Below, in pieces: positions 1 through 64,000 of a stretch of 64,000 bases of DNA (positions are counted from its first letter, which is position 1; the number at the start of each line of letters is the position of its first letter). The stretch is from positions 62,001-126,000 of the forward strand of contig NZ_QOCL01000004.1 of NCBI RefSeq assembly GCF_004006665.1, written 5' to 3'. The notes under the pieces were generated by a model. It ran no database searches. It was not told the origin of the DNA and saw nothing but the letters and a program-made list of their open reading frames with translations. The translations under genes and the position numbers were made by a program. This DNA comes from Halobacteriovorax sp. HLS (GTDB lineage: Bacteria > Bdellovibrionota > Bacteriovoracia > Bacteriovoracales > Bacteriovoracaceae).

Positions 1-2
1 GA

Positions 3-245
3 AATAATGAAGTTCTAAAAGTAATCGTTGTTTCTAAGGGAAGTTCTCAGTATGGATTCGTCGTAGACGATATTAAAGATATTGGAGTAACGGAAGAGGA
101 AATTAACTTCTCTACTTCGGACAGAGACGGAATTAAAGGGACTGTCTATATTAATAATGTGACTGTAAATGTTCTAGATGTTGATCATATTATTGAGAAC
201 TATAAGAAGCCTGTTCTAAATGAAATTCTTAAGGATGCTGCTTAA
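3..245 (+). CDS. CheW-domain protein, C-terminal fragment (CheA or CheW)
   Basis: Open reading frame entering from the left edge; 80 residues are visible and the start is outside the window. The visible part reads like the last strands of a CheW-like domain: YGFVVDDIKDI matches the usual G-L-V-V-D-E-I segment, followed by TVYINNVTVNVLDVDHII. This fold couples chemoreceptors to the CheA kinase, so the protein is either the regulatory end of CheA or a CheW adaptor; the fragment cannot decide. The stop lies two bases from the stop of the convergent HD-GYP gene, and the last five codons form one arm of a perfect palindrome. Confidence 0.7.
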   Translation, partial: NNEVLKVIVVSKGSSQYGFVVDDIKDIGVTEEEINFSTSDRDGIKGTVYINNVTVNVLDVDHIIENYKKPVLNEILKDAA

Positions 246-262
246 TCTTAAGCAGCATCCTT
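231..262. terminator. Bidirectional stem-loop shared by two convergent gene ends
   Basis: Perfect inverted repeat with 15-bp arms (231-245 and 248-262) and a two-base loop centre. Each arm contains the stop codon and the last codons of one of the two convergent genes, so both proteins end in KDAA. There is only a short T run (261-263) on the plus side and the A run 231-232 on the other, so termination may lean on the stem strength. Confidence 0.75.
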
Positions 263-997
263 TGCGAAAACACCTTCTACAATTTTTAATTCAAAAGTCT
301 CAACTCCTTTAGAGTCTTCTTTTGTCATTGCCTTTATAAAGTGTTTAACAAGTTCTGGGTCAAATTGTGAACCTGAAAATTCTTCTAGTTCACTAAATGC
401 GACTTCGTATGGAAGGCCTTTTCTGTATGGTCTTGTTGAAGTCATAGCATCAAAGGTATCAGCGATTAATATTATTCGTGAAAAAAGGGGAATATTTTCT
501 CCGGCAAGCCCATCAGGGTAACCTCTTCCATCATATCTTTCATGGTGGTGTTTGGCATATGTTGCTATATCTTGAAAATATTTAAAGTCTGTTAGAATTT
601 CAGCAGTCATACTCGGGTGAGCTTTCATTTTAAGAAACTCTTCTTCTGTAAGTCTTGCGGGCTTCATTAGAACTGCATCAGGAACACCAATTTTTCCAAT
701 ATCATGAAATAAAGCTGACATTTCTAACTCATACATCTCTTCAGGATTTAACCCTAGTTCCTGGCCAAGAGTTACACTATAGAATGCTACCCTCATACTA
801 TGACCGTAAGTATAATTATCCTTCGCATCTAGAGCACGCAGCATAGTTTTAACGGCCATCTCGCACATTTCTCTTTGTTGATCTCGCAACTCTCTAACTT
901 GTTTAACAAGATCAAGCATCGCTACATTAGCGATTACATTTTGTAATGAAATGACGTTATCTTTCTTTTTTTCCATAATATAGCTCTTTGCTCGCAT
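248..997 (-). CDS. HD-GYP domain phosphodiesterase (cyclic-di-GMP type)
   Basis: A single-domain HD-GYP protein of 249 residues with a short N-terminal helix and no receiver or sensor domain. Visible motifs: H66, the HD pair H98-D99 followed by GKIGVPD, H127, the signature HHERYDGRGYP at about 151-161, and D180 in ILIADTFDAMTSTRPYR. All usual metal ligands are present, so it is expected to hydrolyse cyclic di-GMP in the cytoplasm. It faces a CheW-domain gene with two bases between the stops. The start at 997 has a poor ribosome site; an internal ATG at 976 (MEKKKDN) is an alternative. Confidence 0.9.
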   Translation of the reverse strand: MRAKSYIMEKKKDNVISLQNVIANVAMLDLVKQVRELRDQQREMCEMAVKTMLRALDAKDNYTYGHSMRVAFYSVTLGQELGLNPEEMYELEMSALFHDIGKIGVPDAVLMKPARLTEEEFLKMKAHPSMTAEILTDFKYFQDIATYAKHHHERYDGRGYPDGLAGENIPLFSRIILIADTFDAMTSTRPYRKGLPYEVAFSELEEFSGSQFDPELVKHFIKAMTKEDSKGVETFELKIVEGVFAKDAA

Positions 998-1044
998 TGA
1001 GTTTATTTTATAGCGTGCTTATGAATTATCGTAATATTGAGTAA

Positions 1045-1079
1045 AAACCTTTAGATTTATCGGTGAGCTTCAAAGGTTT
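1045..1079 (-). promoter_or_regulatory. Inverted repeat and sigma-28-like -10 upstream of the HD-GYP gene
   Basis: An 8-bp perfect inverted repeat (AAACCTTT at 1045-1052, AAAGGTTT at 1072-1079) lies 50-80 bases upstream of the HD-GYP start. Within its loop, the minus strand reads ACCGATAA (1064-1057), seven of eight bases of the sigma-28 -10 element GCCGATAA. No convincing -35 was found at the usual distance, so this is a weak call. Confidence 0.25.
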
Positions 1080-1228
1080 CAGTAGGTTAGGGTGGTCTTG
1101 TTATTTTATTTAGTGCCAAAGATTTGGGTCTACTTCTGAGAGTAGAATTTTACCTAACTATTCAAAATTAATGAAGCTTGTTAGACTTAAAGTATCGGAA
1201 TTAGGTATTAAATTAGAAATAGGAAAAT

Positions 1229-2329
1229 ATGAAAAAAATCGTAGTCGTCTCATGTGAAGATGAAATCAAAAAGTACTTTTCAAGTCTCGAAAATAATTAC
1301 ATTTGTGAAGTTATTCCTTTTAACTATGAGCAAAGTCATGTTTTTGAAAACCTATTAAGTGACGATGAGGCGCTGATTATTCTTTCTATTCGTAAGTGGG
1401 AAGTTTTCAAAAGTTTTTTAGATAATAATCGAATGAGGATAAACGGTACAATTGTAATCGCTGGTGTAAGTACTGAGTTAGATCAAAAAGTTGTTAAAGA
1501 CCTTTGCAAGGTTGATCGCTTTATAAAAGGAGTTATTAACACTGATCTCGATATAGAACTCAATTATCCATGGTTCAATCTACTTGTTAACCCTACATTT
1601 TCTGGAATAGACCAAGACGAATTAGAAGTCGTTGGTGCCAATATTGATACAATTGTCTCGAGCGCAATTGTTGAACTGGAAAGGCTTAAGACAATTCATG
1701 AAAAACTCGTACCTATTAGAGAAGAAAAATTTAAGGGCCTAAGTGCTATAAGTAAGTTTGGAGCTGGTGAAAGTGCTGGAGGGGAATTCTTTGATGTTCT
1801 TTCCAATGATAAGGAAGTACTTATGCTTGTTGCTCGTTCGCGGTCTTATCTTGTCTCTAGTATGATAATGGGACAATTTGACGAGCTTAGAAGTGTTCAA
1901 AATTTTAATAATGATAAAATTACTGAGTATATTGAAAACGTTCAAAATGAAATTGCACAGGCCAAGCTAAAAGAAGAGAAGAGAAAGTTAGACTTACTCT
2001 TTGTTCGAATAGATCTAAAGACTATGAAGGGGCAGGTCTGGCGTTCTGGCGGAAGTCTGCTGCTTAATGATGGAAAAGTTGTCACAGAGGAAAGTTTTAC
2101 TTTGAATCGAAGCTCAAAATTAATGGTTCTTTCGAGTGGGTTATTAGAAAATTCTCCAGGTAAAGAAGCGTTAATTTCTACAGCAGTAGAAAAAAAATCT
2201 GAAACATCACGTGAAATATTAAATGAAGTCTTCTATACTCTAAGAAATGAGAAGAAAGGAATGTTCTTTTCACACGATGCAACTATGCTTGTTTTTGAGG
2301 TCGATAAAAATGCAATTCTTCAGATTTAG
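1229..2329 (+). CDS. Receiver-like plus degenerate SpoIIE/PP2C-type phosphatase
   Basis: 366 residues. Residues 1-120 look like a receiver-type fold (MKKIVVVSCEDEI start, strand-helix alternation) without the normal phospho-acceptor context. Residues 165-366 follow the SpoIIE/RsbU order: GAGESAGGEFFDV (about 178-190), LLFVRIDLKTMKGQVWRSGG, KLMVLSSGLLE and HDATMLVFEV near the end. In active enzymes these read GGDfyD, GH..p, TDGl.E and DDiTl. Here the metal-binding GGD is GGE (E186), TDG is SSG and DDxT is HDxT (H349), so activity may be lost or altered. The start ATG follows GGAAAAT. It probably works in a partner-switch or two-component type pathway. Confidence 0.65.
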   Translation: MKKIVVVSCEDEIKKYFSSLENNYICEVIPFNYEQSHVFENLLSDDEALIILSIRKWEVFKSFLDNNRMRINGTIVIAGVSTELDQKVVKDLCKVDRFIKGVINTDLDIELNYPWFNLLVNPTFSGIDQDELEVVGANIDTIVSSAIVELERLKTIHEKLVPIREEKFKGLSAISKFGAGESAGGEFFDVLSNDKEVLMLVARSRSYLVSSMIMGQFDELRSVQNFNNDKITEYIENVQNEIAQAKLKEEKRKLDLLFVRIDLKTMKGQVWRSGGSLLLNDGKVVTEESFTLNRSSKLMVLSSGLLENSPGKEALISTAVEKKSETSREILNEVFYTLRNEKKGMFFSHDATMLVFEVDKNAILQI

Positions 2330-2897
2330 TATTATTTTCTTATTATTACAAACGAATGGTTTTTCAGCTGAAATGTTTAGTGACATGGAATGTTTGAATT
2401 CAAATTTTGATTCGACAGTAGAGCACAAGGCCATGCCTTTTGGACTTTCCAAAAATATTGTTACTGTATCAAAGAGTGAATGTCTTTTAACAATTGCTCA
2501 CTCTAAACTCAAGTTTATAAAAAGTCATTGGACGATAGATGTCTGTAGAGGCCCTGTTCACATTAAAAAAACTTCAGGTGCTGTAGAAGTGCTAAAGCGT
2601 GAAAAAGGGTGTTTAGAAGGTTCAAGTGAGTATTGTAAAGAAGTGAAGAAGATTGAAACGATCTTACAAGATGATGGGTTAATTTTTGCAACTGGACAAA
2701 AAGAAGATATTTCAAATGAACATGGAAAAATTTATTGCTCGGTTTTACTTTTAAAGAGATATCTCGGAGATGGGATAATTTTTAATAGAGGAAGTGATTA
2801 TCAAGGAATTCTACTCAACGGAGTTAATCAAAAAGCTTTAAATAAAGTTAATTCTGATGAATCTACTCCTGTTGAAGATGGTCCTGCTGAGTTTTAA
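2310..2897 (+). CDS. Secreted or periplasmic protein, unknown function
   Basis: I chose the ATG at 2310, which overlaps the end of the phosphatase gene by 20 bases, because it gives a clean signal peptide (MQFFRFSIIFLLLQTNGFSA) of a normal length; longer frames start inside the upstream gene. The mature part of about 175 residues has seven cysteines (for example DMECLNS, SECLLT, DVCRGP, GCLEGSSEYC, IYCSVL), which suits disulfide bonding outside the cytoplasm. No family is recognised. The stop abuts the convergent cystathionine lyase gene, one base apart. Confidence 0.7.
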   Translation: MQFFRFSIIFLLLQTNGFSAEMFSDMECLNSNFDSTVEHKAMPFGLSKNIVTVSKSECLLTIAHSKLKFIKSHWTIDVCRGPVHIKKTSGAVEVLKREKGCLEGSSEYCKEVKKIETILQDDGLIFATGQKEDISNEHGKIYCSVLLLKRYLGDGIIFNRGSDYQGILLNGVNQKALNKVNSDESTPVEDGPAEF

Positions 2898-2898
2898 T

Positions 2899-4068
2899 TT
2901 ATTTTACTGAATTTAGGGCCTGAGCTAGGTCCTGAATTAGGTCATCAACATTTTCTATACCAACAGACAAACGTATCAAGTTATCTTTAATTCCAAGCTG
3001 GAGTCTTGTTTCCTTAGGGATTGAAGCATGTGTCATTATGGCAGGATGCTCAATTAGACTTTCAACTCCTCCTAGACTTTCCGCAAGTGAGAATAGGTTT
3101 ACTTTTTGAAGAAATTTCTTAGAAGTATTTAGATTTCCTTTTAAAAAGAAAGTAATCATTCCACCGGTGCCACTCATCTGTTTCTTTGCAATAGAGTGTT
3201 GTGGATGACTTTTTAATCCAGGGTAAAGTACTTTTTCAATTTGAGGGTGAGACTCTAACCACTTTGAAATTTTTAATGCATTCTTTTGATGTGCTTCCAT
3301 CCTAATGGAAAGAGTTTTAATTCCCCTTAGCACTAACCAGGAATCAAATGGAGACTGGCATGGCCCAAGAGAGTTTTGGAGCTTCCAAAGTTTTTTGTAG
3401 AGAGTCGTATCATTTAATATGAGCGCTCCTCCAACAACATCGCTATGACCGTTAATATATTTAGTCATAGAGTGTAGAACAATATCTGCACCTAAGTTGA
3501 GAGGGTTTTGGAAGTAGGGACTCATGAAAGTGTTATCGACTAAGGTTTTCACTTTTGATTGCTTTGCTAGAGTTACAACTTTCTTAATGTCTGTAATTTT
3601 CAAAAGAGGATTAGTTGGAGTCTCAATCCAGAGTAAGCTTGGTTTGTGCTCTTTTATTTTGCTAGCTAATTCTTTTGTATCAGTAGTATCTACAAAGACA
3701 ATTTTGTGTAGCTCGTGAAAAACTGTTGTGAAAAGACGATAAGTTCCACCATATACATCATCACCACATAGAATAGTCGATCCGGCCGGAAGAGCATGCA
3801 TAACTAGCATTGCCGAAGAAATACCACTGGCCGTAACCAGGGCATATTTTCCATTTTCAAGAGCAGCTAAGCACTCTTCAAGTCTTGTTCTAGTTGGGTT
3901 ATGTGAACGAGTATACTCATAGCCGGAATGCACTCCTGGACTAGACTGCACATATGTTGTCGTTTGATAAATAGGGGGCATTATTGCGCCCGTTTCTTTA
4001 TCTGGATGTCCACCAACATGTATGCATTTAGATGCCTTGTCTAAGCTTTTGAGAATACTCTTTTTCAC
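2899..4068 (-). CDS. Cystathionine gamma-lyase / gamma-synthase family PLP enzyme
   Basis: 389 residues, the full length of the Cys/Met-metabolism PLP enzyme family. The PLP lysine is K203 in HSMTKYINGHSDVVGG; YEYTRSHNPTR near 51-60 and SLAESLGGVESLIEHPA near the C-terminus are typical. The family includes gamma-synthase (MetB) and gamma-lyase. The gene sits directly after cystathionine beta-synthase, so the lyase step (cystathionine to cysteine, 2-oxobutanoate and ammonia) is the better inference. The start is GTG at 4068-4066, overlapping the upstream TAG stop by one base (TAGTG), so translation is probably coupled. Confidence 0.88.
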   Translation of the reverse strand: MKKSILKSLDKASKCIHVGGHPDKETGAIMPPIYQTTTYVQSSPGVHSGYEYTRSHNPTRTRLEECLAALENGKYALVTASGISSAMLVMHALPAGSTILCGDDVYGGTYRLFTTVFHELHKIVFVDTTDTKELASKIKEHKPSLLWIETPTNPLLKITDIKKVVTLAKQSKVKTLVDNTFMSPYFQNPLNLGADIVLHSMTKYINGHSDVVGGALILNDTTLYKKLWKLQNSLGPCQSPFDSWLVLRGIKTLSIRMEAHQKNALKISKWLESHPQIEKVLYPGLKSHPQHSIAKKQMSGTGGMITFFLKGNLNTSKKFLQKVNLFSLAESLGGVESLIEHPAIMTHASIPKETRLQLGIKDNLIRLSVGIENVDDLIQDLAQALNSVK

Positions 4069-5450
4069 TAAATATTACCCTTTTTAGAAAAATATTGAAG
4101 AACATCGATTTCAGTTAGGATGTCTTTAAGTTTTCCGTTTTCTGTAATCAGGGCGACTTCTTTCTTAAGAAGTGCCTCTGCAACAGTTTCTAATAGTTCA
4201 TTTTGATCAACAATTTGAAACTTTGAAGTTGAAGCTAGAGAGATATTATCATCTTTTGCAAACTCACCCATAAGCACAGGCTTAACAAGATTCTTTTCGG
4301 CAACTAGACCAACAATTTCTTGTGCAGAGTTGATAACAGGCAATTGCGATACACCGTTAGTATCCATTATATCGATTGCCTGACCAATAGTTGAAGTATC
4401 GTTTATTGTGAATATTGAACCTTTTTTTCCAATATCATTAAGTACATCCTTAATTTGAACGTTAAACGAAGCGTCCAGGTAACCATTGTCACTCATCCAA
4501 TCATCATTGTAGATCTTCGAAGCATATCTATTTCCTGAGTCATGTAAAAGTATCAAAATTTTCTTCTTGGTCTTTTGCTTTTTAGCATATTTTAGAGCTC
4601 CGCAAATGGCCGCCCCAGCAGAACCTCCTGCGTAAATACCTTCTTCTTTGAGAAGTCTTCTAGTCATTAAAAAACTTTCCTTATCTCCAACAACTTCGAA
4701 GTCATCAATTACATCAAAGTCATAATTTCCAGGAATAAAATCTTCTCCAACACCTTCAAGAACATAGGACTTGGCTTCACAAATTTCACCTGTCTTCTTA
4801 TAATGAGCTATAATTGATCCTTCACAATCAATTCCAACAATTTCTACATTAGGCATTTTCTCTTTAAAGTACTTTCCACAACCAGTTATTGTTCCACCTG
4901 TTCCTACTCCGGCCATAAATACGTCAAAATCTCCAGACGTCTGTTCGTACATTTCTGGAGCAGTCCAGTTGTAGTGAGTATTTCTATTATGAATATTGTC
5001 GTATTGGTTTACGTAGAATGAATTTGGTATAGTTTCAGCTAATCTCTTTGAAACACTATAGTAAGATCTTGGGTCATCTGGTTCAACATTTGTAGGACAT
5101 ACAACGACCTTTGCTCCAAAAGCTCTTAGGTTATCGATTTTTTCCTGAGATTGTTTATCAGCGAGCACAAAAATACACTTATATTTGTGAACAGCTGCCC
5201 ACATAGCTAGACCGACACCTGTATTTCCAGAGGTACCTTCGATAATTGTTCCACCTGGCTTTAAATCACCTTCTTTAACGGCCTGATCAAGCATATATGC
5301 GCCAATTCTATCTTTAGTAGAACCACCAGGATTCATAAATTCTAGTTTTACATAAATATCTGAATCTACCTCATTGGCTAGACTATTTAATTTTACAATT
5401 GGGGTACCACCGATGGCCTCAACTACATTTGGTTTTGCACCTTTCATCAT
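4068..5450 (-). CDS. cbs: Cystathionine beta-synthase with CBS-domain pair
   Basis: 460 residues. The catalytic PLP domain (about 1-320) has NPGGSTKDRI with the lysine at K46, EGTSGNTGVGLA and the phosphate-binding GTGGTITG loop. A pair of CBS domains follows (about 335-455), where activity is likely tuned by a ligand. It condenses serine with homocysteine to cystathionine, the first step of reverse transsulfuration. A pure cysteine synthase would normally lack the CBS pair and be near 310 residues. The start ATG at 5450 is preceded by GGAGCAAAAT on the minus strand. Upstream is glutamate-cysteine ligase, which uses the cysteine made here. Confidence 0.9.
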   Translation of the reverse strand: MMKGAKPNVVEAIGGTPIVKLNSLANEVDSDIYVKLEFMNPGGSTKDRIGAYMLDQAVKEGDLKPGGTIIEGTSGNTGVGLAMWAAVHKYKCIFVLADKQSQEKIDNLRAFGAKVVVCPTNVEPDDPRSYYSVSKRLAETIPNSFYVNQYDNIHNRNTHYNWTAPEMYEQTSGDFDVFMAGVGTGGTITGCGKYFKEKMPNVEIVGIDCEGSIIAHYKKTGEICEAKSYVLEGVGEDFIPGNYDFDVIDDFEVVGDKESFLMTRRLLKEEGIYAGGSAGAAICGALKYAKKQKTKKKILILLHDSGNRYASKIYNDDWMSDNGYLDASFNVQIKDVLNDIGKKGSIFTINDTSTIGQAIDIMDTNGVSQLPVINSAQEIVGLVAEKNLVKPVLMGEFAKDDNISLASTSKFQIVDQNELLETVAEALLKKEVALITENGKLKDILTEIDVLQYFSKKGNI

Positions 5451-5460
5451 ATTTTGCTCC

Positions 5461-6681
5461 TTAATTTAATACTTCTTTAATTTCAAATGTACTTGCAAGA
5501 GTTGCAAGTCGTGCGACAACGGTATACATCGCTTCTTTAGATTGGAAGTCGCTATTTTCTTTAATTTCACTAATGCAGAACTTTCTAAAAACCATTCCCT
5601 TAGAGTTAAGGTTTGAATCAGTTCCCTTGTCTTTATTTACTCTCATAAATCCACCAACACTCTTTCCATCTACTAAGTAGATTGCAACTTCTGCTGGCAT
5701 ATCATCATACTTGATCATTGTTTCAACACCTTCCTGGACTAGAAGAGATGTAAACTTTATTTTATTTTTTCCAATATCCATTTTGTTACGTGCTTTGCGG
5801 TTCATAGAGATTATTTCCTCACCTGAAGAGACAACACTAATTCCCATTCCATAAGTACCTTTGGATGCTTTTACAAATACTTTCTTTTCTTCACTTAATT
5901 GAGATTTTATTTCATCTACTGCACTTCCTAATCTTTCTAGTCCTTGCTTAGAAGAAAAATCGACATCCTCAACGGCTATAAACTTTGCTTGTAAAATGTC
6001 TGGATTAATAGAAAACTCTTTTGCAAACTCTTCAACAACTTTTTTGTAAAAAGCAAAGTGCTTATTCTTTTGTCGTGCGTACCATCCAATAAGCGGAGTA
6101 GGATTAATTGGGGTTTTGATTTGATTCCATTCAATATCTATCTTATCAGATTGATCATTATTGAGAATAGCAAAGTCTATCTCAGTATTTTCTGAGAAAA
6201 GGATTCCATCTTTAACAGTTACTTTATTTATTTCAAGATCAAAATTTGAGTGAGACACAAGTTCCAATTTATCTTGACCATTGAAGAGATTTTCATCAAA
6301 GCTTATAAAGACAACTTCGTAGCCTGCATCTCTAATGGCCTTCCCTAGTATTGCTAAATGATCGAGGTAGAAAAGGTTTTTAGTGTGTGACTCTGGTATA
6401 ATTCCCACAGTCTTAGCTTGAGGTACAATCGACTTAATTACATTTTCAAAAATTGATGATGAAAAATCCAAATCTAGTGCACATAAATTATTAAAACCTG
6501 CAGGATACATATTGTGATCGACTGGAGCTAGTTTTGTTTTGCTCTCTCTTATATCGACACTTGAATAAAGAGGAGTAAAGGCCACTTCAAATTTTGAGTC
6601 CAAGTAATCGTTAATTCTATTCCAATGAGAAGTTGTGAATTTTTCAAATTCATCTTTTGTATTAATTTCAAATGACATCAT
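5461..6681 (-). CDS. gshA: Glutamate-cysteine ligase (proteobacterial GshA type)
   Basis: 406 residues. The N-terminal pattern LYSSVDIRESKTKLAPVDHN followed by MYPAGFNN is characteristic of the glutamate-cysteine ligase family first described in acidithiobacilli and common in proteobacteria (TIGR02049-like), distinct from E. coli GshA. KASKGTYGMGISVV looks like an ATP-grasp-type nucleotide loop. The product joins glutamate and cysteine, the committed step of glutathione synthesis; no gshB is in the window. The gene lies 10 bases upstream of cbs and 6 bases after an ArsA-like gene on the same strand. GGAGTTA precedes the ATG. Confidence 0.85.
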   Translation of the reverse strand: MMSFEINTKDEFEKFTTSHWNRINDYLDSKFEVAFTPLYSSVDIRESKTKLAPVDHNMYPAGFNNLCALDLDFSSSIFENVIKSIVPQAKTVGIIPESHTKNLFYLDHLAILGKAIRDAGYEVVFISFDENLFNGQDKLELVSHSNFDLEINKVTVKDGILFSENTEIDFAILNNDQSDKIDIEWNQIKTPINPTPLIGWYARQKNKHFAFYKKVVEEFAKEFSINPDILQAKFIAVEDVDFSSKQGLERLGSAVDEIKSQLSEEKKVFVKASKGTYGMGISVVSSGEEIISMNRKARNKMDIGKNKIKFTSLLVQEGVETMIKYDDMPAEVAIYLVDGKSVGGFMRVNKDKGTDSNLNSKGMVFRKFCISEIKENSDFQSKEAMYTVVARLATLASTFEIKEVLN

Positions 6682-6687
6682 TAACTC

Positions 6688-7740
6688 CTAGGCCGGAAGA
6701 AGTTTCCATCCACTGGCCAGGTCAGTTACATGGACCTTGGGTTCGGAAGATAAGATCTCGGAAAACTCGAGAACTTTTTTAAAGTTGTTGCCGGCAAACA
6801 TTTTTAACTCATTTTCTCTGGTGAGCATAGTGGATTTAAGTGTTTTTAACTTAGACTCTTGAGGATGCCAATTATCAAGAAACGGTTTTAAGCACTTATT
6901 TACTGCAAGATAATTGTCACCATGCATAAAGTCTTTAGCTTCGGTAAATAAACTCATGGCCTCTCCAACTTTATGGTGTTCAGCTGATGAGACTAAGAAC
7001 CAGTTTGAGAAGTCTTCTTTACCGAGTTCTTTTTGAAAATCTATTGCCGAAGTAAAGTGTTCACGACAGCGATATAATAGACTGACTGCGTCTATGAAGA
7101 TGTCAACAAAGTCACCACCTGTGACTTTCTCTAGATAGCTAAGAAGTTTTTTTACTCCAGATGAAACGAGTTTTCCTAAGAATTTCTTTGGCGCCGATTC
7201 TCCTGAAACTTTCTTTCCAAGAAACTTAAAAATTTCTACAAAACTCTTATCAAAAAAGTGTTCAATTTTTCTTGTTGCGCCTAAGAAGTCTAAGAAGTGC
7301 TTACCTGGAGGAGTATCTAAAACAACTGTATCGTAATTTCCTGTTGCTAAGTGAAACTGAACTTCAAGAACTGCCATTATTTCATTCATTCCACCATAAG
7401 GTTTGGTCAGAACTTTGAGAATTCTATTGTCTAATTCTTTTTCGAGTCCTTCTGCCTTAGCGATACGCTCTAAAGTATGTGAAGGAGATAGTAGTAAAGC
7501 ATCAAAAGTATTCTCAACATTATCTTCACTGAAGTTTTGAGTATCTATTTTCTTTAGAATTCCTGAGTCTGAATCTTGAAGCCCGAGAACTTGCTTGAGT
7601 CTCTTTGCTGGATCTATGGTAATTAGAAGAACTTTGAGTCCTTTTTCTGAGAGAGCTACAGCTCTAGAGGTCGCTAATGTTGTTTTTCCAACACCACCAG
7701 TTCCGCAAAAAATCTCAACTCTCTTATTGGGAATGCTCAT
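6688..7740 (-). CDS. ArsA/Get3-family ATPase (longer paralogue)
   Basis: 350 residues. The deviant Walker A loop GTGGVGKTT is at about 12-20, switch II reads VLDTPPGKHFLDFL, and LITIDPAKRL follows strand two, all typical of the ArsA/Get3 branch of the SIMIBI ATPases. Only one ATPase domain is present, so it resembles bacterial Get3-like proteins more than tandem ArsA arsenite pumps. No arsB or arsR is nearby. It starts inside the end of the shorter paralogue (4-base overlap), so the two are likely made together. The substrate is unknown; membrane-protein targeting and envelope roles are both only inferences. Confidence 0.8.
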   Translation of the reverse strand: MSIPNKRVEIFCGTGGVGKTTLATSRAVALSEKGLKVLLITIDPAKRLKQVLGLQDSDSGILKKIDTQNFSEDNVENTFDALLLSPSHTLERIAKAEGLEKELDNRILKVLTKPYGGMNEIMAVLEVQFHLATGNYDTVVLDTPPGKHFLDFLGATRKIEHFFDKSFVEIFKFLGKKVSGESAPKKFLGKLVSSGVKKLLSYLEKVTGGDFVDIFIDAVSLLYRCREHFTSAIDFQKELGKEDFSNWFLVSSAEHHKVGEAMSLFTEAKDFMHGDNYLAVNKCLKPFLDNWHPQESKLKTLKSTMLTRENELKMFAGNNFKKVLEFSEILSSEPKVHVTDLASGWKLLPA

Positions 7741-8528
7741 ATTAGCTCCTCTAAGTGTGAGTTTGAAAGCTCGGTCATAACAGCTTTAAAGTTTGGAGCG
7801 AGACAATGAGGAATCTTTTCTAAAATTTTCCCATTAAATTCATTAATAACTGATAGTTCTAAATCTTTCTTTGTTTGCAAAAAACTCGGCAATTCTTCGT
7901 CAGTGTTTAAGATAGGCGAGAGACAATCATTTGCAACTAGATGAGTATTTTCAAAATCTAATTTTTTCAAATGGTCAATTACTTCTATAGACTCATTAAG
8001 GGCCATTTTGGTTGGAAGTGAGATAATTAAATTCTTTAAAATATCTTTTCCATAAATAAAGTCATGCATTCTCTTGATGTCTTCAACGAGAAGACCTGAG
8101 CCAAAAATTTCTTTAAAGTTATGTGAGGACTCAAACATTGTCAAAGCGTGACCGCTTGAAGGTGAGTCTAATACAATTGTTAGGTTAGGATCAGACTCCA
8201 GTAGATCTATAATGTGGCCGAGTAAGATCATATGGCCTAGGCCTGGAATCATATTGAATAACGATTTAAAAAATGGAGTTTTCATTATCCAATTTGCAAC
8301 AAGTTCTGAGTTTAGCTTCTTTCCCATGTAAGTTTTTGCAGACTCAATGAGATCAAAGTGAACAAATGGAATATCTAATTGAGTGCACAAGTCAGATTGG
8401 TTCTCCTGGTCAAAGCTATTGTATAGAACCTTGACCCCTCTTTGTGATAGTTTCTTTGCAAGTGAGAGCGCGACTGAAGTTTTACCGACACCGCCTTTAC
8501 CAGTTACTATGTATAGACGGTGTGCCAT
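7737..8528 (-). CDS. ArsA/Get3-family ATPase (shorter paralogue)
   Basis: 263 residues. Walker A is TGKGGVGKTS at about 9-18, and VLDSPSSGHALTMFES stands where the switch II DTPPxGHxL lies. It is about 90 residues shorter than its neighbour. VLYNSFDQENQSDL replaces the usual DPA motif after strand two, so it is the more diverged member. A heterodimer with the neighbouring ATPase is plausible because genes for heteromeric SIMIBI ATPases often overlap like this. It begins one base after the stop of an outer-membrane barrel gene on the same strand. Confidence 0.75.
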   Translation of the reverse strand: MAHRLYIVTGKGGVGKTSVALSLAKKLSQRGVKVLYNSFDQENQSDLCTQLDIPFVHFDLIESAKTYMGKKLNSELVANWIMKTPFFKSLFNMIPGLGHMILLGHIIDLLESDPNLTIVLDSPSSGHALTMFESSHNFKEIFGSGLLVEDIKRMHDFIYGKDILKNLIISLPTKMALNESIEVIDHLKKLDFENTHLVANDCLSPILNTDEELPSFLQTKKDLELSVINEFNGKILEKIPHCLAPNFKAVMTELSNSHLEELI

Positions 8529-8529
8529 A

Positions 8530-9183
8530 TTAGAAAGTGTAGAAGGTGTTCATGAGAAGTTTAAAGTATGACCCTGTTACTTCTGGTTGATTATCTTGTT
8601 TCACGTCAAACGGATTGTGGAATGTGGCCATAACTCCAACAGTAAACTTATCATTTAACCTAAGATCAGCACCGGCCCCAAGATGAAATCCAAAAGTAAT
8701 CTTTTCTTCTGACGGCATAAGTACGCCATTTACATTTCTTTTTACTTTTGGTTGATAAAATCCAAATCCACCCATTCCAAAAGGTGAGAAGTTATCAAAG
8801 TTAAACGTCTTGGCCTTAATTCCAAGAGCAAGTCCAGTTAACTTAGCATAGTTTCCCTGGTGGGAATGTTTTGATGAATGGAAGTTTGCTATAAAGTCGA
8901 ACGAGTGACTAGCTGAATAGTTATAAAATAAATCCCATGTAATCTTGTCTTCGCCATGATCAGAAAAGTCTCCAGCTAGAAAGGTCTGTCCAATACCTAT
9001 ACCGATACTATGTTTTTTTAGCGGATTAGAATTTCTTGACTCAGGTATGGCCTTTTCTACTTTCTTAGCTTTCTTGTCTGAAGTGAGGCCTTTTATGGAT
9101 TCATTTGCTTTTGAAGAAACACCTGTTGCTAAAAGAGCAACAGGTATTGTGTATATCAGAAATTTTTTAAACTTGTTTTGCAT
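8530..9183 (-). CDS. Outer-membrane beta-barrel protein, about 190 residues mature
   Basis: 217 residues with a signal peptide (MQNKFKKFLIYTIPVALLATG, cleavage near SSKA) and a Lys-rich linker. An alternating hydrophobic pattern then runs to the end: SIGIGIGQTFLAGDF, TWDLFYNYSASHSFDFIANF, FGFHLGAGADLRLNDKFTVGVMATF, ending in YFKLLMNTFYTF. The terminal aromatic residue is the usual barrel-assembly signal. The size suggests an eight-stranded OmpW/OmpA-barrel-like protein. It is followed within two bases by the ArsA-like pair, an unusual neighbour for a barrel. Confidence 0.75.
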   Translation of the reverse strand: MQNKFKKFLIYTIPVALLATGVSSKANESIKGLTSDKKAKKVEKAIPESRNSNPLKKHSIGIGIGQTFLAGDFSDHGEDKITWDLFYNYSASHSFDFIANFHSSKHSHQGNYAKLTGLALGIKAKTFNFDNFSPFGMGGFGFYQPKVKRNVNGVLMPSEEKITFGFHLGAGADLRLNDKFTVGVMATFHNPFDVKQDNQPEVTGSYFKLLMNTFYTF

Positions 9184-9202
9184 TTTAAGTCTCTAAACTA
9201 TT

Positions 9203-9221
9203 GGGGGTTTAATGTACCCCC
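9203..9221 (-). terminator. GC stem-loop between phaR-like gene and barrel gene
   Basis: GGGGGT (9203-9208) pairs with ACCCCC (9216-9221) around a seven-base loop. There is no good T run on the minus strand, so it may be a partial terminator or an mRNA-stability element that sets the level of the downstream cluster. Confidence 0.45.
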
Positions 9222-9226
9222 TTATA

Positions 9227-9622
9227 TTAGTTTAAAGTACTTGGTGTTTCAATAGTTGAGTTTACTTCTGTGTTTTGAGTAAAAGCGTTTAGGCTTTCAG
9301 TTAAAGTAGGCTCAACAGTAGTTTCTACAGATGGAGTACCTTCTAGACCTCTGATGTGACCAGTGAAAGTCCCTTCTTCAGATCTAATAACTCTCTTAAG
9401 TAATTCAACATCACCAGCTCTAGTCGACTTTTTTTCTTGATCGAAAAGAAGTTGAATTTGAGTCATATAAGTAATGTCATTTTTAGTTTTGTTATCAATA
9501 ACTTGAATTTCATTACCTTCTCTGATGATTTGTGCAATCTCTTCTAGAGTAACGTAACAGCTTTGGTGTGTGTCATAAAGCTTACGGTTTTGGTATCTCT
9601 TGATAATTCTTACGTCGTTCAT
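9227..9622 (-). CDS. phaR: PhaR-type polyhydroxyalkanoate regulator
   Basis: 131 residues. Residues 3-65 (VRIIKRYQNRKLYDTHQSCY, then VTLEEIAQIIREG and DNKTKNDITY) match the PHB/PHA accumulation regulator DNA-binding domain. The tail is Thr/Glu-rich and looks disordered. Family members repress phasin and PHA genes and sense polymer granules. No PHA synthase, phasin or depolymerase gene is in the window, so its targets here are unknown; it sits at the head of the barrel-ArsA-gshA-cbs cluster. Confidence 0.85.
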   Translation of the reverse strand: MNDVRIIKRYQNRKLYDTHQSCYVTLEEIAQIIREGNEIQVIDNKTKNDITYMTQIQLLFDQEKKSTRAGDVELLKRVIRSEEGTFTGHIRGLEGTPSVETTVEPTLTESLNAFTQNTEVNSTIETPSTLN

Positions 9623-9719
9623 CTTTTTTTTCCCCTATTTGATATGAGAGATTAGTCTCATTAAAAAACTGAATAACAATTTAACTTCTAGCATCATGAA
9701 ACCCAAAAGAAACCATTTG

Positions 9720-9747
9720 TGTATATTTTTTCAATACTTTGCGTCAA
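9720..9747 (-). promoter_or_regulatory. Sigma-70-type promoter for the phaR-like gene
   Basis: On the minus strand TTGACG (9747-9742), a 16-base spacer, then TATACA (9725-9720). It would start RNA about 90 bases before the phaR-like start codon. Confidence 0.5.
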
Positions 9748-10130
9748 AAAGGTTAGGTTAAGCTTAAGAACTTCGTATTTCCAGTTAGTTACCTCTAGTA
9801 ACTAGGGAATGTCGCGATTCACATAATGCTTTGCTTCGGTTAACGAACAATGAAATAGCAAGCTTGTTAAAAGTGTGTCAATAGAAAATCGGGACAAAAT
9901 TCTTACAGTGCATTATTTTTATGACTCTTGACGTATATTCAGTATCTTATAGGTTTTTAATCTTGAGGTGGCTTAAGTTTTTCTTAAGGTTGGAGTGACT
10001 GCGTCATAGAGTTTGCTGGAAAATTGTTCCGAAAATTACAACCTAAACAAAGCTTTAAGTATTTTCTTCTACTTTACGACAAGTACAGAGGGCTTTGAGA
10101 AAATTTAGTCCAAAACCCAAAAGGATAAAC
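9748..10130. other. Intergenic region, no gene seen
   Basis: Together with the promoter to its left this is the longest gene-free stretch in the window. I see no open frame with coding character. A TTGACG at 9928-9933 and a small palindrome TGACTGCGTCA at 9996-10006 could serve the TPR gene on the right, but no -10 sits at a good distance. A small RNA cannot be excluded. Confidence 0.4.
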
Positions 10131-11954
10131 ATGTTCAATAGAATTTTTTTGATTGTAACTCTTGTGGCATTAACATCATGTGCAAGTGTATCTAATTCAA
10201 AGAATGAAATATCTAAAGCTACAGACAGATCAAATGAGCATCGTGACGATGGTCAATCATTGGAAAAGTATCTGGCCAAAGCAATGGTCAATATTGATTC
10301 AATGTCCCAAGTAAAGAAGTCTCACCTTGCTGACGAGTTCTATATTAAAGGCTCTGATGCTGCTCTAAGAGGAGACAGTTTAAGTGCAGCACTATTTTTT
10401 GAAAAAGTACTGCAAATAAACGGTAAGGATGACTATGTCTCAAAGCGCTATGCCGTCGAGCTTATTAGATTAAATAAGTTGAGTGAAGCAAAAGTGATTT
10501 TACAAGACCTTTATAAAAGTGAAACAAGTGAAAATGTTGGATTGATTTTGGCCGGTGTACATACTGCTTTAAAAGAAAAGCGTGCGGCGCAAATCGTATA
10601 CAATTCATTGCTAGAGAATTATCCAAAGTCTGAAGAAGCGTGTGTTTTTTTAGCCAAGTCATACTCTTTAGAATCAAAGTTTAAGAAGGCCTATAGATTA
10701 TTATCAAAATGTGAGAAAGAAAATAAGGGCAAAGCTATTTACTCTTTTTATAGAGGAAAGATTGATCTTGCACGTGGACAAAGAAAGTCTGCTTTAAAGT
10801 ATTTTAAAAAATCCCTGGCAATAGATGAAACATATCAACAATCGGCAATAGCTCTAGGTTCTATCTACGAAGAAGATCAGAAATATGATAAAGCTCTATT
10901 AGTATATGAAAAGTTTTTGAAAAAGACTCCACATTCTTATTCAATTCTTAAAAGCGTAATTCAAATATACTTCTCTCAAGGAAAGTACGACAAAGTTATT
11001 CCACATGCAGAAGCTCTTTCAAATATTGATCCTAGCGATTTAAACTTAAAAGTTCGTTTAGGAATTCTTTATGCAGATTCGAAAAAATATGAAGATGCAA
11101 AAGGTGTCTTTAAAGAGATTTTAACTGTAATTCCTCAGTCAGATAAAGTTCTTTATTACTTAGGTATGCTATATAAAGAAACTGATGAGTATGACAGTGC
11201 TGTAGGTTATTTTTCGAAAGTTCCAGAAGAGAGTTCTCTATTTCATGAGAGTAATTTGGAAATAGCAAGACTACTTCTTGTAGAGGCCGAAGAAGATGAA
11301 ACAGGCGAAAGCGCAAAGAAATTTGTAAGCTTTGTTGAGCAGGCATCATCGAAAGGTGTTGATTTAAAAATAGCTCTCAAAGTTATGCTTGCAGGTCACT
11401 ATGAAACCATCGGTAGAGTCCCGGCCGCAGTAGATGAAATGGAAGAAATTCAAAATGAAAAAGAGTTTTCAGAGTCACACGAATACTACTTAGCAGCATT
11501 GCATGAAAAGAATGGCGACTATAATAAGGCAAAAGATGTAATTGAAAAACTACTTAGTAAAAACCCTGAAAACCCTCATGCTCTTAACTTCTTAGGTTAT
11601 ACTCTTTTAGAAAAAGGTGACGACCTTGATAGGGCTTATATTCTTATAAAGAAAGCTGTGAGTTTAAAACCTAAAGATGGATATATTCGAGATAGTTTAG
11701 GCTGGTACTATTATAAAACGGGCAATTATGAAAAGGCCTTAGTTGAAATAAAAAAGGCGTGGTCTCTAGTTAAAACAGATGTTATTGTAACTAAGCACTT
11801 GGCCATGGTTTATAAGAAGTTAAAAAAATATGAACTGGCCAAAAAGTTTTATGTGGAGGCACTACGCAATTGCAAAGTCGATTCAGAAAGACAAGAAGTT
11901 ATGAGAGACTTGAGTGGATTAGAGTCATTGCGACTACCTGCCTCTTCTCAGTAG
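10131..11954 (+). CDS. TPR-repeat lipoprotein
   Basis: 607 residues from the ATG at 10131, chosen because it opens a lipoprotein signal (MFNRIFLIVTLVALTSC) with AAGGA six bases upstream; the frame is open further left from a TTG. After the acylated Cys the protein is built of tetratricopeptide repeats, for example AIALGSIYEEDQKYDKALLV and NYEKALVEIKKAW. It should be anchored in the outer or inner membrane and scaffold other proteins. A long TPR protein followed directly by lolB is a known order in gamma- and betaproteobacteria, and the overlapping downstream gene fits that. Confidence 0.85.
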   Translation: MFNRIFLIVTLVALTSCASVSNSKNEISKATDRSNEHRDDGQSLEKYLAKAMVNIDSMSQVKKSHLADEFYIKGSDAALRGDSLSAALFFEKVLQINGKDDYVSKRYAVELIRLNKLSEAKVILQDLYKSETSENVGLILAGVHTALKEKRAAQIVYNSLLENYPKSEEACVFLAKSYSLESKFKKAYRLLSKCEKENKGKAIYSFYRGKIDLARGQRKSALKYFKKSLAIDETYQQSAIALGSIYEEDQKYDKALLVYEKFLKKTPHSYSILKSVIQIYFSQGKYDKVIPHAEALSNIDPSDLNLKVRLGILYADSKKYEDAKGVFKEILTVIPQSDKVLYYLGMLYKETDEYDSAVGYFSKVPEESSLFHESNLEIARLLLVEAEEDETGESAKKFVSFVEQASSKGVDLKIALKVMLAGHYETIGRVPAAVDEMEEIQNEKEFSESHEYYLAALHEKNGDYNKAKDVIEKLLSKNPENPHALNFLGYTLLEKGDDLDRAYILIKKAVSLKPKDGYIRDSLGWYYYKTGNYEKALVEIKKAWSLVKTDVIVTKHLAMVYKKLKKYELAKKFYVEALRNCKVDSERQEVMRDLSGLESLRLPASSQ

Positions 11955-12574
11955 TTCTTACTTCTTGTTCAACAATACCTAAAGTTAAAGAAGATGATCA
12001 ACTTGAAAAGATTGTAAAGAATATCTGCGTGAACTCTGCTGGACGAGGTAGAGTGAAGATCTTTAATCAAACAACTCTATTTTCCTTTGAAACTGTAAAT
12101 ACACCTGAAAAATTTTGGAAAATGGCAGTAGATATACCTATCCATGGTGAAGAACTGCTTTCAATTGGTTGGGAAAATGCCGATAAGTCGCAAGTTCAGC
12201 TTAAGGGAGGATTTGCGAGAAGATTAATTAATAGTTCAAAAGCTGATGTACGCTCGAAGAAGTATAGTCATTTAATTAAGGGTTTCATGAAAGGCTGGGC
12301 GCAAGTTCTTCTGGCAAATGATTTAATTAGAAAGAATAAACCAAGCTTTGAATGTACGGACGGAAAGTGTTTATTTGGTAGTGGTAAATGGCTTACCGGT
12401 ACTTCTCCAGGTCATTACTTTTTAGACTATGAAATTAGAGAAGGAGAATTACTTCGCTTTGACTTCTCAAACTTTAAAGAAGACTCGCCGCGCAGGGTGT
12501 CGATTACACCAGTGGGTCAAACTCTTGAAACTACACCATTTCAGATAGATTTATTTGTAAATACCTGTGAATAA
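11870..12574 (+). CDS. lolB: Outer-membrane lipoprotein, LolB candidate
   Basis: 234 residues from a TTG at 11870. It is preceded by a strong GGAGG (11855-11859) ten bases upstream, inside the TPR gene, and the overlap is 85 bases. A lipoprotein signal ends at VVLTSCST, though the N-terminal extension before it is longer than usual. The mature part has LolB-like features: GRGRVKIFNQTTLFSFETV as the first strands and DYEIREGELLRFDFSNF near the end. Sequence identity to known LolB is low by eye; the call leans on the TPR-lolB order. LolB receives lipoproteins from LolA at the outer membrane. Confidence 0.55.
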   Translation: MQSRFRKTRSYERLEWIRVIATTCLFSVVLTSCSTIPKVKEDDQLEKIVKNICVNSAGRGRVKIFNQTTLFSFETVNTPEKFWKMAVDIPIHGEELLSIGWENADKSQVQLKGGFARRLINSSKADVRSKKYSHLIKGFMKGWAQVLLANDLIRKNKPSFECTDGKCLFGSGKWLTGTSPGHYFLDYEIREGELLRFDFSNFKEDSPRRVSITPVGQTLETTPFQIDLFVNTCE

Positions 12575-12688
12575 CGCTGTGCTCGTGACTCTTTTCCTTA
12601 ATATCCTAGGAATTCATTAAATAATTTTGTATATATCATAAGTTAAATTGCTAGTTTTTGGTAAACCACTAAACAGAGGGAATTGACT

Positions 12689-14452
12689 ATGATGAAGATA
12701 ACTTCACTACTTGCGGCTTTGATCCTAACGACGGGATTTGTTAGCTGTACTAAAAAGAACAAAGATACAGGTAAAACGATTAACATCGCTGTTTCTGCAC
12801 AAATTAAAGGGCTAGATCCAATTTATGCTAACGACCGTTACTCAAGTAATGAAGTTGGGCGTGTTTATGAAGGTCTACTTGAATACCATTACCTAAAAAG
12901 ACCATATACTTTGGTTCCAAACTTAGCTGAGTCTATGCCAGTAGTTTCTGAAGATGGGCTAACTTATACTTTTAAAATTAAACAAGGTGTAATGTTTCAT
13001 CACGATGCTGCTTTCCCTGATGGAAAAGGCAGAGAGCTAGTTGCAGAAGATTTTGTTTATTCAATTAAGAGATTAGCTGATCCAAAACTTCAAGGTCTTG
13101 GATGGTGGTTACTTGACGGAAAGATCAAAGGATTAAACGAGTGGAGAACAAAGTATGCTGATCTTCCAAGTGTTGATTATACGGAAGTTGTTGAAGGACT
13201 TAAGGCCCTTGATAAGTATACTTTAGAGTTTAAGCTAACTAAACCATTTCCACAGTTTCTATATTCTTTAGCAATGCCTTTCACATTTGCTGTAGCAAAA
13301 GAAGTTGTTGCAAAGTACGGTGAGGAATTCTTAAACCATCCTGTAGGAACGGGACCATTTATTCTTCCTCAATTTACTCAGACAAAGAAAATTACATATA
13401 CAAAGAACCCTAATTTTAGAAAGAAATTATATCCTTCTGAAGCGAGTGAAGAGTTTAAGGCCGCAGGATTTTTAGCAGATGCTGGAAAAGAACTTCCACT
13501 TGCTGATAAAGTAGTTGTAAATGTAATCATTGAATCTCAACCTAGATGGCTTAACTTCCTAAAAGGTAAAGTTGATTACATTGCAATCCCAAAAGATAAT
13601 TTTGATTCGGCAGTAACACCAGATAGAAATCTTTCTGACGACTACAAGAATAAAGGAATTGAGCTTTTAATTAATCCTTCTTTAGATGTAACGTACACTG
13701 CGTTTAATCATGACTTAAAACTTTTTAAGAATACTGATCTAAGAAGAGCAATCTCTATTGCTTATGATGTAGTTAAATCTAACGAGCTCTTCTACAATAA
13801 TACTGCTCTTCCTGCGCAATCAGTAGTTCCTCCAGGTATTGCAGGAAATATTAAAGGTTATGTATCTCCTTATAGAGGACCAAATATTGAAGAAGCTAAG
13901 AAGCTTCTTGCTAAAGCTGGTTACCCTGAAGGTAAAGGACTTCCAGAGATAACTTATGACTGTCCTTCAAATACAGTATCTAGACAAATTGGAGAGTACT
14001 TCAAAAAGCAAATGGCTCAAATTGGAGTTAATATCAAAGTTGTAACTAACCCTTGGCCAGAGCTTCAAAAGAAGATCACTAAGAGACAAGTTATGCTATA
14101 CGGTATTGCTTGGGGTGCTGATTATCCAGATGCTGAGAACTTCTTACAGCTTCTTTATGGACCAAATAAAGCTCCTGGAGCAAATGGTTCGGGGTATGAT
14201 AATCCAGAATTCAATAAGCTTTATAAAACAGCTTCAATTATGCAAGATTCTCCAGAGAGAACTGCTCTTTATGAAAAAATGAATAGAATTGCAGCTGAAG
14301 AGTCTCCTTGGATTTATGGAGTACATAGACAGAACTTTACACTTAGACATTCTTATTTGAAGAATTACATGTCTACTGACTTTGAAACAGGTCAAGAGCA
14401 ATATCTAAATGTTGATGTTGCAGCAAAAGCTAAAGCTTTAGAAAAATTATAA
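12689..14452 (+). CDS. Peptide ABC transporter substrate-binding lipoprotein (OppA/DppA family)
   Basis: 588 residues from ATG 12689, eight bases after GAGGG. The signal ends with the lipobox GFVSC, so it is a lipid-anchored periplasmic protein. Family-5 binding-protein features run in order: the region around ISAQIKGLDPIYANDRYS, the signature YTFKIKQGVMFHHDAAFPDG, LEFKLTKPFPQFLYSLAMP, NHPVGTGPFILPQF and DLRRAISIAYDV. It captures oligopeptides or similar ligands for the two permeases encoded downstream. A strong stem-loop separates it from the permeases, allowing more binding protein than permease to be made. Confidence 0.92.
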   Translation: MMKITSLLAALILTTGFVSCTKKNKDTGKTINIAVSAQIKGLDPIYANDRYSSNEVGRVYEGLLEYHYLKRPYTLVPNLAESMPVVSEDGLTYTFKIKQGVMFHHDAAFPDGKGRELVAEDFVYSIKRLADPKLQGLGWWLLDGKIKGLNEWRTKYADLPSVDYTEVVEGLKALDKYTLEFKLTKPFPQFLYSLAMPFTFAVAKEVVAKYGEEFLNHPVGTGPFILPQFTQTKKITYTKNPNFRKKLYPSEASEEFKAAGFLADAGKELPLADKVVVNVIIESQPRWLNFLKGKVDYIAIPKDNFDSAVTPDRNLSDDYKNKGIELLINPSLDVTYTAFNHDLKLFKNTDLRRAISIAYDVVKSNELFYNNTALPAQSVVPPGIAGNIKGYVSPYRGPNIEEAKKLLAKAGYPEGKGLPEITYDCPSNTVSRQIGEYFKKQMAQIGVNIKVVTNPWPELQKKITKRQVMLYGIAWGADYPDAENFLQLLYGPNKAPGANGSGYDNPEFNKLYKTASIMQDSPERTALYEKMNRIAAEESPWIYGVHRQNFTLRHSYLKNYMSTDFETGQEQYLNVDVAAKAKALEKL

Positions 14453-14459
14453 AATAATG

Positions 14460-14483
14460 GCCCTCCTTAATGGAGGGCTTTTT
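14460..14483 (+). terminator. Intercistronic terminator after the binding-protein gene
   Basis: GCCCTCC (14460-14466), loop TTAAT, GGAGGGC (14472-14478), then five T. It lies eight bases after the binding-protein stop and 20 before the permease start, so it likely lets only part of transcription read through. Confidence 0.85.
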
Positions 14484-14503
14484 AACTTTTAGGTGGTTCA
14501 CTC

Positions 14504-15445
14504 GTGAATTTGTGGCAATATATTTTAAGAAGACTGTTTTACATTATCCCGACTATTCTTGGGGTGGCTTTCATTATCTTCGTTATTTTTAACCTTGTAG
14601 CTCCGGACCCAGCTTTAATTATGCTAGGAAAACACGCCAGCGTTCAGCAGATACAAGAATTGAGAGAAGAGTTAGGTTTAAATAAACCAATGTGGGCCCA
14701 ATATTTGGATATTGTAAAATCGGCTTTTACTTTTGATTTCGGTAGGTCCTGGACAACTAAGCAAGAAATTATATCGATGATTAAGCAAGGTGCAATACCT
14801 TCGATGACGTTATCTGTTCCTGCATTTGTATTATCTACAATTATATCAATTTCTATTTCTCTTGTGGTTTCTTTCTATAGAGGAAAATGGATTGATAAGT
14901 CAGTTGTATTTGGCTGTGTACTTTTAATGAGTGTAACTTCTTTAGCGTACATCCTCTTTGGTCAATGGCTATTTGCTTACAAGCTTGGATGGTTTGAGAT
15001 CTCAGGTTATGAGTCAGGCTTTCCTGATTTTCTTCCGTATATCGTTTTACCTGTAATTATTTGGATTATCTTATCGATAGGTCCAGATGTTAGATTTTAC
15101 CGAACGGTCATGCTAGATGAAATTTATCAAGACTATGTTCGTACAGCTAAGGCCAAGGGCCTCTCTGAAAGAGTTGTTCTTTTTAAGCATGTATTAAAGA
15201 ATGCTATGATTCCAATTATTACTTTTGTTGTTATTCAAATACCATTTTTAATTTTAGGAGCACTCTTATTAGAAAGCTTTTTTAGTATTCCAGGTTTAGG
15301 TGGAATTACCCTAAATGGAGTTTATAACTCTGACTTTCCTGTAATTAAGGCAATGACAATATTAACTGCGATGGCCTATATCATTTTTAGTGTGATTACG
15401 GATGTCCTATACACTCTAGTAGACCCTAGAGTACGTCTTAAGTAG
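14504..15445 (+). CDS. Peptide ABC transporter permease, OppB/DppB type
   Basis: 313 residues, starting at GTG 14504 with AGGTGG upstream. The start MNLWQYILRRLFYIIPTILG is typical of DppB/OppB, as is DPALIMLGKHASVQQIQELR. There are about six membrane segments and the EAA loop YVRTAKAKGLSERVVLFKHV that contacts the ATPase. It ends in the usual YTLVDPRVRLK. It forms the channel with the next gene product. Confidence 0.92.
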   Translation: MNLWQYILRRLFYIIPTILGVAFIIFVIFNLVAPDPALIMLGKHASVQQIQELREELGLNKPMWAQYLDIVKSAFTFDFGRSWTTKQEIISMIKQGAIPSMTLSVPAFVLSTIISISISLVVSFYRGKWIDKSVVFGCVLLMSVTSLAYILFGQWLFAYKLGWFEISGYESGFPDFLPYIVLPVIIWIILSIGPDVRFYRTVMLDEIYQDYVRTAKAKGLSERVVLFKHVLKNAMIPIITFVVIQIPFLILGALLLESFFSIPGLGGITLNGVYNSDFPVIKAMTILTAMAYIIFSVITDVLYTLVDPRVRLK

Positions 15446-15455
15446 GAGATAGGAT

Positions 15456-16367
15456 ATGGCACAATCAAATGTACAACCAGTTGAGACAGTAATAATGACA
15501 AGTAATACAAAAGATAGAAAATCTAAATCACTATGGGATCACGCAGTTGATAATATGACTCGTGATAAATTAGCAATGACTTCGTTAATAGTTGTTGCTA
15601 TCTATGCAGTTATAGCAACACTTTCTGCCATTGGTGTAATTGCCTCTGATTGGGCAGTTGAAGTTGGTCCATCTTACGCTGCTCCAAGTTCCGAGTTTTT
15701 ATTTGGTACTGATATTTTTGGTAGAAGCGTTTTTACAAAAATGATTAAAGGTACTGAAGTGGCAATGTCTGTTGGACTTGTTGCTGCGATAATATCTGTT
15801 GTCATCGGAGTTACACTTGGTAGTATTGCAGGTTATTTCGGTGGAAAAATTGATGAGCTAATTGTTTGGTTCTATACTTGCTTTCAGTCTATTCCAACTA
15901 TCATGTTACTAGTTGCACTTTCATTTGTTATGGGGAGAGGACTTGTTTCAATGTATGTCGCTTTAGGATTAACTTCTTGGGTTAACTTATGTCGCTTAAT
16001 ACGTGGTGAAGTTATGAGACATAAGAATAGAGATTATGTTCAAGCGGCCTCTGCACTTGGTGGTGGACATGCTAGAAAATTAATTAAGCATATTTTTCCA
16101 AATGTTTCTCACTTAGTAATAATCAATTTCTCTTTAATGTTTCAAACAGCAATTAAAACGGAAGTTATCCTCTCTTATTTAGGTCTTGGAGTACAAGGTA
16201 GACCAAGTTGGGGAACTATGATTGACGATGCTAAGCTTGAGCTTGCACGTGGAGTTTGGTGGCAGTTAGGAGCTGCAACTTTGGCCATGATGATTGTGGT
16301 ACTTTCTCTAAATATCCTCGGTGATGCTCTTAGAGACGCACTTGATCCAAAGCTGAAGGGAAAATAA
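15456..16367 (+). CDS. Peptide ABC transporter permease, OppC/DppC type
   Basis: 303 residues, ten bases after the OppB-like gene with GGAGATAGGAT upstream. It has an extended cytoplasmic N-terminus, then LFGTDIFGRSVFTKMI (the family's G-T-D-x-G-R-D-x-F motif, with Ser for the Asp), several membrane helices, and the EAA motif YVQAASALGGGHARKLIKHIFPN. It ends in DALRDALDPKLKGK. No oppD or oppF ATPase gene follows; transcription appears to end at the terminator 30 bases on, so the ATPase must be encoded elsewhere or shared. Confidence 0.92.
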   Translation: MAQSNVQPVETVIMTSNTKDRKSKSLWDHAVDNMTRDKLAMTSLIVVAIYAVIATLSAIGVIASDWAVEVGPSYAAPSSEFLFGTDIFGRSVFTKMIKGTEVAMSVGLVAAIISVVIGVTLGSIAGYFGGKIDELIVWFYTCFQSIPTIMLLVALSFVMGRGLVSMYVALGLTSWVNLCRLIRGEVMRHKNRDYVQAASALGGGHARKLIKHIFPNVSHLVIINFSLMFQTAIKTEVILSYLGLGVQGRPSWGTMIDDAKLELARGVWWQLGAATLAMMIVVLSLNILGDALRDALDPKLKGK

Positions 16368-16394
16368 AATTAGAATACATGTTTTCAGTAGTTT

Positions 16395-16418
16395 AGCCTC
16401 CTTTTTGGGGGCTTTTTT
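16395..16418 (+). terminator. Rho-independent terminator after the transporter genes
   Basis: AGCCTCC (16395-16401), loop of five T, GGGGGCT (16407-16413), followed by a T run through 16418. One G-T pair in the stem. Confidence 0.85.
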
Positions 16419-16442
16419 ATTTATTTTTTCTTAATTTAGCTT

Positions 16443-16458
16443 TAAGTAAATATACTTA
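16443..16458 (+). promoter_or_regulatory. Palindrome overlapping a TATACT -10
   Basis: TAAGTA (16443-16448), four bases, TACTTA (16453-16458). A good -10, TATACT, sits at 16451-16456 within the palindrome; the -35 is poor. RNA would start about 18 bases before the next ATG. An operator overlapping the -10 suggests a repressor or an activator-dependent start. Confidence 0.35.
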
Positions 16459-16480
16459 ATTTCCGAAAAGTATTACGTAA

Positions 16481-17479
16481 ATGGGCCATTTTGCTCATAA
16501 AGGACGTAATATTTTGACAGTTGATTCAACAACTCTTACTGAAATTAGTTTTTCTGAACTAAAAGATATTAAATTATCTTATGGTGACCTGTATTGGAAA
16601 AAGAAAGATGGTAAGTGTATCCGACTTTTAAATGTGGGAGAAATTGTTGATATAAACAAGCTAGCAAAATTTGAGAAAGTAACAGCATTTTTGTATTTAG
16701 ATTTAAAGTGTAATAGGTCATATATTGAACAGGGGGTGAAGATCCTAACTTCAATATTAAATAGCACTGACGAGAAAGAGAGGCTTGAATTAAGAAGAAG
16801 TTTTTTATCTCATTTATATCCTCTGTATTGGAGTGGTGAGAATGAGGGGGTCCTGCTTGATCTCGTTATGATCTTTCAAAATACTTTTTATTCTTTAGAT
16901 GAATACTTTGGGAGAGAAATGGATGCCAAGGCGTTGTCATTTTACCAAAGATCATGTCTTGTTTCGACACTTATTACATTGAGTGCTCTTGTTTGTGGCT
17001 ATACACACGGTGCTTTTCTCAAAGACTTGTATAATACTTGTTACTTTTTTGATTACTCGTATGCAATAACTGATCATAGTTCACTAGAGCTGGAGAAGAT
17101 TGAAAATGCTAGAGTTAATCATCTTCCTTTTGGTCACGAAATAGAGATGGTTAGAAAATCAATAGAATCTTTCAATTACAAATATTCGCACACAAATCTT
17201 TCTAACTTAATTAGGTTTCATCATGAATTTTTAAATGGAGAGGGACTGGTTATAGGCTCTAACCAAGAAGAAATAGGGGAGTTAGAGAAGCTTGTGATTT
17301 TTATTGAGGCTTCTGTTGAATTTAATAAAACAGACTATCTAACCAGAGATGCGAGAGGGTTCTTAAAAAAGTTATTTTGTGAACTAGAGTATGACGAATG
17401 TGTTATCGAAGAGTCTCTGAAAGAATTATTAGGTAGGGACTTTGAGTCTATATCAACTAAGATGGAGAATGCCGCTTAA
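16481..17479 (+). CDS. Unknown cytoplasmic protein with a decayed HD-GYP-like C-terminal half
   Basis: 332 residues, no signal or membrane segment. I do not recognise the N-terminal half. The C-terminal half resembles an HD-GYP domain in order and spacing: FLKDLYNTCYFFDYSYAI stands where the HD helix lies, then RFHHEFLNGEGLVIGSN in place of HHExxDGxGYP, and LEKLVIFIEASVEFNKTDY in place of the helix with D-x-F-D-A-L. The HD pair and GYP are lost, so it may bind a partner or a nucleotide without cleaving it. Its stop touches the start of the 902-residue gene, so the two are probably one unit. Confidence 0.6.
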   Translation: MGHFAHKGRNILTVDSTTLTEISFSELKDIKLSYGDLYWKKKDGKCIRLLNVGEIVDINKLAKFEKVTAFLYLDLKCNRSYIEQGVKILTSILNSTDEKERLELRRSFLSHLYPLYWSGENEGVLLDLVMIFQNTFYSLDEYFGREMDAKALSFYQRSCLVSTLITLSALVCGYTHGAFLKDLYNTCYFFDYSYAITDHSSLELEKIENARVNHLPFGHEIEMVRKSIESFNYKYSHTNLSNLIRFHHEFLNGEGLVIGSNQEEIGELEKLVIFIEASVEFNKTDYLTRDARGFLKKLFCELEYDECVIEESLKELLGRDFESISTKMENAA

Positions 17480-20188
17480 ATGACTGATGTATTAAAAAAA
17501 TACATTCTTAATTTATGTTCATCTGATCTTTCAGATCAAATGAATAGTATTCTTGAGCAACAAGAAGTAGAAATAGTTTCTAAGTTTGATGAGACTCAAA
17601 AATACGATTTTGTACTGATTGATAGTGATGATACGCAATTACCATGTACTTGTGCTGTGATCTTTATTGGTGAGCCAAAAAATAGAAGTCAGTTTTTTAA
17701 AAATAATGGGAAAGCGATAATATCTAAAGAAATGACTTCTGATACAATAGAGTCAATAATTTTTGATCGTCTCTTAGGGAATAGTTCAAGTCTTAGTTTA
17801 GAAAAAGCCTTTGATTCTGAAATTGATAGTTGTGGAAGTTTTAAGGTCACTGATCATCTTAATGGAGGTTATTATAGTGACTTGGTTGCTGCTAAGGCCG
17901 TGGTGAATGATTTTGACTTTCTTAGAGTTAGAAATAGTTTTTTTAACTTAGTAAATTTCTTTTCTGTGATCATTGACTCTAAGAAAGGACTATTTCCTGT
18001 AGATGTTGATTTTGGAATTTCGGACGAAAAATTTATTATCCAATCCCATTTCAATGTGATGGACTTTGGAGGGGAGTATTTATGGAGTTCTTTAAGCCCA
18101 AAAGGTGATAAGTTTCTTCATGATGCTGTTGAGTATGTAGATACTTTGGATTGCTATATTTTAGAGAAAACAGGAAGGCTTGTTGTTACTCTTGTGATTT
18201 CTAAAGATCCAAGTTCAATGAAGAATATCTTCTTGCATAATGTTAAATCTTTTAAACTAATGAATGTTGAAGACCTTGTTGGTGGTACAACAACGACTTC
18301 TGTAGAAGATCTTCCGGCTGATATTTCGTTAGCAGAGAAAACTCAACATATTTCAAAAGTAAAAAATATTCTAGAAGATGATCAAATGTCTGATGGGCAC
18401 TTGGTCAACGTTACGAGAGTGGTAAAATTTCTCAAAAAAACAAGTTTCACACTTGATGATTTGTCGCTAGATAATTTCTCTACTTTAGTTAAGGGATATC
18501 CTAACGAGGCAGTTCTCGACTCGCTTACGATCAATGATAAAAAACTCATAATAGATTCTTTAAAAGATGAAGAGAAGTTCTCTAACTTAGAGTCTTCACT
18601 TGAAGAAGTTGAAAAAATTGCAGGACTTGATGAGTTTCTTGATTCTCTTGTTACAAAAATTGATGGGCTAAGCTTAGAGCAAGCAAATGAAATTGTTACA
18701 CTAACTGAAAGCCAAGATGCTGATGAGGAGATGACGAGAGTCGGTGGCTGGAAAGAAGAAGAGGACAATCATAAAGAAGTGATTAAAGGATCTCCTGAGG
18801 ATTTAGGAGAGGTTTCAACTATGGTTAAGGGTTCTAAAGAGGACTTAACTGAAGATAGAACTATTATTTCTGGATCACCTGAAAAGTCCAATAATGATTC
18901 CGTGACTATTAAGGGGACACCCGAAGATACGAATAAAGGAAAATTTACCCTTAAAAAGTTTGAGGGAGTAAATGAATGGAGCAGTAAGAAAGACGATATT
19001 ATTTCTGGAATTAGGAAAAGGGCCGAAGAATTAAAGAATAAAGGTGCCTCTCTTTCAGATTTGGGGACTGAGTTAACGACCATCGTTAGTGAATCTTTAG
19101 ATATTGATATAAAGGATTCTAGCTCAATCTCTAAAGGACTTTTTGAAAATGCTTCGGAAAAATTTGTTACTTCTGTGAAGCACGAAAGTAAGAGTGAGCA
19201 GGATAACTCTGAAGAGGTCGCTAAGTTACGGGCCGATTTAATAAAAAGAGATACTCAACTAGGGCGTATGATGAAGCTCATAGAGGGGATGAAAAAGGAA
19301 CTTGTAAGCAAGAAGCAAGTGATATCCTCTCCAACCGACGATACATTCAATGTTGAACTTAATAAGCTAAAAGCTGAAGTTGATAAACGCGACAAGCAAA
19401 TTGATCTACTGAAGAAGAACTTAGAAAATACTCACGGTGTTGTTGATAAAATAAATTCCATTACTGATCAGAATAATGAATTACTTGATACTGTTTCAGT
19501 TGAGCCAGATATTGTTAAAAATCTAGAAGATGAAGTAAAAAGGCTAACTTCGCAATTATCTTTGGCACAAGGAAGAATCGAAAGTATTTCTGAAAAAGCA
19601 GACTCGGAAAAAGAGATGGCCGACAGCAGATCTAATAATGAATCGAAGCTTTTTAGAGAAAAATTTATGAAGAGCCAAGAGATCATTAATAAATTTCAAG
19701 ATGAGAATAAGTCCTTAGAGAAAGAGCTCTTTGAATTGAAGAGAGTAAAAGAAGAACTTGAAAATAAAGCAAATCTCCTTGCGAGTAATGATCATAGTGA
19801 AGAGTTAAAGGAAAAAGATCAAGCGTTAGCAGAACTATCCAAAGTATCTAAACAGAATGAAGATCGATATCGAGCAGCAGGGCTTAGAATTAAGCAATTA
19901 GAGCAAAAGAATAAATTCCTTACGGCCCAAGTTTCAGAAGCAACTAAAAAGGCAAAGAAGGGCTCTGGAGCAGGAGCAAAGGGTGCCGTAGATCCTAAGA
20001 CTGCTCACAAAATTAAGCAACTTGAGAGACTGACTGAAAAGCTTAAGGGAAGTAGTGATAAGTTTGAAGAAGAGCTTACGGCAAAGAAGAAAGAGGTTCA
20101 TCAGTCTAAATTAGAAAATAATACACTTAAGCTTAAAATCGATGAGTTAGAGAGAAAGATATCAAAACTTGATAAGCAAGCGGCCTAA
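17480..20188 (+). CDS. 902-residue cytoplasmic protein: receiver-like head, 14-residue repeats, long coiled coil
   Basis: No family recognised. Residues 1-110 show strand-helix alternation reminiscent of a receiver domain (KYDFVLIDSDD). Residues 110-410 are mixed alpha/beta. Residues 419-488 are five tandem copies of a 14-residue unit, and residues 590-902 are heptad-rich coiled coil (for example LEQKNKFLTAQVSEATKKAK) interrupted by a Gly/Ala/Lys segment near 835. No signal or membrane helix. The layout, a signalling-like head, repeated Thr motifs and a rod, suits a polar or motility scaffold; that is inference. The start ATG follows the previous stop directly. Confidence 0.7.
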   Translation: MTDVLKKYILNLCSSDLSDQMNSILEQQEVEIVSKFDETQKYDFVLIDSDDTQLPCTCAVIFIGEPKNRSQFFKNNGKAIISKEMTSDTIESIIFDRLLGNSSSLSLEKAFDSEIDSCGSFKVTDHLNGGYYSDLVAAKAVVNDFDFLRVRNSFFNLVNFFSVIIDSKKGLFPVDVDFGISDEKFIIQSHFNVMDFGGEYLWSSLSPKGDKFLHDAVEYVDTLDCYILEKTGRLVVTLVISKDPSSMKNIFLHNVKSFKLMNVEDLVGGTTTTSVEDLPADISLAEKTQHISKVKNILEDDQMSDGHLVNVTRVVKFLKKTSFTLDDLSLDNFSTLVKGYPNEAVLDSLTINDKKLIIDSLKDEEKFSNLESSLEEVEKIAGLDEFLDSLVTKIDGLSLEQANEIVTLTESQDADEEMTRVGGWKEEEDNHKEVIKGSPEDLGEVSTMVKGSKEDLTEDRTIISGSPEKSNNDSVTIKGTPEDTNKGKFTLKKFEGVNEWSSKKDDIISGIRKRAEELKNKGASLSDLGTELTTIVSESLDIDIKDSSSISKGLFENASEKFVTSVKHESKSEQDNSEEVAKLRADLIKRDTQLGRMMKLIEGMKKELVSKKQVISSPTDDTFNVELNKLKAEVDKRDKQIDLLKKNLENTHGVVDKINSITDQNNELLDTVSVEPDIVKNLEDEVKRLTSQLSLAQGRIESISEKADSEKEMADSRSNNESKLFREKFMKSQEIINKFQDENKSLEKELFELKRVKEELENKANLLASNDHSEELKEKDQALAELSKVSKQNEDRYRAAGLRIKQLEQKNKFLTAQVSEATKKAKKGSGAGAKGAVDPKTAHKIKQLERLTEKLKGSSDKFEEELTAKKKEVHQSKLENNTLKLKIDELERKISKLDKQAA
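18734..18943 (+). repeat. Five tandem 14-codon repeats in the 902-residue protein
   Basis: Conserved glycines fall at residues 423, 437, 451, 465 and 479, exactly 14 apart. The unit reads T-[IMR]-[IV]-x-G-[ST]-[PK]-E-[DK], then five to six acidic or polar residues; examples are TMVKGSKEDLTED and TIISGSPEKSNND. The nucleotide sequence has diverged between copies, so the repeat is held at the protein level. Confidence 0.85.
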
Positions 20189-20233
20189 TAATAGTTATTT
20201 AATCCAAAAAAACAAATATTTCTAAATTTTTTC

Positions 20234-20262
20234 TTGTCATTTCTACTTCTAAGTATTAAAAA
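20234..20262 (+). promoter_or_regulatory. Promoter for tRNA-Leu
   Basis: TTGTCA (20234-20239), 17-base spacer, TAAAAA (20257-20262), about 27 bases before the mature tRNA 5' end. Confidence 0.5.
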
Positions 20263-20288
20263 TACAGGGGTCAGATTACTGAATATAT

Positions 20289-20372
20289 GCCCAGGTGGTG
20301 AAATTGGTATACACGCTAGACTTAGGATCTAGTGCCTTTGGCGTGGAGGTTCAAGTCCTCTTCTGGGCACCA
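20289..20372 (+). tRNA. tRNA-Leu (anticodon UAG)
   Basis: 84-base type II tRNA. The acceptor stem GCCCAGG pairs with TCTGGGC (one G-U), the anticodon arm is CTAGA-CTTAGGA-TCTAG giving anticodon TAG (UAG), a short variable arm is present, the T arm is GAGGTTCAAGTCCTC, and CCA is encoded (20370-20372). It reads CUA/CUG-type leucine codons. Single gene, with its own promoter and terminator. Confidence 0.97.
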
Positions 20373-20380
20373 TTTAAAAA

Positions 20381-20408
20381 AGCTCTTCTTCGGAAGAGCT
20401 TTTTTTTT
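20381..20408 (+). terminator. Terminator of tRNA-Leu
   Basis: AGCTCTTC, a TTCG tetraloop closed by C-G, GAAGAGCT, then eight T. A textbook intrinsic terminator eight bases past CCA. Confidence 0.95.
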
Positions 20409-20477
20409 GCCTTTTTTCTTTTAAATAGGGAATACTTTCCCCATGAAAATAATAAATAATCCTTATATAATAAAAAG

Positions 20478-21194
20478 ATGAAAATATTTAAAGAAGACGG
20501 TTTCTCAATAGTTCAAGTCATGATCGCAGCAGGCATGATGGGTATAGTTTCACTTGGTATGATGAAAATGATGGAAAATCAGAGGAAGTCTACTAAGTCG
20601 ATGAAAACTTCTATGGAAGTAGACTCATTTTATAATGAAGCAAAAACCTATTTCTCTAAAGATGGTTATTGTTCAAAGAACTTTGAAGGTGAAGTACTCA
20701 AAAGTGGTGATAAGTTCGAAATTATGGAACTTATTAAACCTAACGGTAAGACTCTGTACAAAGTTGGAGAAATTTATGGGAATAGAACTTTTAAGATCTC
20801 CAAAATCGATATTATTGACTTTGAAAAAGAAACAGATACTAGCGGAATAATGAAGCTTCAGTTCTCATTAACTAAAATGGGAGACTCGTATGGAGCAAAA
20901 TCCTATAAGAGAATTTTAAAATTAGACACATCGCTAGATGAAAATAAGAAAGTTGTTAATTGCGCAACATTTGGCAGTTTAATTTCAGGAATTGCCGGTG
21001 GAAATTTAGAAGGTACGGAAAAAGTTGAGAATGTAGAGCAAGCAATTAAGGATATTCAAGCAGGAAAGTCTACGGAAGCTACCAAGAAAGTTGAAAAAAC
21101 AATTGAGAGTAACCAACAGTTAAAAAATCTTCAAAACACAATTGACTCACTGAGAAAAGCTAATGAACTCATGGAGCAGAATCTCAACGAGTAA
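20478..21194 (+). CDS. Prepilin-like protein with type IV pilin-type N-terminus
   Basis: 238 residues. The N-terminus KEDGFSIVQVMIAAGMMGIV has the class III signal layout: short basic leader, Gly before the cleavage site, Phe at +1, then a hydrophobic helix. Glu at +5 of the usual GFTLIE is Gln here. The remainder carries CSKNF and VVNCATF cysteines that could pair, then a polar helical C-terminus. It probably is a minor pilin or pseudopilin processed by a PilD-like peptidase. No other pilus gene is adjacent. Confidence 0.7.
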   Translation: MKIFKEDGFSIVQVMIAAGMMGIVSLGMMKMMENQRKSTKSMKTSMEVDSFYNEAKTYFSKDGYCSKNFEGEVLKSGDKFEIMELIKPNGKTLYKVGEIYGNRTFKISKIDIIDFEKETDTSGIMKLQFSLTKMGDSYGAKSYKRILKLDTSLDENKKVVNCATFGSLISGIAGGNLEGTEKVENVEQAIKDIQAGKSTEATKKVEKTIESNQQLKNLQNTIDSLRKANELMEQNLNE

Positions 21195-21260
21195 ATTTAG
21201 CCTTGTTAAGGTTAATATTCCATTGTAGTTTTAAAAATAAACTGTAATCGATGGAAGCAT

Positions 21261-22259
21261 ATGAATTCGAAAAAAATTAGTCTTACTGGGATCAAGCCAA
21301 CTGGGATGCCACATCTTGGAAACTACTTAGGCGCGATTAAGCCTGCATTAGAAATGGCCAACTCTGGACAATATGAAGCTTACTACTTTATAGCTGATTA
21401 TCATTCTTTGACTTCTGTTCACAAAGCTCAGGAACTTAACGACTATATTTACGAAGTTGCCGCGTGCTGGCTAGCTTTAGGATTAGATCCTTCAAATGTA
21501 ACTCTATATAAACAAAGTGATATCCCAGAGATCATGGAACTTAATTGGATTCTATCCTGCTTTAGCGCTAAAGGACTTATGAATAGGGCGCATGCTTATA
21601 AGGCCTTGTCGGCTGAAAATGAGTCAAAAGGTAGGGACACTGATCATGGAATTAATATGGGTCTCTATACATACCCAATATTAATGTCTAGTGACATTCT
21701 TTTCTTAAAGTCTGATTTTGTTCCTGTTGGAGCGGATCAGCTTCAGCATATTGAGATCGCAAGAGATTTAGCAAATGCTTTTAACCATGTTTATGGAGAA
21801 GTTTTTACTCTTCCTCAAGCAAAGGTTCAAGAAGGCGAGCTTGTGCCAGGTCTGGATGGACGAAAAATGAGTAAGAGTTACGATAATCATATTCCACTAT
21901 TTCTAACTGAAAAAAAATTAAGAAAGATGATTAACAAAATCACTACAGATTCAAGTGAACCAAGTGAACCTAAAGATCCAGAGAACTCTTTGATTTTCGA
22001 TTTTTATAAACTCTTTGCAACTGAGCAGCAAATTAAAGACTTATCAGACTGGTATAAGAGAGGAATTGGTTGGGGAGAAGCAAAGCTAGAGCTTTTCAAT
22101 GTAATTAATGAAGAGCTTAAAGGTCCACGTGAAAAGTATAATGAATTAATGGCAGACAGGAAATTAATTGATGAAATCTTAGAGCAAGGAGCTGCTAAAG
22201 TTAGACCAAGAGCAAGTGAGTTTTTAAAAGAAGTAAAAAAAGCAATTGGTGTAATTTAA
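21261..22259 (+). CDS. trpS: Tryptophanyl-tRNA synthetase
   Basis: 332 residues, standard length for bacterial TrpRS. The class I signatures are present: GIKPTGMPHLGNYLGAI (HIGH-type, HLGN) near residue 10-26 and KMSKS in DGRKMSKSYDN near 200. It charges tRNA-Trp. GGAAG lies just before the start. It is followed six bases later by an acyltransferase-like gene, which may share its transcript. Confidence 0.96.
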   Translation: MNSKKISLTGIKPTGMPHLGNYLGAIKPALEMANSGQYEAYYFIADYHSLTSVHKAQELNDYIYEVAACWLALGLDPSNVTLYKQSDIPEIMELNWILSCFSAKGLMNRAHAYKALSAENESKGRDTDHGINMGLYTYPILMSSDILFLKSDFVPVGADQLQHIEIARDLANAFNHVYGEVFTLPQAKVQEGELVPGLDGRKMSKSYDNHIPLFLTEKKLRKMINKITTDSSEPSEPKDPENSLIFDFYKLFATEQQIKDLSDWYKRGIGWGEAKLELFNVINEELKGPREKYNELMADRKLIDEILEQGAAKVRPRASEFLKEVKKAIGVI

Positions 22260-22264
22260 ATAAG

Positions 22265-23104
22265 ATGAAGAATATACCATTAAAAAAACTCGAAGATACA
22301 TCTGTCTTCAGAAAAATAGCAATGGGAACTTGGAAGACAGCAAAGGACCCTTCTGTTTACGGAATTCTAGAAATAGATGTTACAGATACCCTGTTAAATT
22401 TAGAAGAGTATAGTAAGCTTCATGATATTAAAATTTCTCCAAGTCATTTAGTTGGAAAGGCCCTCGCATATTGTATGAAGCGACGACCTGAAATCAATGG
22501 AATGATAAGAGGAAGAAGAATCTGGCTAAGAGAGTCTGTAACTTTATTTTATCAGGTAAATATCCCTGGAGATGGAGCGGATAAAGTTTCAAAAGCAACG
22601 CTGTCTGGTTGTACAGTGGAAGACGCACAGGAAAAAACACTCAAGCAAATAGCACAAACTTTAAAAGAAAAAGCAGAACTTGTACGTAAGTTTAAAGATA
22701 AGGATATAGCAAAAAACTTAAATACTTTTAAGTATATTCCTTGGTGGTTTTCTCACATCTATCTAAATATTGCCTCATTCTTATTATATGGATTAAATTT
22801 GAATCTTTCATTTCTTGGCTTGCCACGAGATCCCTTTGGTTCTGTGATGATTACGAATGTTGGCAGTTTCGGAATAGATTTGGCCTTTGCACCTCTTTGT
22901 CCATATACGAGAGTTCCTCTGCTACTTTCGGTAGGAGCTGTTAGTGATAAAGTTTTAGCTGTAAATGGACAGCCTAAAATAAGAAAAGTTCTTCCTATAG
23001 GCGTTACCTTTGATCATAGATTGATTGATGGTGTACACGCATCTCAAATGGCCAAAGACTTTAAAGACTGCTTTGCAAGATCGAAAGAGCTTCTATTTAA
23101 TTAA
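22265..23104 (+). CDS. Stand-alone 2-oxoacid dehydrogenase-type acyltransferase domain
   Basis: 279 residues corresponding to the catalytic core of E2 acyltransferases without lipoyl or peripheral-binding domains. Visible: SVMITNVGSFGIDLAFAPLC (the usual N-G-G-x-F-G segment) and the active-site motif FDHRLIDGVHA near residue 250, the HxxxDG of the family. No E1, E3 or lipoyl protein is encoded nearby, so a free acyl-CoA acyltransferase similar to chloramphenicol acetyltransferase folds is possible. A hydrophobic stretch (FSHIYLNIASFLLYGLNLNL) is unusual for an E2 core. Confidence 0.8.
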   Translation: MKNIPLKKLEDTSVFRKIAMGTWKTAKDPSVYGILEIDVTDTLLNLEEYSKLHDIKISPSHLVGKALAYCMKRRPEINGMIRGRRIWLRESVTLFYQVNIPGDGADKVSKATLSGCTVEDAQEKTLKQIAQTLKEKAELVRKFKDKDIAKNLNTFKYIPWWFSHIYLNIASFLLYGLNLNLSFLGLPRDPFGSVMITNVGSFGIDLAFAPLCPYTRVPLLLSVGAVSDKVLAVNGQPKIRKVLPIGVTFDHRLIDGVHASQMAKDFKDCFARSKELLFN

Positions 23105-23202
23105 TAATATTGTAAGTTGCTGTATTTATGAATTATCGCCACGTCTAAAATATGTAATTTTTTGGACTTATGTTATCATTTATTTAAATATCCTTAAAAG
23201 AG

Positions 23203-24402
23203 ATGATAATGATAGAGAAGTTCTGCATACTACCATTTGTTCAATTAGAAATTCAGCCAAATGGAAATATATTTGTATGTTGTCATTCGAATACTCCTGA
23301 GATCCTAGGAAATCTTCATGAAGAAAACTTAGAAGAAATTTGGAATGGGCCTAAAGTTAAGGCCTTTCAAGATAAATTCTTATCAGGTAAGTATGATCAA
23401 ATTTCACACTGTAAGGATTGCTTCTATTATGAACAACATAATATGGAATCTTGGAGAACCAAAGAGAATAAAAACTGGGCTAAATACTTAGAGGAAATAA
23501 ATAGTGGCAAGGAAGTAAAATTAAAATTTCCTAAAAGCTTATCCATTAGAATATCCAATTTATGCAATTTTTCATGTCGCTCTTGTAAACCTTCTACTAG
23601 TACAGCTTGGTTTGCAGATGCAAAATTTTTAAACCCAAAAGGTAATTATAAAAAGCTAAATTGTACTCCCGCAGATAATCCTCTTTCAAAACAATTGGCG
23701 CCATATTGGTCGGAAATTGAACACTTATATTTTGCTGGAGGAGAACCATTATTAGAGAAAGATCACTATTTAATTATTGATGAGGTGATTAAATATAATA
23801 AATCAATCATGATAAATTATGATACGAATTTTAGTATTTTAGAATTTGGAAAATGGAATGTTTTAGATCAGTGGAATCAGTTAGAGAGTGTTGTTGTGTC
23901 TGGAAGCATTGATGGATTTGGACCTGTGGGTGAGTACATAAGAAAAGGACTTGATTGGCCTCTCTATATAAAGAATTGGAATCGAATAAAGAATGAATGT
24001 CCTAATGTACGTTTAAAATCTAATTTTACTTTATCGATATATAATATGTTTCATGTCTTAGACTTTATTGAGGAAATGCAAAGAATAGAGCTTTTTAATG
24101 GTCTTAATGAGCATGACTTCGAGATATCTCTGGTTGAAGAACCAAGCTGGATGTCACTACAGGCGCTTCCTTTAGAAGTTAAAAAAGAAGTGGAGTTTCG
24201 CTATAAAAATTTTATGAAAAATAATAGCTTTGGAAGAATCAATCAAGATCTTCAAAGTGCGCTGAATTATATGATGGCAGAAGATAAATCTCATCAATTA
24301 GGAGCTCTAAAAGGTTTTACAAAGAAATTAGACTTGCTAAGGTCAGAAGATTTTAATGAGCTATTTCGTGAAGAATCTCAAATATTATTTGGAAGTATAT
24401 GA
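23203..24402 (+). CDS. Radical SAM protein 1 with N-terminal auxiliary cysteine module
   Basis: 399 residues; the in-frame ATG at 23209 has the better spacing to AAGAG and could be the true start. Residues 8-73 carry C8, CC26-27 and CxxC (70-73), the cysteine pattern of a SPASM/twitch auxiliary Fe-S module, here placed before the radical SAM domain. The radical SAM motif is C121-x3-C125-x2-C128 (LCNFSCRSC), followed by FAGGEPLLE (GGE motif). It should bind S-adenosylmethionine and a 4Fe-4S cluster; the substrate is unknown. First of three overlapping paralogues; the next start overlaps its stop by four bases. Confidence 0.88.
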   Translation: MIMIEKFCILPFVQLEIQPNGNIFVCCHSNTPEILGNLHEENLEEIWNGPKVKAFQDKFLSGKYDQISHCKDCFYYEQHNMESWRTKENKNWAKYLEEINSGKEVKLKFPKSLSIRISNLCNFSCRSCKPSTSTAWFADAKFLNPKGNYKKLNCTPADNPLSKQLAPYWSEIEHLYFAGGEPLLEKDHYLIIDEVIKYNKSIMINYDTNFSILEFGKWNVLDQWNQLESVVVSGSIDGFGPVGEYIRKGLDWPLYIKNWNRIKNECPNVRLKSNFTLSIYNMFHVLDFIEEMQRIELFNGLNEHDFEISLVEEPSWMSLQALPLEVKKEVEFRYKNFMKNNSFGRINQDLQSALNYMMAEDKSHQLGALKGFTKKLDLLRSEDFNELFREESQILFGSI

Positions 24403-25628
24403 CAAAGATATGTCCTCTACCCTGGCTGCATTTTAGTTGTAACGCTGATAGTTCATTGCGATTGTGTTGTAATGCAACAGGGGATAGAGATGTCATAGAC
24501 AATAATGGCGATCCAGTTCTTCTCACAAGTAATCTCTCTTGGAAGAAAGTTTCAAATTACAATTTTTACAAGGACATTAGATCTAAGATGTTAAAGGGAG
24601 TCGTCCCTGAGCAGTGTAAGAATTGTTATAAACTTGATAATCATGGCGGTAAGTCTCCATTATCAATTTATGAAAAGCAATTTAAAGAGAGTATGTCTTC
24701 TCTATTAGACAGAACTCTCGAAAGTGGTGAGATTCTTTCTCCAAGTGATACTCCAGAGTATTGTGATTTAACTTATACCAATAGTTGCAATCTAAAGTGT
24801 CGAATGTGTACTCCTGAGTTATCAGCACCACTTCATAAAGAATGGAAGAGTTTGAATATAGATTTTAATGAAGATTTTTATGAAAATGCTAAAAACATAT
24901 GGGACTTGAAATTACTAAAGTCTCTAGACTTTATTGAAAATACTTCTGTGCTTTTTATTCAAGGTGGAGAGCCTCTAATTAATAAAGATATATTTAACTA
25001 CTTACAAGAGTTAATTGAGAAGAATAAGGCCTCTAAGATATACTTAAAGATCACAACTAATTTAACGATATTAAGTAATGATTGGATAAAAGTTCTATGT
25101 CAATTTAAAGGAGTTGCCTTTCATGTTTCTATTGAAGGAACTTCTGAATTAAATAATTATATCCGCTTTCCTTCTAAGCTAAATCAAATTGAAGAAAATA
25201 TTGAAAAATTAATAAAACTGAAAAGAGTATATCCATTTTTTGTAAATATTCATACGGTTTTTCAGTTTATGAATATTCATAATATAGAATCATTTCTAAA
25301 GTACTTACAGAAGTGGAAAGGTCAATTGCCCATTATTCCTACGATGGGATATCTCAATGTGCCAGAATTCTATAATCCAAAGCATTTAGAGGAAGCTAAG
25401 AAAAATATGATCTTATCATCTTTAAGAAACTTTCTTAATGATAATAAAATTCTATATACTCAAGAAAGTGGAGAAGTTACGAAAGAGAACTTTGAAAACC
25501 TATTGGGCTGCATTGAACTTGCAAGTGAGAAGGGATGTCGTGAAATGGAAAAAAAGGCCCTTTACTATATTGAAGAACTTGATAAATTACGAGATCAATC
25601 ATTTGTGAAGGTTTCTAATGGAAGGTAA
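24399..25628 (+). CDS. Radical SAM protein 2 with N-terminal auxiliary cysteine module
   Basis: 409 residues, start ATG inside the previous stop (ATGA). It has the same order as its neighbours: C5, CC23-24, CxxC (73-76), then C130-x3-C134-x2-C137 (SCNLKCRMC) and FIQGGEPLIN. Between the two cysteine regions is an acidic helical segment (KGVVPEQC to FKESM). It is closer to protein 3 than to protein 1 by the shared tails SPLSIYEKQFK / SPRRIFLDHYEKEF and IRFPSKL / LRFPMKW. The function is not recognised beyond the fold; sister enzymes modify peptides, sugars or cofactors. Confidence 0.88.
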   Translation: MTKICPLPWLHFSCNADSSLRLCCNATGDRDVIDNNGDPVLLTSNLSWKKVSNYNFYKDIRSKMLKGVVPEQCKNCYKLDNHGGKSPLSIYEKQFKESMSSLLDRTLESGEILSPSDTPEYCDLTYTNSCNLKCRMCTPELSAPLHKEWKSLNIDFNEDFYENAKNIWDLKLLKSLDFIENTSVLFIQGGEPLINKDIFNYLQELIEKNKASKIYLKITTNLTILSNDWIKVLCQFKGVAFHVSIEGTSELNNYIRFPSKLNQIEENIEKLIKLKRVYPFFVNIHTVFQFMNIHNIESFLKYLQKWKGQLPIIPTMGYLNVPEFYNPKHLEEAKKNMILSSLRNFLNDNKILYTQESGEVTKENFENLLGCIELASEKGCREMEKKALYYIEELDKLRDQSFVKVSNGR

Positions 25629-26853
25629 ATTCTTATGCCCTTTTCCGTGGATGCAAATTAGTACTGAGCCAGAAGGTTCAGTAAGGGCCTGTTGCTATGG
25701 AGACTCTGGGAAAACTCTAGGGCTCGATGTTAATTCGACATTTAAAATAAGTGACGCACAATTATTAGAAAAAAAAATAAATCACCCTGAGCTTGTGAAG
25801 CTAAGGAAATCGATGTTAAGTGGAGAGATTCCAAATTTTTGTAATGGGTGTAAAAGAAGAGAGGATGTTGGGGAGAATTCTCCTAGAAGAATTTTTTTGG
25901 ATCATTATGAAAAGGAGTTTGAGATCCTCCTCGGCAAGACGAATTTGAACAGTGGGGAATTAGCAGTAGACGATATCTCTTTACTTGAATTAACACTAGG
26001 GAATACCTGTAATTTGAAGTGTAGGTCATGTTCTCCATATTTTAGTTCAACTCTTGAAAAAGAGTTTGAGCAGTTGGGGATAGATTTTTCAAAAGAAAAT
26101 GTTCAGGAGATTCAGGCCTTTTGGAAGCAAGGTAAGTTAATCGATTCTCTTATTCTACTTTCTAGAGAAGTTCGTGAGTTAAAGTTTTTAGGTGGAGAAC
26201 CATTAGTTACTCCAATACATAATCAACTTCTCTCTATACTTATTGAAAAGAATCTGTCTTCTAATATGTCTCTAACTTATAATACAAATTTAACCCTTAT
26301 AAGCGATGATATTCTTTCTAAGTGGTCAAAGTTTAAGAGTATTAAGCTTGATATCTCTATTGACGGTGTAGGAGAGCTAAATGAATATCTACGCTTTCCT
26401 ATGAAGTGGGAGAAGTTTGAAAAGAATTTAGAAAAAATTTTCAATGAAAAAGATGATTTAAATATTGAAGTGAGCTTCAATACAGTTTTCCAAGCTTACA
26501 ATATACCTTTTATTATAGATCTTTTGGAATACTTGAAGCCTCTTTCAAAAAAGTGTCCAATTGTTCCGTACTTTATATATCTCGATTATCCTTACTACTT
26601 GAAGGGAGATGTCTTGAAAGTAAGTGTTTTGGAAGAGATAAAACAGAGATTAAGTCTGTATTATTCAAACAATGAAGAATTTTATAAAAATACCTTGTAC
26701 GGAGAAAAGAATCTCTCTAATTTTTCACTTCTTTTTTCACTATTAGACTTATCGATTTTAGAAAATAGAACCGAAAACTATTTTGACTTTATAATGTTTA
26801 CCAAGAAATTGGATAAATTAAGAAAACAAAATTATTTTCGATTCTTAAAGTGA
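25618..26853 (+). CDS. Radical SAM protein 3 with N-terminal auxiliary cysteine module
   Basis: 411 residues, starting 11 bases inside the previous gene. Cysteines: C7, CC25-26, CxxC (75-78), then C131-x3-C135-x2-C138 (TCNLKCRSC) and FLGGEPLVT. The last 50 residues are Leu/Asn-rich helix ending KKLDKLRKQNYF, which parallels KKLDLLRSEDF and EELDKLRDQSF in proteins 1 and 2. The shared C-terminal helix suggests a common partner or dimer interface. The stop abuts the convergent secreted-protein gene with no spacer. Confidence 0.88.
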   Translation: MEGKFLCPFPWMQISTEPEGSVRACCYGDSGKTLGLDVNSTFKISDAQLLEKKINHPELVKLRKSMLSGEIPNFCNGCKRREDVGENSPRRIFLDHYEKEFEILLGKTNLNSGELAVDDISLLELTLGNTCNLKCRSCSPYFSSTLEKEFEQLGIDFSKENVQEIQAFWKQGKLIDSLILLSREVRELKFLGGEPLVTPIHNQLLSILIEKNLSSNMSLTYNTNLTLISDDILSKWSKFKSIKLDISIDGVGELNEYLRFPMKWEKFEKNLEKIFNEKDDLNIEVSFNTVFQAYNIPFIIDLLEYLKPLSKKCPIVPYFIYLDYPYYLKGDVLKVSVLEEIKQRLSLYYSNNEEFYKNTLYGEKNLSNFSLLFSLLDLSILENRTENYFDFIMFTKKLDKLRKQNYFRFLK

Positions 26854-27276
26854 TTACTCACAAGTTTCCGTGTAAAGGTTTAGTTTCTTGTTAATTGATT
26901 TGCAGACTTTTTCCAATATTTCTGTTTTTTCATAATCTTCTAACTCTCTTTTTCCCGATGAGTTACATGGCATATTACGAACTAAGAAAGTTGCATAATT
27001 TATAATTAACCCTGAAGTCGCTATAACTGCCGCACTTATCTTGGTAATCGCTGGCTCAGGCGCCCAAGTACAAAGGGCCGTAACAGTTCCAAGTGTTAAA
27101 GTGCCCGCAGATAGAGCTGTAATTAAAGCATCTTTGGTCTCGCATTTCATGTTACTTTTTAATTGAAATTGCTTAAGTATCAAGGTGTCTTCCATTCCTG
27201 AAAAACAAAAATCTTCGCTAGCGAAACTAAGTTGTGAATAACTAAACAGAATAAAAAGTCCTATAATCATTTTCAT
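26854..27276 (-). CDS. Small secreted or membrane protein with paired cysteines
   Basis: 140 residues from the ATG at 27276, picked because GGGAGAG lies just upstream; the frame is open to 27300. A signal peptide (MKMIIGLFILFSYSQLSFAS) is followed by six cysteines (DFCFS, KCETK, ALCTW, PCNSS, VCKSI, TCE). A hydrophobic middle (LITALSAGTLTLGTVTALC and ISAAVIATSGLIINYATFLV) could be one hairpin of membrane helices. No family recognised. It is convergent with the radical SAM genes, so not co-transcribed with them. Confidence 0.7.
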   Translation of the reverse strand: MKMIIGLFILFSYSQLSFASEDFCFSGMEDTLILKQFQLKSNMKCETKDALITALSAGTLTLGTVTALCTWAPEPAITKISAAVIATSGLIINYATFLVRNMPCNSSGKRELEDYEKTEILEKVCKSINKKLNLYTETCE

Positions 27277-27351
27277 TATCTCTCCCATGTTGATTATCAT
27301 GTAGAGATAAAAGCAAATTATATGCCAAGAATTTGTTTCTTTTTTGGAACA

Positions 27352-27804
27352 CTATTTGTGATAAGGGTGTCCAGTATGAATGGTTTGTGCCCTGTAAAGT
27401 TGCTCGACAATGAGAAGTCTTGCTAATTTGTGTGGATAAGTCATTGGAGATAAGGAGAGCCTTTCTTTAGCAAGTTCTAATACTTTTTGGCCATGTCCAC
27501 TTGCGCCCCCAATAATAAGAACGATTTTCTCTGAACGCGTTTCGATTAATGAATAGAGCCACTTAGAAAAATCGACGCTATTTCTTAATTTACCATTTTC
27601 TGCCATGAGGATAGGGTAGCTCGGTGCTAGATCGTTGAGTTTTTTTAGAACTTCATTGGCCTCAAGTTCTAAGTTTTCACGCATGGACTTCAGCTCATGT
27701 ATTTTAAGCTTTGGTCCAGTAATTCTTTTTAGATATTGTTCTTCAAGAGACTCAAGGTTCTTATCCTTATATTTTCCAATAACGATAAGATGAATATCTT
27801 TCAT
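27352..27804 (-). CDS. rlmH: 23S rRNA pseudouridine-1915 N3-methyltransferase
   Basis: 150 residues, the usual size. SPOUT-family features: MKDIHLIVIGKYKDKNLESL at the start, LIIGGASGHGQKVLELA as the knotted SAM loop, and the conserved end LLIVEQLYRAQTIHTGHPYHK. It methylates the modified base in helix 69 of 23S rRNA. Its start overlaps the rsfS stop by one base; the rsfS-rlmH pair is widely conserved. Confidence 0.95.
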   Translation of the reverse strand: MKDIHLIVIGKYKDKNLESLEEQYLKRITGPKLKIHELKSMRENLELEANEVLKKLNDLAPSYPILMAENGKLRNSVDFSKWLYSLIETRSEKIVLIIGGASGHGQKVLELAKERLSLSPMTYPHKLARLLIVEQLYRAQTIHTGHPYHK

Positions 27805-28271
27805 TAGAAATAGCTTTTTCCAGTAGCATCATCAGATTTCTCTTCATCATCTGAAGAGAAATAGTAAGAGTTTGGAATTTCTACTTCTTTCGCATTTTCC
27901 CACAAGTTATCTAGATCATATACATTTCTAGAAATGTCCAAGAAAACGTGAACGATAATATCTCCAAAATCTAGAAGAATCCAGTCATCACCTTTTTTAG
28001 AACCTTCTCTTGAGATAACTTCATAACCATGAGCTTTTAGTTGTTTTGAAATCTCATCGGCCATTGATTGGGCCATCGTTGGGTTAGTTGCAGAGCCTAA
28101 TACGAAGAAGTCAGTTAGTGAGCTTGATTTAGTTACATCTAGAACCTTAAGGTTAATACCCTTGAAATTACCTAGTATCCAAGCAGCAGACATTGCTAGA
28201 TTTAGAGGAAACTCTAAATTCTTATCTTCAAATATTTTGTTTATCTCTAATGTTATAAAATCAGTACTCAT
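27804..28271 (-). CDS. rsfS: Ribosomal silencing factor RsfS (Iojap family)
   Basis: 155 residues. Family motifs: DVTKSSSLTDFFVLGSATNP, then GDDWILLDFGDIIVHVFLDI and YDLDNLWENAKEV. It binds ribosomal protein uL14 and blocks subunit joining when nutrients run low. It has a slightly longer acidic Ser/Asp-rich tail than most. It is encoded 3 bases after obgE, as in many bacteria. Confidence 0.95.
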   Translation of the reverse strand: MSTDFITLEINKIFEDKNLEFPLNLAMSAAWILGNFKGINLKVLDVTKSSSLTDFFVLGSATNPTMAQSMADEISKQLKAHGYEVISREGSKKGDDWILLDFGDIIVHVFLDISRNVYDLDNLWENAKEVEIPNSYYFSSDDEEKSDDATGKSYF

Positions 28272-28274
28272 CTT

Positions 28275-29285
28275 CTATGCCTCGTAGTCTTCAAAAGTTT
28301 TTAACATCAATGATTTTAAAAGACCAACATTCTTTCCCGATACAGTAGAGACTGGGAGGACTTTTCTATCAATTTGAGTTTCAAAGAAATTTACGTATTT
28401 TTCAATTTCTTCATCGGTCATTGCATCGATCTTAGTTAAGCAAACTAATTCTTTTTTAGTTAAAAGATCTTCATTATATTTTCTTAATTCTTCCCTTATG
28501 ACAACATACTGCTCAAAAGCTTCAAATTCATCTAGGCACCATGAAACATCAACCAGGTGTACAAATGCCTTAGTTCTCTCTAGGTGTTTTAGAAATTTAA
28601 TTCCTAGTCCTTTTCCCTCTGATGCATCTTCAATAAGTCCTGGAATGTCGGCCACTACAAAAGAGTTATTCTCTCCCATTTTTACAACGCCTAGATTTGG
28701 TTCTAAGGTTGTGAAGGCATAGTCTGCAATCTTTGGTCTGGCTGCAGAGATTGCTGAAATCATTGTTGATTTACCGGCATTTGGGAGACCTATGAGAGCA
28801 ATATCAGCAATGAGCTTGAGTTCAAGCTCTATTTCCATTTCTATACCAGGTTTTCCTGGAGTAAAGTTCTTTGGTGCTTGATTGGTAGAAGATTTGTAGT
28901 GAATATTTCCAATACCACCTCTTCCTCCTTCAGCTAGAAGAACTTTCTGATCATGTTCAGTTAAATCTGCGATTATCTCGCCTGTCTCAAGGTTTCTAAT
29001 AATGGTTCCTACTGGAACATCTAGAATGAGATCTTCTGCATAACTTCCATGCATTTGCTTATTTCTACCGTCACCACCGTGGTCGGCCTTAAAAACTTTC
29101 TTAGATCTGTAGTCGACGAGCGTGTTAATACCATTGTTTGCTCTAAAGTAAACGCTTCCCCCATCTCCTCCGTCACCTCCATCAGGGCCACCGAGTGGGT
29201 AAAACTTCTCACGACGGAAACTGGAGTTACCTGAACCACCATTTCCACTAATTATCGTGATAATTACTTCGTCTATAAACCGCAT
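28275..29285 (-). CDS. obgE: GTPase ObgE/CgtA
   Basis: 336 residues. The N-terminal Gly-rich Obg fold contains DGGDGGSVYFRA and the G domain contains GLPNAGKST (P-loop), FTTLEPNLGVV (switch I), ADIPGLIEDASEGKGLG and TKIDAM. The C-terminal OCT domain is absent, as in many short Obg proteins. It acts in 50S assembly and stress signalling. It is preceded by a terminator after rpmA that would lower its level relative to the ribosomal proteins. Confidence 0.96.
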   Translation of the reverse strand: MRFIDEVIITIISGNGGSGNSSFRREKFYPLGGPDGGDGGDGGSVYFRANNGINTLVDYRSKKVFKADHGGDGRNKQMHGSYAEDLILDVPVGTIIRNLETGEIIADLTEHDQKVLLAEGGRGGIGNIHYKSSTNQAPKNFTPGKPGIEMEIELELKLIADIALIGLPNAGKSTMISAISAARPKIADYAFTTLEPNLGVVKMGENNSFVVADIPGLIEDASEGKGLGIKFLKHLERTKAFVHLVDVSWCLDEFEAFEQYVVIREELRKYNEDLLTKKELVCLTKIDAMTDEEIEKYVNFFETQIDRKVLPVSTVSGKNVGLLKSLMLKTFEDYEA

Positions 29286-29300
29286 TTTATTCCTTATAAT

Positions 29301-29329
29301 AAAAAGGGAATCCCTAAGGATTCCCTTTT
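29301..29329 (-). terminator. Stem-loop between rpmA and obgE
   Basis: On the minus strand GGGAATCC, a four-base loop, GGATTCCC, then five T (29305-29301), with A-T pairs extending the stem. It probably gives partial termination in the rplU-rpmA-obgE unit. Confidence 0.8.
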
Positions 29330-29353
29330 AATATGATTGAAAGAATTTTTCAA

Positions 29354-29608
29354 TTAACCCTGTACAACTGATACGATTTTCTTTTTCTTGTTGTAGTAAG
29401 AAAATTTAACAGAACCTTCTGTTACCGCGAAAAGCGTACAGTCTTTACCTTCTTTTACACCTGGACCAGCATGAAACTTGTTTCCTGCTTGTCTGATGAT
29501 GATGTTTCCAGAAACTACTCTTTCTCCACCAAATTTCTTAACCCCGTACATATTTGGGTTAGAATCACGTCCGTTACTTGTCGAACCACCGGCTTTTTTG
29601 TGTGCCAT
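29354..29608 (-). CDS. rpmA: 50S ribosomal protein bL27
   Basis: 84 residues. [20 protein letters not shown] and [20 protein letters not shown] are the standard bL27 pattern; there is no cleavable Firmicutes-type extension. It sits near the peptidyl transferase centre. It lies 22 bases downstream of rplU. Confidence 0.98.
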
Positions 29609-29630
29609 GACTTATTCTCCTAATTATAAC

Positions 29631-29996
29631 TTATTTTAAAAATTTCTTTGCAGCTTTTGAATCAGTATCAATTTTTGTAACGTTTCCGTTTCCATCATTG
29701 ATTTCTGTAATTAAAAGTGCTGTAAATTGCTGACGGTGACCCATCTTCTTTTGGTACATACCTGGCTTTCTTTTAAAAGCGATTACCTTTTTAGATTTGT
29801 CGTGCTTAATTACTTTTGCAGTAACTTTTGCTCCGCTTACAGTTGGAAGACCAACTACTGGTGTTTCACCACCGATAAAAAGAACTTTCTCTAATTCTAC
29901 AGTTGAACCTGCTTCGTTAGTAAGTTTTTCAACATCAAGAATGTCTCCAGCTTGAACTTTATACTGGTGTCCTGAAATCTCAACAACTCCGTACAT
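29631..29996 (-). CDS. rplU: 50S ribosomal protein bL21
   Basis: 121 residues. MYGVVEISGHQYKVQAGDIL is the canonical start and RKPGMYQKKMGHRQQFTALLI the canonical RNA-binding segment; the C-terminus carries an extra Lys-rich tail of about 18 residues. It binds 23S rRNA. Confidence 0.97.
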   Translation of the reverse strand: MYGVVEISGHQYKVQAGDILDVEKLTNEAGSTVELEKVLFIGGETPVVGLPTVSGAKVTAKVIKHDKSKKVIAFKRKPGMYQKKMGHRQQFTALLITEINDGNGNVTKIDTDSKAAKKFLK

Positions 29997-30094
29997 TAAA
30001 TACTCCTAGTTTTCGACAAATTCAGGGGTTCTCTCAGGTCATCTGGAAAATCTTGTTACCCTAAACTTGGTCTCTTCTATTACGAACTAGAAGA

Positions 30095-30121
30095 TTTATA
30101 TATTTTTGGGCCTTATGTCAA
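30095..30121 (-). promoter_or_regulatory. Strong promoter for the rplU operon
   Basis: On the minus strand a perfect TTGACA (30121-30116), a 15-base spacer, then TATAAA (30100-30095) within an AT-rich run. The leader to rplU would be about 90 bases. Confidence 0.6.
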
Positions 30122-30171
30122 GGAATATAGGGGAATTTGAAGCCTTTTAAGCTCTTCTAAATGTTAAAAAT

Positions 30172-30198
30172 TTAAGCCAAAAATGGCCCTGCCGATAA
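30172..30198 (+). promoter_or_regulatory. Possible sigma-28 (FliA) promoter
   Basis: TTAAG (30172-30176), 14 bases, then GCCGATAA (30191-30198), a perfect match to the sigma-28 -10 element. The start codon of the next gene is 32 bases on. The 8-mer also occurs by chance inside genes in this window, so the call depends on position and on the TTAAG at a suitable distance. Confidence 0.4.
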
Positions 30199-30229
30199 GT
30201 AGTTAGCAAAGTTAACGGACGGGGGCGTC

Positions 30230-31048
30230 ATGGAAAATGAATCAGTGAGAAAATTTACATACTTTCAGTACTTTAAGGGCATGGGCTTACCTGTCTATAT
30301 TAAAGTAAATTTATCAAGTTTTAGCTCAGAGTTAGTAGATTTTTTAAAGTCCTTAAAATTTGATGAAATGGGCTCATCTGAGGTTGATGATCTCATTGAG
30401 TCATTTGATACGGACAAATTTGCTAAATTACTTACTCTAGAGGAAGCAACTCCTGGCATAATGCGCCAAATTGGCGATTATTCAGAGTCTGATCGCTTTG
30501 GAGCCGAAAGCATCTATCCTAAAGAGAATTATTCAGTTTATAGATTTAAAGGACTGGCCCTAATGCTCTACGGTCATTCTTTTAAAGAATGGCAAATGGG
30601 ATGTTCAGATGGTTTTGGTTCTGAGAGATTTCATTTGAATTCTAAAATTATTATTCAACGCTATTTATCGTGGGCCCTTGCTCCTTTAGGAATTCTTGGC
30701 GTTTGGGGGGTTCCGGTTGAAGAGGGAATGGTTACGATGAAACCAAGGAGATCTGAGGGTGAAGTTGTGTTCATTGATATCTTTAAGAGATGGATTTATA
30801 CCCAAGATGGTCACAAAAAACTTAAAAGCAATTTTAAATTCTTAAAGTTAGACTCTAGCCTGAAAGACAGATCTATAAAAATGAAAACAGATCATCTTAT
30901 TCCAATGCTCACTGAGCATTGCACATATTTTGGATATGGTGGATTGTCAGTAGCAACTAGACAGATGATTCAAAATGTATCTCGTAATTATGAAGGATAT
31001 ATTTATCCTGTAGAAAGTTTCCAGCCTAGAACTGATTTAAGTCTCTAA
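30230..31048 (+). CDS. Unknown cytoplasmic protein, possibly motility-linked
   Basis: 272 residues, no signal peptide, no membrane helix, no family recognised. Visible points: an acidic N-terminal third, WQMGCSDGFGSERFHLN and ILGVWGVPVEEGMVTMKPRR in the middle, and LTEHCTYFGYGGLSVATRQM near the end. The start ATG directly follows a small hairpin, GACG-GGGG-CGTC, that holds the only ribosome-site-like G run. If the sigma-28-like promoter upstream is real, the gene belongs to the late flagellar/chemotaxis regulon. Confidence 0.65.
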   Translation: MENESVRKFTYFQYFKGMGLPVYIKVNLSSFSSELVDFLKSLKFDEMGSSEVDDLIESFDTDKFAKLLTLEEATPGIMRQIGDYSESDRFGAESIYPKENYSVYRFKGLALMLYGHSFKEWQMGCSDGFGSERFHLNSKIIIQRYLSWALAPLGILGVWGVPVEEGMVTMKPRRSEGEVVFIDIFKRWIYTQDGHKKLKSNFKFLKLDSSLKDRSIKMKTDHLIPMLTEHCTYFGYGGLSVATRQMIQNVSRNYEGYIYPVESFQPRTDLSL

Positions 31049-31120
31049 TTAGCCAACTTTAATTATTTTACTCAATTACTCCTCAGTGTTAGAATTATTT
31101 TCTAACACTTTGGAGCTAAG

Positions 31121-31906
31121 ATGAATCCTTTAAATATTGATCCTATAATTTTCTCAATTGGTCCTGTCGCAGTAAGATGGTATGGCATGATGTATGTAAT
31201 TGGCTTTGTCATCGCTAATATTTTATTAAAGGTTTTGGTACGTAGGGGCTTCTTTAAAATTCAAGAAGAGAAGATAGATTCAATGATAACGACAATGCTT
31301 ATCTGCATGTTTCTAGGTGCTAGATTTGCTTATGTCTTTATATACAACTGGGACTACTACTCCCAAAATTTAACAGAACTCTTACATGTATGGCAGGGAG
31401 GACTTAGTTTTCACGGGGCCCTTGCTGGTCTGTTATTTGGAGGTTGGTACTTTGGGAAAAAGAATGGAGTATCGTGGGCCCAGGTAATGGATGCCACCGC
31501 CCTCGCGGGAACTCCTGGCTTATTTTTTGGTCGGATAGGTAATTTCATAAATGGTGAGCTCTATGGACGGGTGACTGATTCATCTTTTGGAATGGTATTT
31601 AATGGAGGAGGTCCTTACCCAAGACATCCTTCACAGTTATATGAAGGTTTTGCCGAAGGTTTATTACTCACATTGATTCTTTGGTTTATTATGACAAAAG
31701 TTAAAAGGCACGGTGTAATCGCATGTTCGTTTATTATAGGTTACGGATTTTTCAGATACTTTATTGAGTTTTTTAGAGAGGCCGATGCTCAACTTGGATA
31801 TTATTTTGGAGAGACGACTACGATGGGACAAATCCTTTGTATCATAATGATTATTTCAGGATTTGTGGCAATGTTTTTGAACTCTAAAAGAAATGATCCT
31901 ATTTAG
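31121..31906 (+). CDS. lgt: Prolipoprotein diacylglyceryl transferase
   Basis: 261 residues, about seven membrane segments. Family motifs: VRWYGMMYVIGF at the start, GGLSFHGALAGLL with the catalytic His, GRIGNFINGELYGR (the Lgt signature) and PRHPSQLYEGFAEG. It transfers diacylglycerol to the cysteine of lipoprotein signal peptides in the inner membrane. Its stop overlaps the end of a convergent gene by 8 bases. Confidence 0.97.
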   Translation: MNPLNIDPIIFSIGPVAVRWYGMMYVIGFVIANILLKVLVRRGFFKIQEEKIDSMITTMLICMFLGARFAYVFIYNWDYYSQNLTELLHVWQGGLSFHGALAGLLFGGWYFGKKNGVSWAQVMDATALAGTPGLFFGRIGNFINGELYGRVTDSSFGMVFNGGGPYPRHPSQLYEGFAEGLLLTLILWFIMTKVKRHGVIACSFIIGYGFFRYFIEFFREADAQLGYYFGETTTMGQILCIIMIISGFVAMFLNSKRNDPI

Positions 31907-32465
31907 GGAATTTTCCAATAAATTGATCACTGAACTTTTGCAGTAGGGGGACGTAGTCTCCCTTTTTTTCACTTATCTTCATGTAGGAAACATAATTTGG
32001 AAAACATGTAACAGTACATGCTCCGCTATAAATTATTCTCATTCCTTGTACATTTTCCCATATATAAACAGCATCGTTTTCTTGACGATGGTATTTTGTT
32101 TGTTTGCCGAATTTATTAATTAGAGATTGATGAAATAAATCGTGTAGAAAGTAAGTTGGAAATCTAGCATAAAAATCTAAAACAATATTCTTTTTCACTT
32201 GAATATAAACAGGAAAATTATAACGAGCATGAGTGATCATAAATCGTATAATCTTTATATCACCAGCATCTTCAATTAGCTCACCTTTACCTAGAGTTTT
32301 CTCTATCGAAGCGAGAGTATTATTCGGAGTAAAAGGCTCAAGTTTTTGAAGAGAGAAGTCGTAGTTTGGAGCTTCTATTTTTGCAAATGTGCTGTTTACA
32401 ATACTGCCTGTTGCGGTAAGAATAATAGCTGTTAAAATTAATCTTATAATATTTATTTTTTTCAA
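31899..32465 (-). CDS. Secreted or periplasmic protein, unknown function
   Basis: 188 residues from a TTG start with AGAGG upstream. Signal peptide (IIRLILTAIILTATGSIV, ending near STFA). The mature part has LASIEKTLGKGELIEDAGDI, a short repeat-like module seen in bacterial envelope proteins, and two cysteines close together (GACTVTC) that could form a disulfide. No family recognised. It converges on lgt with an 8-base overlap. Confidence 0.65.
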   Translation of the reverse strand: MKKINIIRLILTAIILTATGSIVNSTFAKIEAPNYDFSLQKLEPFTPNNTLASIEKTLGKGELIEDAGDIKIIRFMITHARYNFPVYIQVKKNIVLDFYARFPTYFLHDLFHQSLINKFGKQTKYHRQENDAVYIWENVQGMRIIYSGACTVTCFPNYVSYMKISEKKGDYVPLLQKFSDQFIGKFPK

Positions 32466-32626
32466 TTTGGCCTCTAGTAGAAAATCATTGGATTACCAAG
32501 GCTTAACATTAGTGTCGACATGAGTAACACTATGCTGATTGAAACCATTAGAAATGTTATTGGATGATTTAACATATTGAGTATTTTAGCAAATTTTTAA
32601 ACATACTATGAGTAAAGGGGAAATAA

Positions 32627-33916
32627 ATGCAGGAAGCATCAAAAAAAGAAGCGAAGCTGATTGGTATCGCAATGATTGCGGGATTAATAATAGGGCTTAT
32701 TCTCTATTCTACAGGATACAGTGATTTAGCATCATATTTAAAACCTATCGGAACCATCTTTATTAGATTACTGAAAATGGTAATCATTCCTCTTGTCCTA
32801 TCATCTATTTTTATGGCCATGTATAATTTAGGAACTCCTGAAGCCTTAGGTTCTATGGGAAGAAAAGCTGTTGGATACTATTTTGTAACAACTGCTTTCG
32901 CTGTTTTTTTAGGACTAATATTTGTTAACTTAATTAATCCTGGTGTTGGTATGGGAGCAGCTCTTCAAGACAAAGCTGGGCTAGATGGCCTGTCCGAAGT
33001 TATGGCACAAAAGGTTACTCAATCTAAGGGATTATATCAGACAATTATTGATGTATTAATAAATGCGATTCCAAGTAATCCATTTGAAGCAATGGCAACA
33101 TCAACGGTATTACAAGTAATCGTATTCGCTATCATGTTTGGTATTGTTGCTCTTTATATGCCTAAGAAAGCAGCTCCAGTTGTTTCGTTTATGGAGAGTT
33201 TAGAAGCAATGACTTTAAAGCTTACTCATGTCGTGATGAAGCTAGCACCACTTGGTATTTTTGTTCTGATGATCGATATTATGGCAAAGACAGGTTTTGG
33301 AGCGATTGAATCTTTATCTAAGTATATGGCCACAGTTATTATTGGACTTGGATGCCATGCAATTTTACTTATGTTTATAGCTTCTTGGAGATTAAAGAAA
33401 TCTCCACTGTTTATTCTTAAAAGTTTAAGTGCTCCATTACTGACTGCTTTTTCAACTTCTTCTTCTGCTGCTACACTTCCTATTACAATGACTACAGTTG
33501 AAGAGAATTTAGGAGTTAGAAAAGATACAGCTAAATTTGTGCTTCCTTTAGGTGCAACGATCAATATGGATGGTACTGCTCTGTACGAATCAGTGGCAGC
33601 AATTTTTATTGCTCAGGTTTATGGAATTAATTTAGATATTGGACAGCAGATCGTAATTTTCATGACAGCTTCTTTGGCGGCCATTGGTGCAGCTGCGATT
33701 CCTGGTGCAGGATTAATCACCATGAGTATTGTTCTTGGTGCAGTAGGGCTACCGATTGAAGGTATTGGACTTATTTTAGCAGTTGATAGAATACTTGATA
33801 TGTTCCGTACAACAGTTAATGTTTTTGGTGATTGTGTGGGTACAATTGTAGTCGATTCAATGATGGACAAGTCTGAATTTTCAGATAGAGTAGATAAGCC
33901 AGTAATAGATGGTTAA
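32627..33916 (+). CDS. Dicarboxylate/amino-acid:cation symporter (DAACS, GltP/DctA family)
   Basis: 429 residues, about eight membrane helices plus hairpins. The serine-rich re-entrant loop STSSSAATLPITM and the substrate/Na motif LPLGATINMDGTALYE are the family signatures; AVDRILDMFRTTVNVFGDCV near the end has the substrate-coordinating Asp-Arg. It imports glutamate, aspartate or C4-dicarboxylates with Na+ or H+. GGGGAAATAA precedes the ATG. Confidence 0.93.
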   Translation: MQEASKKEAKLIGIAMIAGLIIGLILYSTGYSDLASYLKPIGTIFIRLLKMVIIPLVLSSIFMAMYNLGTPEALGSMGRKAVGYYFVTTAFAVFLGLIFVNLINPGVGMGAALQDKAGLDGLSEVMAQKVTQSKGLYQTIIDVLINAIPSNPFEAMATSTVLQVIVFAIMFGIVALYMPKKAAPVVSFMESLEAMTLKLTHVVMKLAPLGIFVLMIDIMAKTGFGAIESLSKYMATVIIGLGCHAILLMFIASWRLKKSPLFILKSLSAPLLTAFSTSSSAATLPITMTTVEENLGVRKDTAKFVLPLGATINMDGTALYESVAAIFIAQVYGINLDIGQQIVIFMTASLAAIGAAAIPGAGLITMSIVLGAVGLPIEGIGLILAVDRILDMFRTTVNVFGDCVGTIVVDSMMDKSEFSDRVDKPVIDG

Positions 33917-34005
33917 TTACCTAACTAAATAGTATTGGTATAATGGAAAAGTCTAACTAGATTGACTGAAAGAGCAATTAGTAAGACAATGTATAGAACA
34001 ATTTC

Positions 34006-34025
34006 AGGGCCAGTAATGGCCCTTT
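34006..34025 (+). terminator. Terminator after the symporter gene
   Basis: AGGGCC (34006-34011), loop AGTAAT, GGCCCT (34018-34023), short T run. Lies 90 bases after the stop. Confidence 0.65.
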
Positions 34026-34056
34026 ATTAACGATAAATAAAGGATAAAGGAAGCAT

Positions 34057-35568
34057 ATGAAAGTTTGGAGACCGTTGGTTACGCAAATTTTTCTAGCAAC
34101 AACTTTAATCTCTTGTTCAAATATAAGCACTGTGAATAAGAAAGCGGATGAGGCTTCGGTAGCGAAGGCTGAAGAACAAAACCTTTCTAAACATCGCTCT
34201 TGGATGAAGCAAGCTCAAGATTCTGTTGAAGACTATCATGGTAATGGTCACATGGTGGGAAGTGCCCAAATTGATCCTTCGGCCTACGAAGGAAAGACTT
34301 ATTACTTATATGGCGCTGAACATTTAAAATTAGAAAATTACTATTTTGATATACCTGTTGTTTATAATGATGCAGTTAAAAAGTGGATGAATTACTTTTT
34401 AACAAGAGGTAGGGGATTTTTTGAAAGATACTCTGCTAGAGGCGGTAGATACGCGCCAGTTTTAGGGAAAATATTAGAGGATCATGGTCTTCCAAGAGAT
34501 CTTATTTTTCTTGCTATGGCAGAATCTGGATTTCAAACTGGGGCTAAGTCTTGGGCCAGAGCAGTTGGTCCTTGGCAGTTTATGCCTTACACAGGAAAAA
34601 GATTTGGATTACAAATTGATTGGTATGTCGACGAAAGAAGAGACCCGATTAAAGCAACTATTGCAGCTTCTAAATATTTAAAAAGGCTCTATAGTGACTT
34701 TGGCTCTTGGGAGCTTGCAGCAGCAGCTTATAATGCTGGAGAAGGAAAGGTCGGTAGAGCAATTAGGCGTTATAAAACAGAGAATTTTTGGAATCTAAGA
34801 AAGGGAAGATACCTTAAACCAGAGACTAAGAATTATGTTCCAAAAATTATGGCACTTGCTATTATTGGAAAAAACTTAAAAACTTTTGGGTTTGATGAAA
34901 TCAACTTTCACGATCCATTAGACTTTGAAGAAATTTCGGTTGCTGGTGGAATTGACTTAGTCAGTTTTGCGAAGGACTTAGGAATTGATTTTGAAGATGT
35001 TCAGTATTTAAACCCAGAGATCTTACGCTGGTTTACTCCACCTACAAAAGAGACATATACATTAAGGATTCCAGCAGGTCTAAAAGAAACATATGCTCAG
35101 TGTTGCTCTAATGTAAATTACTCTGCGGTTGCTTTTCAAAAGTACGAAGTAAGAGGAAGTAGATCTACTCTTAATGATGTTGCGAGAAAATTTAAAATTA
35201 AGAAATCTCCCTACGTTTTAGAGAGACTTAATGACTATAAGAGTAATAAGAGATTAAAGAAAGGTACTGTTGTAGTTCTTCCTTTTAGAGATGGACAATC
35301 TCGTAAGGATGAAATGTATGCAGATCTATATGAAAAGCCTAGAAAGGTTGTTGTAAGAAGAAAGAATTATAAAAAGAGAATTCGTGTTGCTAAGTCGAAG
35401 GGAAAGAAAATTGTAAACCCTTCTAGATGGTATACAGTTAAAAGAGGTGACTCTTTATGGTCTGTTGCACGAAAAACTCAAACAAATTTAGATACATTGA
35501 TTGTTTCAAATCTTACAATTCTTAATCACCGGCAAATCAGGGCCGGTGATAAACTCATAATCAGATAA
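34057..35568 (+). CDS. mltD: Membrane-bound lytic murein transglycosylase, MltD type, with C-terminal LysM
   Basis: 503 residues. Lipoprotein signal ends LISCSN. The SLT domain (about 140-280) has GLPRDLIFLAMAESGFQTGA with the catalytic Glu, AVGPWQFMP and AAYNAGEGKVGRAI. A degenerate LysM-like segment (about 370-415) is followed by a true LysM at the end (TVKRGDSLWSVARKTQ, then RAGDKLIIR). A basic linker (KVVVRRKNYKKRIRV) joins them. It cuts peptidoglycan glycan strands at the outer-membrane side. Confidence 0.94.
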   Translation: MKVWRPLVTQIFLATTLISCSNISTVNKKADEASVAKAEEQNLSKHRSWMKQAQDSVEDYHGNGHMVGSAQIDPSAYEGKTYYLYGAEHLKLENYYFDIPVVYNDAVKKWMNYFLTRGRGFFERYSARGGRYAPVLGKILEDHGLPRDLIFLAMAESGFQTGAKSWARAVGPWQFMPYTGKRFGLQIDWYVDERRDPIKATIAASKYLKRLYSDFGSWELAAAAYNAGEGKVGRAIRRYKTENFWNLRKGRYLKPETKNYVPKIMALAIIGKNLKTFGFDEINFHDPLDFEEISVAGGIDLVSFAKDLGIDFEDVQYLNPEILRWFTPPTKETYTLRIPAGLKETYAQCCSNVNYSAVAFQKYEVRGSRSTLNDVARKFKIKKSPYVLERLNDYKSNKRLKKGTVVVLPFRDGQSRKDEMYADLYEKPRKVVVRRKNYKKRIRVAKSKGKKIVNPSRWYTVKRGDSLWSVARKTQTNLDTLIVSNLTILNHRQIRAGDKLIIR

Positions 35569-35587
35569 TTTACATATCTCTATATAG

Positions 35588-35610
35588 GCCCGCATCAATT
35601 GCGGGCTTTT
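35588..35610 (+). terminator. Terminator after mltD
   Basis: GCCCGC (35588-35593), loop ATCAATT, GCGGGC (35601-35606), then T run. Confidence 0.9.
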
Positions 35611-35698
35611 CTTTTTTGTGGCTGACAATAGCAAAATCTTCGATGTAGAATCCAATTACATACAGTAATAATCAATCATTCAACTCTTAGAGAATATT

Positions 35699-36838
35699 AT
35701 GAGCTATTCAGATTTAAAGAAATTAAAAAAAGAAGAAGTTAAAACCACCAATAGAATAGATACCACTTCACTTGTCGTGGGTGGAGATGTATTTGCTCTT
35801 GCAACGCTTGAAGCACTTTTAAAAACGCATGCAAAAGAGGATATTCTCTTGCTTACTAAAGAAAATATTTCTCAGGATGGAGTGGGGATCAATGGCCCAG
35901 GTTCTTTAAGAGGTCAGTCTAATATCGACTATATGGAGAAGTTTTACTCTTATGCTGATATTGAAGTTACCCAAAAGAAATCAACTTACTATAAGGATTT
36001 AAAGTTTAAAGCGTTTGGCTCTAGAGGAAAGCACGAAAAGCTCTTATGGGGTGAAGAGTTCTTCACTAATCCAAGAGCAAGATATAGCAGCGAGAAAATC
36101 TTTACTTTTATGAATGATGAGAATTTTTTTGAAGATGTTTCAAAGGTAAAGCTCGAGCATATACCGAATAAGATATTTAAAGAGGACAACTTATGGGTAG
36201 TAGAGTGTACAAATGGTACACAGATATACTGCAAGAATCTCTATTGGTGCGAGTCTCCGTGGAAGTTTTATCAAGACTTTCCTAAAAAGGAGTCTCTTTC
36301 AAATGAGTTTGTTCAATTTGTTGAGGGAACCCAAACACCATGTGCGCTTCATATAAAATTAATTTTTGAAAAGGAGCTGACAAATAGACAAGAAACAATG
36401 CTTATCCCATTAAGTTACACTCATGAATGGGGACATTTTATTGGGGAATTTAAGAATGTTTGTGAAGAAAATAAAACACAAGAAGCAAATTTCTTAGCCT
36501 ATATAGACGTTAATCATACAAATGAAGAAGATATTTCCAAAAAAATAAGATTATTAAAAAGAAATTTGGAAAAAATATTTCCTGCTTTTAAAGGAATTTC
36601 GTTTAAGGAATTTATCGTTTTAACAGAGAATACTGACAGTCTGAATTTTGACGATTCTTATAGTTTATCCACAGAGAAAGCTCTTGAGAATGTTTACTTC
36701 GTTAGTAGTAATGCTCCATTTATTGATTCTGCTCAAAATGAAAATAACTTTGGAGATTCCGTTTATGCTTTGTCGCATATGGCAAGAGGTTTGAAAGTTT
36801 TGTCAGAAATAAAGTTAATTTTATCTAAAGAAAAGTAA
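35699..36838 (+). CDS. Possible FAD/NAD-binding protein, diverged
   Basis: 379 residues, cytoplasmic. Residues 24-50 (SLVVGGDVFALATLEALLKT, then EDILLLTKENI) look like a Rossmann beta-alpha-beta with a shifted glycine pattern (VGGDVFAL), and the end (NVYFVSSNAPFID, then GDSVYALSHMARGLKVLSEI) resembles the closing FAD-binding strand of amine-oxidase-like flavoproteins. The middle is not recognisable. Calling it a flavoprotein is an inference from these two segments. Confidence 0.5.
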   Translation: MSYSDLKKLKKEEVKTTNRIDTTSLVVGGDVFALATLEALLKTHAKEDILLLTKENISQDGVGINGPGSLRGQSNIDYMEKFYSYADIEVTQKKSTYYKDLKFKAFGSRGKHEKLLWGEEFFTNPRARYSSEKIFTFMNDENFFEDVSKVKLEHIPNKIFKEDNLWVVECTNGTQIYCKNLYWCESPWKFYQDFPKKESLSNEFVQFVEGTQTPCALHIKLIFEKELTNRQETMLIPLSYTHEWGHFIGEFKNVCEENKTQEANFLAYIDVNHTNEEDISKKIRLLKRNLEKIFPAFKGISFKEFIVLTENTDSLNFDDSYSLSTEKALENVYFVSSNAPFIDSAQNENNFGDSVYALSHMARGLKVLSEIKLILSKEK

Positions 36839-36858
36839 AAGTATGTGATTTAAGGGTG

Positions 36859-36887
36859 TTGACAAATATTTTTAAAGACACGAAAAT
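36859..36887 (+). promoter_or_regulatory. Promoter of the first outer-membrane protein gene
   Basis: Perfect TTGACA (36859-36864), 17-base spacer, GAAAAT (36882-36887). The same arrangement precedes the paralogue downstream. The 5' leader is about 90 bases. Confidence 0.6.
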
Positions 36888-36983
36888 CTAGATAACCGAT
36901 TAATTTAATAATATTGCAAATTTTGCAGATTAATAAAACTGATTACACGAACTGTAATCTTAAAACTTCAAGGAGAAGATTGG

Positions 36984-38105
36984 ATGAAAAAACAAATCCT
37001 AATCGCAACAGGTTTAGCAGTACTTTCTACAAGTGCATTCGCTTCAAAGGCAAGACTAGAGGCTCTAGGTCAAAATGACGATAGAGGTTCTTTCTATGTT
37101 GAAGATGCAAGAAACATCTTTAGAAATGCTTCAAAAGTTAACACTTTCAAAAACTACATCGTAACTGAATGGGGAACTGACAATGCAGCAGCTGATACTG
37201 CAGCAGCTCCACACGCAGAAGGTGGATTCTTCAGAGAAATGGGATCATTTGCTTACGGTCTTTACTTAGGTTCTGACATTGATTCTGAAAACGCGAACAG
37301 AACAAACTACCAAGCTCAAGATAATGATCTTGACCTATTCTTTGGTGGAGATATGGGTGTACAATGGGGAGCAAGACTTCACTATGCATCTGGGAAAAAC
37401 GAAACTACTGGAACTTTCAAGAAAGAACACTCTAACCTAGGTCTTGGACTTGGTATGACAATGGGTGATATCGAAGCATATGCTAACATGATCCTTTCTG
37501 ATGAGTCTAAAGGTGGAGCTTCTGCTGGTGATAAGTTTGAAGCAAATGGTTTAAACATTGGTGCAGCTTATAACTTCGCAGGAAATAAATTCTTCGTAGA
37601 TTATGACAAGTCTGGATATGACAACACTGTATCTGCAGTTAAAACTGAAAATGAATTAACTACTTTAACAGTTGGTGTTGGTAGAATTCACGAAGTATCT
37701 TCAACTGCAAGATTAAATATGGATGTTGCTTATGTTGCTTCAACTGAAAAAGTTAAGCCAGCTTCTGCAACTTTCGGAGAAATTAAAAACTCTACTCTTC
37801 CTGTAACTTTAGGTTTTGAAGCAGACGCAACTTCTTGGTTAGTTCTTAGAGGATCTGTTTCTCAAAACGTATTCATCAATAACAGAGAAGTTAAAGGTGC
37901 AACTACAACTACTAACAATGTTAAGTCTACAAACACTAACACTACTGATGTAACTGCTGGTGCGACTCTTAACTTTGGTAAGCTTAAAGTTGACGGTTCA
38001 ATCGGTACTACTGGTGCTTCAAGAACTGCAGCTACTGCAGCTGAGCAAGGTGTACTTTCTCTTGACAACATGATGACAAGAGTTGGTGTTCACTACTGGT
38101 TCTAA
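36984..38105 (+). CDS. Major outer-membrane barrel protein, paralogue 1
   Basis: 373 residues. Signal peptide MKKQILIATGLAVLSTSAFA, then SKARLEALGQNDDRGSFYVE at the mature N-terminus. Alternating strands continue to a terminal aromatic (MMTRVGVHYWF), as in porin-like barrels. It shares its ends and the ATSWLVLRGSVSQN strand with the next gene. Codon choice favours AAC, TTC and GGT/GGA, as for abundant proteins, and it has its own TTGACA promoter, AAGGAG ribosome site and strong terminator. A role as porin or surface-layer-like barrel is inference. Confidence 0.8.
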   Translation: MKKQILIATGLAVLSTSAFASKARLEALGQNDDRGSFYVEDARNIFRNASKVNTFKNYIVTEWGTDNAAADTAAAPHAEGGFFREMGSFAYGLYLGSDIDSENANRTNYQAQDNDLDLFFGGDMGVQWGARLHYASGKNETTGTFKKEHSNLGLGLGMTMGDIEAYANMILSDESKGGASAGDKFEANGLNIGAAYNFAGNKFFVDYDKSGYDNTVSAVKTENELTTLTVGVGRIHEVSSTARLNMDVAYVASTEKVKPASATFGEIKNSTLPVTLGFEADATSWLVLRGSVSQNVFINNREVKGATTTTNNVKSTNTNTTDVTAGATLNFGKLKVDGSIGTTGASRTAATAAEQGVLSLDNMMTRVGVHYWF

Positions 38106-38135
38106 TTTAAATTTTTTAACTTAAATTTAAATAGA

Positions 38136-38165
38136 AGGCCTCACTTATGTGAGGCCTTTTTTTTT
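38136..38165 (+). terminator. Terminator after outer-membrane protein 1
   Basis: AGGCCTCAC (38136-38144), loop TTAT, GTGAGGCCT (38149-38157), then nine T. Confidence 0.95.
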
Positions 38166-38203
38166 GTTTTTAAAATAATTTATCAAAATTGTTTTGTTTA
38201 TAT

Positions 38204-38232
38204 TTGACATAAATTCTTTTAAACCTGACAAT
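38204..38232 (+). promoter_or_regulatory. Promoter of the second outer-membrane protein gene
   Basis: TTGACA (38204-38209), 17-base spacer, GACAAT (38227-38232). Both elements and the T/A-rich spacer parallel the promoter of paralogue 1. Confidence 0.6.
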
Positions 38233-38287
38233 AATATTTGAATCACAAATTAAAAATAATAATCACACTTTTTCAGGAGAGTTTTGG

Positions 38288-39550
38288 ATGAAAAAGATTT
38301 TAGGTTTTACAGCTGTTGCAACTATGGGATTGGTTTCAACAACTGCACTTGCTTCTAAGGCAAGAATTTTAGCGCTTGGTGAAGAGGTAGAAGACAATTA
38401 CTTCATTGAAGATAATAGATCGATCTTTACTAATGCTGCTTACATTAATAATTACGCTGATACTCTAACTCTTGAATGGGGTGGAACGGGTGCTACTTCT
38501 GGTGGAACTCTTGATCAAGATGCTGACCCAAAAGCTATGGGTGGTTTTTTGAAGAAAACGGGTAACTTCACTTACGGATTGTATTTAGGAAATGAATCAA
38601 ATGTTTCATCATTTTTAAGAATACTTGCTTCTCCAACAGGTACATACCTTTCTACTGCTGATAATCAGATTGATCTTTTCTTAGGTTCTGAAACAGCTTC
38701 AGGTATTAAGTGGGGAGCTAATTTTGTATATACAAAAGATAGTAATGAGCCGGCTACAGCTGGAGCAGCTGCTTACTCAGAAGATAACGCAATGGCGGTT
38801 AGACTTGGAGCACTTGCTGATCAGTGGGAAGGTTACGTAAATCTTTCATTGGATTCTAAGTCTGAAAAGAAGAATCTTACTGTTCCTTCTAAATTTGATG
38901 GAAAGTTTGGTCTTCAAGTTGGTGGATCATATAAAATCAGTGACTATAAGTTATACGCTTCATATAAAACATTTAGCTGGGACCAAACTGGTGGTAACCA
39001 GTCTGCCGGTGTAAAGTCAGAAGGTAAGTTTAATAGATTATTTGTTGGTGCTGGTAAGTCGCATAAGATCAATTCAACAGATACTGTATCAGTTCGTGCG
39101 TACTACGATGTTCTAAATGTTGAGATGAAGTACACTGCTGATAAATCAGAACTATCAAGAACAGCTCTTCCTGTAATCGCTACTTACGAAGCTAATGCAA
39201 CTTCTTGGTTAACATTGAGAGGTTCTGTTTCGTATAACTTAGTTGGTCAGTCTGAATCTAAGAGACTTTCTAAAGTTGTAAATGGTACTTACAGTAATGG
39301 TGCTGCTGTTGTTGATACACTTAAAGGGCTAGCTTTAGCATCTTATAATGGTTCAATGACTGATGGTAAAACTACTATTTCAAATGGAACTGCAGTAAAT
39401 GCTGGGGCATCATTACTATTTGGTGATCTTACTATCGACGGTTTCATTGGAACTACTGCAGCTTCAAGAGCAGCAACAACTTCTGCTAAGCAAGGTGTTC
39501 TAGCTTTAGATAACCTACTTACAAGAGTTGGGATGACTTATAACTTCTAA
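38288..39550 (+). CDS. Major outer-membrane barrel protein, paralogue 2
   Basis: 420 residues. Signal peptide MKKILGFTAVATMGLVSTTALA and mature start SKARILALGEEVEDNYFIED match paralogue 1, as do ATSWLTLRGSVSYN and the end QGVLALDNLLTRVGMTYNF. It is about 45 residues longer, with extra material in predicted loops (for example near SKVVNGTYSNGAAVVDT). Tandem duplication followed by loop divergence is the simplest reading; loops exposed at the surface often vary. Confidence 0.8.
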   Translation: MKKILGFTAVATMGLVSTTALASKARILALGEEVEDNYFIEDNRSIFTNAAYINNYADTLTLEWGGTGATSGGTLDQDADPKAMGGFLKKTGNFTYGLYLGNESNVSSFLRILASPTGTYLSTADNQIDLFLGSETASGIKWGANFVYTKDSNEPATAGAAAYSEDNAMAVRLGALADQWEGYVNLSLDSKSEKKNLTVPSKFDGKFGLQVGGSYKISDYKLYASYKTFSWDQTGGNQSAGVKSEGKFNRLFVGAGKSHKINSTDTVSVRAYYDVLNVEMKYTADKSELSRTALPVIATYEANATSWLTLRGSVSYNLVGQSESKRLSKVVNGTYSNGAAVVDTLKGLALASYNGSMTDGKTTISNGTAVNAGASLLFGDLTIDGFIGTTAASRAATTSAKQGVLALDNLLTRVGMTYNF

Positions 39551-39579
39551 TAGTTATATTTAAAAAATTCTTTAATTGG

Positions 39580-39603
39580 AAAGGTCACATGGATGTGGCC
39601 TTT
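39580..39603. terminator. Bidirectional terminator between outer-membrane protein 2 and trmL
   Basis: AAAGGTCACA (39580-39589) pairs with TGTGGCCTTT (39594-39603), one G-T pair, flanked by A and T runs, so it can serve both convergent genes. Confidence 0.75.
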
Positions 39604-39604
39604 C

Positions 39605-40078
39605 TTATTTGTACTTTATCTGTCTAATGGCTTCAAATCCAGCCGCTGTTACAATACTTGCTAAATTTAAAGATCTGATATTTTCATTAAGAATTGGAAA
39701 GGCAACACTACGCTCATCGTATTCTTCTAAGAGTTCTTCGCTAAGCCCGGTACTTTCAGCTCCAAAAATCAAGTAACAATCTGACTTAATTTCTGTTTCA
39801 AAAATATTCTTTTGAGATTTCTTAGTAAAGAAGTGTAACTTGTCTTGAGAGGGCTTCTCCGTCTTTATAAACTCTTCAAAAGACATATACTCTGTCAGAG
39901 TTATATCTTTCCAGTAATCGAGTCCAGCCCGTCTTACGGCCTTCTCATCTATATCAAATCCTAGTGGATGGATGAGGATGAGTTGGGCATTTAGTGCGAG
40001 ACATGTTCTACCAATTGAGCCAGTATTCCCAGGTATTTCAGGACAAACGAGAACAATTTTAAAGTTAGTTTTTTTCAT
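39605..40078 (-). CDS. trmL: tRNA (cytidine/uridine-34-2'-O)-methyltransferase TrmL
   Basis: 157 residues from the ATG at 40078. An upstream GTG at 40099 would put the start inside the pepA terminator stem, so I reject it. SPOUT-family signatures: VLVCPEIPGNTGSIGRTCLA, HPLGFDIDEKAVRRAGLDYW, LIFGAESTGLSEELLE and IRSLNLASIVTAAGFEAIRQ. It methylates the wobble base of certain tRNA-Leu species. There is no clear Shine-Dalgarno sequence before the ATG. Confidence 0.93.
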   Translation of the reverse strand: MKKTNFKIVLVCPEIPGNTGSIGRTCLALNAQLILIHPLGFDIDEKAVRRAGLDYWKDITLTEYMSFEEFIKTEKPSQDKLHFFTKKSQKNIFETEIKSDCYLIFGAESTGLSEELLEEYDERSVAFPILNENIRSLNLASIVTAAGFEAIRQIKYK

Positions 40079-40086
40079 AGTTTGAG

Positions 40087-40113
40087 AAAAAGCGCCCACG
40101 ATATGTGAGCGCT
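40087..40113 (-). terminator. Terminator of pepA
   Basis: On the minus strand AGCGCTCAC (40113-40105), five-base loop, GTGGGCGCT (40099-40091), then five T (40091-40087). One G-T pair. Confidence 0.85.
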
Positions 40114-40121
40114 TAGTGTAT

Positions 40122-41642
40122 TTAAGAATTTTTTAGAAAATCAACAAGTGTTCTAATAATTAAACCAGATGCACCTTTAGCTGGACAGTATGCTTTGTGT
40201 CCTTGGCTATCTCCAATTCCTGCAATGTCTAAATGTGCCCAAGGGATATCATTTTTAACAAAGTTTGATAGAAAAGCCGCCGCTTTAGATGATCCACCAA
40301 AGCTTGAACCACCAATATTTTTAAGATCAGCAATAGGAGATTTCATATCTTCATGGAATTCCTTAATGATTGGAAGTTCCCACATATACTCATCTGTAGT
40401 CTTTGCAGATTTAAGAATTTTATCCGTTAGCTTCTTGTTATTACCCATAATTCCACAAACCTGATTACCAAGAGAAACTAATACGGCCCCTGTAAGAGTT
40501 GCAGAGTCAATAATAGCATCAGGCTTTTGATCACAAGCGTAGTCAAGACAGTCGGCAAGAACTAGTCTACCTTCGGCATCAGTGTTTAGGATCTCAACAG
40601 ACATTCCGTTTCTTCCTTTTACTATTGAGTCTGGCATAGTTGCATGCTCATTTACAGCGTTATCAGTCATACCTAGGATACAAGTAACTTTAACATTAAG
40701 CCCTAATTTTGCTACTGCTCTAAAAGCCGCATAAACAGTCGAAGATCCTGCCATATCAAATTTCATATTCATCATTGAGCCACCTGGCTTTAATGAGTAT
40801 CCACCTGTATCAAAAACAAGACCTTTTCCAACTAGAGCAATATGTTTCGTGTTCTTAGTAACTTTACTAGGAGTGTAAGTTAGGTGAACAAGTTGAGGCT
40901 CATATGCAGAACCAGCATTTACAGAAAGAAATAGACCCATTTTCTCTTTCTTTAATTCAGCTTTTCCAAGAACTTTAGATTTTACACCCTTAACGCCTTT
41001 AATATCGGCCAGAACTTGTTTAGCGTACACAGTACTTCTTAGAATGTTTGGAGCTTCGTTAACGAAGTCTCTTGCAACACCAATTGATTCAGTAACTATT
41101 AATGTAGAATCTAAAACACTTTGAAGTTTCTTAGCTGAAGTCTTTTTGATTGAACTATCAAGTATAACGTCTTTGAGTTTAGATTCATTCTTTTTAGAAA
41201 GATGGCGATCGAACTTATAAGAAGCAAGCTCCATCCCTTCTACAAGAGCGTTTAGAGACTCTTCACTTTTTGACTTTAAGACAAATCCGTCAAATTGTAT
41301 TGCAACTTCTTTGTGAGTAGCTTGGAGCATAGTCGTAATTTTCGCTGCTTCATTTCTTAGGCCTTCAAAGTCTAGCTTAGTTTTATCTCCAAGACCGTAA
41401 GCTAGAACAGTAGTTCCATTGTCTAAGTGAAAAGTGAACTTATCGCCAAGAGATCCGGTGAAGTTACTAGATGTCTTAATAGATTCAAACTTTGCTTTAA
41501 CGTCTTTAGACCAGTGTGTATTGGCGAGAACTTGTTGCTCTTTTGCTTTTCCTTTTGCTGGGATTGTCTTTTGAAACGCAGAAATGAGGACTAGATTTGA
41601 GCTAGAAAACTCTTTTGCTGCGAGATTTAGAGTAAATTTCAT
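40122..41642 (-). CDS. pepA: Leucyl aminopeptidase (M17)
   Basis: 506 residues. The C-terminal catalytic domain has GKGLVFDTGGYSLKPGGSM, KFDMAGSSTVYAAFRA and the signature NTDAEGRLVLADCLDYA with two-metal ligands and the bicarbonate-site Arg. The N-terminal macro-like domain is normal in length. It removes N-terminal residues from peptides in the cytoplasm. AAAGGAG precedes the ATG. Confidence 0.96.
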   Translation of the reverse strand: MKFTLNLAAKEFSSSNLVLISAFQKTIPAKGKAKEQQVLANTHWSKDVKAKFESIKTSSNFTGSLGDKFTFHLDNGTTVLAYGLGDKTKLDFEGLRNEAAKITTMLQATHKEVAIQFDGFVLKSKSEESLNALVEGMELASYKFDRHLSKKNESKLKDVILDSSIKKTSAKKLQSVLDSTLIVTESIGVARDFVNEAPNILRSTVYAKQVLADIKGVKGVKSKVLGKAELKKEKMGLFLSVNAGSAYEPQLVHLTYTPSKVTKNTKHIALVGKGLVFDTGGYSLKPGGSMMNMKFDMAGSSTVYAAFRAVAKLGLNVKVTCILGMTDNAVNEHATMPDSIVKGRNGMSVEILNTDAEGRLVLADCLDYACDQKPDAIIDSATLTGAVLVSLGNQVCGIMGNNKKLTDKILKSAKTTDEYMWELPIIKEFHEDMKSPIADLKNIGGSSFGGSSKAAAFLSNFVKNDIPWAHLDIAGIGDSQGHKAYCPAKGASGLIIRTLVDFLKNS

Positions 41643-41764
41643 TAAAATCTCCTTTATTTTTAAAGATCTATTTAAGATCGATTAGTTGTTTATTAAAGTA
41701 CGGCGAGTTAAACTATCATGATCCTAAAGAATTGCCAAAATACTAAGGAAATATTCAACCAACT

Positions 41765-42913
41765 ATGTTTAAACTCATTCAACGGTACTTAACGGCCAAC
41801 TTTATCGCTCCTTTCGTATTAAGCACATTCTTCTTTGTGGCCTTTTTACTTACTTTTCAGCTCTTTCGAATTATCAAAATAGTAATAAGTAAGGGTGTTG
41901 AATGGACCGTTGTCATGGAGCTTGTTGGCCATATTGCAATTTCTTTTATACCAATGGCCGTACCATTATCTTGTCTGTTTGCAACAATCTACACGTTAAA
42001 TAAACTAAGTGATGACTCTGAAATTGTTGCTATGCGTTCTTTTGGTGTAACAAAGTTTAAACTATTTCTTCCATTTTTAATATCAGGCCTATTTATCGGC
42101 GCTTGTATTTTTTCTCTTAATAATAAAGTTATACCGGCGTCAAAAACACAATTTAAAAATACGATTATAAGACTAACTTCTACAGGGGTATTAACTGATA
42201 TAAAATCAGGTCAATTTTTCACAGAAGTTCCCGGTGTAACCCTCTTTGCCGACGAAGTTGAAGAAAAGGGAAAGATGATGAAGCATGTCTTCATTCAAAA
42301 GAGTAAAAAGGGGAATCTTGCTGAACAAGTTGTTCATGCCAAAGAGGGAAGCCTAATCAAGATTTTAGATGAAAAATGGGGAGTTCCAAGCGTCCGTTTA
42401 CATCTTAAAGACGGTGTTATCATAAAAAGATTTGAAGGGCAGGATGGAGAAATTGAGAAAATTCTTTTTAAAGATTACGACTTTCCGCTAACAAGTGGTG
42501 GTGCCATCACAGAATTTGTAACTAAAGACGGGATGAAGACTAACTCTGAGCTTAAAAATTCAATTAGAGATTCGGCCACTAAGTCTAAAGAATTAAAACT
42601 TACTAAAAGACAAACTATGCAAGCGTCAGCAAAGACTCAGCTTGAGTATTGGTCACGAATAAATACTCCTATACAGTGTGTACTTTTTATCTTTTTGGGA
42701 TTTGTTTTTGGTATAAAACACGGACGAGGTAAAACTAAGAATACCTCTGGTAGAGCATTAAGTTTTTTACTTTCTTATTACGCGGTATTTTTCTTTGGAG
42801 TTAGTTTGTCTAGAAAGGGGATTCTAGACCCGATGATAACTACGTTCTCTCCAACTGTTGTTTCAATAGGTCTAGGAATTTATTTATACAGGAAACTAGA
42901 TTGGGCCAGTTAA
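41765..42913 (+). CDS. lptF: LPS export permease, LptF/LptG family
   Basis: 382 residues: three membrane helices, a central periplasmic beta-jellyroll (about 120-270) and three more helices. Start LIQRYLTANFIAPFVLSTFFF and LSDDSEIVAMRSFGVTKFKL (the coupling helix) are typical of LptF/YjgP. It extracts lipopolysaccharide or a similar glycolipid from the inner membrane with LptB. LptF and LptG are hard to tell apart by eye; no second copy is next to it. The stop overlaps the convergent rodZ-like gene by four bases. Confidence 0.85.
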   Translation: MFKLIQRYLTANFIAPFVLSTFFFVAFLLTFQLFRIIKIVISKGVEWTVVMELVGHIAISFIPMAVPLSCLFATIYTLNKLSDDSEIVAMRSFGVTKFKLFLPFLISGLFIGACIFSLNNKVIPASKTQFKNTIIRLTSTGVLTDIKSGQFFTEVPGVTLFADEVEEKGKMMKHVFIQKSKKGNLAEQVVHAKEGSLIKILDEKWGVPSVRLHLKDGVIIKRFEGQDGEIEKILFKDYDFPLTSGGAITEFVTKDGMKTNSELKNSIRDSATKSKELKLTKRQTMQASAKTQLEYWSRINTPIQCVLFIFLGFVFGIKHGRGKTKNTSGRALSFLLSYYAVFFFGVSLSRKGILDPMITTFSPTVVSIGLGIYLYRKLDWAS

Positions 42914-44139
42914 ATGTCTTGTTCGTATTCTGACGAAGTGATGGCCTTCCCATTCTTTTTATAAATAAATAATGGAAGCTTAAAGTCTTTAGCACTTTCT
43001 TGAGGAAATACAAGAGACTTAACACCAGATCGAGTAGTAATAGTTAATGGGTCATTATTTAAGAATACTCTGGCAACATTGATATTACCCAAGAATATCC
43101 TAATAAGATCACCTCTAATAAGTAATGTTCTTCCTTGTTTAAGAACAAACTTCTTGATGGCATTATCATCAGATTTGTAGGTAATCCATGTATCTCCATC
43201 TACTGCATTAATGAATACATTTTGTTTTCCAGCAATTAATGAACTCTTAATATTATCTGGTAAATGTTGCAATTCAGTCTTGTCTGCAGAAACTGAATAG
43301 AGGGGAAGTGAAAGAGGTCTAAGTTCAACTTTCTTTTCTTTCTCTTCTTTCTTTTCTTCTTCTTGAATTTTTGGTTCTACTTTCTCAGCAACCTTTATTT
43401 CTTCTTTCTTTGGCCCTTGAGCTTTCTCAACTTTCACAGGAGCTGGTTTTACTTCAGGAGCAGTTTCGGCCTTAACTTCTACAGCTTGAGCTTCAACTTG
43501 GGGCTTTTTTGTTTCCGTTAGAGGTGTTTCTTCACTTACTTCTTGAGGCATGACATTTACTAGAGGCGTCTGGGCAACCTCATCAACTTCTTGCGCCTGC
43601 TGAGTAAGTATTTGTTCCTTATTAGTCTCAGAGCTTGAATTAATAGCAATTGTGACAACAATGATCAGCGCTAGAAAAACACCTGCAATAGTTAAATACT
43701 GAGAAGGAATCTCATTTGAAGAAGATTCCTCTGTAGGCTCATGTTCTCTTGTTGGAGTAGGTGAGTGGCTTTCAACTGCCGTAACCTCGGGAGTTACACC
43801 ATAAGCTTCATTAAGAAGTTGTAGGCAGTCATTAGTATTTAAGTTAACAGTTTTTGAATAATTTTTTACGAACCCTATAACATAGGCCTTACTTGGTAAG
43901 TCATTAAATCTATTTGCTTCTAAGTGCTCAAGTATAGTCGTACTAATTTTTGTATGTTGGGAGATCACTTTAAGAGAAAGCTTTCTCTCTTCACGAGCAG
44001 CTTTAAGCACTTCACCAATTGTTAGGGCTTCAGAAAGTTCGACAGGAGTTTCAACTAACTCCTCATGCTCTGTCTCAGATGCATTTTGGATAACTTCCTG
44101 ATCTTTAATGTCTTCTCTATGTTCTGTACTCATATTCAT
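42910..44139 (-). CDS. rodZ: RodZ-like cytoskeletal membrane protein
   Basis: 409 residues. Residues 36-105 are the RodZ-type helix-turn-helix (LTIGEVLKAAREERKLSL, then HTKISTTILEHLEANRFNDL). A single membrane helix follows near 165-190 (YLTIAGVFLALIIVVTIAI), then a long Pro/Glu/Lys-rich periplasmic linker and a beta domain (GDTWITYKSDDNAI, DLIRIFLGNINVARVFLNN). It links MreB to the cell wall machinery. The gene follows a PilF-like TPR lipoprotein, the same order as in many proteobacteria. Confidence 0.85.
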   Translation of the reverse strand: MNMSTEHREDIKDQEVIQNASETEHEELVETPVELSEALTIGEVLKAAREERKLSLKVISQHTKISTTILEHLEANRFNDLPSKAYVIGFVKNYSKTVNLNTNDCLQLLNEAYGVTPEVTAVESHSPTPTREHEPTEESSSNEIPSQYLTIAGVFLALIIVVTIAINSSSETNKEQILTQQAQEVDEVAQTPLVNVMPQEVSEETPLTETKKPQVEAQAVEVKAETAPEVKPAPVKVEKAQGPKKEEIKVAEKVEPKIQEEEKKEEKEKKVELRPLSLPLYSVSADKTELQHLPDNIKSSLIAGKQNVFINAVDGDTWITYKSDDNAIKKFVLKQGRTLLIRGDLIRIFLGNINVARVFLNNDPLTITTRSGVKSLVFPQESAKDFKLPLFIYKKNGKAITSSEYEQDI

Positions 44140-44144
44140 ACTTA

Positions 44145-44996
44145 TTAAAATGAAGGACTGTTATAAATATTCTTCGCCTTTTTTTCTTTTTTGCGAATTA
44201 TATCGTTTTCCTTGTTCTCTATAATTTTTTGGTTCTTAATCTCATTTAATTTTAGAGTGGCCATAGAAGAAAATCTAGTAGCGGAAAAACGTTCTATAAG
44301 CTCTTGAAATTTTAATGTTGCAGCAGCGTAGTCCTTAAGCTCTAAAAGGGTTAATGCTTGCATATATGCCGGCTCTGGGTTTTCAAAACACTTTCCTTTA
44401 GTTGACTCAGTAAACCACTTTAGAGCTGAACTATAACGATATTCCTTGAAATAAATGAGTCCTAACTCATAACTTGCAGGACAGTAGTCTTGGTTTTGAG
44501 TATTTGATAAGAGTAGTTGTTCCTTAGCCTTTGTAGTATTTCCCATTTTCAGATAAATCAGTGCAATATTATAATGTGTTCTGTACTGGTGGATATAAGT
44601 CAGGTTCTTTAGGACTTCTTGGTATTGTTCAAGAGCAAGCTTGTAGTTCTTTTCTTCGAAATATAGAGAACCAAGGTTAACTCTAGCGTCAGATCCATTC
44701 TCATCTAACTCAATAGCTTTTTTTAAGTGTTCAAAAGCTAATTCCTTTTGTTTTAAAAAATAGTAGGTCATTCCCAGATTATTATGAACTTTTGGATCAT
44801 TTGGATTGAGTGCTTTTGATTCCAATAGTAGTTTTAATGCCTGTCTATAATCCTTACTAATTAACATGGCCGTTCCATGCGAGTAGTATAGATCAGCTTT
44901 TTTCTCGTCGGTAGTTTTGCTCAATCTTTGGTTACTGCTACTACAAGATGTGAGTAAAATTGTTAACAAAATAATTAGTGAAAAATTCCATTTCAT
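44145..44996 (-). CDS. PilF-like TPR lipoprotein
   Basis: 283 residues from the ATG at 44996, chosen because it opens a lipoprotein signal (MKWNFSLIILLTILLTSC). Tetratricopeptide repeats follow (PKVHNNLGMTYYFLKQKELA, DARVNLGSLYFEEKNYKLAL). In gammaproteobacteria the gene before rodZ is pilF/pilW, the outer-membrane pilotin for type IV pili, which supports the name; the repeat type itself is generic. It starts 70 bases after the RNA methyltransferase gene. Confidence 0.75.
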   Translation of the reverse strand: MKWNFSLIILLTILLTSCSSSNQRLSKTTDEKKADLYYSHGTAMLISKDYRQALKLLLESKALNPNDPKVHNNLGMTYYFLKQKELAFEHLKKAIELDENGSDARVNLGSLYFEEKNYKLALEQYQEVLKNLTYIHQYRTHYNIALIYLKMGNTTKAKEQLLLSNTQNQDYCPASYELGLIYFKEYRYSSALKWFTESTKGKCFENPEPAYMQALTLLELKDYAAATLKFQELIERFSATRFSSMATLKLNEIKNQKIIENKENDIIRKKEKKAKNIYNSPSF

Positions 44997-45066
44997 CTTT
45001 AAAACTCCATTTAGTGCAATATGAAAAATCGCATCTTTCATAGTGTACAGTTATACCGCATGGAAA

Positions 45067-46194
45067 TCAACAAACTCTAATAGTGGTAAAGGTCTCAAAG
45101 TGTCGAGTACCAGGAAAAAGATCAAAGATTGTGGCATTTAAAATTTCAAAATTTAAATCTAAACTTTTGAGGTCTCGAATAGCTGAGCTGACCTCGCAAT
45201 TGATCATAAAAATGTAATTTGGACTTAGTTTTTCGATCACTTCTTGCAAGTTCTTCATCCCAGACCTTGGTGGATCTAAAATTATAGATCGTTCTTTATT
45301 AGCTTTGGCCTCTTTTTGAATTTTACTAATGGCATCTTTAGAATAAAGGTTAATCTCTTTGAACGTTTGATGGTTTCCAAATGTGGGGGATGATGGGGGA
45401 AAGCCGTCTATGACTAATGTTTCATACTCTGTAAGCTCTTTTGATAAATTACCGCCACCTCCAAAGAGATCTAGCAGTAGATGCTCGCTAGGAACATACT
45501 TTCTAACTTCAGAGTGTAAATGAGCTTTCATTTTCTCATTCATTTGTTCATTTACTTGGCTAAAACCTCCATGGGCATAATTCTTATTAATATTTAGTTC
45601 AACTTTTCCGTCGTAATCATAAATTTCAATATGGCCTGTGTTCTTTTCAAATTTTGTGAGTTTTTCCCAAGCGTTGTCTTGGTAAATCTCCTTTACTTTA
45701 TTAGAAACTGCTTGGTTTGCTATCTTACAATTCTCAATTTTTACAATTTGTGATTTAAGGGGATCAACCAAACCTAGCTCCATAGTCTCATTATTGTAGT
45801 GTAGCTGGAGTCTATTTCTGTATCCAAATCGTTCAGGTGCGCAGATGACTTCTACTTCTGCTTTAATTTGAGGCAGGTATGAAAAAAGTTTTTTTGCCGT
45901 AGTCTTCTTTATTGCTATTTCATTTTCGTAGTCTGTGTGAAGGAAATGACATCCTGCGCACTGATTGAAGTGCTCACACTCTGCTTTGATTCGTCGCTCT
46001 GAAGCCACTGTTAGTGAAGACTTCTCTAATAATCTTGAGAATATCAGTCGCCCTTTTTTCTTACTTTTAATAGGGTCGATATACCCCTCTTCGCCAGGAA
46101 GAACTTTTTCAATAAAAGCGACTTGGTCACCACTTTTACTAATTCCTTGGCCTAAAGGGTCAATATGATCAATTTTGAACTTTATTTTTTCCAT
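45067..46194 (-). CDS. rlmD: 23S rRNA uracil-5-methyltransferase, RlmD/RumA type
   Basis: 375 residues from ATG 46194; an in-frame TTG nine bases further out is the other option. An N-terminal TRAM-like beta region (about 1-65) is followed by the Fe-S cysteines CEHFNQCAGCHF, the SAM loop LLDLFGGGGNLS, DPPRSGMKNL, the catalytic Cys in FMINCEVSS and the general base in HFETF. It methylates a uridine in 23S rRNA. It is shorter than E. coli RlmD (433 residues), so RlmC, TrmA or another relative remains possible. Confidence 0.82.
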   Translation of the reverse strand: MEKIKFKIDHIDPLGQGISKSGDQVAFIEKVLPGEEGYIDPIKSKKKGRLIFSRLLEKSSLTVASERRIKAECEHFNQCAGCHFLHTDYENEIAIKKTTAKKLFSYLPQIKAEVEVICAPERFGYRNRLQLHYNNETMELGLVDPLKSQIVKIENCKIANQAVSNKVKEIYQDNAWEKLTKFEKNTGHIEIYDYDGKVELNINKNYAHGGFSQVNEQMNEKMKAHLHSEVRKYVPSEHLLLDLFGGGGNLSKELTEYETLVIDGFPPSSPTFGNHQTFKEINLYSKDAISKIQKEAKANKERSIILDPPRSGMKNLQEVIEKLSPNYIFMINCEVSSAIRDLKSLDLNFEILNATIFDLFPGTRHFETFTTIRVC

Positions 46195-46256
46195 AATATC
46201 CAATCGGTAAAAAGTAACTTATAAAATAAATACAACTTTAGTATTATCATGGTCTT

Positions 46257-47987
46257 ATGGGAAAACTATCACAAAAAATTCCATTTTTATTAGAATTCTT
46301 TTTTAATGGAATTTTTATATTCTTATATTCTCTCAGAACGATTAATAAGTTGCCTTCTGCTTGGAATCTAGAAATTGTTAATAATATCATTTTATATATG
46401 GCCTATGTTGTACCTGCCGTATTGATGGTTAACGTCATTGCGAATTTCTCTAACTCGAGAGGGCTTGAGGACTTCCTGAGAAGATATATTTTTTCCATTG
46501 TTGTTTTCGTTCCCATGATTATTACGTGGGGAGATATTGAATTTGCATTTTGGCTTGCCTCTGTACATCTATTGTCCTCGGTTTTGGCCCTGTACGATGA
46601 TAATGAAGAAGACACTAAGCGTGAGAAATTAAATAGGGATGGGAACTTATTCCAAGGATTGCGCTTAAGACCTGCTCAATTAGTACTACTTTCTTTCACA
46701 GGTGTTATTTTCTTAGGAACATTTTTGCTAATGCTTCCTTTTTCTTCAATTGATGGGAAAAGTATCTCCTTTATAGACGGCTTTTTTATGGCCACATCTG
46801 CTACATGTGTAACCGGCCTAGGAACTCTCTCATTACAAGATAACTTCTCTCTTTTTGGACAAGTAGTAATTCTGTGTTTGATTCAGATTGGTGGTCTTTC
46901 GATAATGACGCTTTACTCTTCAATGGCCATCTTGTTAGGTCGATCTATGCGAATGAAAGATCGTATTATTATGCAAGACTTGTTAGATGTTTCTTCTTTA
47001 GAAGAACTCTTTGCCATGATTGTCAATATTATCAAATATACTTTCTTGATTGAGCTATGGGGTGGGATTGTTCTTACTATTGCTTTTACTTTTGAGGGAT
47101 TTGAATTTTCTAAAGCAATTTATTATGGATTCTTTCATAGTATTTCTGCTTTTTGCAATGCGGGATTTAGTTTATTCAACAACTCCCTTGAAAGTTACGC
47201 GACTTCACCACTTATTCATGGAACCATTGCGATATTGATCACACTAGGTGGACTTGGTTTTATTGTTTTAAAAGAGCTTAAAGAAGTTGTTACTAGTGGT
47301 AAGAAACTAGTTAGACTTGGTCTTCACTCTAAAATCGTTATTGTAACTTCAATTGTGCTTACGGTTTCAGGTGCATTATTCATTTTCTTTGGAGAGTTTT
47401 TGAATTCAATAGATTCCTATACTCTATGGGAAAAAATTCAAGTATCCGTATTCCAGTCTGTTACTCTGAGGACTGCAGGATTTAATTCAATACCTCTGAC
47501 AAACTTAAATAAATACACCATCTATATGATGACATTATTTATGTTTATTGGTGGAAGTCCTGGTTCAACAGCTGGTGGTGTTAAAACGACTACTTTGGCA
47601 ATTCTTTTTTATTCAATTAAGTCGACACTGATTGGAGAAAAGAAAGTAACGGTTCTAGATCGTAGAATTCCATCACCAATGGTTGTTCGTGCAACGGCAC
47701 TGATGTTTATTTCTATCTTAATAACGAGTACATTTATTTTAATAATAATGAAAATTGAGCCTGAACAATCCTTTCTACCAATCTTCTTTGAAGTGATAAG
47801 TGCTTCTGGAACGGTTGGGTTAACGTTAGGAATAACTCCGTATCTCTCTGTTATGGGTAAGCTTGCCATTTCTATTTTGATGCTTATTGGAAGAATTGGT
47901 CCATTGACTTTGATTCTGGCCATTGGGCAAAGAAATAGAGATACCGGAAAGTTTGACTATCCTGACGGAAGAATTATGATTGGTTAA
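46257..47987 (+). CDS. Potassium channel subunit, TrkH/KtrB type
   Basis: 576 residues. Three extra N-terminal helices (about 1-120), then the four-repeat K+ channel core with filter segments TCVTGLGTLS, AFCNAGFSLF, RTAGFNSIPL and SGTVGLTLGI, and the loop GGSPGSTAGGVKTTT that gates the pore. The size is between KtrB (about 450) and TrkH (about 480), enlarged by the N-terminal part. It imports potassium with the RCK subunit encoded 32 bases downstream. Confidence 0.92.
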   Translation: MGKLSQKIPFLLEFFFNGIFIFLYSLRTINKLPSAWNLEIVNNIILYMAYVVPAVLMVNVIANFSNSRGLEDFLRRYIFSIVVFVPMIITWGDIEFAFWLASVHLLSSVLALYDDNEEDTKREKLNRDGNLFQGLRLRPAQLVLLSFTGVIFLGTFLLMLPFSSIDGKSISFIDGFFMATSATCVTGLGTLSLQDNFSLFGQVVILCLIQIGGLSIMTLYSSMAILLGRSMRMKDRIIMQDLLDVSSLEELFAMIVNIIKYTFLIELWGGIVLTIAFTFEGFEFSKAIYYGFFHSISAFCNAGFSLFNNSLESYATSPLIHGTIAILITLGGLGFIVLKELKEVVTSGKKLVRLGLHSKIVIVTSIVLTVSGALFIFFGEFLNSIDSYTLWEKIQVSVFQSVTLRTAGFNSIPLTNLNKYTIYMMTLFMFIGGSPGSTAGGVKTTTLAILFYSIKSTLIGEKKVTVLDRRIPSPMVVRATALMFISILITSTFILIIMKIEPEQSFLPIFFEVISASGTVGLTLGITPYLSVMGKLAISILMLIGRIGPLTLILAIGQRNRDTGKFDYPDGRIMIG

Positions 47988-48019
47988 AGGCCCTGGAAAT
48001 AGTTTAACAAGGAATATTT

Positions 48020-48715
48020 ATGATTGTTGCAGTCATCGGACTTGGAACATTTGGTGCCAAAACAGCTGTTCGCTTATTTGAAAAAGGGGCAGAGGTTATT
48101 GCTATTGATAAGAATGATGAGCTAGTCGATAAGATTAAAGATCGTGTTACTCATGCTGTTTCCTTAGATGTAACAGATGAAAGGTCTTTGAGATCAGTAA
48201 ATATTTCGGACGTAGATGTCGCAGTTGTTGCAATTGGTGACCATATTGAAATGAGTATTCTTGCAGTGACAATGCTTCGAAGATTAGGTGTGGGGAGAGT
48301 TATTGCTCGGGCAACTTCAACGCTTCATGAACATGTTCTTCAAGAAATTGGTGCATCTGAAATTATAAAAGTTGAAGAAGAAATGGGAGAGATTATAGCA
48401 TCTAAGATTGTTGCTCCCCACGTTATGCAAAGATATAACTTCTCCGCAGGATATTCGATTGTAGAATTAAAGCTAGGGAAGAATTTTGAAGGTAAGACCA
48501 TTGTAGAGAGTAAGATTCGTCAAAATTACAATTTAAATATTGTAGCTCTACAAAAGAAGATTCCATATATTGCTGAAGATGGAAAGTCGGCATATAGGGT
48601 TGAAATAAATGATTGTCCAATGCCTATGGATGTAATCGAATCAGATGACATTATTGTTTTAGTTGGAAGTGAAAAGAACTTTAATAAGCTTTTTGCTGAC
48701 TTGGTAGAGGGGTAG
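48020..48715 (+). CDS. Potassium uptake RCK subunit, KtrA/TrkA type
   Basis: 231 residues: RCK_N Rossmann domain (GLGTFGAKTAVRLFEKG, then VIAIDKNDE) binding NAD or ATP/ADP, followed by an RCK_C domain (about 140-225). A single RCK pair, as in KtrA, rather than the double set of TrkA. It gates the channel subunit encoded upstream. Three bases separate its stop from the next start. Confidence 0.93.
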   Translation: MIVAVIGLGTFGAKTAVRLFEKGAEVIAIDKNDELVDKIKDRVTHAVSLDVTDERSLRSVNISDVDVAVVAIGDHIEMSILAVTMLRRLGVGRVIARATSTLHEHVLQEIGASEIIKVEEEMGEIIASKIVAPHVMQRYNFSAGYSIVELKLGKNFEGKTIVESKIRQNYNLNIVALQKKIPYIAEDGKSAYRVEINDCPMPMDVIESDDIIVLVGSEKNFNKLFADLVEG

Positions 48716-48718
48716 AGA

Positions 48719-49930
48719 GTGAATTTATCACTAAAAAATAGGGTTGCAGCAAGTTTTATCATCGCCTGCTTTGTGGTTCTTGTAGTTGGCTTTACAGTTT
48801 TCTTTCACTTAAATTCTTTAAATAAAGAAATTGAATCGATTACAGTGAAGTCTAATAGAGTTTCACTTCTAACGGATGAAATTAGAATTTCTGCAGTATC
48901 CATTTTGAAATATCAAAGACGTATTCTTTCAAATAAGACATCTCCTGAGCTTGTGGAAAAGTTAGTTAACTTGTGTGATAGTTTTACTTCTCAGTTAAAG
49001 ACGCTAGACTCGCTATACCGGGATGCAGATGTTAAGAGGGTTGTTGCTCAAATGCAATCCTATGTCGATTCATTGAAAGTTGTCTTAGGTAAGGCCTCTC
49101 TTTTCCATCGAGATAATATAGGGATGGCTTCAATTGGAGATTTGGCAGATAAGATCTTAGATGCCTTTAGTGAATTTCAAGATATACAATACTTTCAGTC
49201 AGTTGAAAGAGATGAAAAGATTAAGAAAATTATTAAAGAAACTAAGAGAAATATGATGATAACTCTTATTATTTCTTTTTTAGGTACAATTATTTTAGGA
49301 CTGGTAGTTCCTGGGAAAATTGCCCTGCCATTTAAAAAAATTAAGGATGCGATCAGAGAGCTGCAAGATTGTAATTTTGATGTATCTATTTATTATTCTC
49401 AAGATGATGAAATTGGTGAAATCGCTCGTGAGATGAATAAGATGATTCACTCATTTAAAGTTTTTGAAGAACTAAGAACAGATAGAATTTCTCTAGAGAA
49501 TAGAAAATTTGATGCTCTAGCAAACCTAGTGAAGAAACCAGTTCTTCTTGCAAATGCGAATAGCCAAATTATTTATATGAATTCTCACTTGTACTCACTA
49601 CTCCAAGTTCAGTCTGAAGACGTTATTGGTAAGGTTATGACAGATACCTTAATCCCTGAAGCAATTATTTCGACTTATCAACTGGCTATTAAGCGTAGAA
49701 GTAAGATTGAAAATGCGGACATTGTTATTCCTCCAAAGAAAATTAAAGAGCTTGAAGTTGATGCTGAGGGAGCTGTTGCTCTTGAAGAGGAAGCGGATGG
49801 TCAAGAAGAAGTTGAACATGAAGTTGCCGTCAATATCTTTCAAGGATATGGAAATGTTATTCCAATCAGAGGAAAGGAAAGTTCTATGGATTACTATCTA
49901 ATGGTTCTCTCAGAGGATGTTCACGTATAA
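48719..49930 (+). CDS. Membrane sensor: two TM, HAMP, PAS-like; no output domain
   Basis: 403 residues from GTG 48719. TM1 (about 10-30), an extracytoplasmic helical sensor of about 145 residues, TM2 (about 178-196, MMITLIISFLGTIILGLVV), a HAMP linker (PFKKIKDAIRELQDCNFDV to DEIGEIAREMNKMI) and a PAS-like segment (KKPVLLANANSQIIYMN). It ends in an acidic linker and short strand-rich tail. No histidine kinase, GGDEF or methyl-accepting domain is present. Probably a chemoreceptor-derived or regulatory sensor acting through contact, perhaps on the potassium system in the same unit. Confidence 0.8.
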   Translation: MNLSLKNRVAASFIIACFVVLVVGFTVFFHLNSLNKEIESITVKSNRVSLLTDEIRISAVSILKYQRRILSNKTSPELVEKLVNLCDSFTSQLKTLDSLYRDADVKRVVAQMQSYVDSLKVVLGKASLFHRDNIGMASIGDLADKILDAFSEFQDIQYFQSVERDEKIKKIIKETKRNMMITLIISFLGTIILGLVVPGKIALPFKKIKDAIRELQDCNFDVSIYYSQDDEIGEIAREMNKMIHSFKVFEELRTDRISLENRKFDALANLVKKPVLLANANSQIIYMNSHLYSLLQVQSEDVIGKVMTDTLIPEAIISTYQLAIKRRSKIENADIVIPPKKIKELEVDAEGAVALEEEADGQEEVEHEVAVNIFQGYGNVIPIRGKESSMDYYLMVLSEDVHV

Positions 49931-49961
49931 AATCAAATGCTTGAAGCATTGCGCATTTCAT

Positions 49962-49988
49962 GAGGACATATTTAATTAAAATGTCCTC
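49962..49988. other. Hairpin upstream of lepA
   Basis: GAGGACAT (49962-49969) pairs perfectly with ATGTCCTC (49981-49988) around an 11-base AT loop. No T run follows on either strand, so it is not a typical terminator. Could be an operator, an RNA stability element or a weak end for the preceding unit. Confidence 0.4.
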
Positions 49989-50059
49989 TGAAGTCTTCCT
50001 AAATGCCTAAAAATTGGTTAGTATATGGTGTTTTTACATAACTATTTAAGGCACTATAA

Positions 50060-51859
50060 ATGGATCAGAAGTTCATCAGAAATTTTTCAATCATTGCTCA
50101 TATCGATCATGGCAAATCAACTCTAGCAGATAGACTCCTTGAAGAAACTAAAACAGTTACTCAAAGAGAGACTAAAGATCGCTTGCTTGATAATATGGAT
50201 ATTGAAAGAGAGCGTGGAATTACAATTAAGGCACAAACTGTAAGGCTTACTTATCCTGCTGCTGATGGAAATACTTACTATCTAAATCTAATCGATACTC
50301 CAGGTCATGTTGATTTCGCATATGAAGTTTCAAGATCTCTCGCTTCTTGTGATGGTGCACTACTAGTTGTAGATGCTTCCCAAGGTGTTGAGGCCCAAAC
50401 TTTGGCAAATGTTTATATGGCCATGGAAAATAACTTAGAAATCTTTCCAGTTTTAAATAAGATTGATCTTCCTCATGCTGACGTAGATAAAGTGAAGCAA
50501 GAAATTGAAGATATCGTTGGTATTGATGCAATGGATGCAGATGAGGTTTCTGCAAAGTCTGGAATTGGAATTAAAGAATTATTGGAAACAATTATTAAGA
50601 AAGTTCCGGCTCCAACTGGAAATCCTAATAACGATTTACAGGCCCTAATTTTTGATTCGTGGTTTGATCCATATCAAGGAGTGGTTGTTCTTGTAAGAAT
50701 TATGGAAGGAACTTTAAAGAAAAAAGATAAAATTTTCTTGAAGTTCTCTAATCAAGAATATGAAGTCATCAAGATGGGCGTTAATGAGCCTTTTTTCAAA
50801 GAAGTTCCACAGCTTGAAGCAGGTGAAGTTGGAATGCTTATTTGTGGAATTAAGACCGTTCGAGATGTAAAAATTGGCGATACAGTAGTTCATGCAAAGA
50901 AGAAAGACACGCCTAATCTTCCGGGCTATTCAGAAGTAAAGCCAATGGTTTTTTGCGGGATATTCCCTGTTGATTCAGTTGATTATGAAGATCTTAAAGA
51001 GTCTTTAGAGAAGCTCGCTTTAAATGATTCGTCATTTACTTATGAACCTGAAACTTCTGGAGCTCTTGGGTTTGGTTATAGATGTGGTTTTTTAGGTCTT
51101 CTTCATATGAGTATTATTCAAGAAAGGCTTGAAAGAGAATTTGAACTCAATCTTATTTCTACTGCGCCTTCAGTGGCCTATAAAGTTACTATGCCTGGTG
51201 GCGATATCATTGATGTTGAAAACCCTGCGGACCTACCAGAAGTTGGATTATTTGAGTCTATTGATGAACCTCTTGTAAAGATATCTATTCACCTACCAAA
51301 TGAATTCGTTGGTAGAATTATTAAACTATGTGAAGAGAGAAGAGGTATTCAAACAGGTTTAAATTATATAACAGAAGAAAGAGTTCAAATAACCTATGAT
51401 CTACCACTAAGTGAAATGGTTTTTGATTTTTATGACAAGTTAAAAGGAATGTCTAAGGGTTACGCCTCAATGGATTATGAGTTTAAAGGTTATGAACCTT
51501 CAAACTTAGTTAAAGTTGATATTTTATTAAATTCTGAAAAAGTAGATGCTCTATCTCTTATCTGTCATCGTGATAGTGCTTACAATAAAGGTAAGCAACT
51601 TGTAGAGAGATTAAGAAAAATAATTGATAGACAGCAATTCGATATTGCAATTCAAGCCGCAATTGGGGCCAAGATTATTTCTAGAGAAACTGTTAAGGCC
51701 TTAAGAAAGAACGTTTTAGCAAAATGTTACGGTGGGGATATTTCAAGAAAGAGAAAACTTCTTGAGAAGCAAAAAGCAGGTAAGAAGAGAATGAAAATGG
51801 TTGGAAGCGTTGAGATTCCACAAGAAGCCTTTCTTGCTGTACTTAAGGTAGATGATTAG
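50060..51859 (+). CDS. lepA: Elongation factor 4 (back-translocating GTPase)
   Basis: 599 residues, standard. G-domain motifs [34 protein letters not shown] and NKIDLP; LepA-specific C-terminal domain with [20 protein letters not shown] and [20 protein letters not shown]. It acts on stalled ribosomes and in initiation. The next gene starts inside its last codons. Confidence 0.98.
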
Positions 51860-52481
51860 TATGATTGAAAAAGTGATGGAACACTTAAATAAGGCCCTCG
51901 ATATTTATAGTGTTGGTGAACACTATGAGACGATGCTTGAGGCGAAGAATCAATACTTTGGCTTAACTGGTCAAGTTTTTGAAGAAGATACTGATTATGA
52001 AAGTAGAATGTCTGCATTCAACGATTGGTATCTTTTACAATACGTATCTGAAAATGGCTGTCCGATTTGGAACTACGTTAGAGAATATGAAGTTGAAGAG
52101 TCAGTATCTAAGGCCATGCGAACTATAAAGCATTCTATTTATGAGTACGTAGGTCGAAACCTACGTAAACAGCATGTTCTTATGGATATAGTTCATGGAC
52201 GTAAAATAAAGTTATCTAAAAGGGCCGTAATACCTTCACTTTTAAAAGATGATCTATTCATTGGCAGAGTCATCGAAACAGAGGGGGAGTACTTTACTCT
52301 TTCAGGGCTTTGCTTATTGCCTGGTGAAGTAAAAGGTATTTTAAAGAAGCAAGGCAAGAAAGTTAGACTTCTCAATGATCAGAAAAAAGAGATGGAGTTT
52401 CTTCTTTTAGTTGAATCTTTAAAAACAAAGTGGGTCAGATATGGCCACTTAGATGCAAAAACAATTTTTGTATTTAATTAA
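51852..52481 (+). CDS. Unknown cytoplasmic protein coupled to lepA
   Basis: 209 residues; the ATG at 51852 overlaps lepA by 8 bases, and a second in-frame ATG at 51861 is also possible (AAGG lies 3 or 12 bases away). No family recognised. Features: an acidic helical N-terminal third ([20 protein letters not shown]), a basic middle ([18 protein letters not shown]) and a beta-rich end. Length and lack of signal fit a small soluble protein. It converges with the next gene, overlapping by 4 bases. Confidence 0.6.
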
Positions 52482-53473
52482 TCTTTGCTATCTTCGAGAC
52501 CTTCAAATTCACTTGTTTCACTTAAGTCATGTTTCTTACTAAAGAGGTAAGGAAAGATTCCAATTAAGTTTGAACAAACAATAATTATAAAATAGAGATT
52601 AAATAACGATGCTCCACCTTTTATATTAACGAGTTTAAATAACTCATCAAATATCAAGTGTCCTACTCCAAGTCCTGCCGGCGAAATAGGAACAGCAATT
52701 GAAATTAGTCCAATCGGTATAAATGTAAAAAGTTGTCCGATAGGGACTGAAACTTCTAGAAATGGCTCAGTTACTAGCCAGAATACCCAAATATTTCCAT
52801 ATTGGAGCACTAGGCTAATAAGAATGGCTAAGATAATAGACTTTTTATTTTTACCAATTAACCAAACTTGTTCAAATGTTTTCTTAAGCTTTGCTCCAAT
52901 GACTGGAACTTTCTCACAAAGAAATAGGATGAGCTCTCTCGGTTTTTTTGGAAGAAAAAGTGAAACGAGAAATACTAGTGAACCCAAAAATAATATTGCA
53001 TTAAAAGGAAGCAGTGTTTTCATCTTAGGTGAAAGTGCAATCATTTCTTGATAATTTACTAAAGTAAAAATACCAGTAAGAAAAATAAGACCAACTAAAC
53101 CTAAGATTCTATCGATAAATACGGACATAACTAAAAATGTTTTTGGAAGCTTAGGGTCAAGATCTTTTGCATAGACTAATTTGATCAGATCTCCAGTTAC
53201 TGCACCAGGTAAAAAGGTATTGAAAAATTGGCCAATCCACGTGAGTCCAATAAGCTTTCTATAGGGAAGATACTCTTTAGATTTTGTTTTTAAGATTAAT
53301 CTCCACCTAACACTAGATAAGCTCACTTGAAAGATAAATAGTAAACTTGCATAGATCCAATTGTTAGAATCACTTATGAGTCGTTTCACTAATGTGAGAT
53401 CTAGTTTTCCACTATTAATTAGCCATCCAATTAAGATTGCGGCTATGAGAAATTTTGCCAAAGTTTTTAGCAT
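52478..53473 (-). CDS. Lysylphosphatidylglycerol synthase-like membrane protein (UPF0104/LPG_synthase_TM)
   Basis: 331 residues, eight or nine membrane helices. WINSGKLDLTLV near the start, RWRLILKTK, the segment IGQFFNTFLPGAVTGDLIKL and FTFIPIGLISIAVPISPAGLG are the family marks; these stand-alone transmembrane proteins lack the aminoacyl-transfer domain of MprF. They are thought to move lipids or serve glycosylation. Which lipid is unknown. Ends overlap the convergent upstream gene. Confidence 0.82.
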   Translation of the reverse strand: MLKTLAKFLIAAILIGWLINSGKLDLTLVKRLISDSNNWIYASLLFIFQVSLSSVRWRLILKTKSKEYLPYRKLIGLTWIGQFFNTFLPGAVTGDLIKLVYAKDLDPKLPKTFLVMSVFIDRILGLVGLIFLTGIFTLVNYQEMIALSPKMKTLLPFNAILFLGSLVFLVSLFLPKKPRELILFLCEKVPVIGAKLKKTFEQVWLIGKNKKSIILAILISLVLQYGNIWVFWLVTEPFLEVSVPIGQLFTFIPIGLISIAVPISPAGLGVGHLIFDELFKLVNIKGGASLFNLYFIIIVCSNLIGIFPYLFSKKHDLSETSEFEGLEDSKD

Positions 53474-53571
53474 ATTAAGGTCCGTTCTTTTTGCGGTGCG
53501 AATAATTATTTTTACTTCTATATTTAATGAAATTAATGCTATTGTAAAGCGTTTAAAATTGGAGAAAAATT

Positions 53572-54894
53572 ATGAAAGTAACAGTAATTGGAACGGGTTA
53601 TGTTGGCCTTGTAAGTGGAACTTGTTTTGCTGAAATAGGTCACGAAGTAACTTGTATTGATATAGACCCTAAGAAGATTGAAATATTAAATAATGGGAAG
53701 TCCCCAATTTATGAACCAGGACTTGAAGAGCTTCTTCAAAGAAATATGAAGTCTGGTAGATTAAAATTTTCAACTAACTATGACTCAGTCCCTAGTGCAA
53801 AGAGTATTTTCCTCGCAGTTGGTACTCCGTCTAGTGATGATGGTTCAGCTAACCTGACTTACCTAAGAGAAGCAGCTTTATCAGTTGCTAAGGAAATGAG
53901 TGAAGAAGCAATTATTGTAATTAAGTCAACTGTACCAGTTGGTACATGTGAGATGATTAAAAACCTTGTAAAAGAAAGCACTCAGAAGTCATTTCATATT
54001 GTTAATAATCCAGAATTCCTAAAAGAAGGAACTGCGGTTGATGACTTCATGAGACCAGATAGAGTTGTAATTGGTCATGCCGATCAATATGCAGCGGATG
54101 CTATGAGTGAACTCTATGCACCTCTTGTTAAGCAAGGTAACCCAATTTATATGATGTCTAATTTGTCGGCGGAGATGACGAAGTATGCGGCTAACTGCTT
54201 TTTGGCCACAAAGATTTCTTTCATCAATGAAATTGCAAAATTATGTGACCTGGCCGGTGCAGACGTGAATGAAGTTAGAAAGGGAATTGGAAGTGATTCT
54301 CGAATTGGACACAAGTTCTTATACCCAGGACCAGGATATGGTGGAAGTTGTTTTCCTAAAGACGTTAAGGCTTTAATGCATACAGCGAGAGAGTTTGGAA
54401 TGAACTTGAAAGTCGTTGAGGCCACTGAAGAAGTGAATGAAGAACAAAAGAAGAGAATGTTCGAAAAGATAGTTAGTCATTACGGGAGTGATCTTTCTGG
54501 AAAAATTTTCACTTTCTGGGGAGTTGCATTTAAGGCCAATACAGATGATGTGAGAGAAACAAGTGCAATTACCATGTCTAAAGAATTAGCTAATGCTGGC
54601 GCAATTATTCATTATTATGATCCTGAAGCATCAGAGAACTTTGAAGCACTTATAAATTCAGTTGAAGGTATGCAAGGAAAAACTAAGAGCTTCAGCAATA
54701 AGTATGATGCTTTAAATGGTAGTGATGGTCTAGTGACAATGACTGAGTGGAGAGAATTTACGAACCCTGACTTTTCAGAGATCGAAGCAAGGCTTAATAA
54801 GTCTGTAATTTTTGATAGTAGAAATCTCTATGATACTCAAAAAGTATTAGCTTTAGGATTTGATTACTACGCTATCGGAAAAAAAATAAAATAA
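53572..54894 (+). CDS. ugd: UDP-glucose 6-dehydrogenase
   Basis: 440 residues. GTGYVGLVSGTCFAEIGHEV is the NAD site, KSTVPVGT, NPEFLKEGTAVDDFM and the catalytic Cys motif GPGYGGSCFPKDVKAL (about 250-265). It oxidises UDP-glucose to UDP-glucuronate for polysaccharide or lipid-A-type sugars. GGAG lies eight bases ahead of the ATG. Confidence 0.97.
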   Translation: MKVTVIGTGYVGLVSGTCFAEIGHEVTCIDIDPKKIEILNNGKSPIYEPGLEELLQRNMKSGRLKFSTNYDSVPSAKSIFLAVGTPSSDDGSANLTYLREAALSVAKEMSEEAIIVIKSTVPVGTCEMIKNLVKESTQKSFHIVNNPEFLKEGTAVDDFMRPDRVVIGHADQYAADAMSELYAPLVKQGNPIYMMSNLSAEMTKYAANCFLATKISFINEIAKLCDLAGADVNEVRKGIGSDSRIGHKFLYPGPGYGGSCFPKDVKALMHTAREFGMNLKVVEATEEVNEEQKKRMFEKIVSHYGSDLSGKIFTFWGVAFKANTDDVRETSAITMSKELANAGAIIHYYDPEASENFEALINSVEGMQGKTKSFSNKYDALNGSDGLVTMTEWREFTNPDFSEIEARLNKSVIFDSRNLYDTQKVLALGFDYYAIGKKIK

Positions 54895-54909
54895 GTTAAG
54901 GTCGAGTTT

Positions 54910-55701
54910 ATGAAAGTAGCAATTATTCAAATGACTTCTAAACTCGACTATAAAGAAAATCTTTCAAAGATTGAGAGTATGCTAGATACAGTTTCAAGTG
55001 AAAATATTGAAGCTGTATTCTTACCAGAGTGTTTCTATAGTATGTCCAATGGGCAAAGTCCAAGCCCTCACTTAATTGAAGATGAGAATTTACACTACCA
55101 AAATATAAAAAATCTTTCTATAAAGTACAAAATGGCCTTTATAGGAGGATCAGTTGCTACTAGAATTGGCGATAGTATTGTAAATCGTTCTTATAACTTT
55201 GATGCTGAAGGTAACGAGTTAGGTCGCTATGATAAAATTCATCTCTTTTCATGTAATATACAAAGAGGTGATATTAAAAAGAAAATCAATGAAGGTGATA
55301 TTTATACGCCTGGAACTGCTTCTAAACTAATTAACTTAAAACAATTGGCCATTGGCCTAGGGATTTGCTTCGATCTGCGCTATAGTGAAATGGCATTGGC
55401 CTATCGTAAACAAGGAGCAAACCTTCTTACTTATGCTTCAGCTTTTACCGTGCCGACAGGAAAGGCCCACTGGCATACATTAGTTAGGGCCAGAGCAATT
55501 GAATCTCAATGCTTTGTTATTGCTTCTGCTCAATGGGGCGCAAATAATGACAAAATTCAAACCTACGGCCATTCACTAATTGTTGACCCTTGGGGAGAGA
55601 TACTTATTGATGCTGAACAAGGAGAGTCTATTCATACCTGTGAGCTTGACCTTGATAAAGTAGACCTTTCACGATCACAGGTTATTATGGGCCGTGAGTA
55701 A
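54910..55701 (+). CDS. Nitrilase-superfamily amidohydrolase (Nit1/omega-amidase like)
   Basis: 263 residues. The triad is present: Glu in AVFLPECF, Lys in RYDKIHLFS, Cys in GLGICFDLRYSEMALAYRK. KAHWHTLVRARAIESQCFV and YGHSLIVDPWG are typical of the Nit branch. It likely hydrolyses a small carboxamide such as deaminated glutathione or 2-oxo-omega-amides. Substrate not proven. The next gene's GTG start lies inside its last codons. Confidence 0.88.
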   Translation: MKVAIIQMTSKLDYKENLSKIESMLDTVSSENIEAVFLPECFYSMSNGQSPSPHLIEDENLHYQNIKNLSIKYKMAFIGGSVATRIGDSIVNRSYNFDAEGNELGRYDKIHLFSCNIQRGDIKKKINEGDIYTPGTASKLINLKQLAIGLGICFDLRYSEMALAYRKQGANLLTYASAFTVPTGKAHWHTLVRARAIESQCFVIASAQWGANNDKIQTYGHSLIVDPWGEILIDAEQGESIHTCELDLDKVDLSRSQVIMGRE

Positions 55702-56158
55702 CCTTCTATTAAATGTAAAGAAGCAGTTTGATTTTGATGAGATACGTTTGCTCTATCAAAATCCAGATGATCTTTCTTTGGCCTTTCCAAGTGCCAGCTT
55801 TCCAGTCGATGAATCTCAGTGGAATAAGTGGATGGCTAACGCTGATTCGGAAAATTACTCATTAACTTTCTATCTTGATGATATTCCAATTTCTCATTTA
55901 TCTTTAAAAAGTTATAAAGAAAGTCCTGGGCTATGTTATTTATGCTTCTTCATTGTGGATAGTGAATATAGAGCAAAGGGCTACGCAAAAGAAGCAATGT
56001 CTTTAACATATGACTTTATAAGATCAGTACTAAAAAAGAATGAAGTTTGGCTTATTGTGGATCCAAATAATACTTCAGCCTATTCACTTTATAGAAAAGA
56101 AGGTTTTAAAATAGTTGATAAGAAACTAGCAGGACTAAGACTCAAGAAAAAAATCTAA
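55694..56158 (+). CDS. GNAT-family N-acetyltransferase
   Basis: 154 residues from GTG 55694, overlapping the nitrilase gene by 8 bases. The acetyl-CoA site appears as YRAKGYAKEAMSLTYDFI (R/Q-x-x-G-x-A type) and NTSAYSLYRKEGFKIVDKK is the closing helix-strand. The substrate is unknown. Confidence 0.85.
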   Translation: MSNLLLNVKKQFDFDEIRLLYQNPDDLSLAFPSASFPVDESQWNKWMANADSENYSLTFYLDDIPISHLSLKSYKESPGLCYLCFFIVDSEYRAKGYAKEAMSLTYDFIRSVLKKNEVWLIVDPNNTSAYSLYRKEGFKIVDKKLAGLRLKKKI

Positions 56159-56195
56159 TTTAATAAATTTACTTCTTTGAAAATCATAAAATGAT

Positions 56196-56215
56196 GGGCC
56201 TTATTACATAGGCCC
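56196..56215. terminator. Stem-loop between the GNAT and NifU-like genes
   Basis: GGGCCT (56196-56201), eight-base loop, AGGCCC (56210-56215). Weak T tracts on either side; may serve both convergent genes. Confidence 0.5.
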
Positions 56216-56221
56216 CTCTAT

Positions 56222-56479
56222 TTATGAGAAGTATGGATTATCACCTGACTGGTGATCTGTAAGATCAACAACTTCTTCAATTTCTGAAAAGTTCTGCTTA
56301 ATTAGCTTTTCAATTCCATCTTTTAGAGTAGCACTTGAGCTTGTACAACCTTGGCATCCTCCACTTAGCTTAACAAATAGCTTCCCATTATCTATATCAA
56401 TAACTTCTACATTTCCACCGTGGGCAGCTAGGGCAGGACGAATTTGATCATCAAACAGTGCTTCAACTTTTCTTATCAT
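56222..56479 (-). CDS. NifU C-terminal-domain Fe-S carrier protein
   Basis: 85 residues, a stand-alone NifU_C/NfuA domain. The cluster motif is GGCQGCTSSSATLK, preceded by IRPALAAHGGNVEVIDID. It carries or transfers 4Fe-4S clusters in the cytoplasm. It could supply the Fe-S proteins in this window, including the radical SAM triplet, though there is no direct link. Confidence 0.93.
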   Translation of the reverse strand: MIRKVEALFDDQIRPALAAHGGNVEVIDIDNGKLFVKLSGGCQGCTSSSATLKDGIEKLIKQNFSEIEEVVDLTDHQSGDNPYFS

Positions 56480-56558
56480 TTAAATCTCCAGTTTTACTCT
56501 TTTTACTATCTAATTTTTTTTATGGCCAATAAATATAGAGGAGTTGTCTAAGTTACCG

Positions 56559-57278
56559 TTATTTCTTGTTTAAAGAGATCATTTCAAGCTGGGAAACTGC
56601 ACTATAGATAGCGTGTTCTACTCTTAAGCAGCTATGGCTAATTTTTATTGGACGAAAACCTGCTTCTGTTAACTTTTGTTCTTCTTTAGCTGTCCACCCT
56701 CTTTCAGGTCCGATTGCAATTAATGGATTATCTAGCTGTCCTTTAAAATCGAGAAAACTACTCTGTGAGTTTAATGAAAGAAAGAATTTATTCTTTTGTG
56801 ATTCAAACTTTTGCAGGTTTAAGTATGTCTCTAACTCAAAGTCCGGTAGATTGAAGTAGGTCTTAGATTGAGCAAGACCATCTATTAGATACTCTTGATA
56901 AGTATCATTCTCATAAATCTTAGAGCTAGCGTAGCTCTTTTGTGAAAGGTTGGCCCTAAATAACGAAAATGATTTGGCGCCAAAGGTTGTAGAGTGTTCT
57001 AATACTTTTTTAATAGTTTGAGGTCTACTAAGTCCAACTAAAAGATTGAACCAGGGCCTACTCGCAGGAAGCTCAGACTGAATCTTTATTTTTATTCTAG
57101 AAGAACTAATCTCTTCAATGAGCGCTTCAAAAATTCCAGTATTTAGAATTGTCACTTTTAGAATATCCCCAACAGAGGACTTTAGGTGGGTTTGAATATG
57201 CCCCAATCTCTTACTATCTGAGAAAATAATGGTCTCATTATCAGAAATTTCATGTTGAAAAAAGCAGATACTGTTCAT
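56559..57278 (-). CDS. rsmE: 16S rRNA m3U1498 methyltransferase
   Basis: 239 residues from ATG 57278 (MNSICFF); the frame is open to 57347 but that adds an unlikely tail, and AGAAG precedes 57278. Motifs of the SPOUT family: LLVGLSRPQTIKKVLEHST, IGPERGWTAKEEQKL and SHSCLRVEHAIYSAVSQLEM. It modifies U1498 of 16S rRNA. The start faces the helicase gene across 72 bases, which should hold both promoters. Confidence 0.92.
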   Translation of the reverse strand: MNSICFFQHEISDNETIIFSDSKRLGHIQTHLKSSVGDILKVTILNTGIFEALIEEISSSRIKIKIQSELPASRPWFNLLVGLSRPQTIKKVLEHSTTFGAKSFSLFRANLSQKSYASSKIYENDTYQEYLIDGLAQSKTYFNLPDFELETYLNLQKFESQKNKFFLSLNSQSSFLDFKGQLDNPLIAIGPERGWTAKEEQKLTEAGFRPIKISHSCLRVEHAIYSAVSQLEMISLNKK

Positions 57279-57350
57279 ATTGATTACTTCTTTTAGTGTA
57301 AATAGTAAGTTAGTTAAAGTATTTATCACGTAGTTTGTACTTAGCAAAGT

Positions 57351-58388
57351 ATGACAACTGCAGTAGATATTGCCCCGATATTTAGTGAAAAAGATAGTAT
57401 ATTACTCTTCTTGGCCCCTCCTGGTTGGGGAAAAACGACCTTAATATTAGATTTCTATGAGAAGTTTGATGGTTCGGTCGTATTTATCTCCCCGCTGAGA
57501 GCTCTTGCTGAAGAATTCTATAAAAGAGCAATTTCTTTAAAAAATGTTTATAGCGCTAGTGACTCGGAGGGTATTAGCAAATTCAAAAAAAAGAAGAAGT
57601 CTATGCTGATACTTACAGCAGAGAAGTTATCTGACGAAATTATTAATGAGTCGTTAAAAAAGAAAGTTCTGTTTATTTTTGATGAGTTTCATTTGTTTTA
57701 TTACTGGGGAGATACGTTTAGACCATTATTGCTGGAAAAGCTTATGGCGGTAGCAAATATTGAGGCGAGGGTTCTTGCTCTTAGCGCAACTATGTCTGAT
57801 TATTTATTATCTAGGTGGAAAGAAGATTTTTCAGTGGCCATGAGTAATTGTTTTCTTTTAAACCTTGGAAACCAGTACTTACTGAATAGACCAGAAAAGA
57901 TATATCGTATGAGTATGTTTAGTGATGGTTTTTTTAATAGACGTCTAATTAGATGTATTGATGATGATAGTACTCGTGGAACCATCTTAGTTTTTTGCCG
58001 ATATCGCAAGGATGTAGAGCTTTGGACTGAATTTTGTCAAAGAAGGAAGATAAATGCGCTTGGATGTGTAGGTGGGCAAGTCGATACTTTTTTGGAGAAA
58101 TTGGCGAAGAACCCAAGGCCAAGAGTTATTGTGACAACTTCCGCTTTAAGTCATGGAGTAAACTTACCAATTGTTTCTAGAGTTTTTATTACTTACCCCG
58201 TTAATAATGAGGATTTCTGGGTTCAAATGGTGGGCAGAGGTGGGCGAGATGGCTCGAGCTATGAGCTCTATGATATGGAAAGAATTAAAATAAAGGATTT
58301 AAATAAAATGCTTTTTAGGAATTTTCTAAAAATGATGGTAATTTCAATTAGGGATATAATATATACCTGCTTAATAGGAAGAGTTTAG
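57351..58388 (+). CDS. Compact SF2 helicase
   Basis: 345 residues, about the smallest possible two-domain SF2 helicase. Motif I APPGWGKTTL (about 22-31), Ia ISPLRAL, II DEFH, III LSATM, IV ILVFCRYRKD, V TTSALSHGVNLP and VI QMVGRGGRDG. There are no accessory domains or Zn fingers. It is placed immediately before recO with a TAGTG overlap, so it is likely a DNA helicase in the same repair setting; RNA remains possible. Confidence 0.85.
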   Translation: MTTAVDIAPIFSEKDSILLFLAPPGWGKTTLILDFYEKFDGSVVFISPLRALAEEFYKRAISLKNVYSASDSEGISKFKKKKKSMLILTAEKLSDEIINESLKKKVLFIFDEFHLFYYWGDTFRPLLLEKLMAVANIEARVLALSATMSDYLLSRWKEDFSVAMSNCFLLNLGNQYLLNRPEKIYRMSMFSDGFFNRRLIRCIDDDSTRGTILVFCRYRKDVELWTEFCQRRKINALGCVGGQVDTFLEKLAKNPRPRVIVTTSALSHGVNLPIVSRVFITYPVNNEDFWVQMVGRGGRDGSSYELYDMERIKIKDLNKMLFRNFLKMMVISIRDIIYTCLIGRV

Positions 58389-59188
58389 TGCAAACAAAAG
58401 TTGAAGGAATAGTACTTTCTAAAACACCATTTCAAGATAGACATCTTGTGTGCAGACTCCTTTTAAGAAATGGGGAGAAGATCTCGGCCATTTTTTATGG
58501 AGGTCAAGGTGGAGGAAGTAAAAAGAAAAGCTCATTTTTAGAAGTAGGTCATTTAATTAAGGTTGAAATAACGAGAGCTAAAACAACTGCTCAAATTTTC
58601 TCTATTAAAGAGTGGTCTCTCTCTTGGAATCATAATCAAATTAGAAAGAATCATAAAGCATTTTATATGCTTTGTTTCTTTCTTGAGTTGGCCGATAAAC
58701 TCGTTGTTGAAGCTGATCTTTTTAATGGTCAATATGATGAAGGGGTTAATGAGGAAAATATATTTAAAGTTTTGAGCAATGGAATTTTTTATTTAGAAAA
58801 GAATGCATCTACTAAGGATGAGTTTTATACAGACCTCTTTGTATATATATCTAAAATTTTGATTCAAGAGGGAATTTTCCCAGAAAGAAACCACTGTGTT
58901 TTATCTGGAGAAGAGTTAATTTCCATTGAAAGAATGTCACTACTTGATGAACAAGGAGGATTTGCAGATTCAAGTTGTGTAAATCAAGAGTCTCTTGATG
59001 TCAGGATTAATCCCGAATCGACAAGAGAGTTATGGAATATTCTCTGTGTTGTTGCTCTGACAAAGTATGGCGAGATGGAAAAGGTTGGGGAAGTTCCAAA
59101 GTCTTTTGCTGTTAGATTAATTGATTATTTATTTTACCAGATAAGTGTTGAAAAGAATGAATTTAAATCTATGAGTTTAGTTATTTAA
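58388..59188 (+). CDS. recO: DNA repair protein RecO
   Basis: 266 residues from GTG 58388, which shares its first base with the preceding TAG. An N-terminal OB fold (VEGIVLSKTPFQDRHLVCRL, IFYGGQGGGSKKK) is followed by the all-helical RecO C-terminal domain. RecO anneals SSB-coated strands and helps load RecA with RecR. The cysteines of a RecO Zn site are not evident. Confidence 0.88.
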   Translation: MQTKVEGIVLSKTPFQDRHLVCRLLLRNGEKISAIFYGGQGGGSKKKSSFLEVGHLIKVEITRAKTTAQIFSIKEWSLSWNHNQIRKNHKAFYMLCFFLELADKLVVEADLFNGQYDEGVNEENIFKVLSNGIFYLEKNASTKDEFYTDLFVYISKILIQEGIFPERNHCVLSGEELISIERMSLLDEQGGFADSSCVNQESLDVRINPESTRELWNILCVVALTKYGEMEKVGEVPKSFAVRLIDYLFYQISVEKNEFKSMSLVI

Positions 59189-59758
59189 ACATTCTAGAGA
59201 AGTGAGAATTTTTTTTATTTCTTTACCATGTCTCTTATTTTGTTCCCAAGTCATTAGAGTATTTATATTAAATAGGTTGCCGTTACAATTAAAGAAGTAG
59301 CTCTTTTCAAGAAATAAGTCTTTCTCTATAGTATAAGAATATCCAATTGAGTGAACTTCATTGATGTTCTTCCACTTTGAAATACGATACCCTGAAAACC
59401 GTACAAATTTACCATTATTCTTTTTAAGCCATTTAAGACGACCACTCTTATAGCTATCTTGATTTTCACTTAAGTTCTTCTTGTCAAAAGAGAAGTTTTT
59501 TACTGACGAGTTATTGATTGAAATAACTGGGCGACGCCCATCTTTAACAGGGCCAAATAAAGTTAATGGCGTAGAAAGAAAATTGTAAGCAAACTGCCAA
59601 TTAGATGGGTAGTGTAAAGAGATTTTATCATTCTTAAGGTTGAATTTTTTTTCCAATGAATAAGCATTATTTATATTCAAAATAAACCCCGTGATAACAA
59701 GAGCTTTAAAAATAAAGCTAAGGTTTTTTTGTAGAGAATGTAAATAAAATGAATTCAA
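59177..59758 (-). CDS. Secreted protein, possibly DcrB/PsbP-like
   Basis: 193 residues from a TTG start (AGGA seven bases upstream). Signal peptide centred on FIFKALVITGFILNINNAYS. The mature domain opens KNDKISLHYPSNWQFAYNF, the strand-turn pattern of DcrB/PsbP folds, followed by strands with many aromatic residues. Ends in SLECLNN. The family link is tentative. The 3' end overlaps recO by 12 bases. Confidence 0.6.
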   Translation of the reverse strand: MNSFYLHSLQKNLSFIFKALVITGFILNINNAYSLEKKFNLKNDKISLHYPSNWQFAYNFLSTPLTLFGPVKDGRRPVISINNSSVKNFSFDKKNLSENQDSYKSGRLKWLKKNNGKFVRFSGYRISKWKNINEVHSIGYSYTIEKDLFLEKSYFFNCNGNLFNINTLMTWEQNKRHGKEIKKILTSLECLNN

Positions 59759-59905
59759 TATATTTTCCTATTCAATAAATCAGTCACTATTTATTCGGAA
59801 TATTGCATAAAATAGTTAAAGAATTTTGAGGTTTAATTCGAAAAAAAAACATAGTGAAGTGCTTTAATTTCATTTGTTTATAAAGAAAATCTTTAGAGAG
59901 AGGAT

Positions 59906-62900
59906 ATCAAAATCTGGTTAAAATTATTTCTTTTATTCATTCTATCAAGCGCAACTTTTTCACAAGTTGATGATCTGTTTCAAGAATCAATGGATAAGTT
60001 TGAAAAATATTGTGTTGACCAAAATGATGAGATCAGACTCGATGTCTTTGTAAAAGATGAAATGTATTCTTGTAAAACAGAGTTTGAATATATTCAAAAA
60101 GAATTTGAGGCCCGTGAATCCTTAATGTCACAGCATCCAGAGATATATGAGCAATATCAAAATTGTATTAAGAATAAAGACGCTTCAAAAGTAAGTGACT
60201 TTGCTGAGAGTGTTGAAGATATTGCTGAAAAGGTCAGTTGCCTCGCAGAAGAAAAGAAAGATTTTGAAAAAGATTGTTCAAAAGCATGGCAGTGTAACAA
60301 GTTTAGAGCAGTACTAGATGTCATTGAGGTCTTACCTGGACCAATAGAGCGTCCAGTAGAAAGATATATTCAATCTGAAGCAAGACAAAAAGGGCTCTCT
60401 TCTGATTGTCTCTCGGATGATAAGTCCAATTGTATGGAGGACTTTGTAAATGCTTTAATGGATAATTTGTGGTCGTCTGCTACTAGTATCTTAAATCTTG
60501 CAAAAAGTGGATTTAAGTCTCTTTTTAATATGGATAAGTTCTTTAGTGATGAAGCGGATAAGCAGAAAGTAAAAATGAACCAGACCGTAGAAGATGTAGA
60601 GACTTTTCTAGATTCTCCTGGAAAGTGGATTTCAAACTTCTTAGACAAATTGAAAAGTGGTGTTGATAAATGGGTTCGATCATCTGTCTTTTGTCAGGAG
60701 TGGGAATATAATAGTGACATTCGTGAACGTGGAGGAGTTGTTGATTCAAGCTCTGGAGCACTAAGGACTTGTACTAAACCTCTAGATAATTATGATTGTA
60801 TTGATTGCGATGATAAAATTAATGCTACTTGTATCGCTCTGGGGGGGCTTACTGCGGAGCTTGGTGTTGCTTTCTTTACTGCCGGAATAGGTACTGCTGC
60901 AAATTTTGCAGCAAGAGCTGGAGCAAAAAGTTTGGCCATCGTTTCAGCTAAAGTTGGTACAAAGATAAAAGCTGTTGCACCTAGTTTTTCTAAAGGAAGT
61001 AAGGCGAAGGTTGCTCAAACATCTAGAGCAGCTGCTCTGATGTCCAAGGGAATATCTAAGTCTACAGAAATGGCAAAACTTATGTATTCAGTATCAAGTG
61101 CTAAGGCAAAAAAGTTTAAGGCCAGGGCAGATGCTTTAAGCTTAGCTGTAAAGAATACAAAAGTAGTAAAGGTGACTGCTCTTGTTATTGAAAAAGGGAA
61201 TGTTCCTGCCAGAATAAGCGAGAAGATCGGAGAAAAGGGAGCCTTGTTAGCTGCTAAAGTCACTTCGAAAGTTGGAAAAGGAACTGTGAAAAAGGAAGCA
61301 GACCTTTTACTTAAGGCATCTAAAAAATCTAAAACCTCATCTAAAGCTAAAGACTTTGTCGATGAAAGAACACATGGGAAAAAGAGAGTCGTTGGTCATA
61401 CAGCCAAAGGAAAGAAGCATTATGATAGAGGGGAGAAAGCTACATCTGGAGGAGAGACTCTAGGATCTAGTAATTCGCACTCTGATCATGGTGCTCATTC
61501 TAATAATAAAAGTAGTGATAGTAGTGGAAGAGGAAGTCGTGAGAGAGTTTCTAGAGAGAAACCTCGTAAAGATGATAATCTAACTAGAGAGAAAACTGAA
61601 AGAGAAAGAGTCACCCTTGATAAAAAGAAGAGTGAAGATGCCAAAAGTTTAACAGAAAAGAAAAATCGTGAAGATGAAAGAGTCGCTATTGAAAAGAAAA
61701 AGAAAGAAGATGAAAGAATAGCTGCTGAGAAGAAAAAGAAAGAAGAACATCACGAAGAAGAAAATGATAAGAAAAATGGAAAAACCAGTATTGTAAAGGT
61801 TGCAGCATCTGTTGTTGCTGTAGACTTGGCTGCAAAGGGAGTGAATATATCTCGTGAAGAAGCTCAGCAAGAGATAGAAAGATTGAAGGAAAAGCGCTTA
61901 AGAAAGAACGATAAGTTTTCTAATAATTTAAATTCAGCGAAAGAAGTTCTTGGAATAGATGATAAGACAAGTTCTCCTACTGATATCACTAGAAAGGCCG
62001 ATGCTTTAACAAAGATGTATTCGAATGCGAATAAGGAAACGATTGTATCGAGTATCCAAAAAGCAAATCCTAATATGAGTCGTAGAGATGCAGAAAATGC
62101 TTTCTCTCAAAGAAGAAATAACGTTATAAAAGCAAGAGATTATATTAATACCGAAGCTGCAGTTGAAAGCACTAGTGTTGCTAAACGTGAGAAGGTTGAT
62201 AAGTTAAGAAATCAGCTAGAGCAAATTAAGACTCAAGGGAAAATTAGTTCTCTTAATACTGAAATTGAAGATTTGAAAAAGCAAAGCCTAAAAATTAATG
62301 AAGATGTGCAATCTGAGATAGGCGACACTAGAGAAGTTGTAGCAAATAGGGCCGCCACACCTTCAAGCTCTACTCGTGCCCCAATTGAATCTTCTAGGAC
62401 TTCATTGGCTGCACCTTCTAGTGGTAGAGCAGTATCAAGTGCAGCATCAGCAAACACTTCTTCTGCTTCAGCATCAAGTTCTTCTGAGAGTATAGGAAGT
62501 GAGCACTCTGGAGAAAACTCTACTCATGAAAGTAATCATCAAGGAAGTGTTGCTGTTGACTCTCTTGAGGGAGCAGAGAATTTAAATGAAATAGATTCTC
62601 TTCATGATGCAACAGATGAATTAGTTGTTGAAAGTGATCTCACTGAACTAAAAGTTGAGGATGAAAGTGTAGCGCGTAAGAAAAGCTCTAACTTAAAAAA
62701 TTTACTTAATCTGATATCAAAAAATAAAATGAAAATAGAAAAGAATGTTACTCTAGATTTGGATGTGTCTAAAGTTAAGGCCCAGAGTGAACAAATAAAA
62801 TCCAAGTTAATAAAGTTAAAATTACTATCTATAAAAAAATCTTTAGCGCAAAAGAAGGTGACCTACACAACTGGAAAAGGAAGACTTGAAGTTTATCATT

Positions 62901-63010
62901 TTGATGATGAAGTATTTCCAATAGTTGTTTCAGAAAAAGGGGAATTAGAGCTTCTAAATAATACGGAGTCACAAGTGATCATTCAAAGCTCAATTGACAC
63001 GATCGAATAA
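59906..63010 (+). CDS. Giant secreted low-complexity protein, apparent AUC start
   Basis: Open frame of about 1034 codons. The first ATG is at 59990, but the frame runs upstream to a TAG at 59894-59896 and encodes a textbook signal peptide, MKIWLKLFLLFILSSATFS if ATC at 59906 is read as Met. No ATG, GTG, TTG or CTG lies in that stretch; GAGAGAGG sits at 59896-59903, and a second ATC is at 59912. The mature N-terminus is Cys-rich (about a dozen in 300 residues). A hydrophobic Ala/Gly region near 310-345 follows, then a Lys/Glu/Arg rod, a Ser/Ala-rich linker and a basic helical end. No family recognised. It is likely surface or periplasmic. Confidence 0.75.
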   Translation: MKIWLKLFLLFILSSATFSQVDDLFQESMDKFEKYCVDQNDEIRLDVFVKDEMYSCKTEFEYIQKEFEARESLMSQHPEIYEQYQNCIKNKDASKVSDFAESVEDIAEKVSCLAEEKKDFEKDCSKAWQCNKFRAVLDVIEVLPGPIERPVERYIQSEARQKGLSSDCLSDDKSNCMEDFVNALMDNLWSSATSILNLAKSGFKSLFNMDKFFSDEADKQKVKMNQTVEDVETFLDSPGKWISNFLDKLKSGVDKWVRSSVFCQEWEYNSDIRERGGVVDSSSGALRTCTKPLDNYDCIDCDDKINATCIALGGLTAELGVAFFTAGIGTAANFAARAGAKSLAIVSAKVGTKIKAVAPSFSKGSKAKVAQTSRAAALMSKGISKSTEMAKLMYSVSSAKAKKFKARADALSLAVKNTKVVKVTALVIEKGNVPARISEKIGEKGALLAAKVTSKVGKGTVKKEADLLLKASKKSKTSSKAKDFVDERTHGKKRVVGHTAKGKKHYDRGEKATSGGETLGSSNSHSDHGAHSNNKSSDSSGRGSRERVSREKPRKDDNLTREKTERERVTLDKKKSEDAKSLTEKKNREDERVAIEKKKKEDERIAAEKKKKEEHHEEENDKKNGKTSIVKVAASVVAVDLAAKGVNISREEAQQEIERLKEKRLRKNDKFSNNLNSAKEVLGIDDKTSSPTDITRKADALTKMYSNANKETIVSSIQKANPNMSRRDAENAFSQRRNNVIKARDYINTEAAVESTSVAKREKVDKLRNQLEQIKTQGKISSLNTEIEDLKKQSLKINEDVQSEIGDTREVVANRAATPSSSTRAPIESSRTSLAAPSSGRAVSSAASANTSSASASSSSESIGSEHSGENSTHESNHQGSVAVDSLEGAENLNEIDSLHDATDELVVESDLTELKVEDESVARKKSSNLKNLLNLISKNKMKIEKNVTLDLDVSKVKAQSEQIKSKLIKLKLLSIKKSLAQKKVTYTTGKGRLEVYHFDDEVFPIVVSEKGELELLNNTESQVIIQSSIDTIE

Positions 63011-63011
63011 A

Positions 63012-63042
63012 TTGTACGAAATGTGACTTATTCTGCTAGTAT
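63012..63042 (+). promoter_or_regulatory. Possible promoter giving a leaderless exporter mRNA
   Basis: TTGTAC (63012-63017), 19-base spacer, extended -10 TGC-TAGTAT (63034-63042). The start of RNA would fall within a base or two of the ATG at 63049. Confidence 0.35.
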
Positions 63043-63048
63043 GGCAGG

Positions 63049-64000
63049 ATGAGAGAATTAATTTTTAAGAAGCTATTACCCTATATAATCCCATACAGAA
63101 CCAAAATTATAGGAGCATTTTTGCTCTCCTTTGCAATTGCTGGTCTTGGTGGAGCGCAAATCAGATTGGTTAAGCCAATATTTGATTCTGGATTAGGGGA
63201 GTATTCTACTTTAGAGGATGTTCTTAAGCTTGCGGGTCTTTTGGTTGGAATAGGACTTTTGCACTTCCCATCGAGATTCTTTCATTTTTACTGGTTGCGT
63301 TATATATCTGATAGAGCGACGTTAAAAATCAGAGAAGATATTTTTCAAAAGCTTCAATCGCTTCCAGTCTCGTACTTTGCTAAGAAAAAGCAAGGAGAGC
63401 TAATTTCTAGCATCTTAAATGATACTCAAATCTTTTCTTATGGTTTTAAGGCATCTATCGATGTGATTCGTGAGTCGTTAAAAGCAATAGTCTACCTTTC
63501 AATGGCCTTTTGGAGTGATTGGCAACTAACGCTTGTAATTTTCATTATTGCACCATTTCTGGCCCTCATCTTTTCTAAAAGTGGAAAGTCGGTAAGGAAA
63601 AATCAGTCTAGTGTTCAAGAAGAGCAAGCTCAATTAACTCACAATATCTCAGAAGGGATTCTTGCTCAAAAAATTACCAAAGCATTTAATCTTCAGAACT
63701 TTGTCAATACAAGATTCAGTAAGGCACAAGAGCGATTTTTTGGAGCCCAGATGAGAACAACTTTTATAGAAGAGTTTGCTCATCCTCTTGTAGAAATAGT
63801 CGGTACTTTTGCTTTTGCTGGCCTGATAGTTTTTGCTCATTACAGGCTACAAAATGGAACGACTATTGGAGCATTTATCTCTTTTGCTACAGCTCTTGCT
63901 CTATTTATGGATCCTTTAAGAAAATTTTCTCAAGCCAATATCAAACTCTCTCAAGCCAGTGCGGCATCGGACAGGATCTTCGAATTACTTGATTCTGATA
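63049..64000 (+). CDS. MsbA-like ABC exporter, N-terminal membrane part (cut by window end)
   Basis: The first 317 residues are visible; the ATPase half lies beyond the window. The order fits a type IV ABC exporter: TM1 near 15-38 (IIGAFLLSFAIAGLGGAQI), TM2 near 60-80, coupling helix (LKIREDIFQKLQSLPVSYF, then KKKQGELISSILNDTQIF), TM3-6 through GTTIGAFISFATALALFMDP. The segments VSYFAKKKQGELISSILND and RTTFIEEFAHPLVEIVGTFA resemble MsbA. It probably flips lipid A core or another lipid; the name needs the missing half. Confidence 0.85.
   Translation, partial: MRELIFKKLLPYIIPYRTKIIGAFLLSFAIAGLGGAQIRLVKPIFDSGLGEYSTLEDVLKLAGLLVGIGLLHFPSRFFHFYWLRYISDRATLKIREDIFQKLQSLPVSYFAKKKQGELISSILNDTQIFSYGFKASIDVIRESLKAIVYLSMAFWSDWQLTLVIFIIAPFLALIFSKSGKSVRKNQSSVQEEQAQLTHNISEGILAQKITKAFNLQNFVNTRFSKAQERFFGAQMRTTFIEEFAHPLVEIVGTFAFAGLIVFAHYRLQNGTTIGAFISFATALALFMDPLRKFSQANIKLSQASAASDRIFELLDSD

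Follow-up and report, generated by a model that had tools for sequence, protein, structure and literature searches.

The two adjacent genes that we describe here, A and B, rather probably encode a non-enzymatic signal-integration module, consisting of a pseudo-enzyme sensor and an oligomeric scaffold, the level of which is possibly set by proteolysis. This reading follows from the makeup of the two proteins, both of which are predicted to consist of signalling-enzyme domains whose chemistry is gone; a sensing and scaffolding role is therefore probable. The pair was found in a window of 64,000 nucleotides of the genome of Halobacteriovorax sp. HLS (contig NZ_QOCL01000004.1), and all coordinates below refer to this window. 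The genome assembly comprises 3.84 Mb in 16 contigs. A literature search, with most subscription journals outside its coverage, yielded no paper describing the pair, which thus appears to be undescribed.

Gene order, transcription and conservation of the pair

Gene A (16481..17479, + strand) encodes a protein of 332 aa that is assigned by homology and predicted fold to a degenerate HD-GYP family with a Bd1817-like two-domain layout, and gene B (17480..20188, +) encodes a multi-domain coiled-coil protein of 902 aa. The junction of the two open reading frames reads ...gccgct TAA ATG act..., i.e., the ATG of B follows the TAA of A without any intervening base, and the contiguity (stop, then ATG) noted in the preliminary description of this DNA is exact. 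Upstream on the same strand are a TPR protein gene with a lipoprotein-like gene (10095..12574, +; open reading frames and neighbourhood comparison), followed by genes of an oligopeptide ABC transporter, namely a binding protein and two permeases (12683..16367, +; neighbourhood comparison and domains).

A terminator scan detected an intrinsic-terminator-like hairpin in the gap between oppC and A (16395..16413, +) and another one 3' of B, past a tRNA gene (20376..20405, +); none was scored between A and B. The region before A was scanned in four genomes (the window genome and the relatives L066, L069 and L070), of which three were positive: L066 and L069 have terminator-like hairpins at the equivalent position, and the + strand scan of L070 found no such hairpin in the gap before A. 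Because of the hairpins before A and after B, the pair looks like a transcript of its own beside the transporter operon. A common operon with the Opp genes, which we also considered, is weakened by terminators at the equivalent position in three of the four scanned genomes.

Single-sequence searches of 129 genomes of Bacteriovoracales detected A in 77 genomes and B (residues 1-500) in 96, and profile searches identified orthologues of A in 102 genomes and of B in 99. Both genes are present in 98 of the 102 A-carrying genomes, all in the family of the window genome. They are adjacent, on a single strand and in the order A-B in 94 of these 98; in the remaining four, A and B are on separate contigs, with A at a contig end in at least three of them. 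The start of B lies between -8 and +17 nt relative to the end of A in nearly every locus read. This co-conservation exceeds chance, and B was absent, in a profile search, from all ~240 genomes of the phylum outside the family, so it is lineage-restricted, yet common within the family. The conserved tandem, together with the lack of a scored terminator between the genes, agrees with the earlier proposal of a signalling-domain pair whose two members are probably linked in function; separate regulation of the two genes had been named as evidence against that proposal, and we did not find them separated. Conserved synteny alone, however, is no proof that A binds B.

Of the 21 neighbourhoods that we compared, most have the gene order TPR - lipoprotein-like - OppA - OppB - OppC - (OppD/F) - A - B, and in some genomes an opposite-strand gene separates the transporter from A. 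Recurrent neighbours in these 21 neighbourhoods were limited to the TPR, lipoprotein-like and transporter genes and a single family of genes on the opposite strand. The pair is missing from the four genomes without a FliG_C match; however, many flagellated relatives lack it as well, so the co-occurrence with flagella is weak. The co-occurrence with GGDEF is uninformative, since GGDEF is nearly universal (128 of the 129 genomes).

Predicted fold and site residues of protein A

Protein A of the window, searched alone, has no match in Pfam or NCBIfam. The profile of its family matches Bd1817 (PDB 3tm8) with an E value of 5.5e-4, and also V-cGAP3, an HD-GYP cGAMP phosphodiesterase; Pfam HD_5 is matched by 16 of 28 family members, and the genome's own HD-GYP protein (contig C9) is weakly related to A. 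Models of A and B were built from eight-sequence alignments and are of middling confidence (pLDDT 71 for A). With the model of A as a query, the best five Foldseek matches are all chains of Bd1817 (E 3e-3 to 8e-3, prob 0.96-0.98), and a second structure comparison is headed by HD-GYP and HD chains, with Z scores of 5-6.6, which would be modest alone. In the model, an N-terminal alpha/beta domain (residues ~20-75; 16538..16705, +), delineated by secondary structure and a weak profile match to the Bd1817 N-domain, precedes a degenerate HD-GYP domain (residues ~140-306; 16898..17398, +), delineated by comparison of 42 homologues with a canonical HD-GYP domain and by structure comparison. A is thus predicted to be a degenerate HD-GYP protein, with Bd1817 as its closest solved relative. 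The HD-GYP-like nature of the first gene, as claimed in the preliminary description, is borne out by these profile and fold matches, the predicted structure included. A predicted structure lacking an HD fold, which that description had named as a refutation, was not obtained.

Bd1817 of Bdellovibrio bacteriovorus, an unconventional inactive HD-GYP protein, is the best match of A in both sequence and fold, and shares with it the arrangement of an N-terminal domain followed by HD-GYP. Bd1817 lacks the GYP tyrosine, as does A of the window; however, the HD dyad of Bd1817 still serves as metal ligands and the protein has a di-iron centre (PMC4159591), whereas A has lost the HD His. The gene neighbourhood of Bd1817, read in seven genomes, is unrelated to that of A and contains no B-like neighbour. 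A is therefore not a positional orthologue of Bd1817, and we rejected orthology of the two.

To describe the site, we aligned the 42 homologues of A to the canonical HD-GYP protein of the window's genome and numbered the columns as in PmGH. A of the window keeps D191, H219, H247-H248-E249, G253 and G255, and has lost the HD His (F190), a metal His (R157), the Lys (Y194) and the GYP Tyr (L256). The same losses are seen across the family: the H221 column, part of the HD dyad, contains no His among the residues listed for the 42 homologues (hydrophobic residues or Asn account for 40), the H189 column is Arg in 34, and the K225 column is Leu in 30. Conversely, D222 is kept in 37 of the 42 homologues, H250 in 35, H276 in 34, H277 in 36 and E278 in 41, and the glycines of the HHExxxGxG loop in 35-37. 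Compared to the canonical HHExxDGxGYP loop, HHE and both Gly are mostly kept, and the Tyr is replaced by Phe in 25 of 42 homologues and by Leu in A of the window. The earlier statement that A is without catalytic residues therefore holds for the equivalents of H221, H189 and K225 but fails for D222, H250, H276, H277 and E278 (34-41 of 42); judged from the alignment, the decay of the site is selective, not total.

PmGH binds three irons through eight residues, of which D222 connects the G and M sites and E185 connects M and H, and replacement of H189, H221 or K225 by Ala abolishes or strongly cuts activity (PMC4159591). Since these three residues are lost in A, it is unlikely to hydrolyse c-di-GMP; we did not find in it the complete metal ligands and the catalytic Lys of an active c-di-GMP phosphodiesterase. 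Read against the iron ligands of PmGH, the kept residues would allow for a single remaining site, on the G side, for a metal or ligand. The kept metal ligands also leave room for another activity.

Predicted domains of protein B

The model of B residues 1-600 (pLDDT 64, pTM 0.45) begins with a putative pseudo-receiver head (residues ~4-102; 17489..17785, +), placed by the model, receiver matches and residue counts. Residues 7-99 have a receiver-like beta/alpha order, the head matches the PorX receiver with Z scores of 5.0-5.3, and the LvrC receiver was aligned as well; we regard this as moderate evidence for a predicted receiver fold. The second domain (residues ~116-257; 17825..18250, +) is predicted, from the model, structure matches and residue counts, to be a Bergerat domain of the RsbW/SpoIIAB type. 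Foldseek matched its residues 116-243 to RsbW (prob 1.00, E 2.3e-3), and alignment of the same stretch to SpoIIAB gave a Z score of 10.8 and an rmsd of 2.4 over 123 residues. These anti-sigma factors have the Bergerat fold that is predicted for B, but the identity is ~11%, with no detectable sequence homology, and B is without their ATP-binding G1 box. An alignment to LvrC across both head domains has a Z score of 8.8 and an rmsd of 19.8, and thus the relative placement of the two domains in B differs and is unsupported by this match. Sequence searches against PDB and Pfam returned nothing credible for either domain, so both assignments rest on predicted folds. The Bergerat-like domain, being unmatched by Pfam, represents a sequence family missing from the libraries.

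Residue counts in 28 B proteins suggest that neither domain retains its chemistry. The end of beta3, the position of the receiver phospho-acceptor, is Asp in 9 of 28, and the Lys position in beta5 is Lys in 4 of 28; we found no conserved receiver acidic pair, and neither a DxGxG (G1) box nor a conserved N-box Glu. In the Bergerat domain, G130, D134 and P173 are invariant, and K122 and Y132 are near-invariant, which argues for selection for something other than ATP chemistry. The head of B is therefore best modelled as two signalling domains with chemistry lost in both.

LvrC of Leptospira consists of a Rec domain joined to an RsbW-type Bergerat domain and, like B, shows an N-terminal receiver fold followed by an RsbW-type Bergerat fold (PDB 9qih; PMC13269768). 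The second domain makes LvrC, beyond a FrzS/AglZ-like Rec and coil, the closest known N-terminal architecture to that predicted for B. However, LvrC has a canonical Rec with the acceptor D53 and was crystallised with ADP, whereas B has neither receiver chemistry nor a G1 box, and carries repeats and a coiled coil of ~300 residues in addition.

Downstream of the head, the model contains a helical region (residues ~306-410; 18395..18709, +; pLDDT mostly 65-80), followed by Thr/Ser-Gly-Glu/Asp repeats (residues 419-491; 18734..18952, +) that are predicted to be disordered (pLDDT < 50 for residues 407-496). The repeats are of the type T-x-I-K-G-S-x-E-D and recur in receiver-ankyrin proteins of the window genome and its relatives, where the motif is matched up to 19 times. 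Beyond the disordered stretch the model consists of long helices, and residues ~591-896 (19250..20167, +) form a predicted coiled coil with a heptad moment of z 5.7 compared to shuffles. Homologues of B range from 735 to over 1,700 aa and have a long coil. Matches of B to Pfam Wtap and NCBIfam SMC were rejected, as they reflect coiled-coil composition rather than homology. The receiver-like head, the Thr-containing repeats and the ~300-residue coiled coil listed in the preliminary description were all recovered; the Bergerat domain was missing from that list.

Discussion

According to the mechanism that we favour, A would be an HD-GYP-derived pseudo-enzyme that has lost residues on which phosphodiesterase chemistry depends. 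Given the retained Asp, three His and HHExxxGxG loop, it may nevertheless bind one metal or a ligand, and would switch by binding. B would be an oligomeric scaffold in which a pseudo-receiver is joined to a Bergerat domain without the G1 ATP box; since the chemistry of both is missing, it would switch by docking partners, and the conserved tandem makes A the likely first partner. The repeats of B may provide a flexible linker for docking, a type that the receiver-ankyrin proteins of the same genomes would share, and the coiled coil would multimerise and set the reach of the complex. What we observed are the gene pair and its restriction to the lineage, the predicted folds, the lost and kept residues, the shared repeats and the common C-terminal ending of B; the binding of A to B, the ligand, the turnover and the localisation are inferences.

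Several other explanations were weighed against this module. The fold matches of B, the best of which are RsbW, SpoIIAB and LvrC, would suit a Rec-Bergerat anti-sigma factor that captures a sigma factor with its N-terminal half and uses its coil only to dimerise; A would then be a co-regulator. We consider this quite improbable: B lacks the G1 box and receiver chemistry, at 735 to over 1,700 aa and with their extended coil, the B proteins do not resemble compact anti-sigma factors, and the recurrent neighbours are restricted to the four kinds listed above. For a polarity scaffold, in which a pseudo-receiver with a coil places a complex at a cell pole and directs pili or flagella, the model would be FrzS of Myxococcus xanthus, in which, to our knowledge, there is no Bergerat domain and which has no HD-GYP partner gene. 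The broad layout is indeed alike, a pseudo-receiver head with a C-terminal coiled coil (PMC1974792, PMC12632262), and the four genomes without FliG_C also lack the pair. Nevertheless, this is rather unlikely, considering that the pair is missing from many flagellated relatives, that its conserved neighbours are a transporter cluster rather than motility genes, and that B has the extra Bergerat domain.

The same transporter cluster, with a gene order shared by the majority of the 21 neighbourhoods, could mean that A and B regulate or sense oligopeptide uptake by the adjoining Opp transporter, e.g., of prey-derived peptides. Terminators between the transporter and A in the window and two relatives and the intervening opposite-strand gene in some genomes count against this possibility, and the order may be a mere relic of old operon ancestry; we deem it unlikely. 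It is very unlikely that A is an active enzyme with changed chemistry, in which the Asp, the three His and the Glu form a mononuclear metal site for another phosphoester and B targets A. The kept residues are strongly conserved, in particular the equivalents of E278 (41 of 42), D222 (37) and H277 (36), but almost every member is without the HD His, another His and the Lys, and it is Ala at H189, H221 or K225 that kills or strongly cuts PmGH activity (PMC4159591).

The non-enzymatic module, if confirmed, would be a conserved new module in most members of a predator-related bacterial family, and a clean case of three signalling-enzyme folds cooperating without their chemistry. How inactive HD-GYP domains signal is a question left open for Bd1817, and the residues kept in A and invariant in B provide direct mutational handles on signalling by inactive HD-GYP and Bergerat domains. 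A more specific version is doubtful but worth stating: a lineage-specific hub made wholly of chemistry-less domains (pseudo-HD-GYP, pseudo-receiver and pseudo-Bergerat), in which a cyclic-nucleotide-reading A would gate the coiled-coil scaffold, the repeats would dock the partners that receiver-ankyrin proteins also dock, and an ssrA-like Ala-Ala would set the level.

The amount of B may be set by AAA+ proteolysis, as suggested by its conserved C-terminal Ala-Ala (20180..20185, +). This ending was found in 15 of 20 B proteins compared to 2 of 136 in the background (Fisher p 6.5e-15, with kinship ignored). The tmRNA (ssrA) tag of the window genome itself ends in ...MPMAA, and this likeness suggests that the tail of B is a possible C-terminal degradation signal. 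Many A proteins, too, end in a small residue.

Repeat arrays in B and in receiver-ankyrin proteins

The Thr/Ser-Gly-Glu array of B, the 902-aa coiled-coil protein, varies among orthologues (e.g., those at loci L049 and L052), with many copies in some relatives and almost none in others. Arrays of the same repeat type, T-x-[IV]-K-G-S/D-x-[EQ]-D, are found in receiver-ankyrin proteins, one of them encoded on contig C3 of the window's own genome (L073:3476-4675) and others at loci L075 (L075:2554-4458) and L076 (L076:2607-4538); the number of copies per protein ranges from few to nearly twenty. The contig C3 gene is surrounded by a dense cluster (L073:2512-7973) that comprises receiver proteins, a receiver-plus-HD protein (L073:6756-7973) and a small HPt-like protein.

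Other genes in the window

Downstream of B, a tRNA gene (window 20289-20369) lies immediately ahead of a terminator-like hairpin, and a gene for a 238-aa protein with a type IV prepilin-like N-terminus (GFSIVQVMIAAGMMGIVSLGMMKMMENQ; window 20478-21194) is located between B and trpS; a gene resembling the latter occupies the matching position at locus L066. Three tandem paralogous genes (window 23203-26853), encoding proteins of 399, 409, and 411 aa with CNxxCRxC-type motifs, look like radical-SAM/SPASM-like proteins. The window also encodes a canonical HD-GYP protein (248-997, minus strand) carrying HDIGK and HHERYDGRGYP motifs, which, like B, ends in Ala-Ala.

Follow-up and report, generated by a model that had tools for sequence, protein, structure and literature searches.

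Among the described radical SAM enzymes, BtrN (PDB 4m7s/4m7t), the 2-deoxy-scyllo-inosamine dehydrogenase of butirosin synthesis, holds one auxiliary cluster by four Cys ligands, and this cluster is probably the electron acceptor in a two-electron oxidation (PMC9012708). The SPASM/twitch peptide maturases anSME, SkfB, CteB and SuiB carry the SPASM/twitch domain at the C terminus, often with an N-terminal RRE domain and a nearby precursor gene; the SkfB twitch folds back towards the barrel, its first strand lying beside strand 1 (PMC6231123). A twitch domain at the N terminus is catalogued by the NCBIfam model NF033640 (N_Twi_rSAM, twitch domain-containing radical SAM protein; curated cut-off, 170 bits), which is of the type 'subfamily' and has no named reaction. 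Our literature search found no paper naming NF033640 or an N-terminal SPASM domain, no characterised member of the family and nothing on co-translated sets of divergent members. Some marine T4-like phages are rich in radical-SAM genes, with several per genome: two reports describe 12 in the genome TARA_ERS488813_N000010 (PMC5332604) and, in pelagimyophages, radical-SAM cassettes lying among sugar-related genes, with glycosyltransferases, in host-recognition clusters (PMC7029224).

Here we analysed a window of 64,000 nucleotides from the marine predatory bacterium Halobacteriovorax sp. HLS, in which three radical SAM genes follow one another on the + strand: P1 (23203..24402, 399 aa), P2 (24399..25628, 409 aa) and P3 (25618..26853, 411 aa). 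The start of P2 overlaps the stop of P1 by 4 bases, ATGA (24399..24402, + strand), and P2 and P3 share 11 bases (25618..25628, + strand). An earlier inspection of this DNA, hereafter the sequence-only reading, had described three overlapping radical SAM genes with overlaps of 4 and 11 bases, and the coordinates were confirmed from the sequence. It had also described, in all three proteins, a C, a CC and a CxxC in residues 5-78 followed by CxxxCxxC near residues 121-138, and this pattern is present throughout: C8, C26C27, C70xxC73 and C121xxxC125xxC128 in P1, C5, C23C24, C73xxC76 and C130/C134/C137 in P2, and C7, C25C26, C75xxC78 and C131/C135/C138 in P3. Between positions 22000 and 27400, promoter-like sites were no more frequent than in shuffled sequences, and no terminator was found.

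In an NCBIfam profile scan, all three proteins exceeded the NF033640 cut-off (P1, 330.5; P2, 277.5; P3, 307.7 bits) and matched nearly the whole model, N-terminal twitch included. Pfam placed PF13186 (SPASM) at residues 8-73 of P1, followed by a weak PF04055 match at 116-271, just under the cut-off; PF04055 was over the cut-off in P2 (55.7 bits) and P3 (35.0 bits). The Cys positions, together with the structure models of P1 and P3, bear out the proposed location of the auxiliary Cys module N-terminal to the radical SAM core. Because all three are clear NF033640 members, however, this 'inverted' order is a catalogued feature and not the novelty it had seemed. As to the concern that a database would assign the proteins to a characterised family with unrelated substrates, a database family exists, but NF033640 carries no substrate. 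P2 and P3 are ~32% identical to each other and group in a single clade that has no viral member in this sample. P1 joins a clade of mainly viral sequences, with support that is modest (0.75). The genome encodes eight N_Twi family members over the cut-off.

The N-terminal residues C8, C26, C70 and C73 (P1 numbering) recur in 290-291 of the 293 viral relatives and in 86/86 bacterial ones, and the CxxxCxxC core motif is kept in every member of both sets (293/293 and 86/86). The second Cys of the CC is found in only 218/293 viral relatives, indicating that the true ligand set of the twitch module is four Cys. In a 13-row family alignment, the only invariant Cys residues outside the core motif were C8, C26, C27, C70 and C73, all in the N-terminal module, and the trio does not have the seven auxiliary Cys of SPASM-domain radical SAM enzymes with two auxiliary clusters. 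P1, P2 and P3 are intact radical SAM enzymes in which the catalytic and the twitch motifs are both complete.

As a unit, the trio is real and conserved but rare. When 368 genomes of the phylum were searched with models built from these very P2 and P3 sequences, orthologues (36-41% identity) were found in only two other genomes, a Bdellovibrio sp. CG22 MAG (G070) and a Bacteriovoracaceae MAG (G100). Search scores were 704-759 bits for these P2 and P3 proteins and at most 352 bits for any other match among the 368, and in a quick tree the P2 clade and the P3 clade each consisted of these three genomes and no others (SH-aLRT 99 and 98). G070 keeps the order P1-P2-P3; there P1, whose start is masked, overlaps P2 by 14 bases, and P2 overlaps P3 by 11, as in the window. 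In G100, P2 and P3 are contiguous with a 4-base overlap, and the P1 orthologue (C114) is on a different contig; a further G100 ORF (L076:12365-13480) was rejected as the P1 orthologue on account of its very long branch. The triplet might have been absent from all relatives, and the ordered, overlapping trio of G070 shows that it is not; the same order with similar-sized overlaps in another genus also accords with the tight co-translation proposed earlier. The genes flanking the trio differ among the three genomes, and no neighbour is constant in the two relatives. P1 orthologues are commoner than those of P2 and P3 and also occur without them.

Several minor observations were made at related loci. 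The closest P1 homologue (54% identity), in genome G036, lies beside a gene for a StrB1/AGAT-type amidinotransferase (L085:17321-18406), and this locus is the same DEAD-box/CBS neighbourhood in which G100 carries P2-P3. We rejected the amidinotransferase as a recurrent P1 partner: it is a genuine StrB1/AGAT relative but occurs at one bacterial locus only, and a look-alike phage cluster (c25) has no Pfam match. An additional N_Twi gene, akin to the P2/P3 clade, is present in both G100 (L121:7814-10067), there as an overlapping pair, and G070 (L122:8444-9649).

The trio lies in a variable stretch (22260..26853) that extends from trpS to the ORF at 26854-27300 and differs between congeners, as an insertion hotspot would. 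In three of four congeners (G002, G003 and G004), there is no insert and trpS directly abuts the 148-aa ORF or rlmH, whereas the fourth (G001, L117:5858-14748) carries at the same site a GT2 gene, a UDP-glucose/GDP-mannose dehydrogenase gene, a PMT-like gene and two Asn-synthase genes. In the genome studied here, the trio and an acyltransferase gene lie between trpS and the rlmH side. The latter (22265..23104, + strand) encodes a 279-aa protein with a 2-oxoacid-dehydrogenase-type acyltransferase domain (PF00198, 82.1 bits), which gave weak local matches only in the four congeners; it is missing beside the trio in both relatives and was discarded as a fixed partner. The GC content of P1-P3 is 0.314-0.324, compared with 0.357 for the acyltransferase gene and an ORF median of 0.355. 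No integrase was found in the variable stretch, and the direct repeats flanking the insertion were only short and chance-like. The low GC content and the patchy site are consistent with horizontal gain of the trio. The ORF at 26854-27300, which is convergent with P3, encodes a 148-aa, Cys-containing, secreted-looking protein; it is kept in three of four congeners that lack the trio and is therefore not the trio's partner.

The AF2 models of P1 and P3 were confident (pLDDT 90.4 and 91.6, respectively; pTM 0.89), and in both a twitch hairpin and helices precede barrel strand 1. The best structural neighbours of the two barrels included anSME, BlsE, SkfB and viperin (Z about 12-13.6), in sequential alignments that cover mainly the barrel and hence are silent on the docking site of the twitch. 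These matches mix peptide- and sugar-acting enzymes, peptide maturases among them, so that the structures do not settle the substrate. The N-terminal module of P1 aligned with the C-terminal twitch of BtrN (4m7t residues 189-257), which was its best match among solved structures (E 2.3e-5 with a profile). The BtrN twitch matches P1 in sequence and in the positions of C8, C26, C70 and C73, a correspondence based on the alignment and the published four-Cys statement rather than on BtrN ligand residue numbers, and the P1 twitch likewise appears to be of the four-Cys type. In BtrN, however, the twitch sits after the barrel, whereas in P1-P3 it comes before it, and the similarity of the cores is low; we suggest only that the trio may work like BtrN, and do not class it as BtrN. 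Given that the SkfB twitch packs on barrel strand 1, an N-terminal fusion could keep the same place on the barrel as a C-terminal one, and the site could stay unchanged despite the permutation.

We favour, at roughly even odds (about 50%), the reading that the trio performs a stepwise oxidative remodelling of one sugar or surface-glycan precursor, the presumed substrate, through BtrN-like two-cluster chemistry. P1, P2 and P3 would be divergent NF033640 members acquired as a co-translated set. In each, SAM would be cleaved at the core cluster and hydrogen abstracted from the substrate; an electron might then pass from the substrate radical to the fully ligated twitch cluster, giving a two-electron oxidation or a related redox step, as in BtrN, and the product could be an oxidised sugar, such as a ketone, or the outcome of a related redox reaction. 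The three enzymes may act one after another on a single sugar, small or glycan-linked, that is produced elsewhere in the cell and probably serves to diversify surface polysaccharides. Joint translation would serve stoichiometry and perhaps direct hand-over, and a physical complex is conceivable.

Besides the BtrN-like twitch of P1 and the glycan genes of G001 at the same site, this sugar reading draws on gene context. An N_Twi pair elsewhere in the same genome (C14) overlaps by 4 bases into a GT2 glycosyltransferase gene, which is followed by an ABC transporter gene. N_Twi genes also stand in runs in several genomes of the Bdellovibrionota, with four in G201 and three overlapping in G102, where the trio is followed on the same strand by one gene of unknown family and then by a GT2 gene. 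The sugar-type neighbours of phage relatives, described below, and the pelagimyophage host-recognition clusters (PMC7029224) point the same way. Counted against the reading are the lack of any glycosyltransferase or sugar gene directly adjoining the trio in the window, the lack of a constant neighbour in its relatives, two abundant phage neighbours without a recognised family, and the peptide maturases among the barrel matches. In G070, a gene that is GT2-like by inspection only is the second one downstream of the trio and has the opposite orientation. Around the N_Twi genes of the phylum, moreover, most genes are unrelated; only other radical-SAM genes recur often (10/132), and GT2 is found in 4/132. 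If the sugar reading is true, predatory bacteria and marine T4-like phages would have in common a radical-based route to surface-glycan diversity.

The barrels also resemble those of anSME, SkfB, CteB, SuiB and EpeE, and SPASM/twitch enzymes are well known in peptide maturation (PMC6231123, PMC9012708); the trio could instead install cross-links, epimerisations or oxidations on a peptide or protein encoded elsewhere, which we consider unlikely. Although the barrel fold is held in common with anSME, SkfB, CteB and SuiB, no C-terminal SPASM/twitch, RRE or nearby precursor was seen in the trio. Pfam and NCBIfam scans of P1-P3 gave no RRE/PqqD match within the three proteins, and the P1 twitch best matches the sugar-acting BtrN. 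As the sequence-only reading had noted, no precursor peptide, transporter or peptidase adjoins the trio in the window; short-ORF searches in the 98-bp gap 5' of P1 (23050-23230 examined) and between P3 and the next gene (26830-27360 examined) gave no convincing precursor in the former and none in the latter, nor do G070 and G100 supply a constant neighbour. A RiPP-type reading is thus not favoured by these sequences, and the neighbours of relatives include radical-SAM and sugar enzymes.

Less probable still is an obligate P1-P2-P3 hetero-oligomer carrying out one joint reaction. The tight overlaps, the similar lengths and the co-occurrence of P1, P2 and P3 in all three genomes with P2 and P3 would suit such an enzyme, and the sequence-only reading had pointed to shared C-terminal helices with a KKLDxLR motif. 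This motif is exact in P1 and P3, but P2 reads EELDKLR. Its D and R are kept in 259/293 and 275/293 viral relatives, respectively; the LDxxR motif runs through the whole family, in which many relatives stand as single genes, and it offers no evidence for a hetero-oligomer. In addition, all three proteins have complete catalytic and twitch motifs and none looks like a dead partner, and the P1 of G100 lies on a different contig from P2-P3.

The trio is a short example of a broader phenomenon, the tandem arrangement of overlapping N_Twi genes in Bdellovibrionota and uncultured T4-like phages. We examined 160 viral loci, the best 80 matches to each of a P1-based and a P3-based query, on contigs that are partly redundant. 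At least two N_Twi ORFs were present in 142 of them, in runs of up to eight, and the subclade order 23-22-16-5-21 recurred in 40-46 of the 160. Neighbours of the same subclade were rarer than in shuffled arrays (18 observed versus 37.7 expected; minimum of 22 in 500 shuffles). Starts were taken from the longest ORF, so that overlap lengths are upper bounds; the distance from stop to first Cys, which is independent of start choice, is 9 and 8 nt in the trio versus a median of 21 in viral pairs. Non-specific accumulation of independent mobile N_Twi genes in hotspots, with the trio as a chance neighbourhood, would fit the patchy distribution, low GC content, hotspot site and existence of P1 orthologues without P2 and P3, but is the least probable alternative given the recurrence of order and overlaps in another genus, despite different flanks, and the fixed order of distinct subfamilies and scarcity of same-subclade neighbours in the phage arrays.

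The T4-type Gp23 capsid gene was found on 11 of 24 array-bearing contigs. The two phage reports mean that the abundance of radical-SAM genes in such phages was partly known (PMC5332604, PMC7029224), but their accessible descriptions contain neither the N-terminal twitch nor a fixed order; the N_Twi arrays on Gp23-bearing contigs were found here, and the P2/P3 clade is confined to bacteria in this sample. Neighbours of the arrays include genes for a carbamoyltransferase, UDP-glucose dehydrogenase, nucleotidyltransferase and aminotransferase, B12-type and SPASM radical-SAM genes, and unknown families. Of the last, c1 (about 370 aa) and c5 (about 353 aa) are abundant and conserved, belong to no recognised family and gave nothing significant in PDB profile searches. 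A bolder and rather doubtful idea is that co-translated N_Twi arrays, of three genes in the window and as many as eight in T4-like phages, where the order of subfamilies is conserved, could be radical-enzyme assembly lines. Their products would be an undescribed class of heavily remodelled sugars or glycans that serve in surface contact between phage and host or between predator and prey. The interest of the trio itself is moderate and that of the arrays of its family higher; as a conserved three-gene set with complete motifs, the trio gives a small and testable way into a large dark group, with relatives in ordered arrays on hundreds of viral contigs.

The tandem arrays lie on viral contigs L136-L295, for example at L269:487-11141. 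Apart from these, Vibrio phages nt-1 (L133:4762-7059) and K575 (L134:4729-7059) each carry a lone, distantly related radical-SAM gene that forms a tight operon together with two ORFs, one conserved and 89 aa long, the other of 327-340 aa; these are candidates for its substrate or partner.

Follow-up and report, generated by a model that had tools for sequence, protein, structure and literature searches.

Halobacteriovorax is a marine predator of bacteria, and one gene of Halobacteriovorax sp. HLS raises the question of where, and at which codon, the translation of a large exported protein begins. The gene lies on the forward strand (59906..63010) of the window, the 64,000-nucleotide stretch of DNA analysed here, which is part of a genome of 3.84 Mb in 16 contigs. 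It is predicted to encode an exported protein, and its intact frame has orthologs in syntenic position in four congeners. Read from an ATC at 59906, the frame runs uninterrupted for 1,034 codons to a stop codon at 63008-63010. Upstream it is closed by a TAG (59894-59896), after which come AGA GAG GAT ATC (59906) AAA ATC (59912) TGG TTA AAA and then TTA TTT CTT TTA TTC ATT CTA TCA AGC GCA ACT TTT TCA CAA. The corresponding product would be MKIWLKLFLLFILSSATFS-QVDD..., of 1,034 residues; it matched no Pfam or NCBIfam family above the cut-off, and AlphaFold, given three sequences, returned a model too poor for use (mean pLDDT 34).

An earlier note on this DNA held that a start at the first in-frame ATG (59990..59992, forward strand) leaves the protein without a signal peptide, and that the frame upstream, from ATC 59906, encodes one. 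Both points were borne out: the predicted signal peptide, MKIWLKLFLLFILSSATFS (59906..59962, forward strand), is a hydrophobic leader that occupies the same place in the four congeners and lies upstream of 59990. Signal peptides were called by a simple hydrophobicity rule together with homology. From the second candidate start, ATC 59912 (59912..59914, forward strand), the leader would read MWLKLFLLFILSSATFS, and a full signal peptide is predicted from either ATC. The same note had counted no ATG, GTG, TTG or CTG between the TAG and the ATG and had listed the two ATC codons as the only candidates. The first statement holds except for an in-frame CTG at 59975, which sits after the signal peptide and therefore could not restore it; as for the second, both ATC codons are present, but an in-frame ATT at 59939 has to be added. 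These three are the only in-frame candidates for a start before the end of the leader. With CTG 59975 and ATG 59990 both downstream of the leader, no canonical start yields the conserved N-terminus. Across 1.26 Mb and 1,122 genes of this genome, only the window gene, two genes with ATT and one CTG case combine a motif resembling a Shine-Dalgarno (SD) sequence with a predicted signal peptide that ends before any canonical start is reached.

The history of the codon can be read from its relatives, the species itself being represented by one genome and the comparison comprising four congeners (G001-G004) and more distant homologs. Orthologs are present in all four congeners at 40-46% identity, with the same flanking genes in the same order, and each begins with an ATG followed by a hydrophobic leader, as do the more distant homologs. 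This occurrence of ATG and leader throughout indicates that the ATC is derived and private to the present genome (G000). Comparing position 59908 among relatives had been proposed in the earlier note, with an ATG there taken as the sign of a strain-specific mutation or a sequencing error; ATG is what all four congeners have, and the AUN codon is thus not conserved. When G002, the closest relative, is aligned with the window by hand from a conserved upstream element through the start, a single gap suffices (AGAGATTCGAATATGAAT against AGAGAGAGGATATCAAA) and its ATG comes to stand opposite ATC 59906 (59906..59908, forward strand). A MAFFT alignment of all five sequences places the gap elsewhere and leaves the G002 ATG and ATC 59906 off by one base.

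The upstream element itself, CTTTAATTTCATTTRTTTATAAAGAAAA (59862..59889, forward strand), is 28 nt long, is present in 5/5 Halobacteriovorax genomes and is probably a promoter core, with a TATAAA. It occurs once per genome, always before the window gene or its ortholog, and no other copy of its core was found within three mismatches in the five genomes. Apart from one R position it is identical in the five species, although the protein is so much less conserved. Such conservation goes beyond the need of an ordinary promoter, and a regulator dedicated to this gene may perhaps act there.

What distinguishes the window gene from its orthologs, besides the codon, is the strength of its SD sequence. 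This sequence, AGAGAGAGGA (59895..59904, forward strand), pairs with the anti-SD at about -7.9 kcal/mol and includes, at 59895-59903, the motif AGAGAGAGG that the first reading of the sequence had noticed directly before the ATC. It is stronger than the SD of 90% of 610 ATG genes, and the ATG orthologs have duplexes of 0 to -2.9 kcal/mol. In all five genes compared that differ in start type between species, the AUN version has on average the stronger SD. Structure in the leader mRNA was not notable (z +1.4), the local mRNA being weakly structured.

The spacing of this SD bears on the choice between the two ATC codons. For ATC 59912 the duplex of -7.9 kcal/mol is formed at a spacing of 7 (AGGA); ATC 59906 reaches -7.6 kcal/mol at a spacing of 2, but only -3.5 kcal/mol if a spacing of at least 4 is required, so that a suitably spaced SD serves the second codon and the first has only the weaker pairing at normal spacing. 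When the genome's own ATG genes are taken as a guide (323 of them), the motifs GAGG, GGAG and AGGA are found mostly 4-8 nt from the ATG on its upstream side, with AGGA at 6-7. The GAGG that ends 2 nt before ATC 59906 therefore has a spacing that is rare here, and the AGGA 7 nt before ATC 59912 has the usual one, which makes the second ATC the better-placed candidate by spacing. On the other hand, it is the first ATC that faces the ATG of the closest ortholog, the second having no ATG counterpart in the relatives.

Taken together, these observations make it likely that an ATG was replaced by ATC in the lineage of this species, and that the exported protein is now translated from an AUC, at 59912 or 59906, with the help of a stronger SD. 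After the change, the initiator tRNA in the P site would pair with AUC despite a third-position mismatch, the complex being held by the strong SD. Formylmethionine would still be inserted by the initiator tRNA and the signal peptide retained, and synthesis of the pre-protein would be reduced but real, perhaps to 10-30% of that from AUG, as measured for AUU and AUA starts in S. aureus. Initiation factor IF3, whose own gene starts with AUU here, would discriminate against the AUC. Use of the AUC by the ribosome, the level of output and any discrimination by IF3 are the inferred parts of this scheme. The IF3 of this genome keeps Y75, R99 and R131, the positions considered on the model of E. coli IF3; these residues lend no support to the idea that the unusual start arose because IF3 had ceased to discriminate.

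The window gene does not stand alone, since several Halobacteriovorax genes appear, from their upstream sequences, to begin at AUU, AUC or AUA. In this genome three such starts are conserved in all five species. The first is infC, which has an ATT behind GGAGGTGATTT in 5/5 genomes; its start looks like ATA (G009) or ATC (G011) in two further genera of the same family. The second belongs to a class-IV aminotransferase (G000:C1:39771-40625), with an ATA behind GGAGT(T/C)TACAA in 5/5 species. Its Pfam Aminotran_4 domain begins at residue 32, and in the present genome the next canonical start, 61 codons in, would leave the domain short of roughly its first 30 positions. In other genera the aminotransferase mostly begins with ATG, with an apparent ATA in G058 and G059 and an apparent ATT in G010. 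The third is a secreted protein of 216 residues (G000:C1:232947-233594; upstream sequence GAGGCGCCT), with an ATT behind GGAGGCGCCT (GGAGG or AGGAGG) in 5/5 species; G003 and G004 have an additional in-frame ATG six codons upstream, and the ATT is safest in the other three.

Other cases vary between species. A Methyltransf_30 protein has ATA in three of the five (G001, G003 and G004, which are related species) and ATG in G000 and G002. A lipoprotein resembling Hydrolase_4, referred to here as the lipase (G000:C3:336343, minus strand), has ATT only in this genome and ATG in 4/4 congeners. A sensor histidine kinase (G000:C3:42440, minus strand) likewise has ATT here only, with 128 codons devoid of a canonical start, and its G002 ortholog starts with ATG. 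In G001, a FecR-like exported protein (266588-267176, minus strand) shows GAAGAAGGT-ATC-GTA-AAA opposite the ATG of its G000 ortholog, and may possibly represent a second AUC start in the genus. A further signal-peptide gene, at G000:C4:14524, seemingly starts at a CTG behind AAGAGGATTATTCC, its first canonical start following about 29 codons later. The tally was made within a single genus and is not to be read as an unusually high rate. A general use of AUN starts in this genome was rejected: in-frame upstream AT[TCA] codons, taken over all genes, showed no general SD enrichment, and the AUN starts are therefore individual rare exceptions and not a sign of a changed code. Codon-usage scoring of the upstream extensions had little power.

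A wider interpretation would make AUN starts in Halobacteriovorax a recurrent, IF3-sensitive means of keeping selected genes low or of switching them with the predatory cycle, AUG and AUN interconverting while the SD compensates. It would embrace infC, the class-IV aminotransferase, the methyltransferase, the sensor kinase, the lipase and the secreted proteins, the window gene among them, and we regard it as a tentative idea of low probability. For the window gene in particular, the corresponding proposal is that AUC initiation is regulated in the manner of infC, that the amount of protein made follows the IF3 level or the growth phase, and that the change was selected for this reason. The constant ATT of infC in the five genomes, the residues by which IF3 looks competent to discriminate and the compensating SD all agree with it, as does the medium-dependent AUA start of ccpN (PMC13009471). 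The ATG of every relative, however, implies that the genus has no need of such regulation at this gene, and we hold the proposal to be unlikely. The earlier note's first option, an AUC start that limits a large product, survives in part, in that use of the AUC at a reduced level is the most likely state of affairs but conservation of the ATC is absent.

Its second option, a species-specific change from ATG to ATC that has silenced the gene, also divides into a part that agrees with the ATG of the four congeners and a part that fits the data poorly. Silencing would mean that the G-to-C change abolished translation and that the gene is a young pseudogene, not yet decayed. A change private to this genome, against an ATG in every relative, is what such an event would leave; nevertheless, the frame is intact over 1,034 codons and evolves no faster than expected. 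This genome's branch is 1.95 times as long in the window protein as in six concatenated neighbouring genes, and over the whole tree the corresponding factor is 1.90; there is no sign of long-term relaxation or acceleration, and the stops, frameshifts and faster evolution that would characterise a pseudogene by start loss were not found. The SD has become stronger, not weaker, almost no other inactivating point changes are present in 611 genes, and the other AUN starts sit in genes that are clearly kept. These results argue against silencing, and we consider the pseudogene quite improbable.

The counts behind this statement bear equally on the reality of the base. Comparison of 1.26 Mb of G000 with 0.84 Mb of G001 yielded 624 ortholog pairs, and the 611 of them with a tblastn hit contain, in this genome, one internal stop and no frameshift. 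The same 611 genes hold two private changes of ATG to ATN, in the window gene and in the lipase. Single-base opportunities to form a stop number 82,961, against 1,872 to turn an ATG into ATN (44 times as many), so that, were the private ATN codons errors or random inactivations, premature stops should number in the dozens. At least two out of three such events would hit start codons with a probability of about 0.0014 (binomial, by hand), or 0.044 when the window gene, which was chosen beforehand, is set aside; both values are post hoc and rest on small numbers. The counts point away from error as well as from silencing. A base 59908 misread in sequencing or assembly, the true codon at 59906 being ATG, would fit a gene that is one base short of a perfect MKIW start and has ATG in all its relatives. 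Yet an error rate that hit the starts of the window gene, the lipase and the kinase should have produced dozens of false stops and frameshifts among the 611 genes, and an ATG at 59906 would leave the strong SD at an unusual spacing of 2 nt; we consider such an error very unlikely. Least probable is a version retained in the cell that begins at ATG 59990 (or CTG 59975) and lacks a signal peptide, for although this ATG is the first canonical start and the pick of gene finders, its pairing of -0.7 kcal/mol amounts to no SD and is surpassed by about 84% of ATG genes, more than 80 nt separate it from the strong SD upstream, and every ortholog has the leader.

Translation from an AUC, as favoured here, would have consequences for annotation. 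The gene finders in common use recognise no starts other than ATG, GTG and TTG, and genes with AUN starts are therefore annotated short or missed. Canonical-only annotation would cost this predator's 3-kb exported protein its signal peptide and cut the first positions, about 30, of the class-IV aminotransferase domain. The part worth following is that a single predatory genus has several apparent AUN starts, of which some are conserved and others newly arisen. The three genus-conserved starts, together with the species-specific changes of ATG to ATN accompanied by stronger SDs, form a natural series in which the origin of AUN starts, their tolerance and perhaps their use in control can be tested.

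Starts at AUU, AUA and AUC are already documented, but they are rare. In S. aureus, citZ (AUA), cvfC1 (AUU) and ccpN (AUA) were identified by retapamulin ribosome profiling and reporters, with about 10% of the output of AUG and up to 30% for ccpN, and the AUA of citZ is limited to one strain lineage (PMC13009471). Like the window gene, these are otherwise ordinary genes with an AUN start and a good SD; they differ in having AUA or AUU instead of AUC, extended SDs, a Firmicute host and a start shown experimentally. The infC gene, with AUU in E. coli and AUC in Streptomyces, is conserved and autoregulated by IF3 (PMC5472188). It shares with the window gene the class of codon, which in Streptomyces is AUC itself and which recurs in the infC of Halobacteriovorax; in contrast, the window gene codes for no translation factor, and its relatives do not share the ATC. 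In Borrelia burgdorferi, the AUU of pncA/bbe22 has genetic, biochemical and crystallographic proof (PMC13398362), and there too databases list a downstream canonical start that loses a needed N-terminus, although the codon is AUU and the start is proven, whereas that of the window gene is read from sequence. Rare starts that lower synthesis include the GUC of Streptomyces sigR, where repression by IF3 was shown (PMC5472188), and the AUU of E. coli pcnB, as cited in PMC13009471; they differ from the window gene in codon or protein and in having an established regulatory role. RcsD-Hpt of Yersinia is also among the documented rare starts (PMC10191623). Conservation of the AUN codon is usual for infC or ccpN, but it is lacking in the strain-specific citZ as it is in the window gene. 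By analogy, the window gene, if it works, would work like citZ, whose lineage-restricted AUA closely resembles its private ATC.
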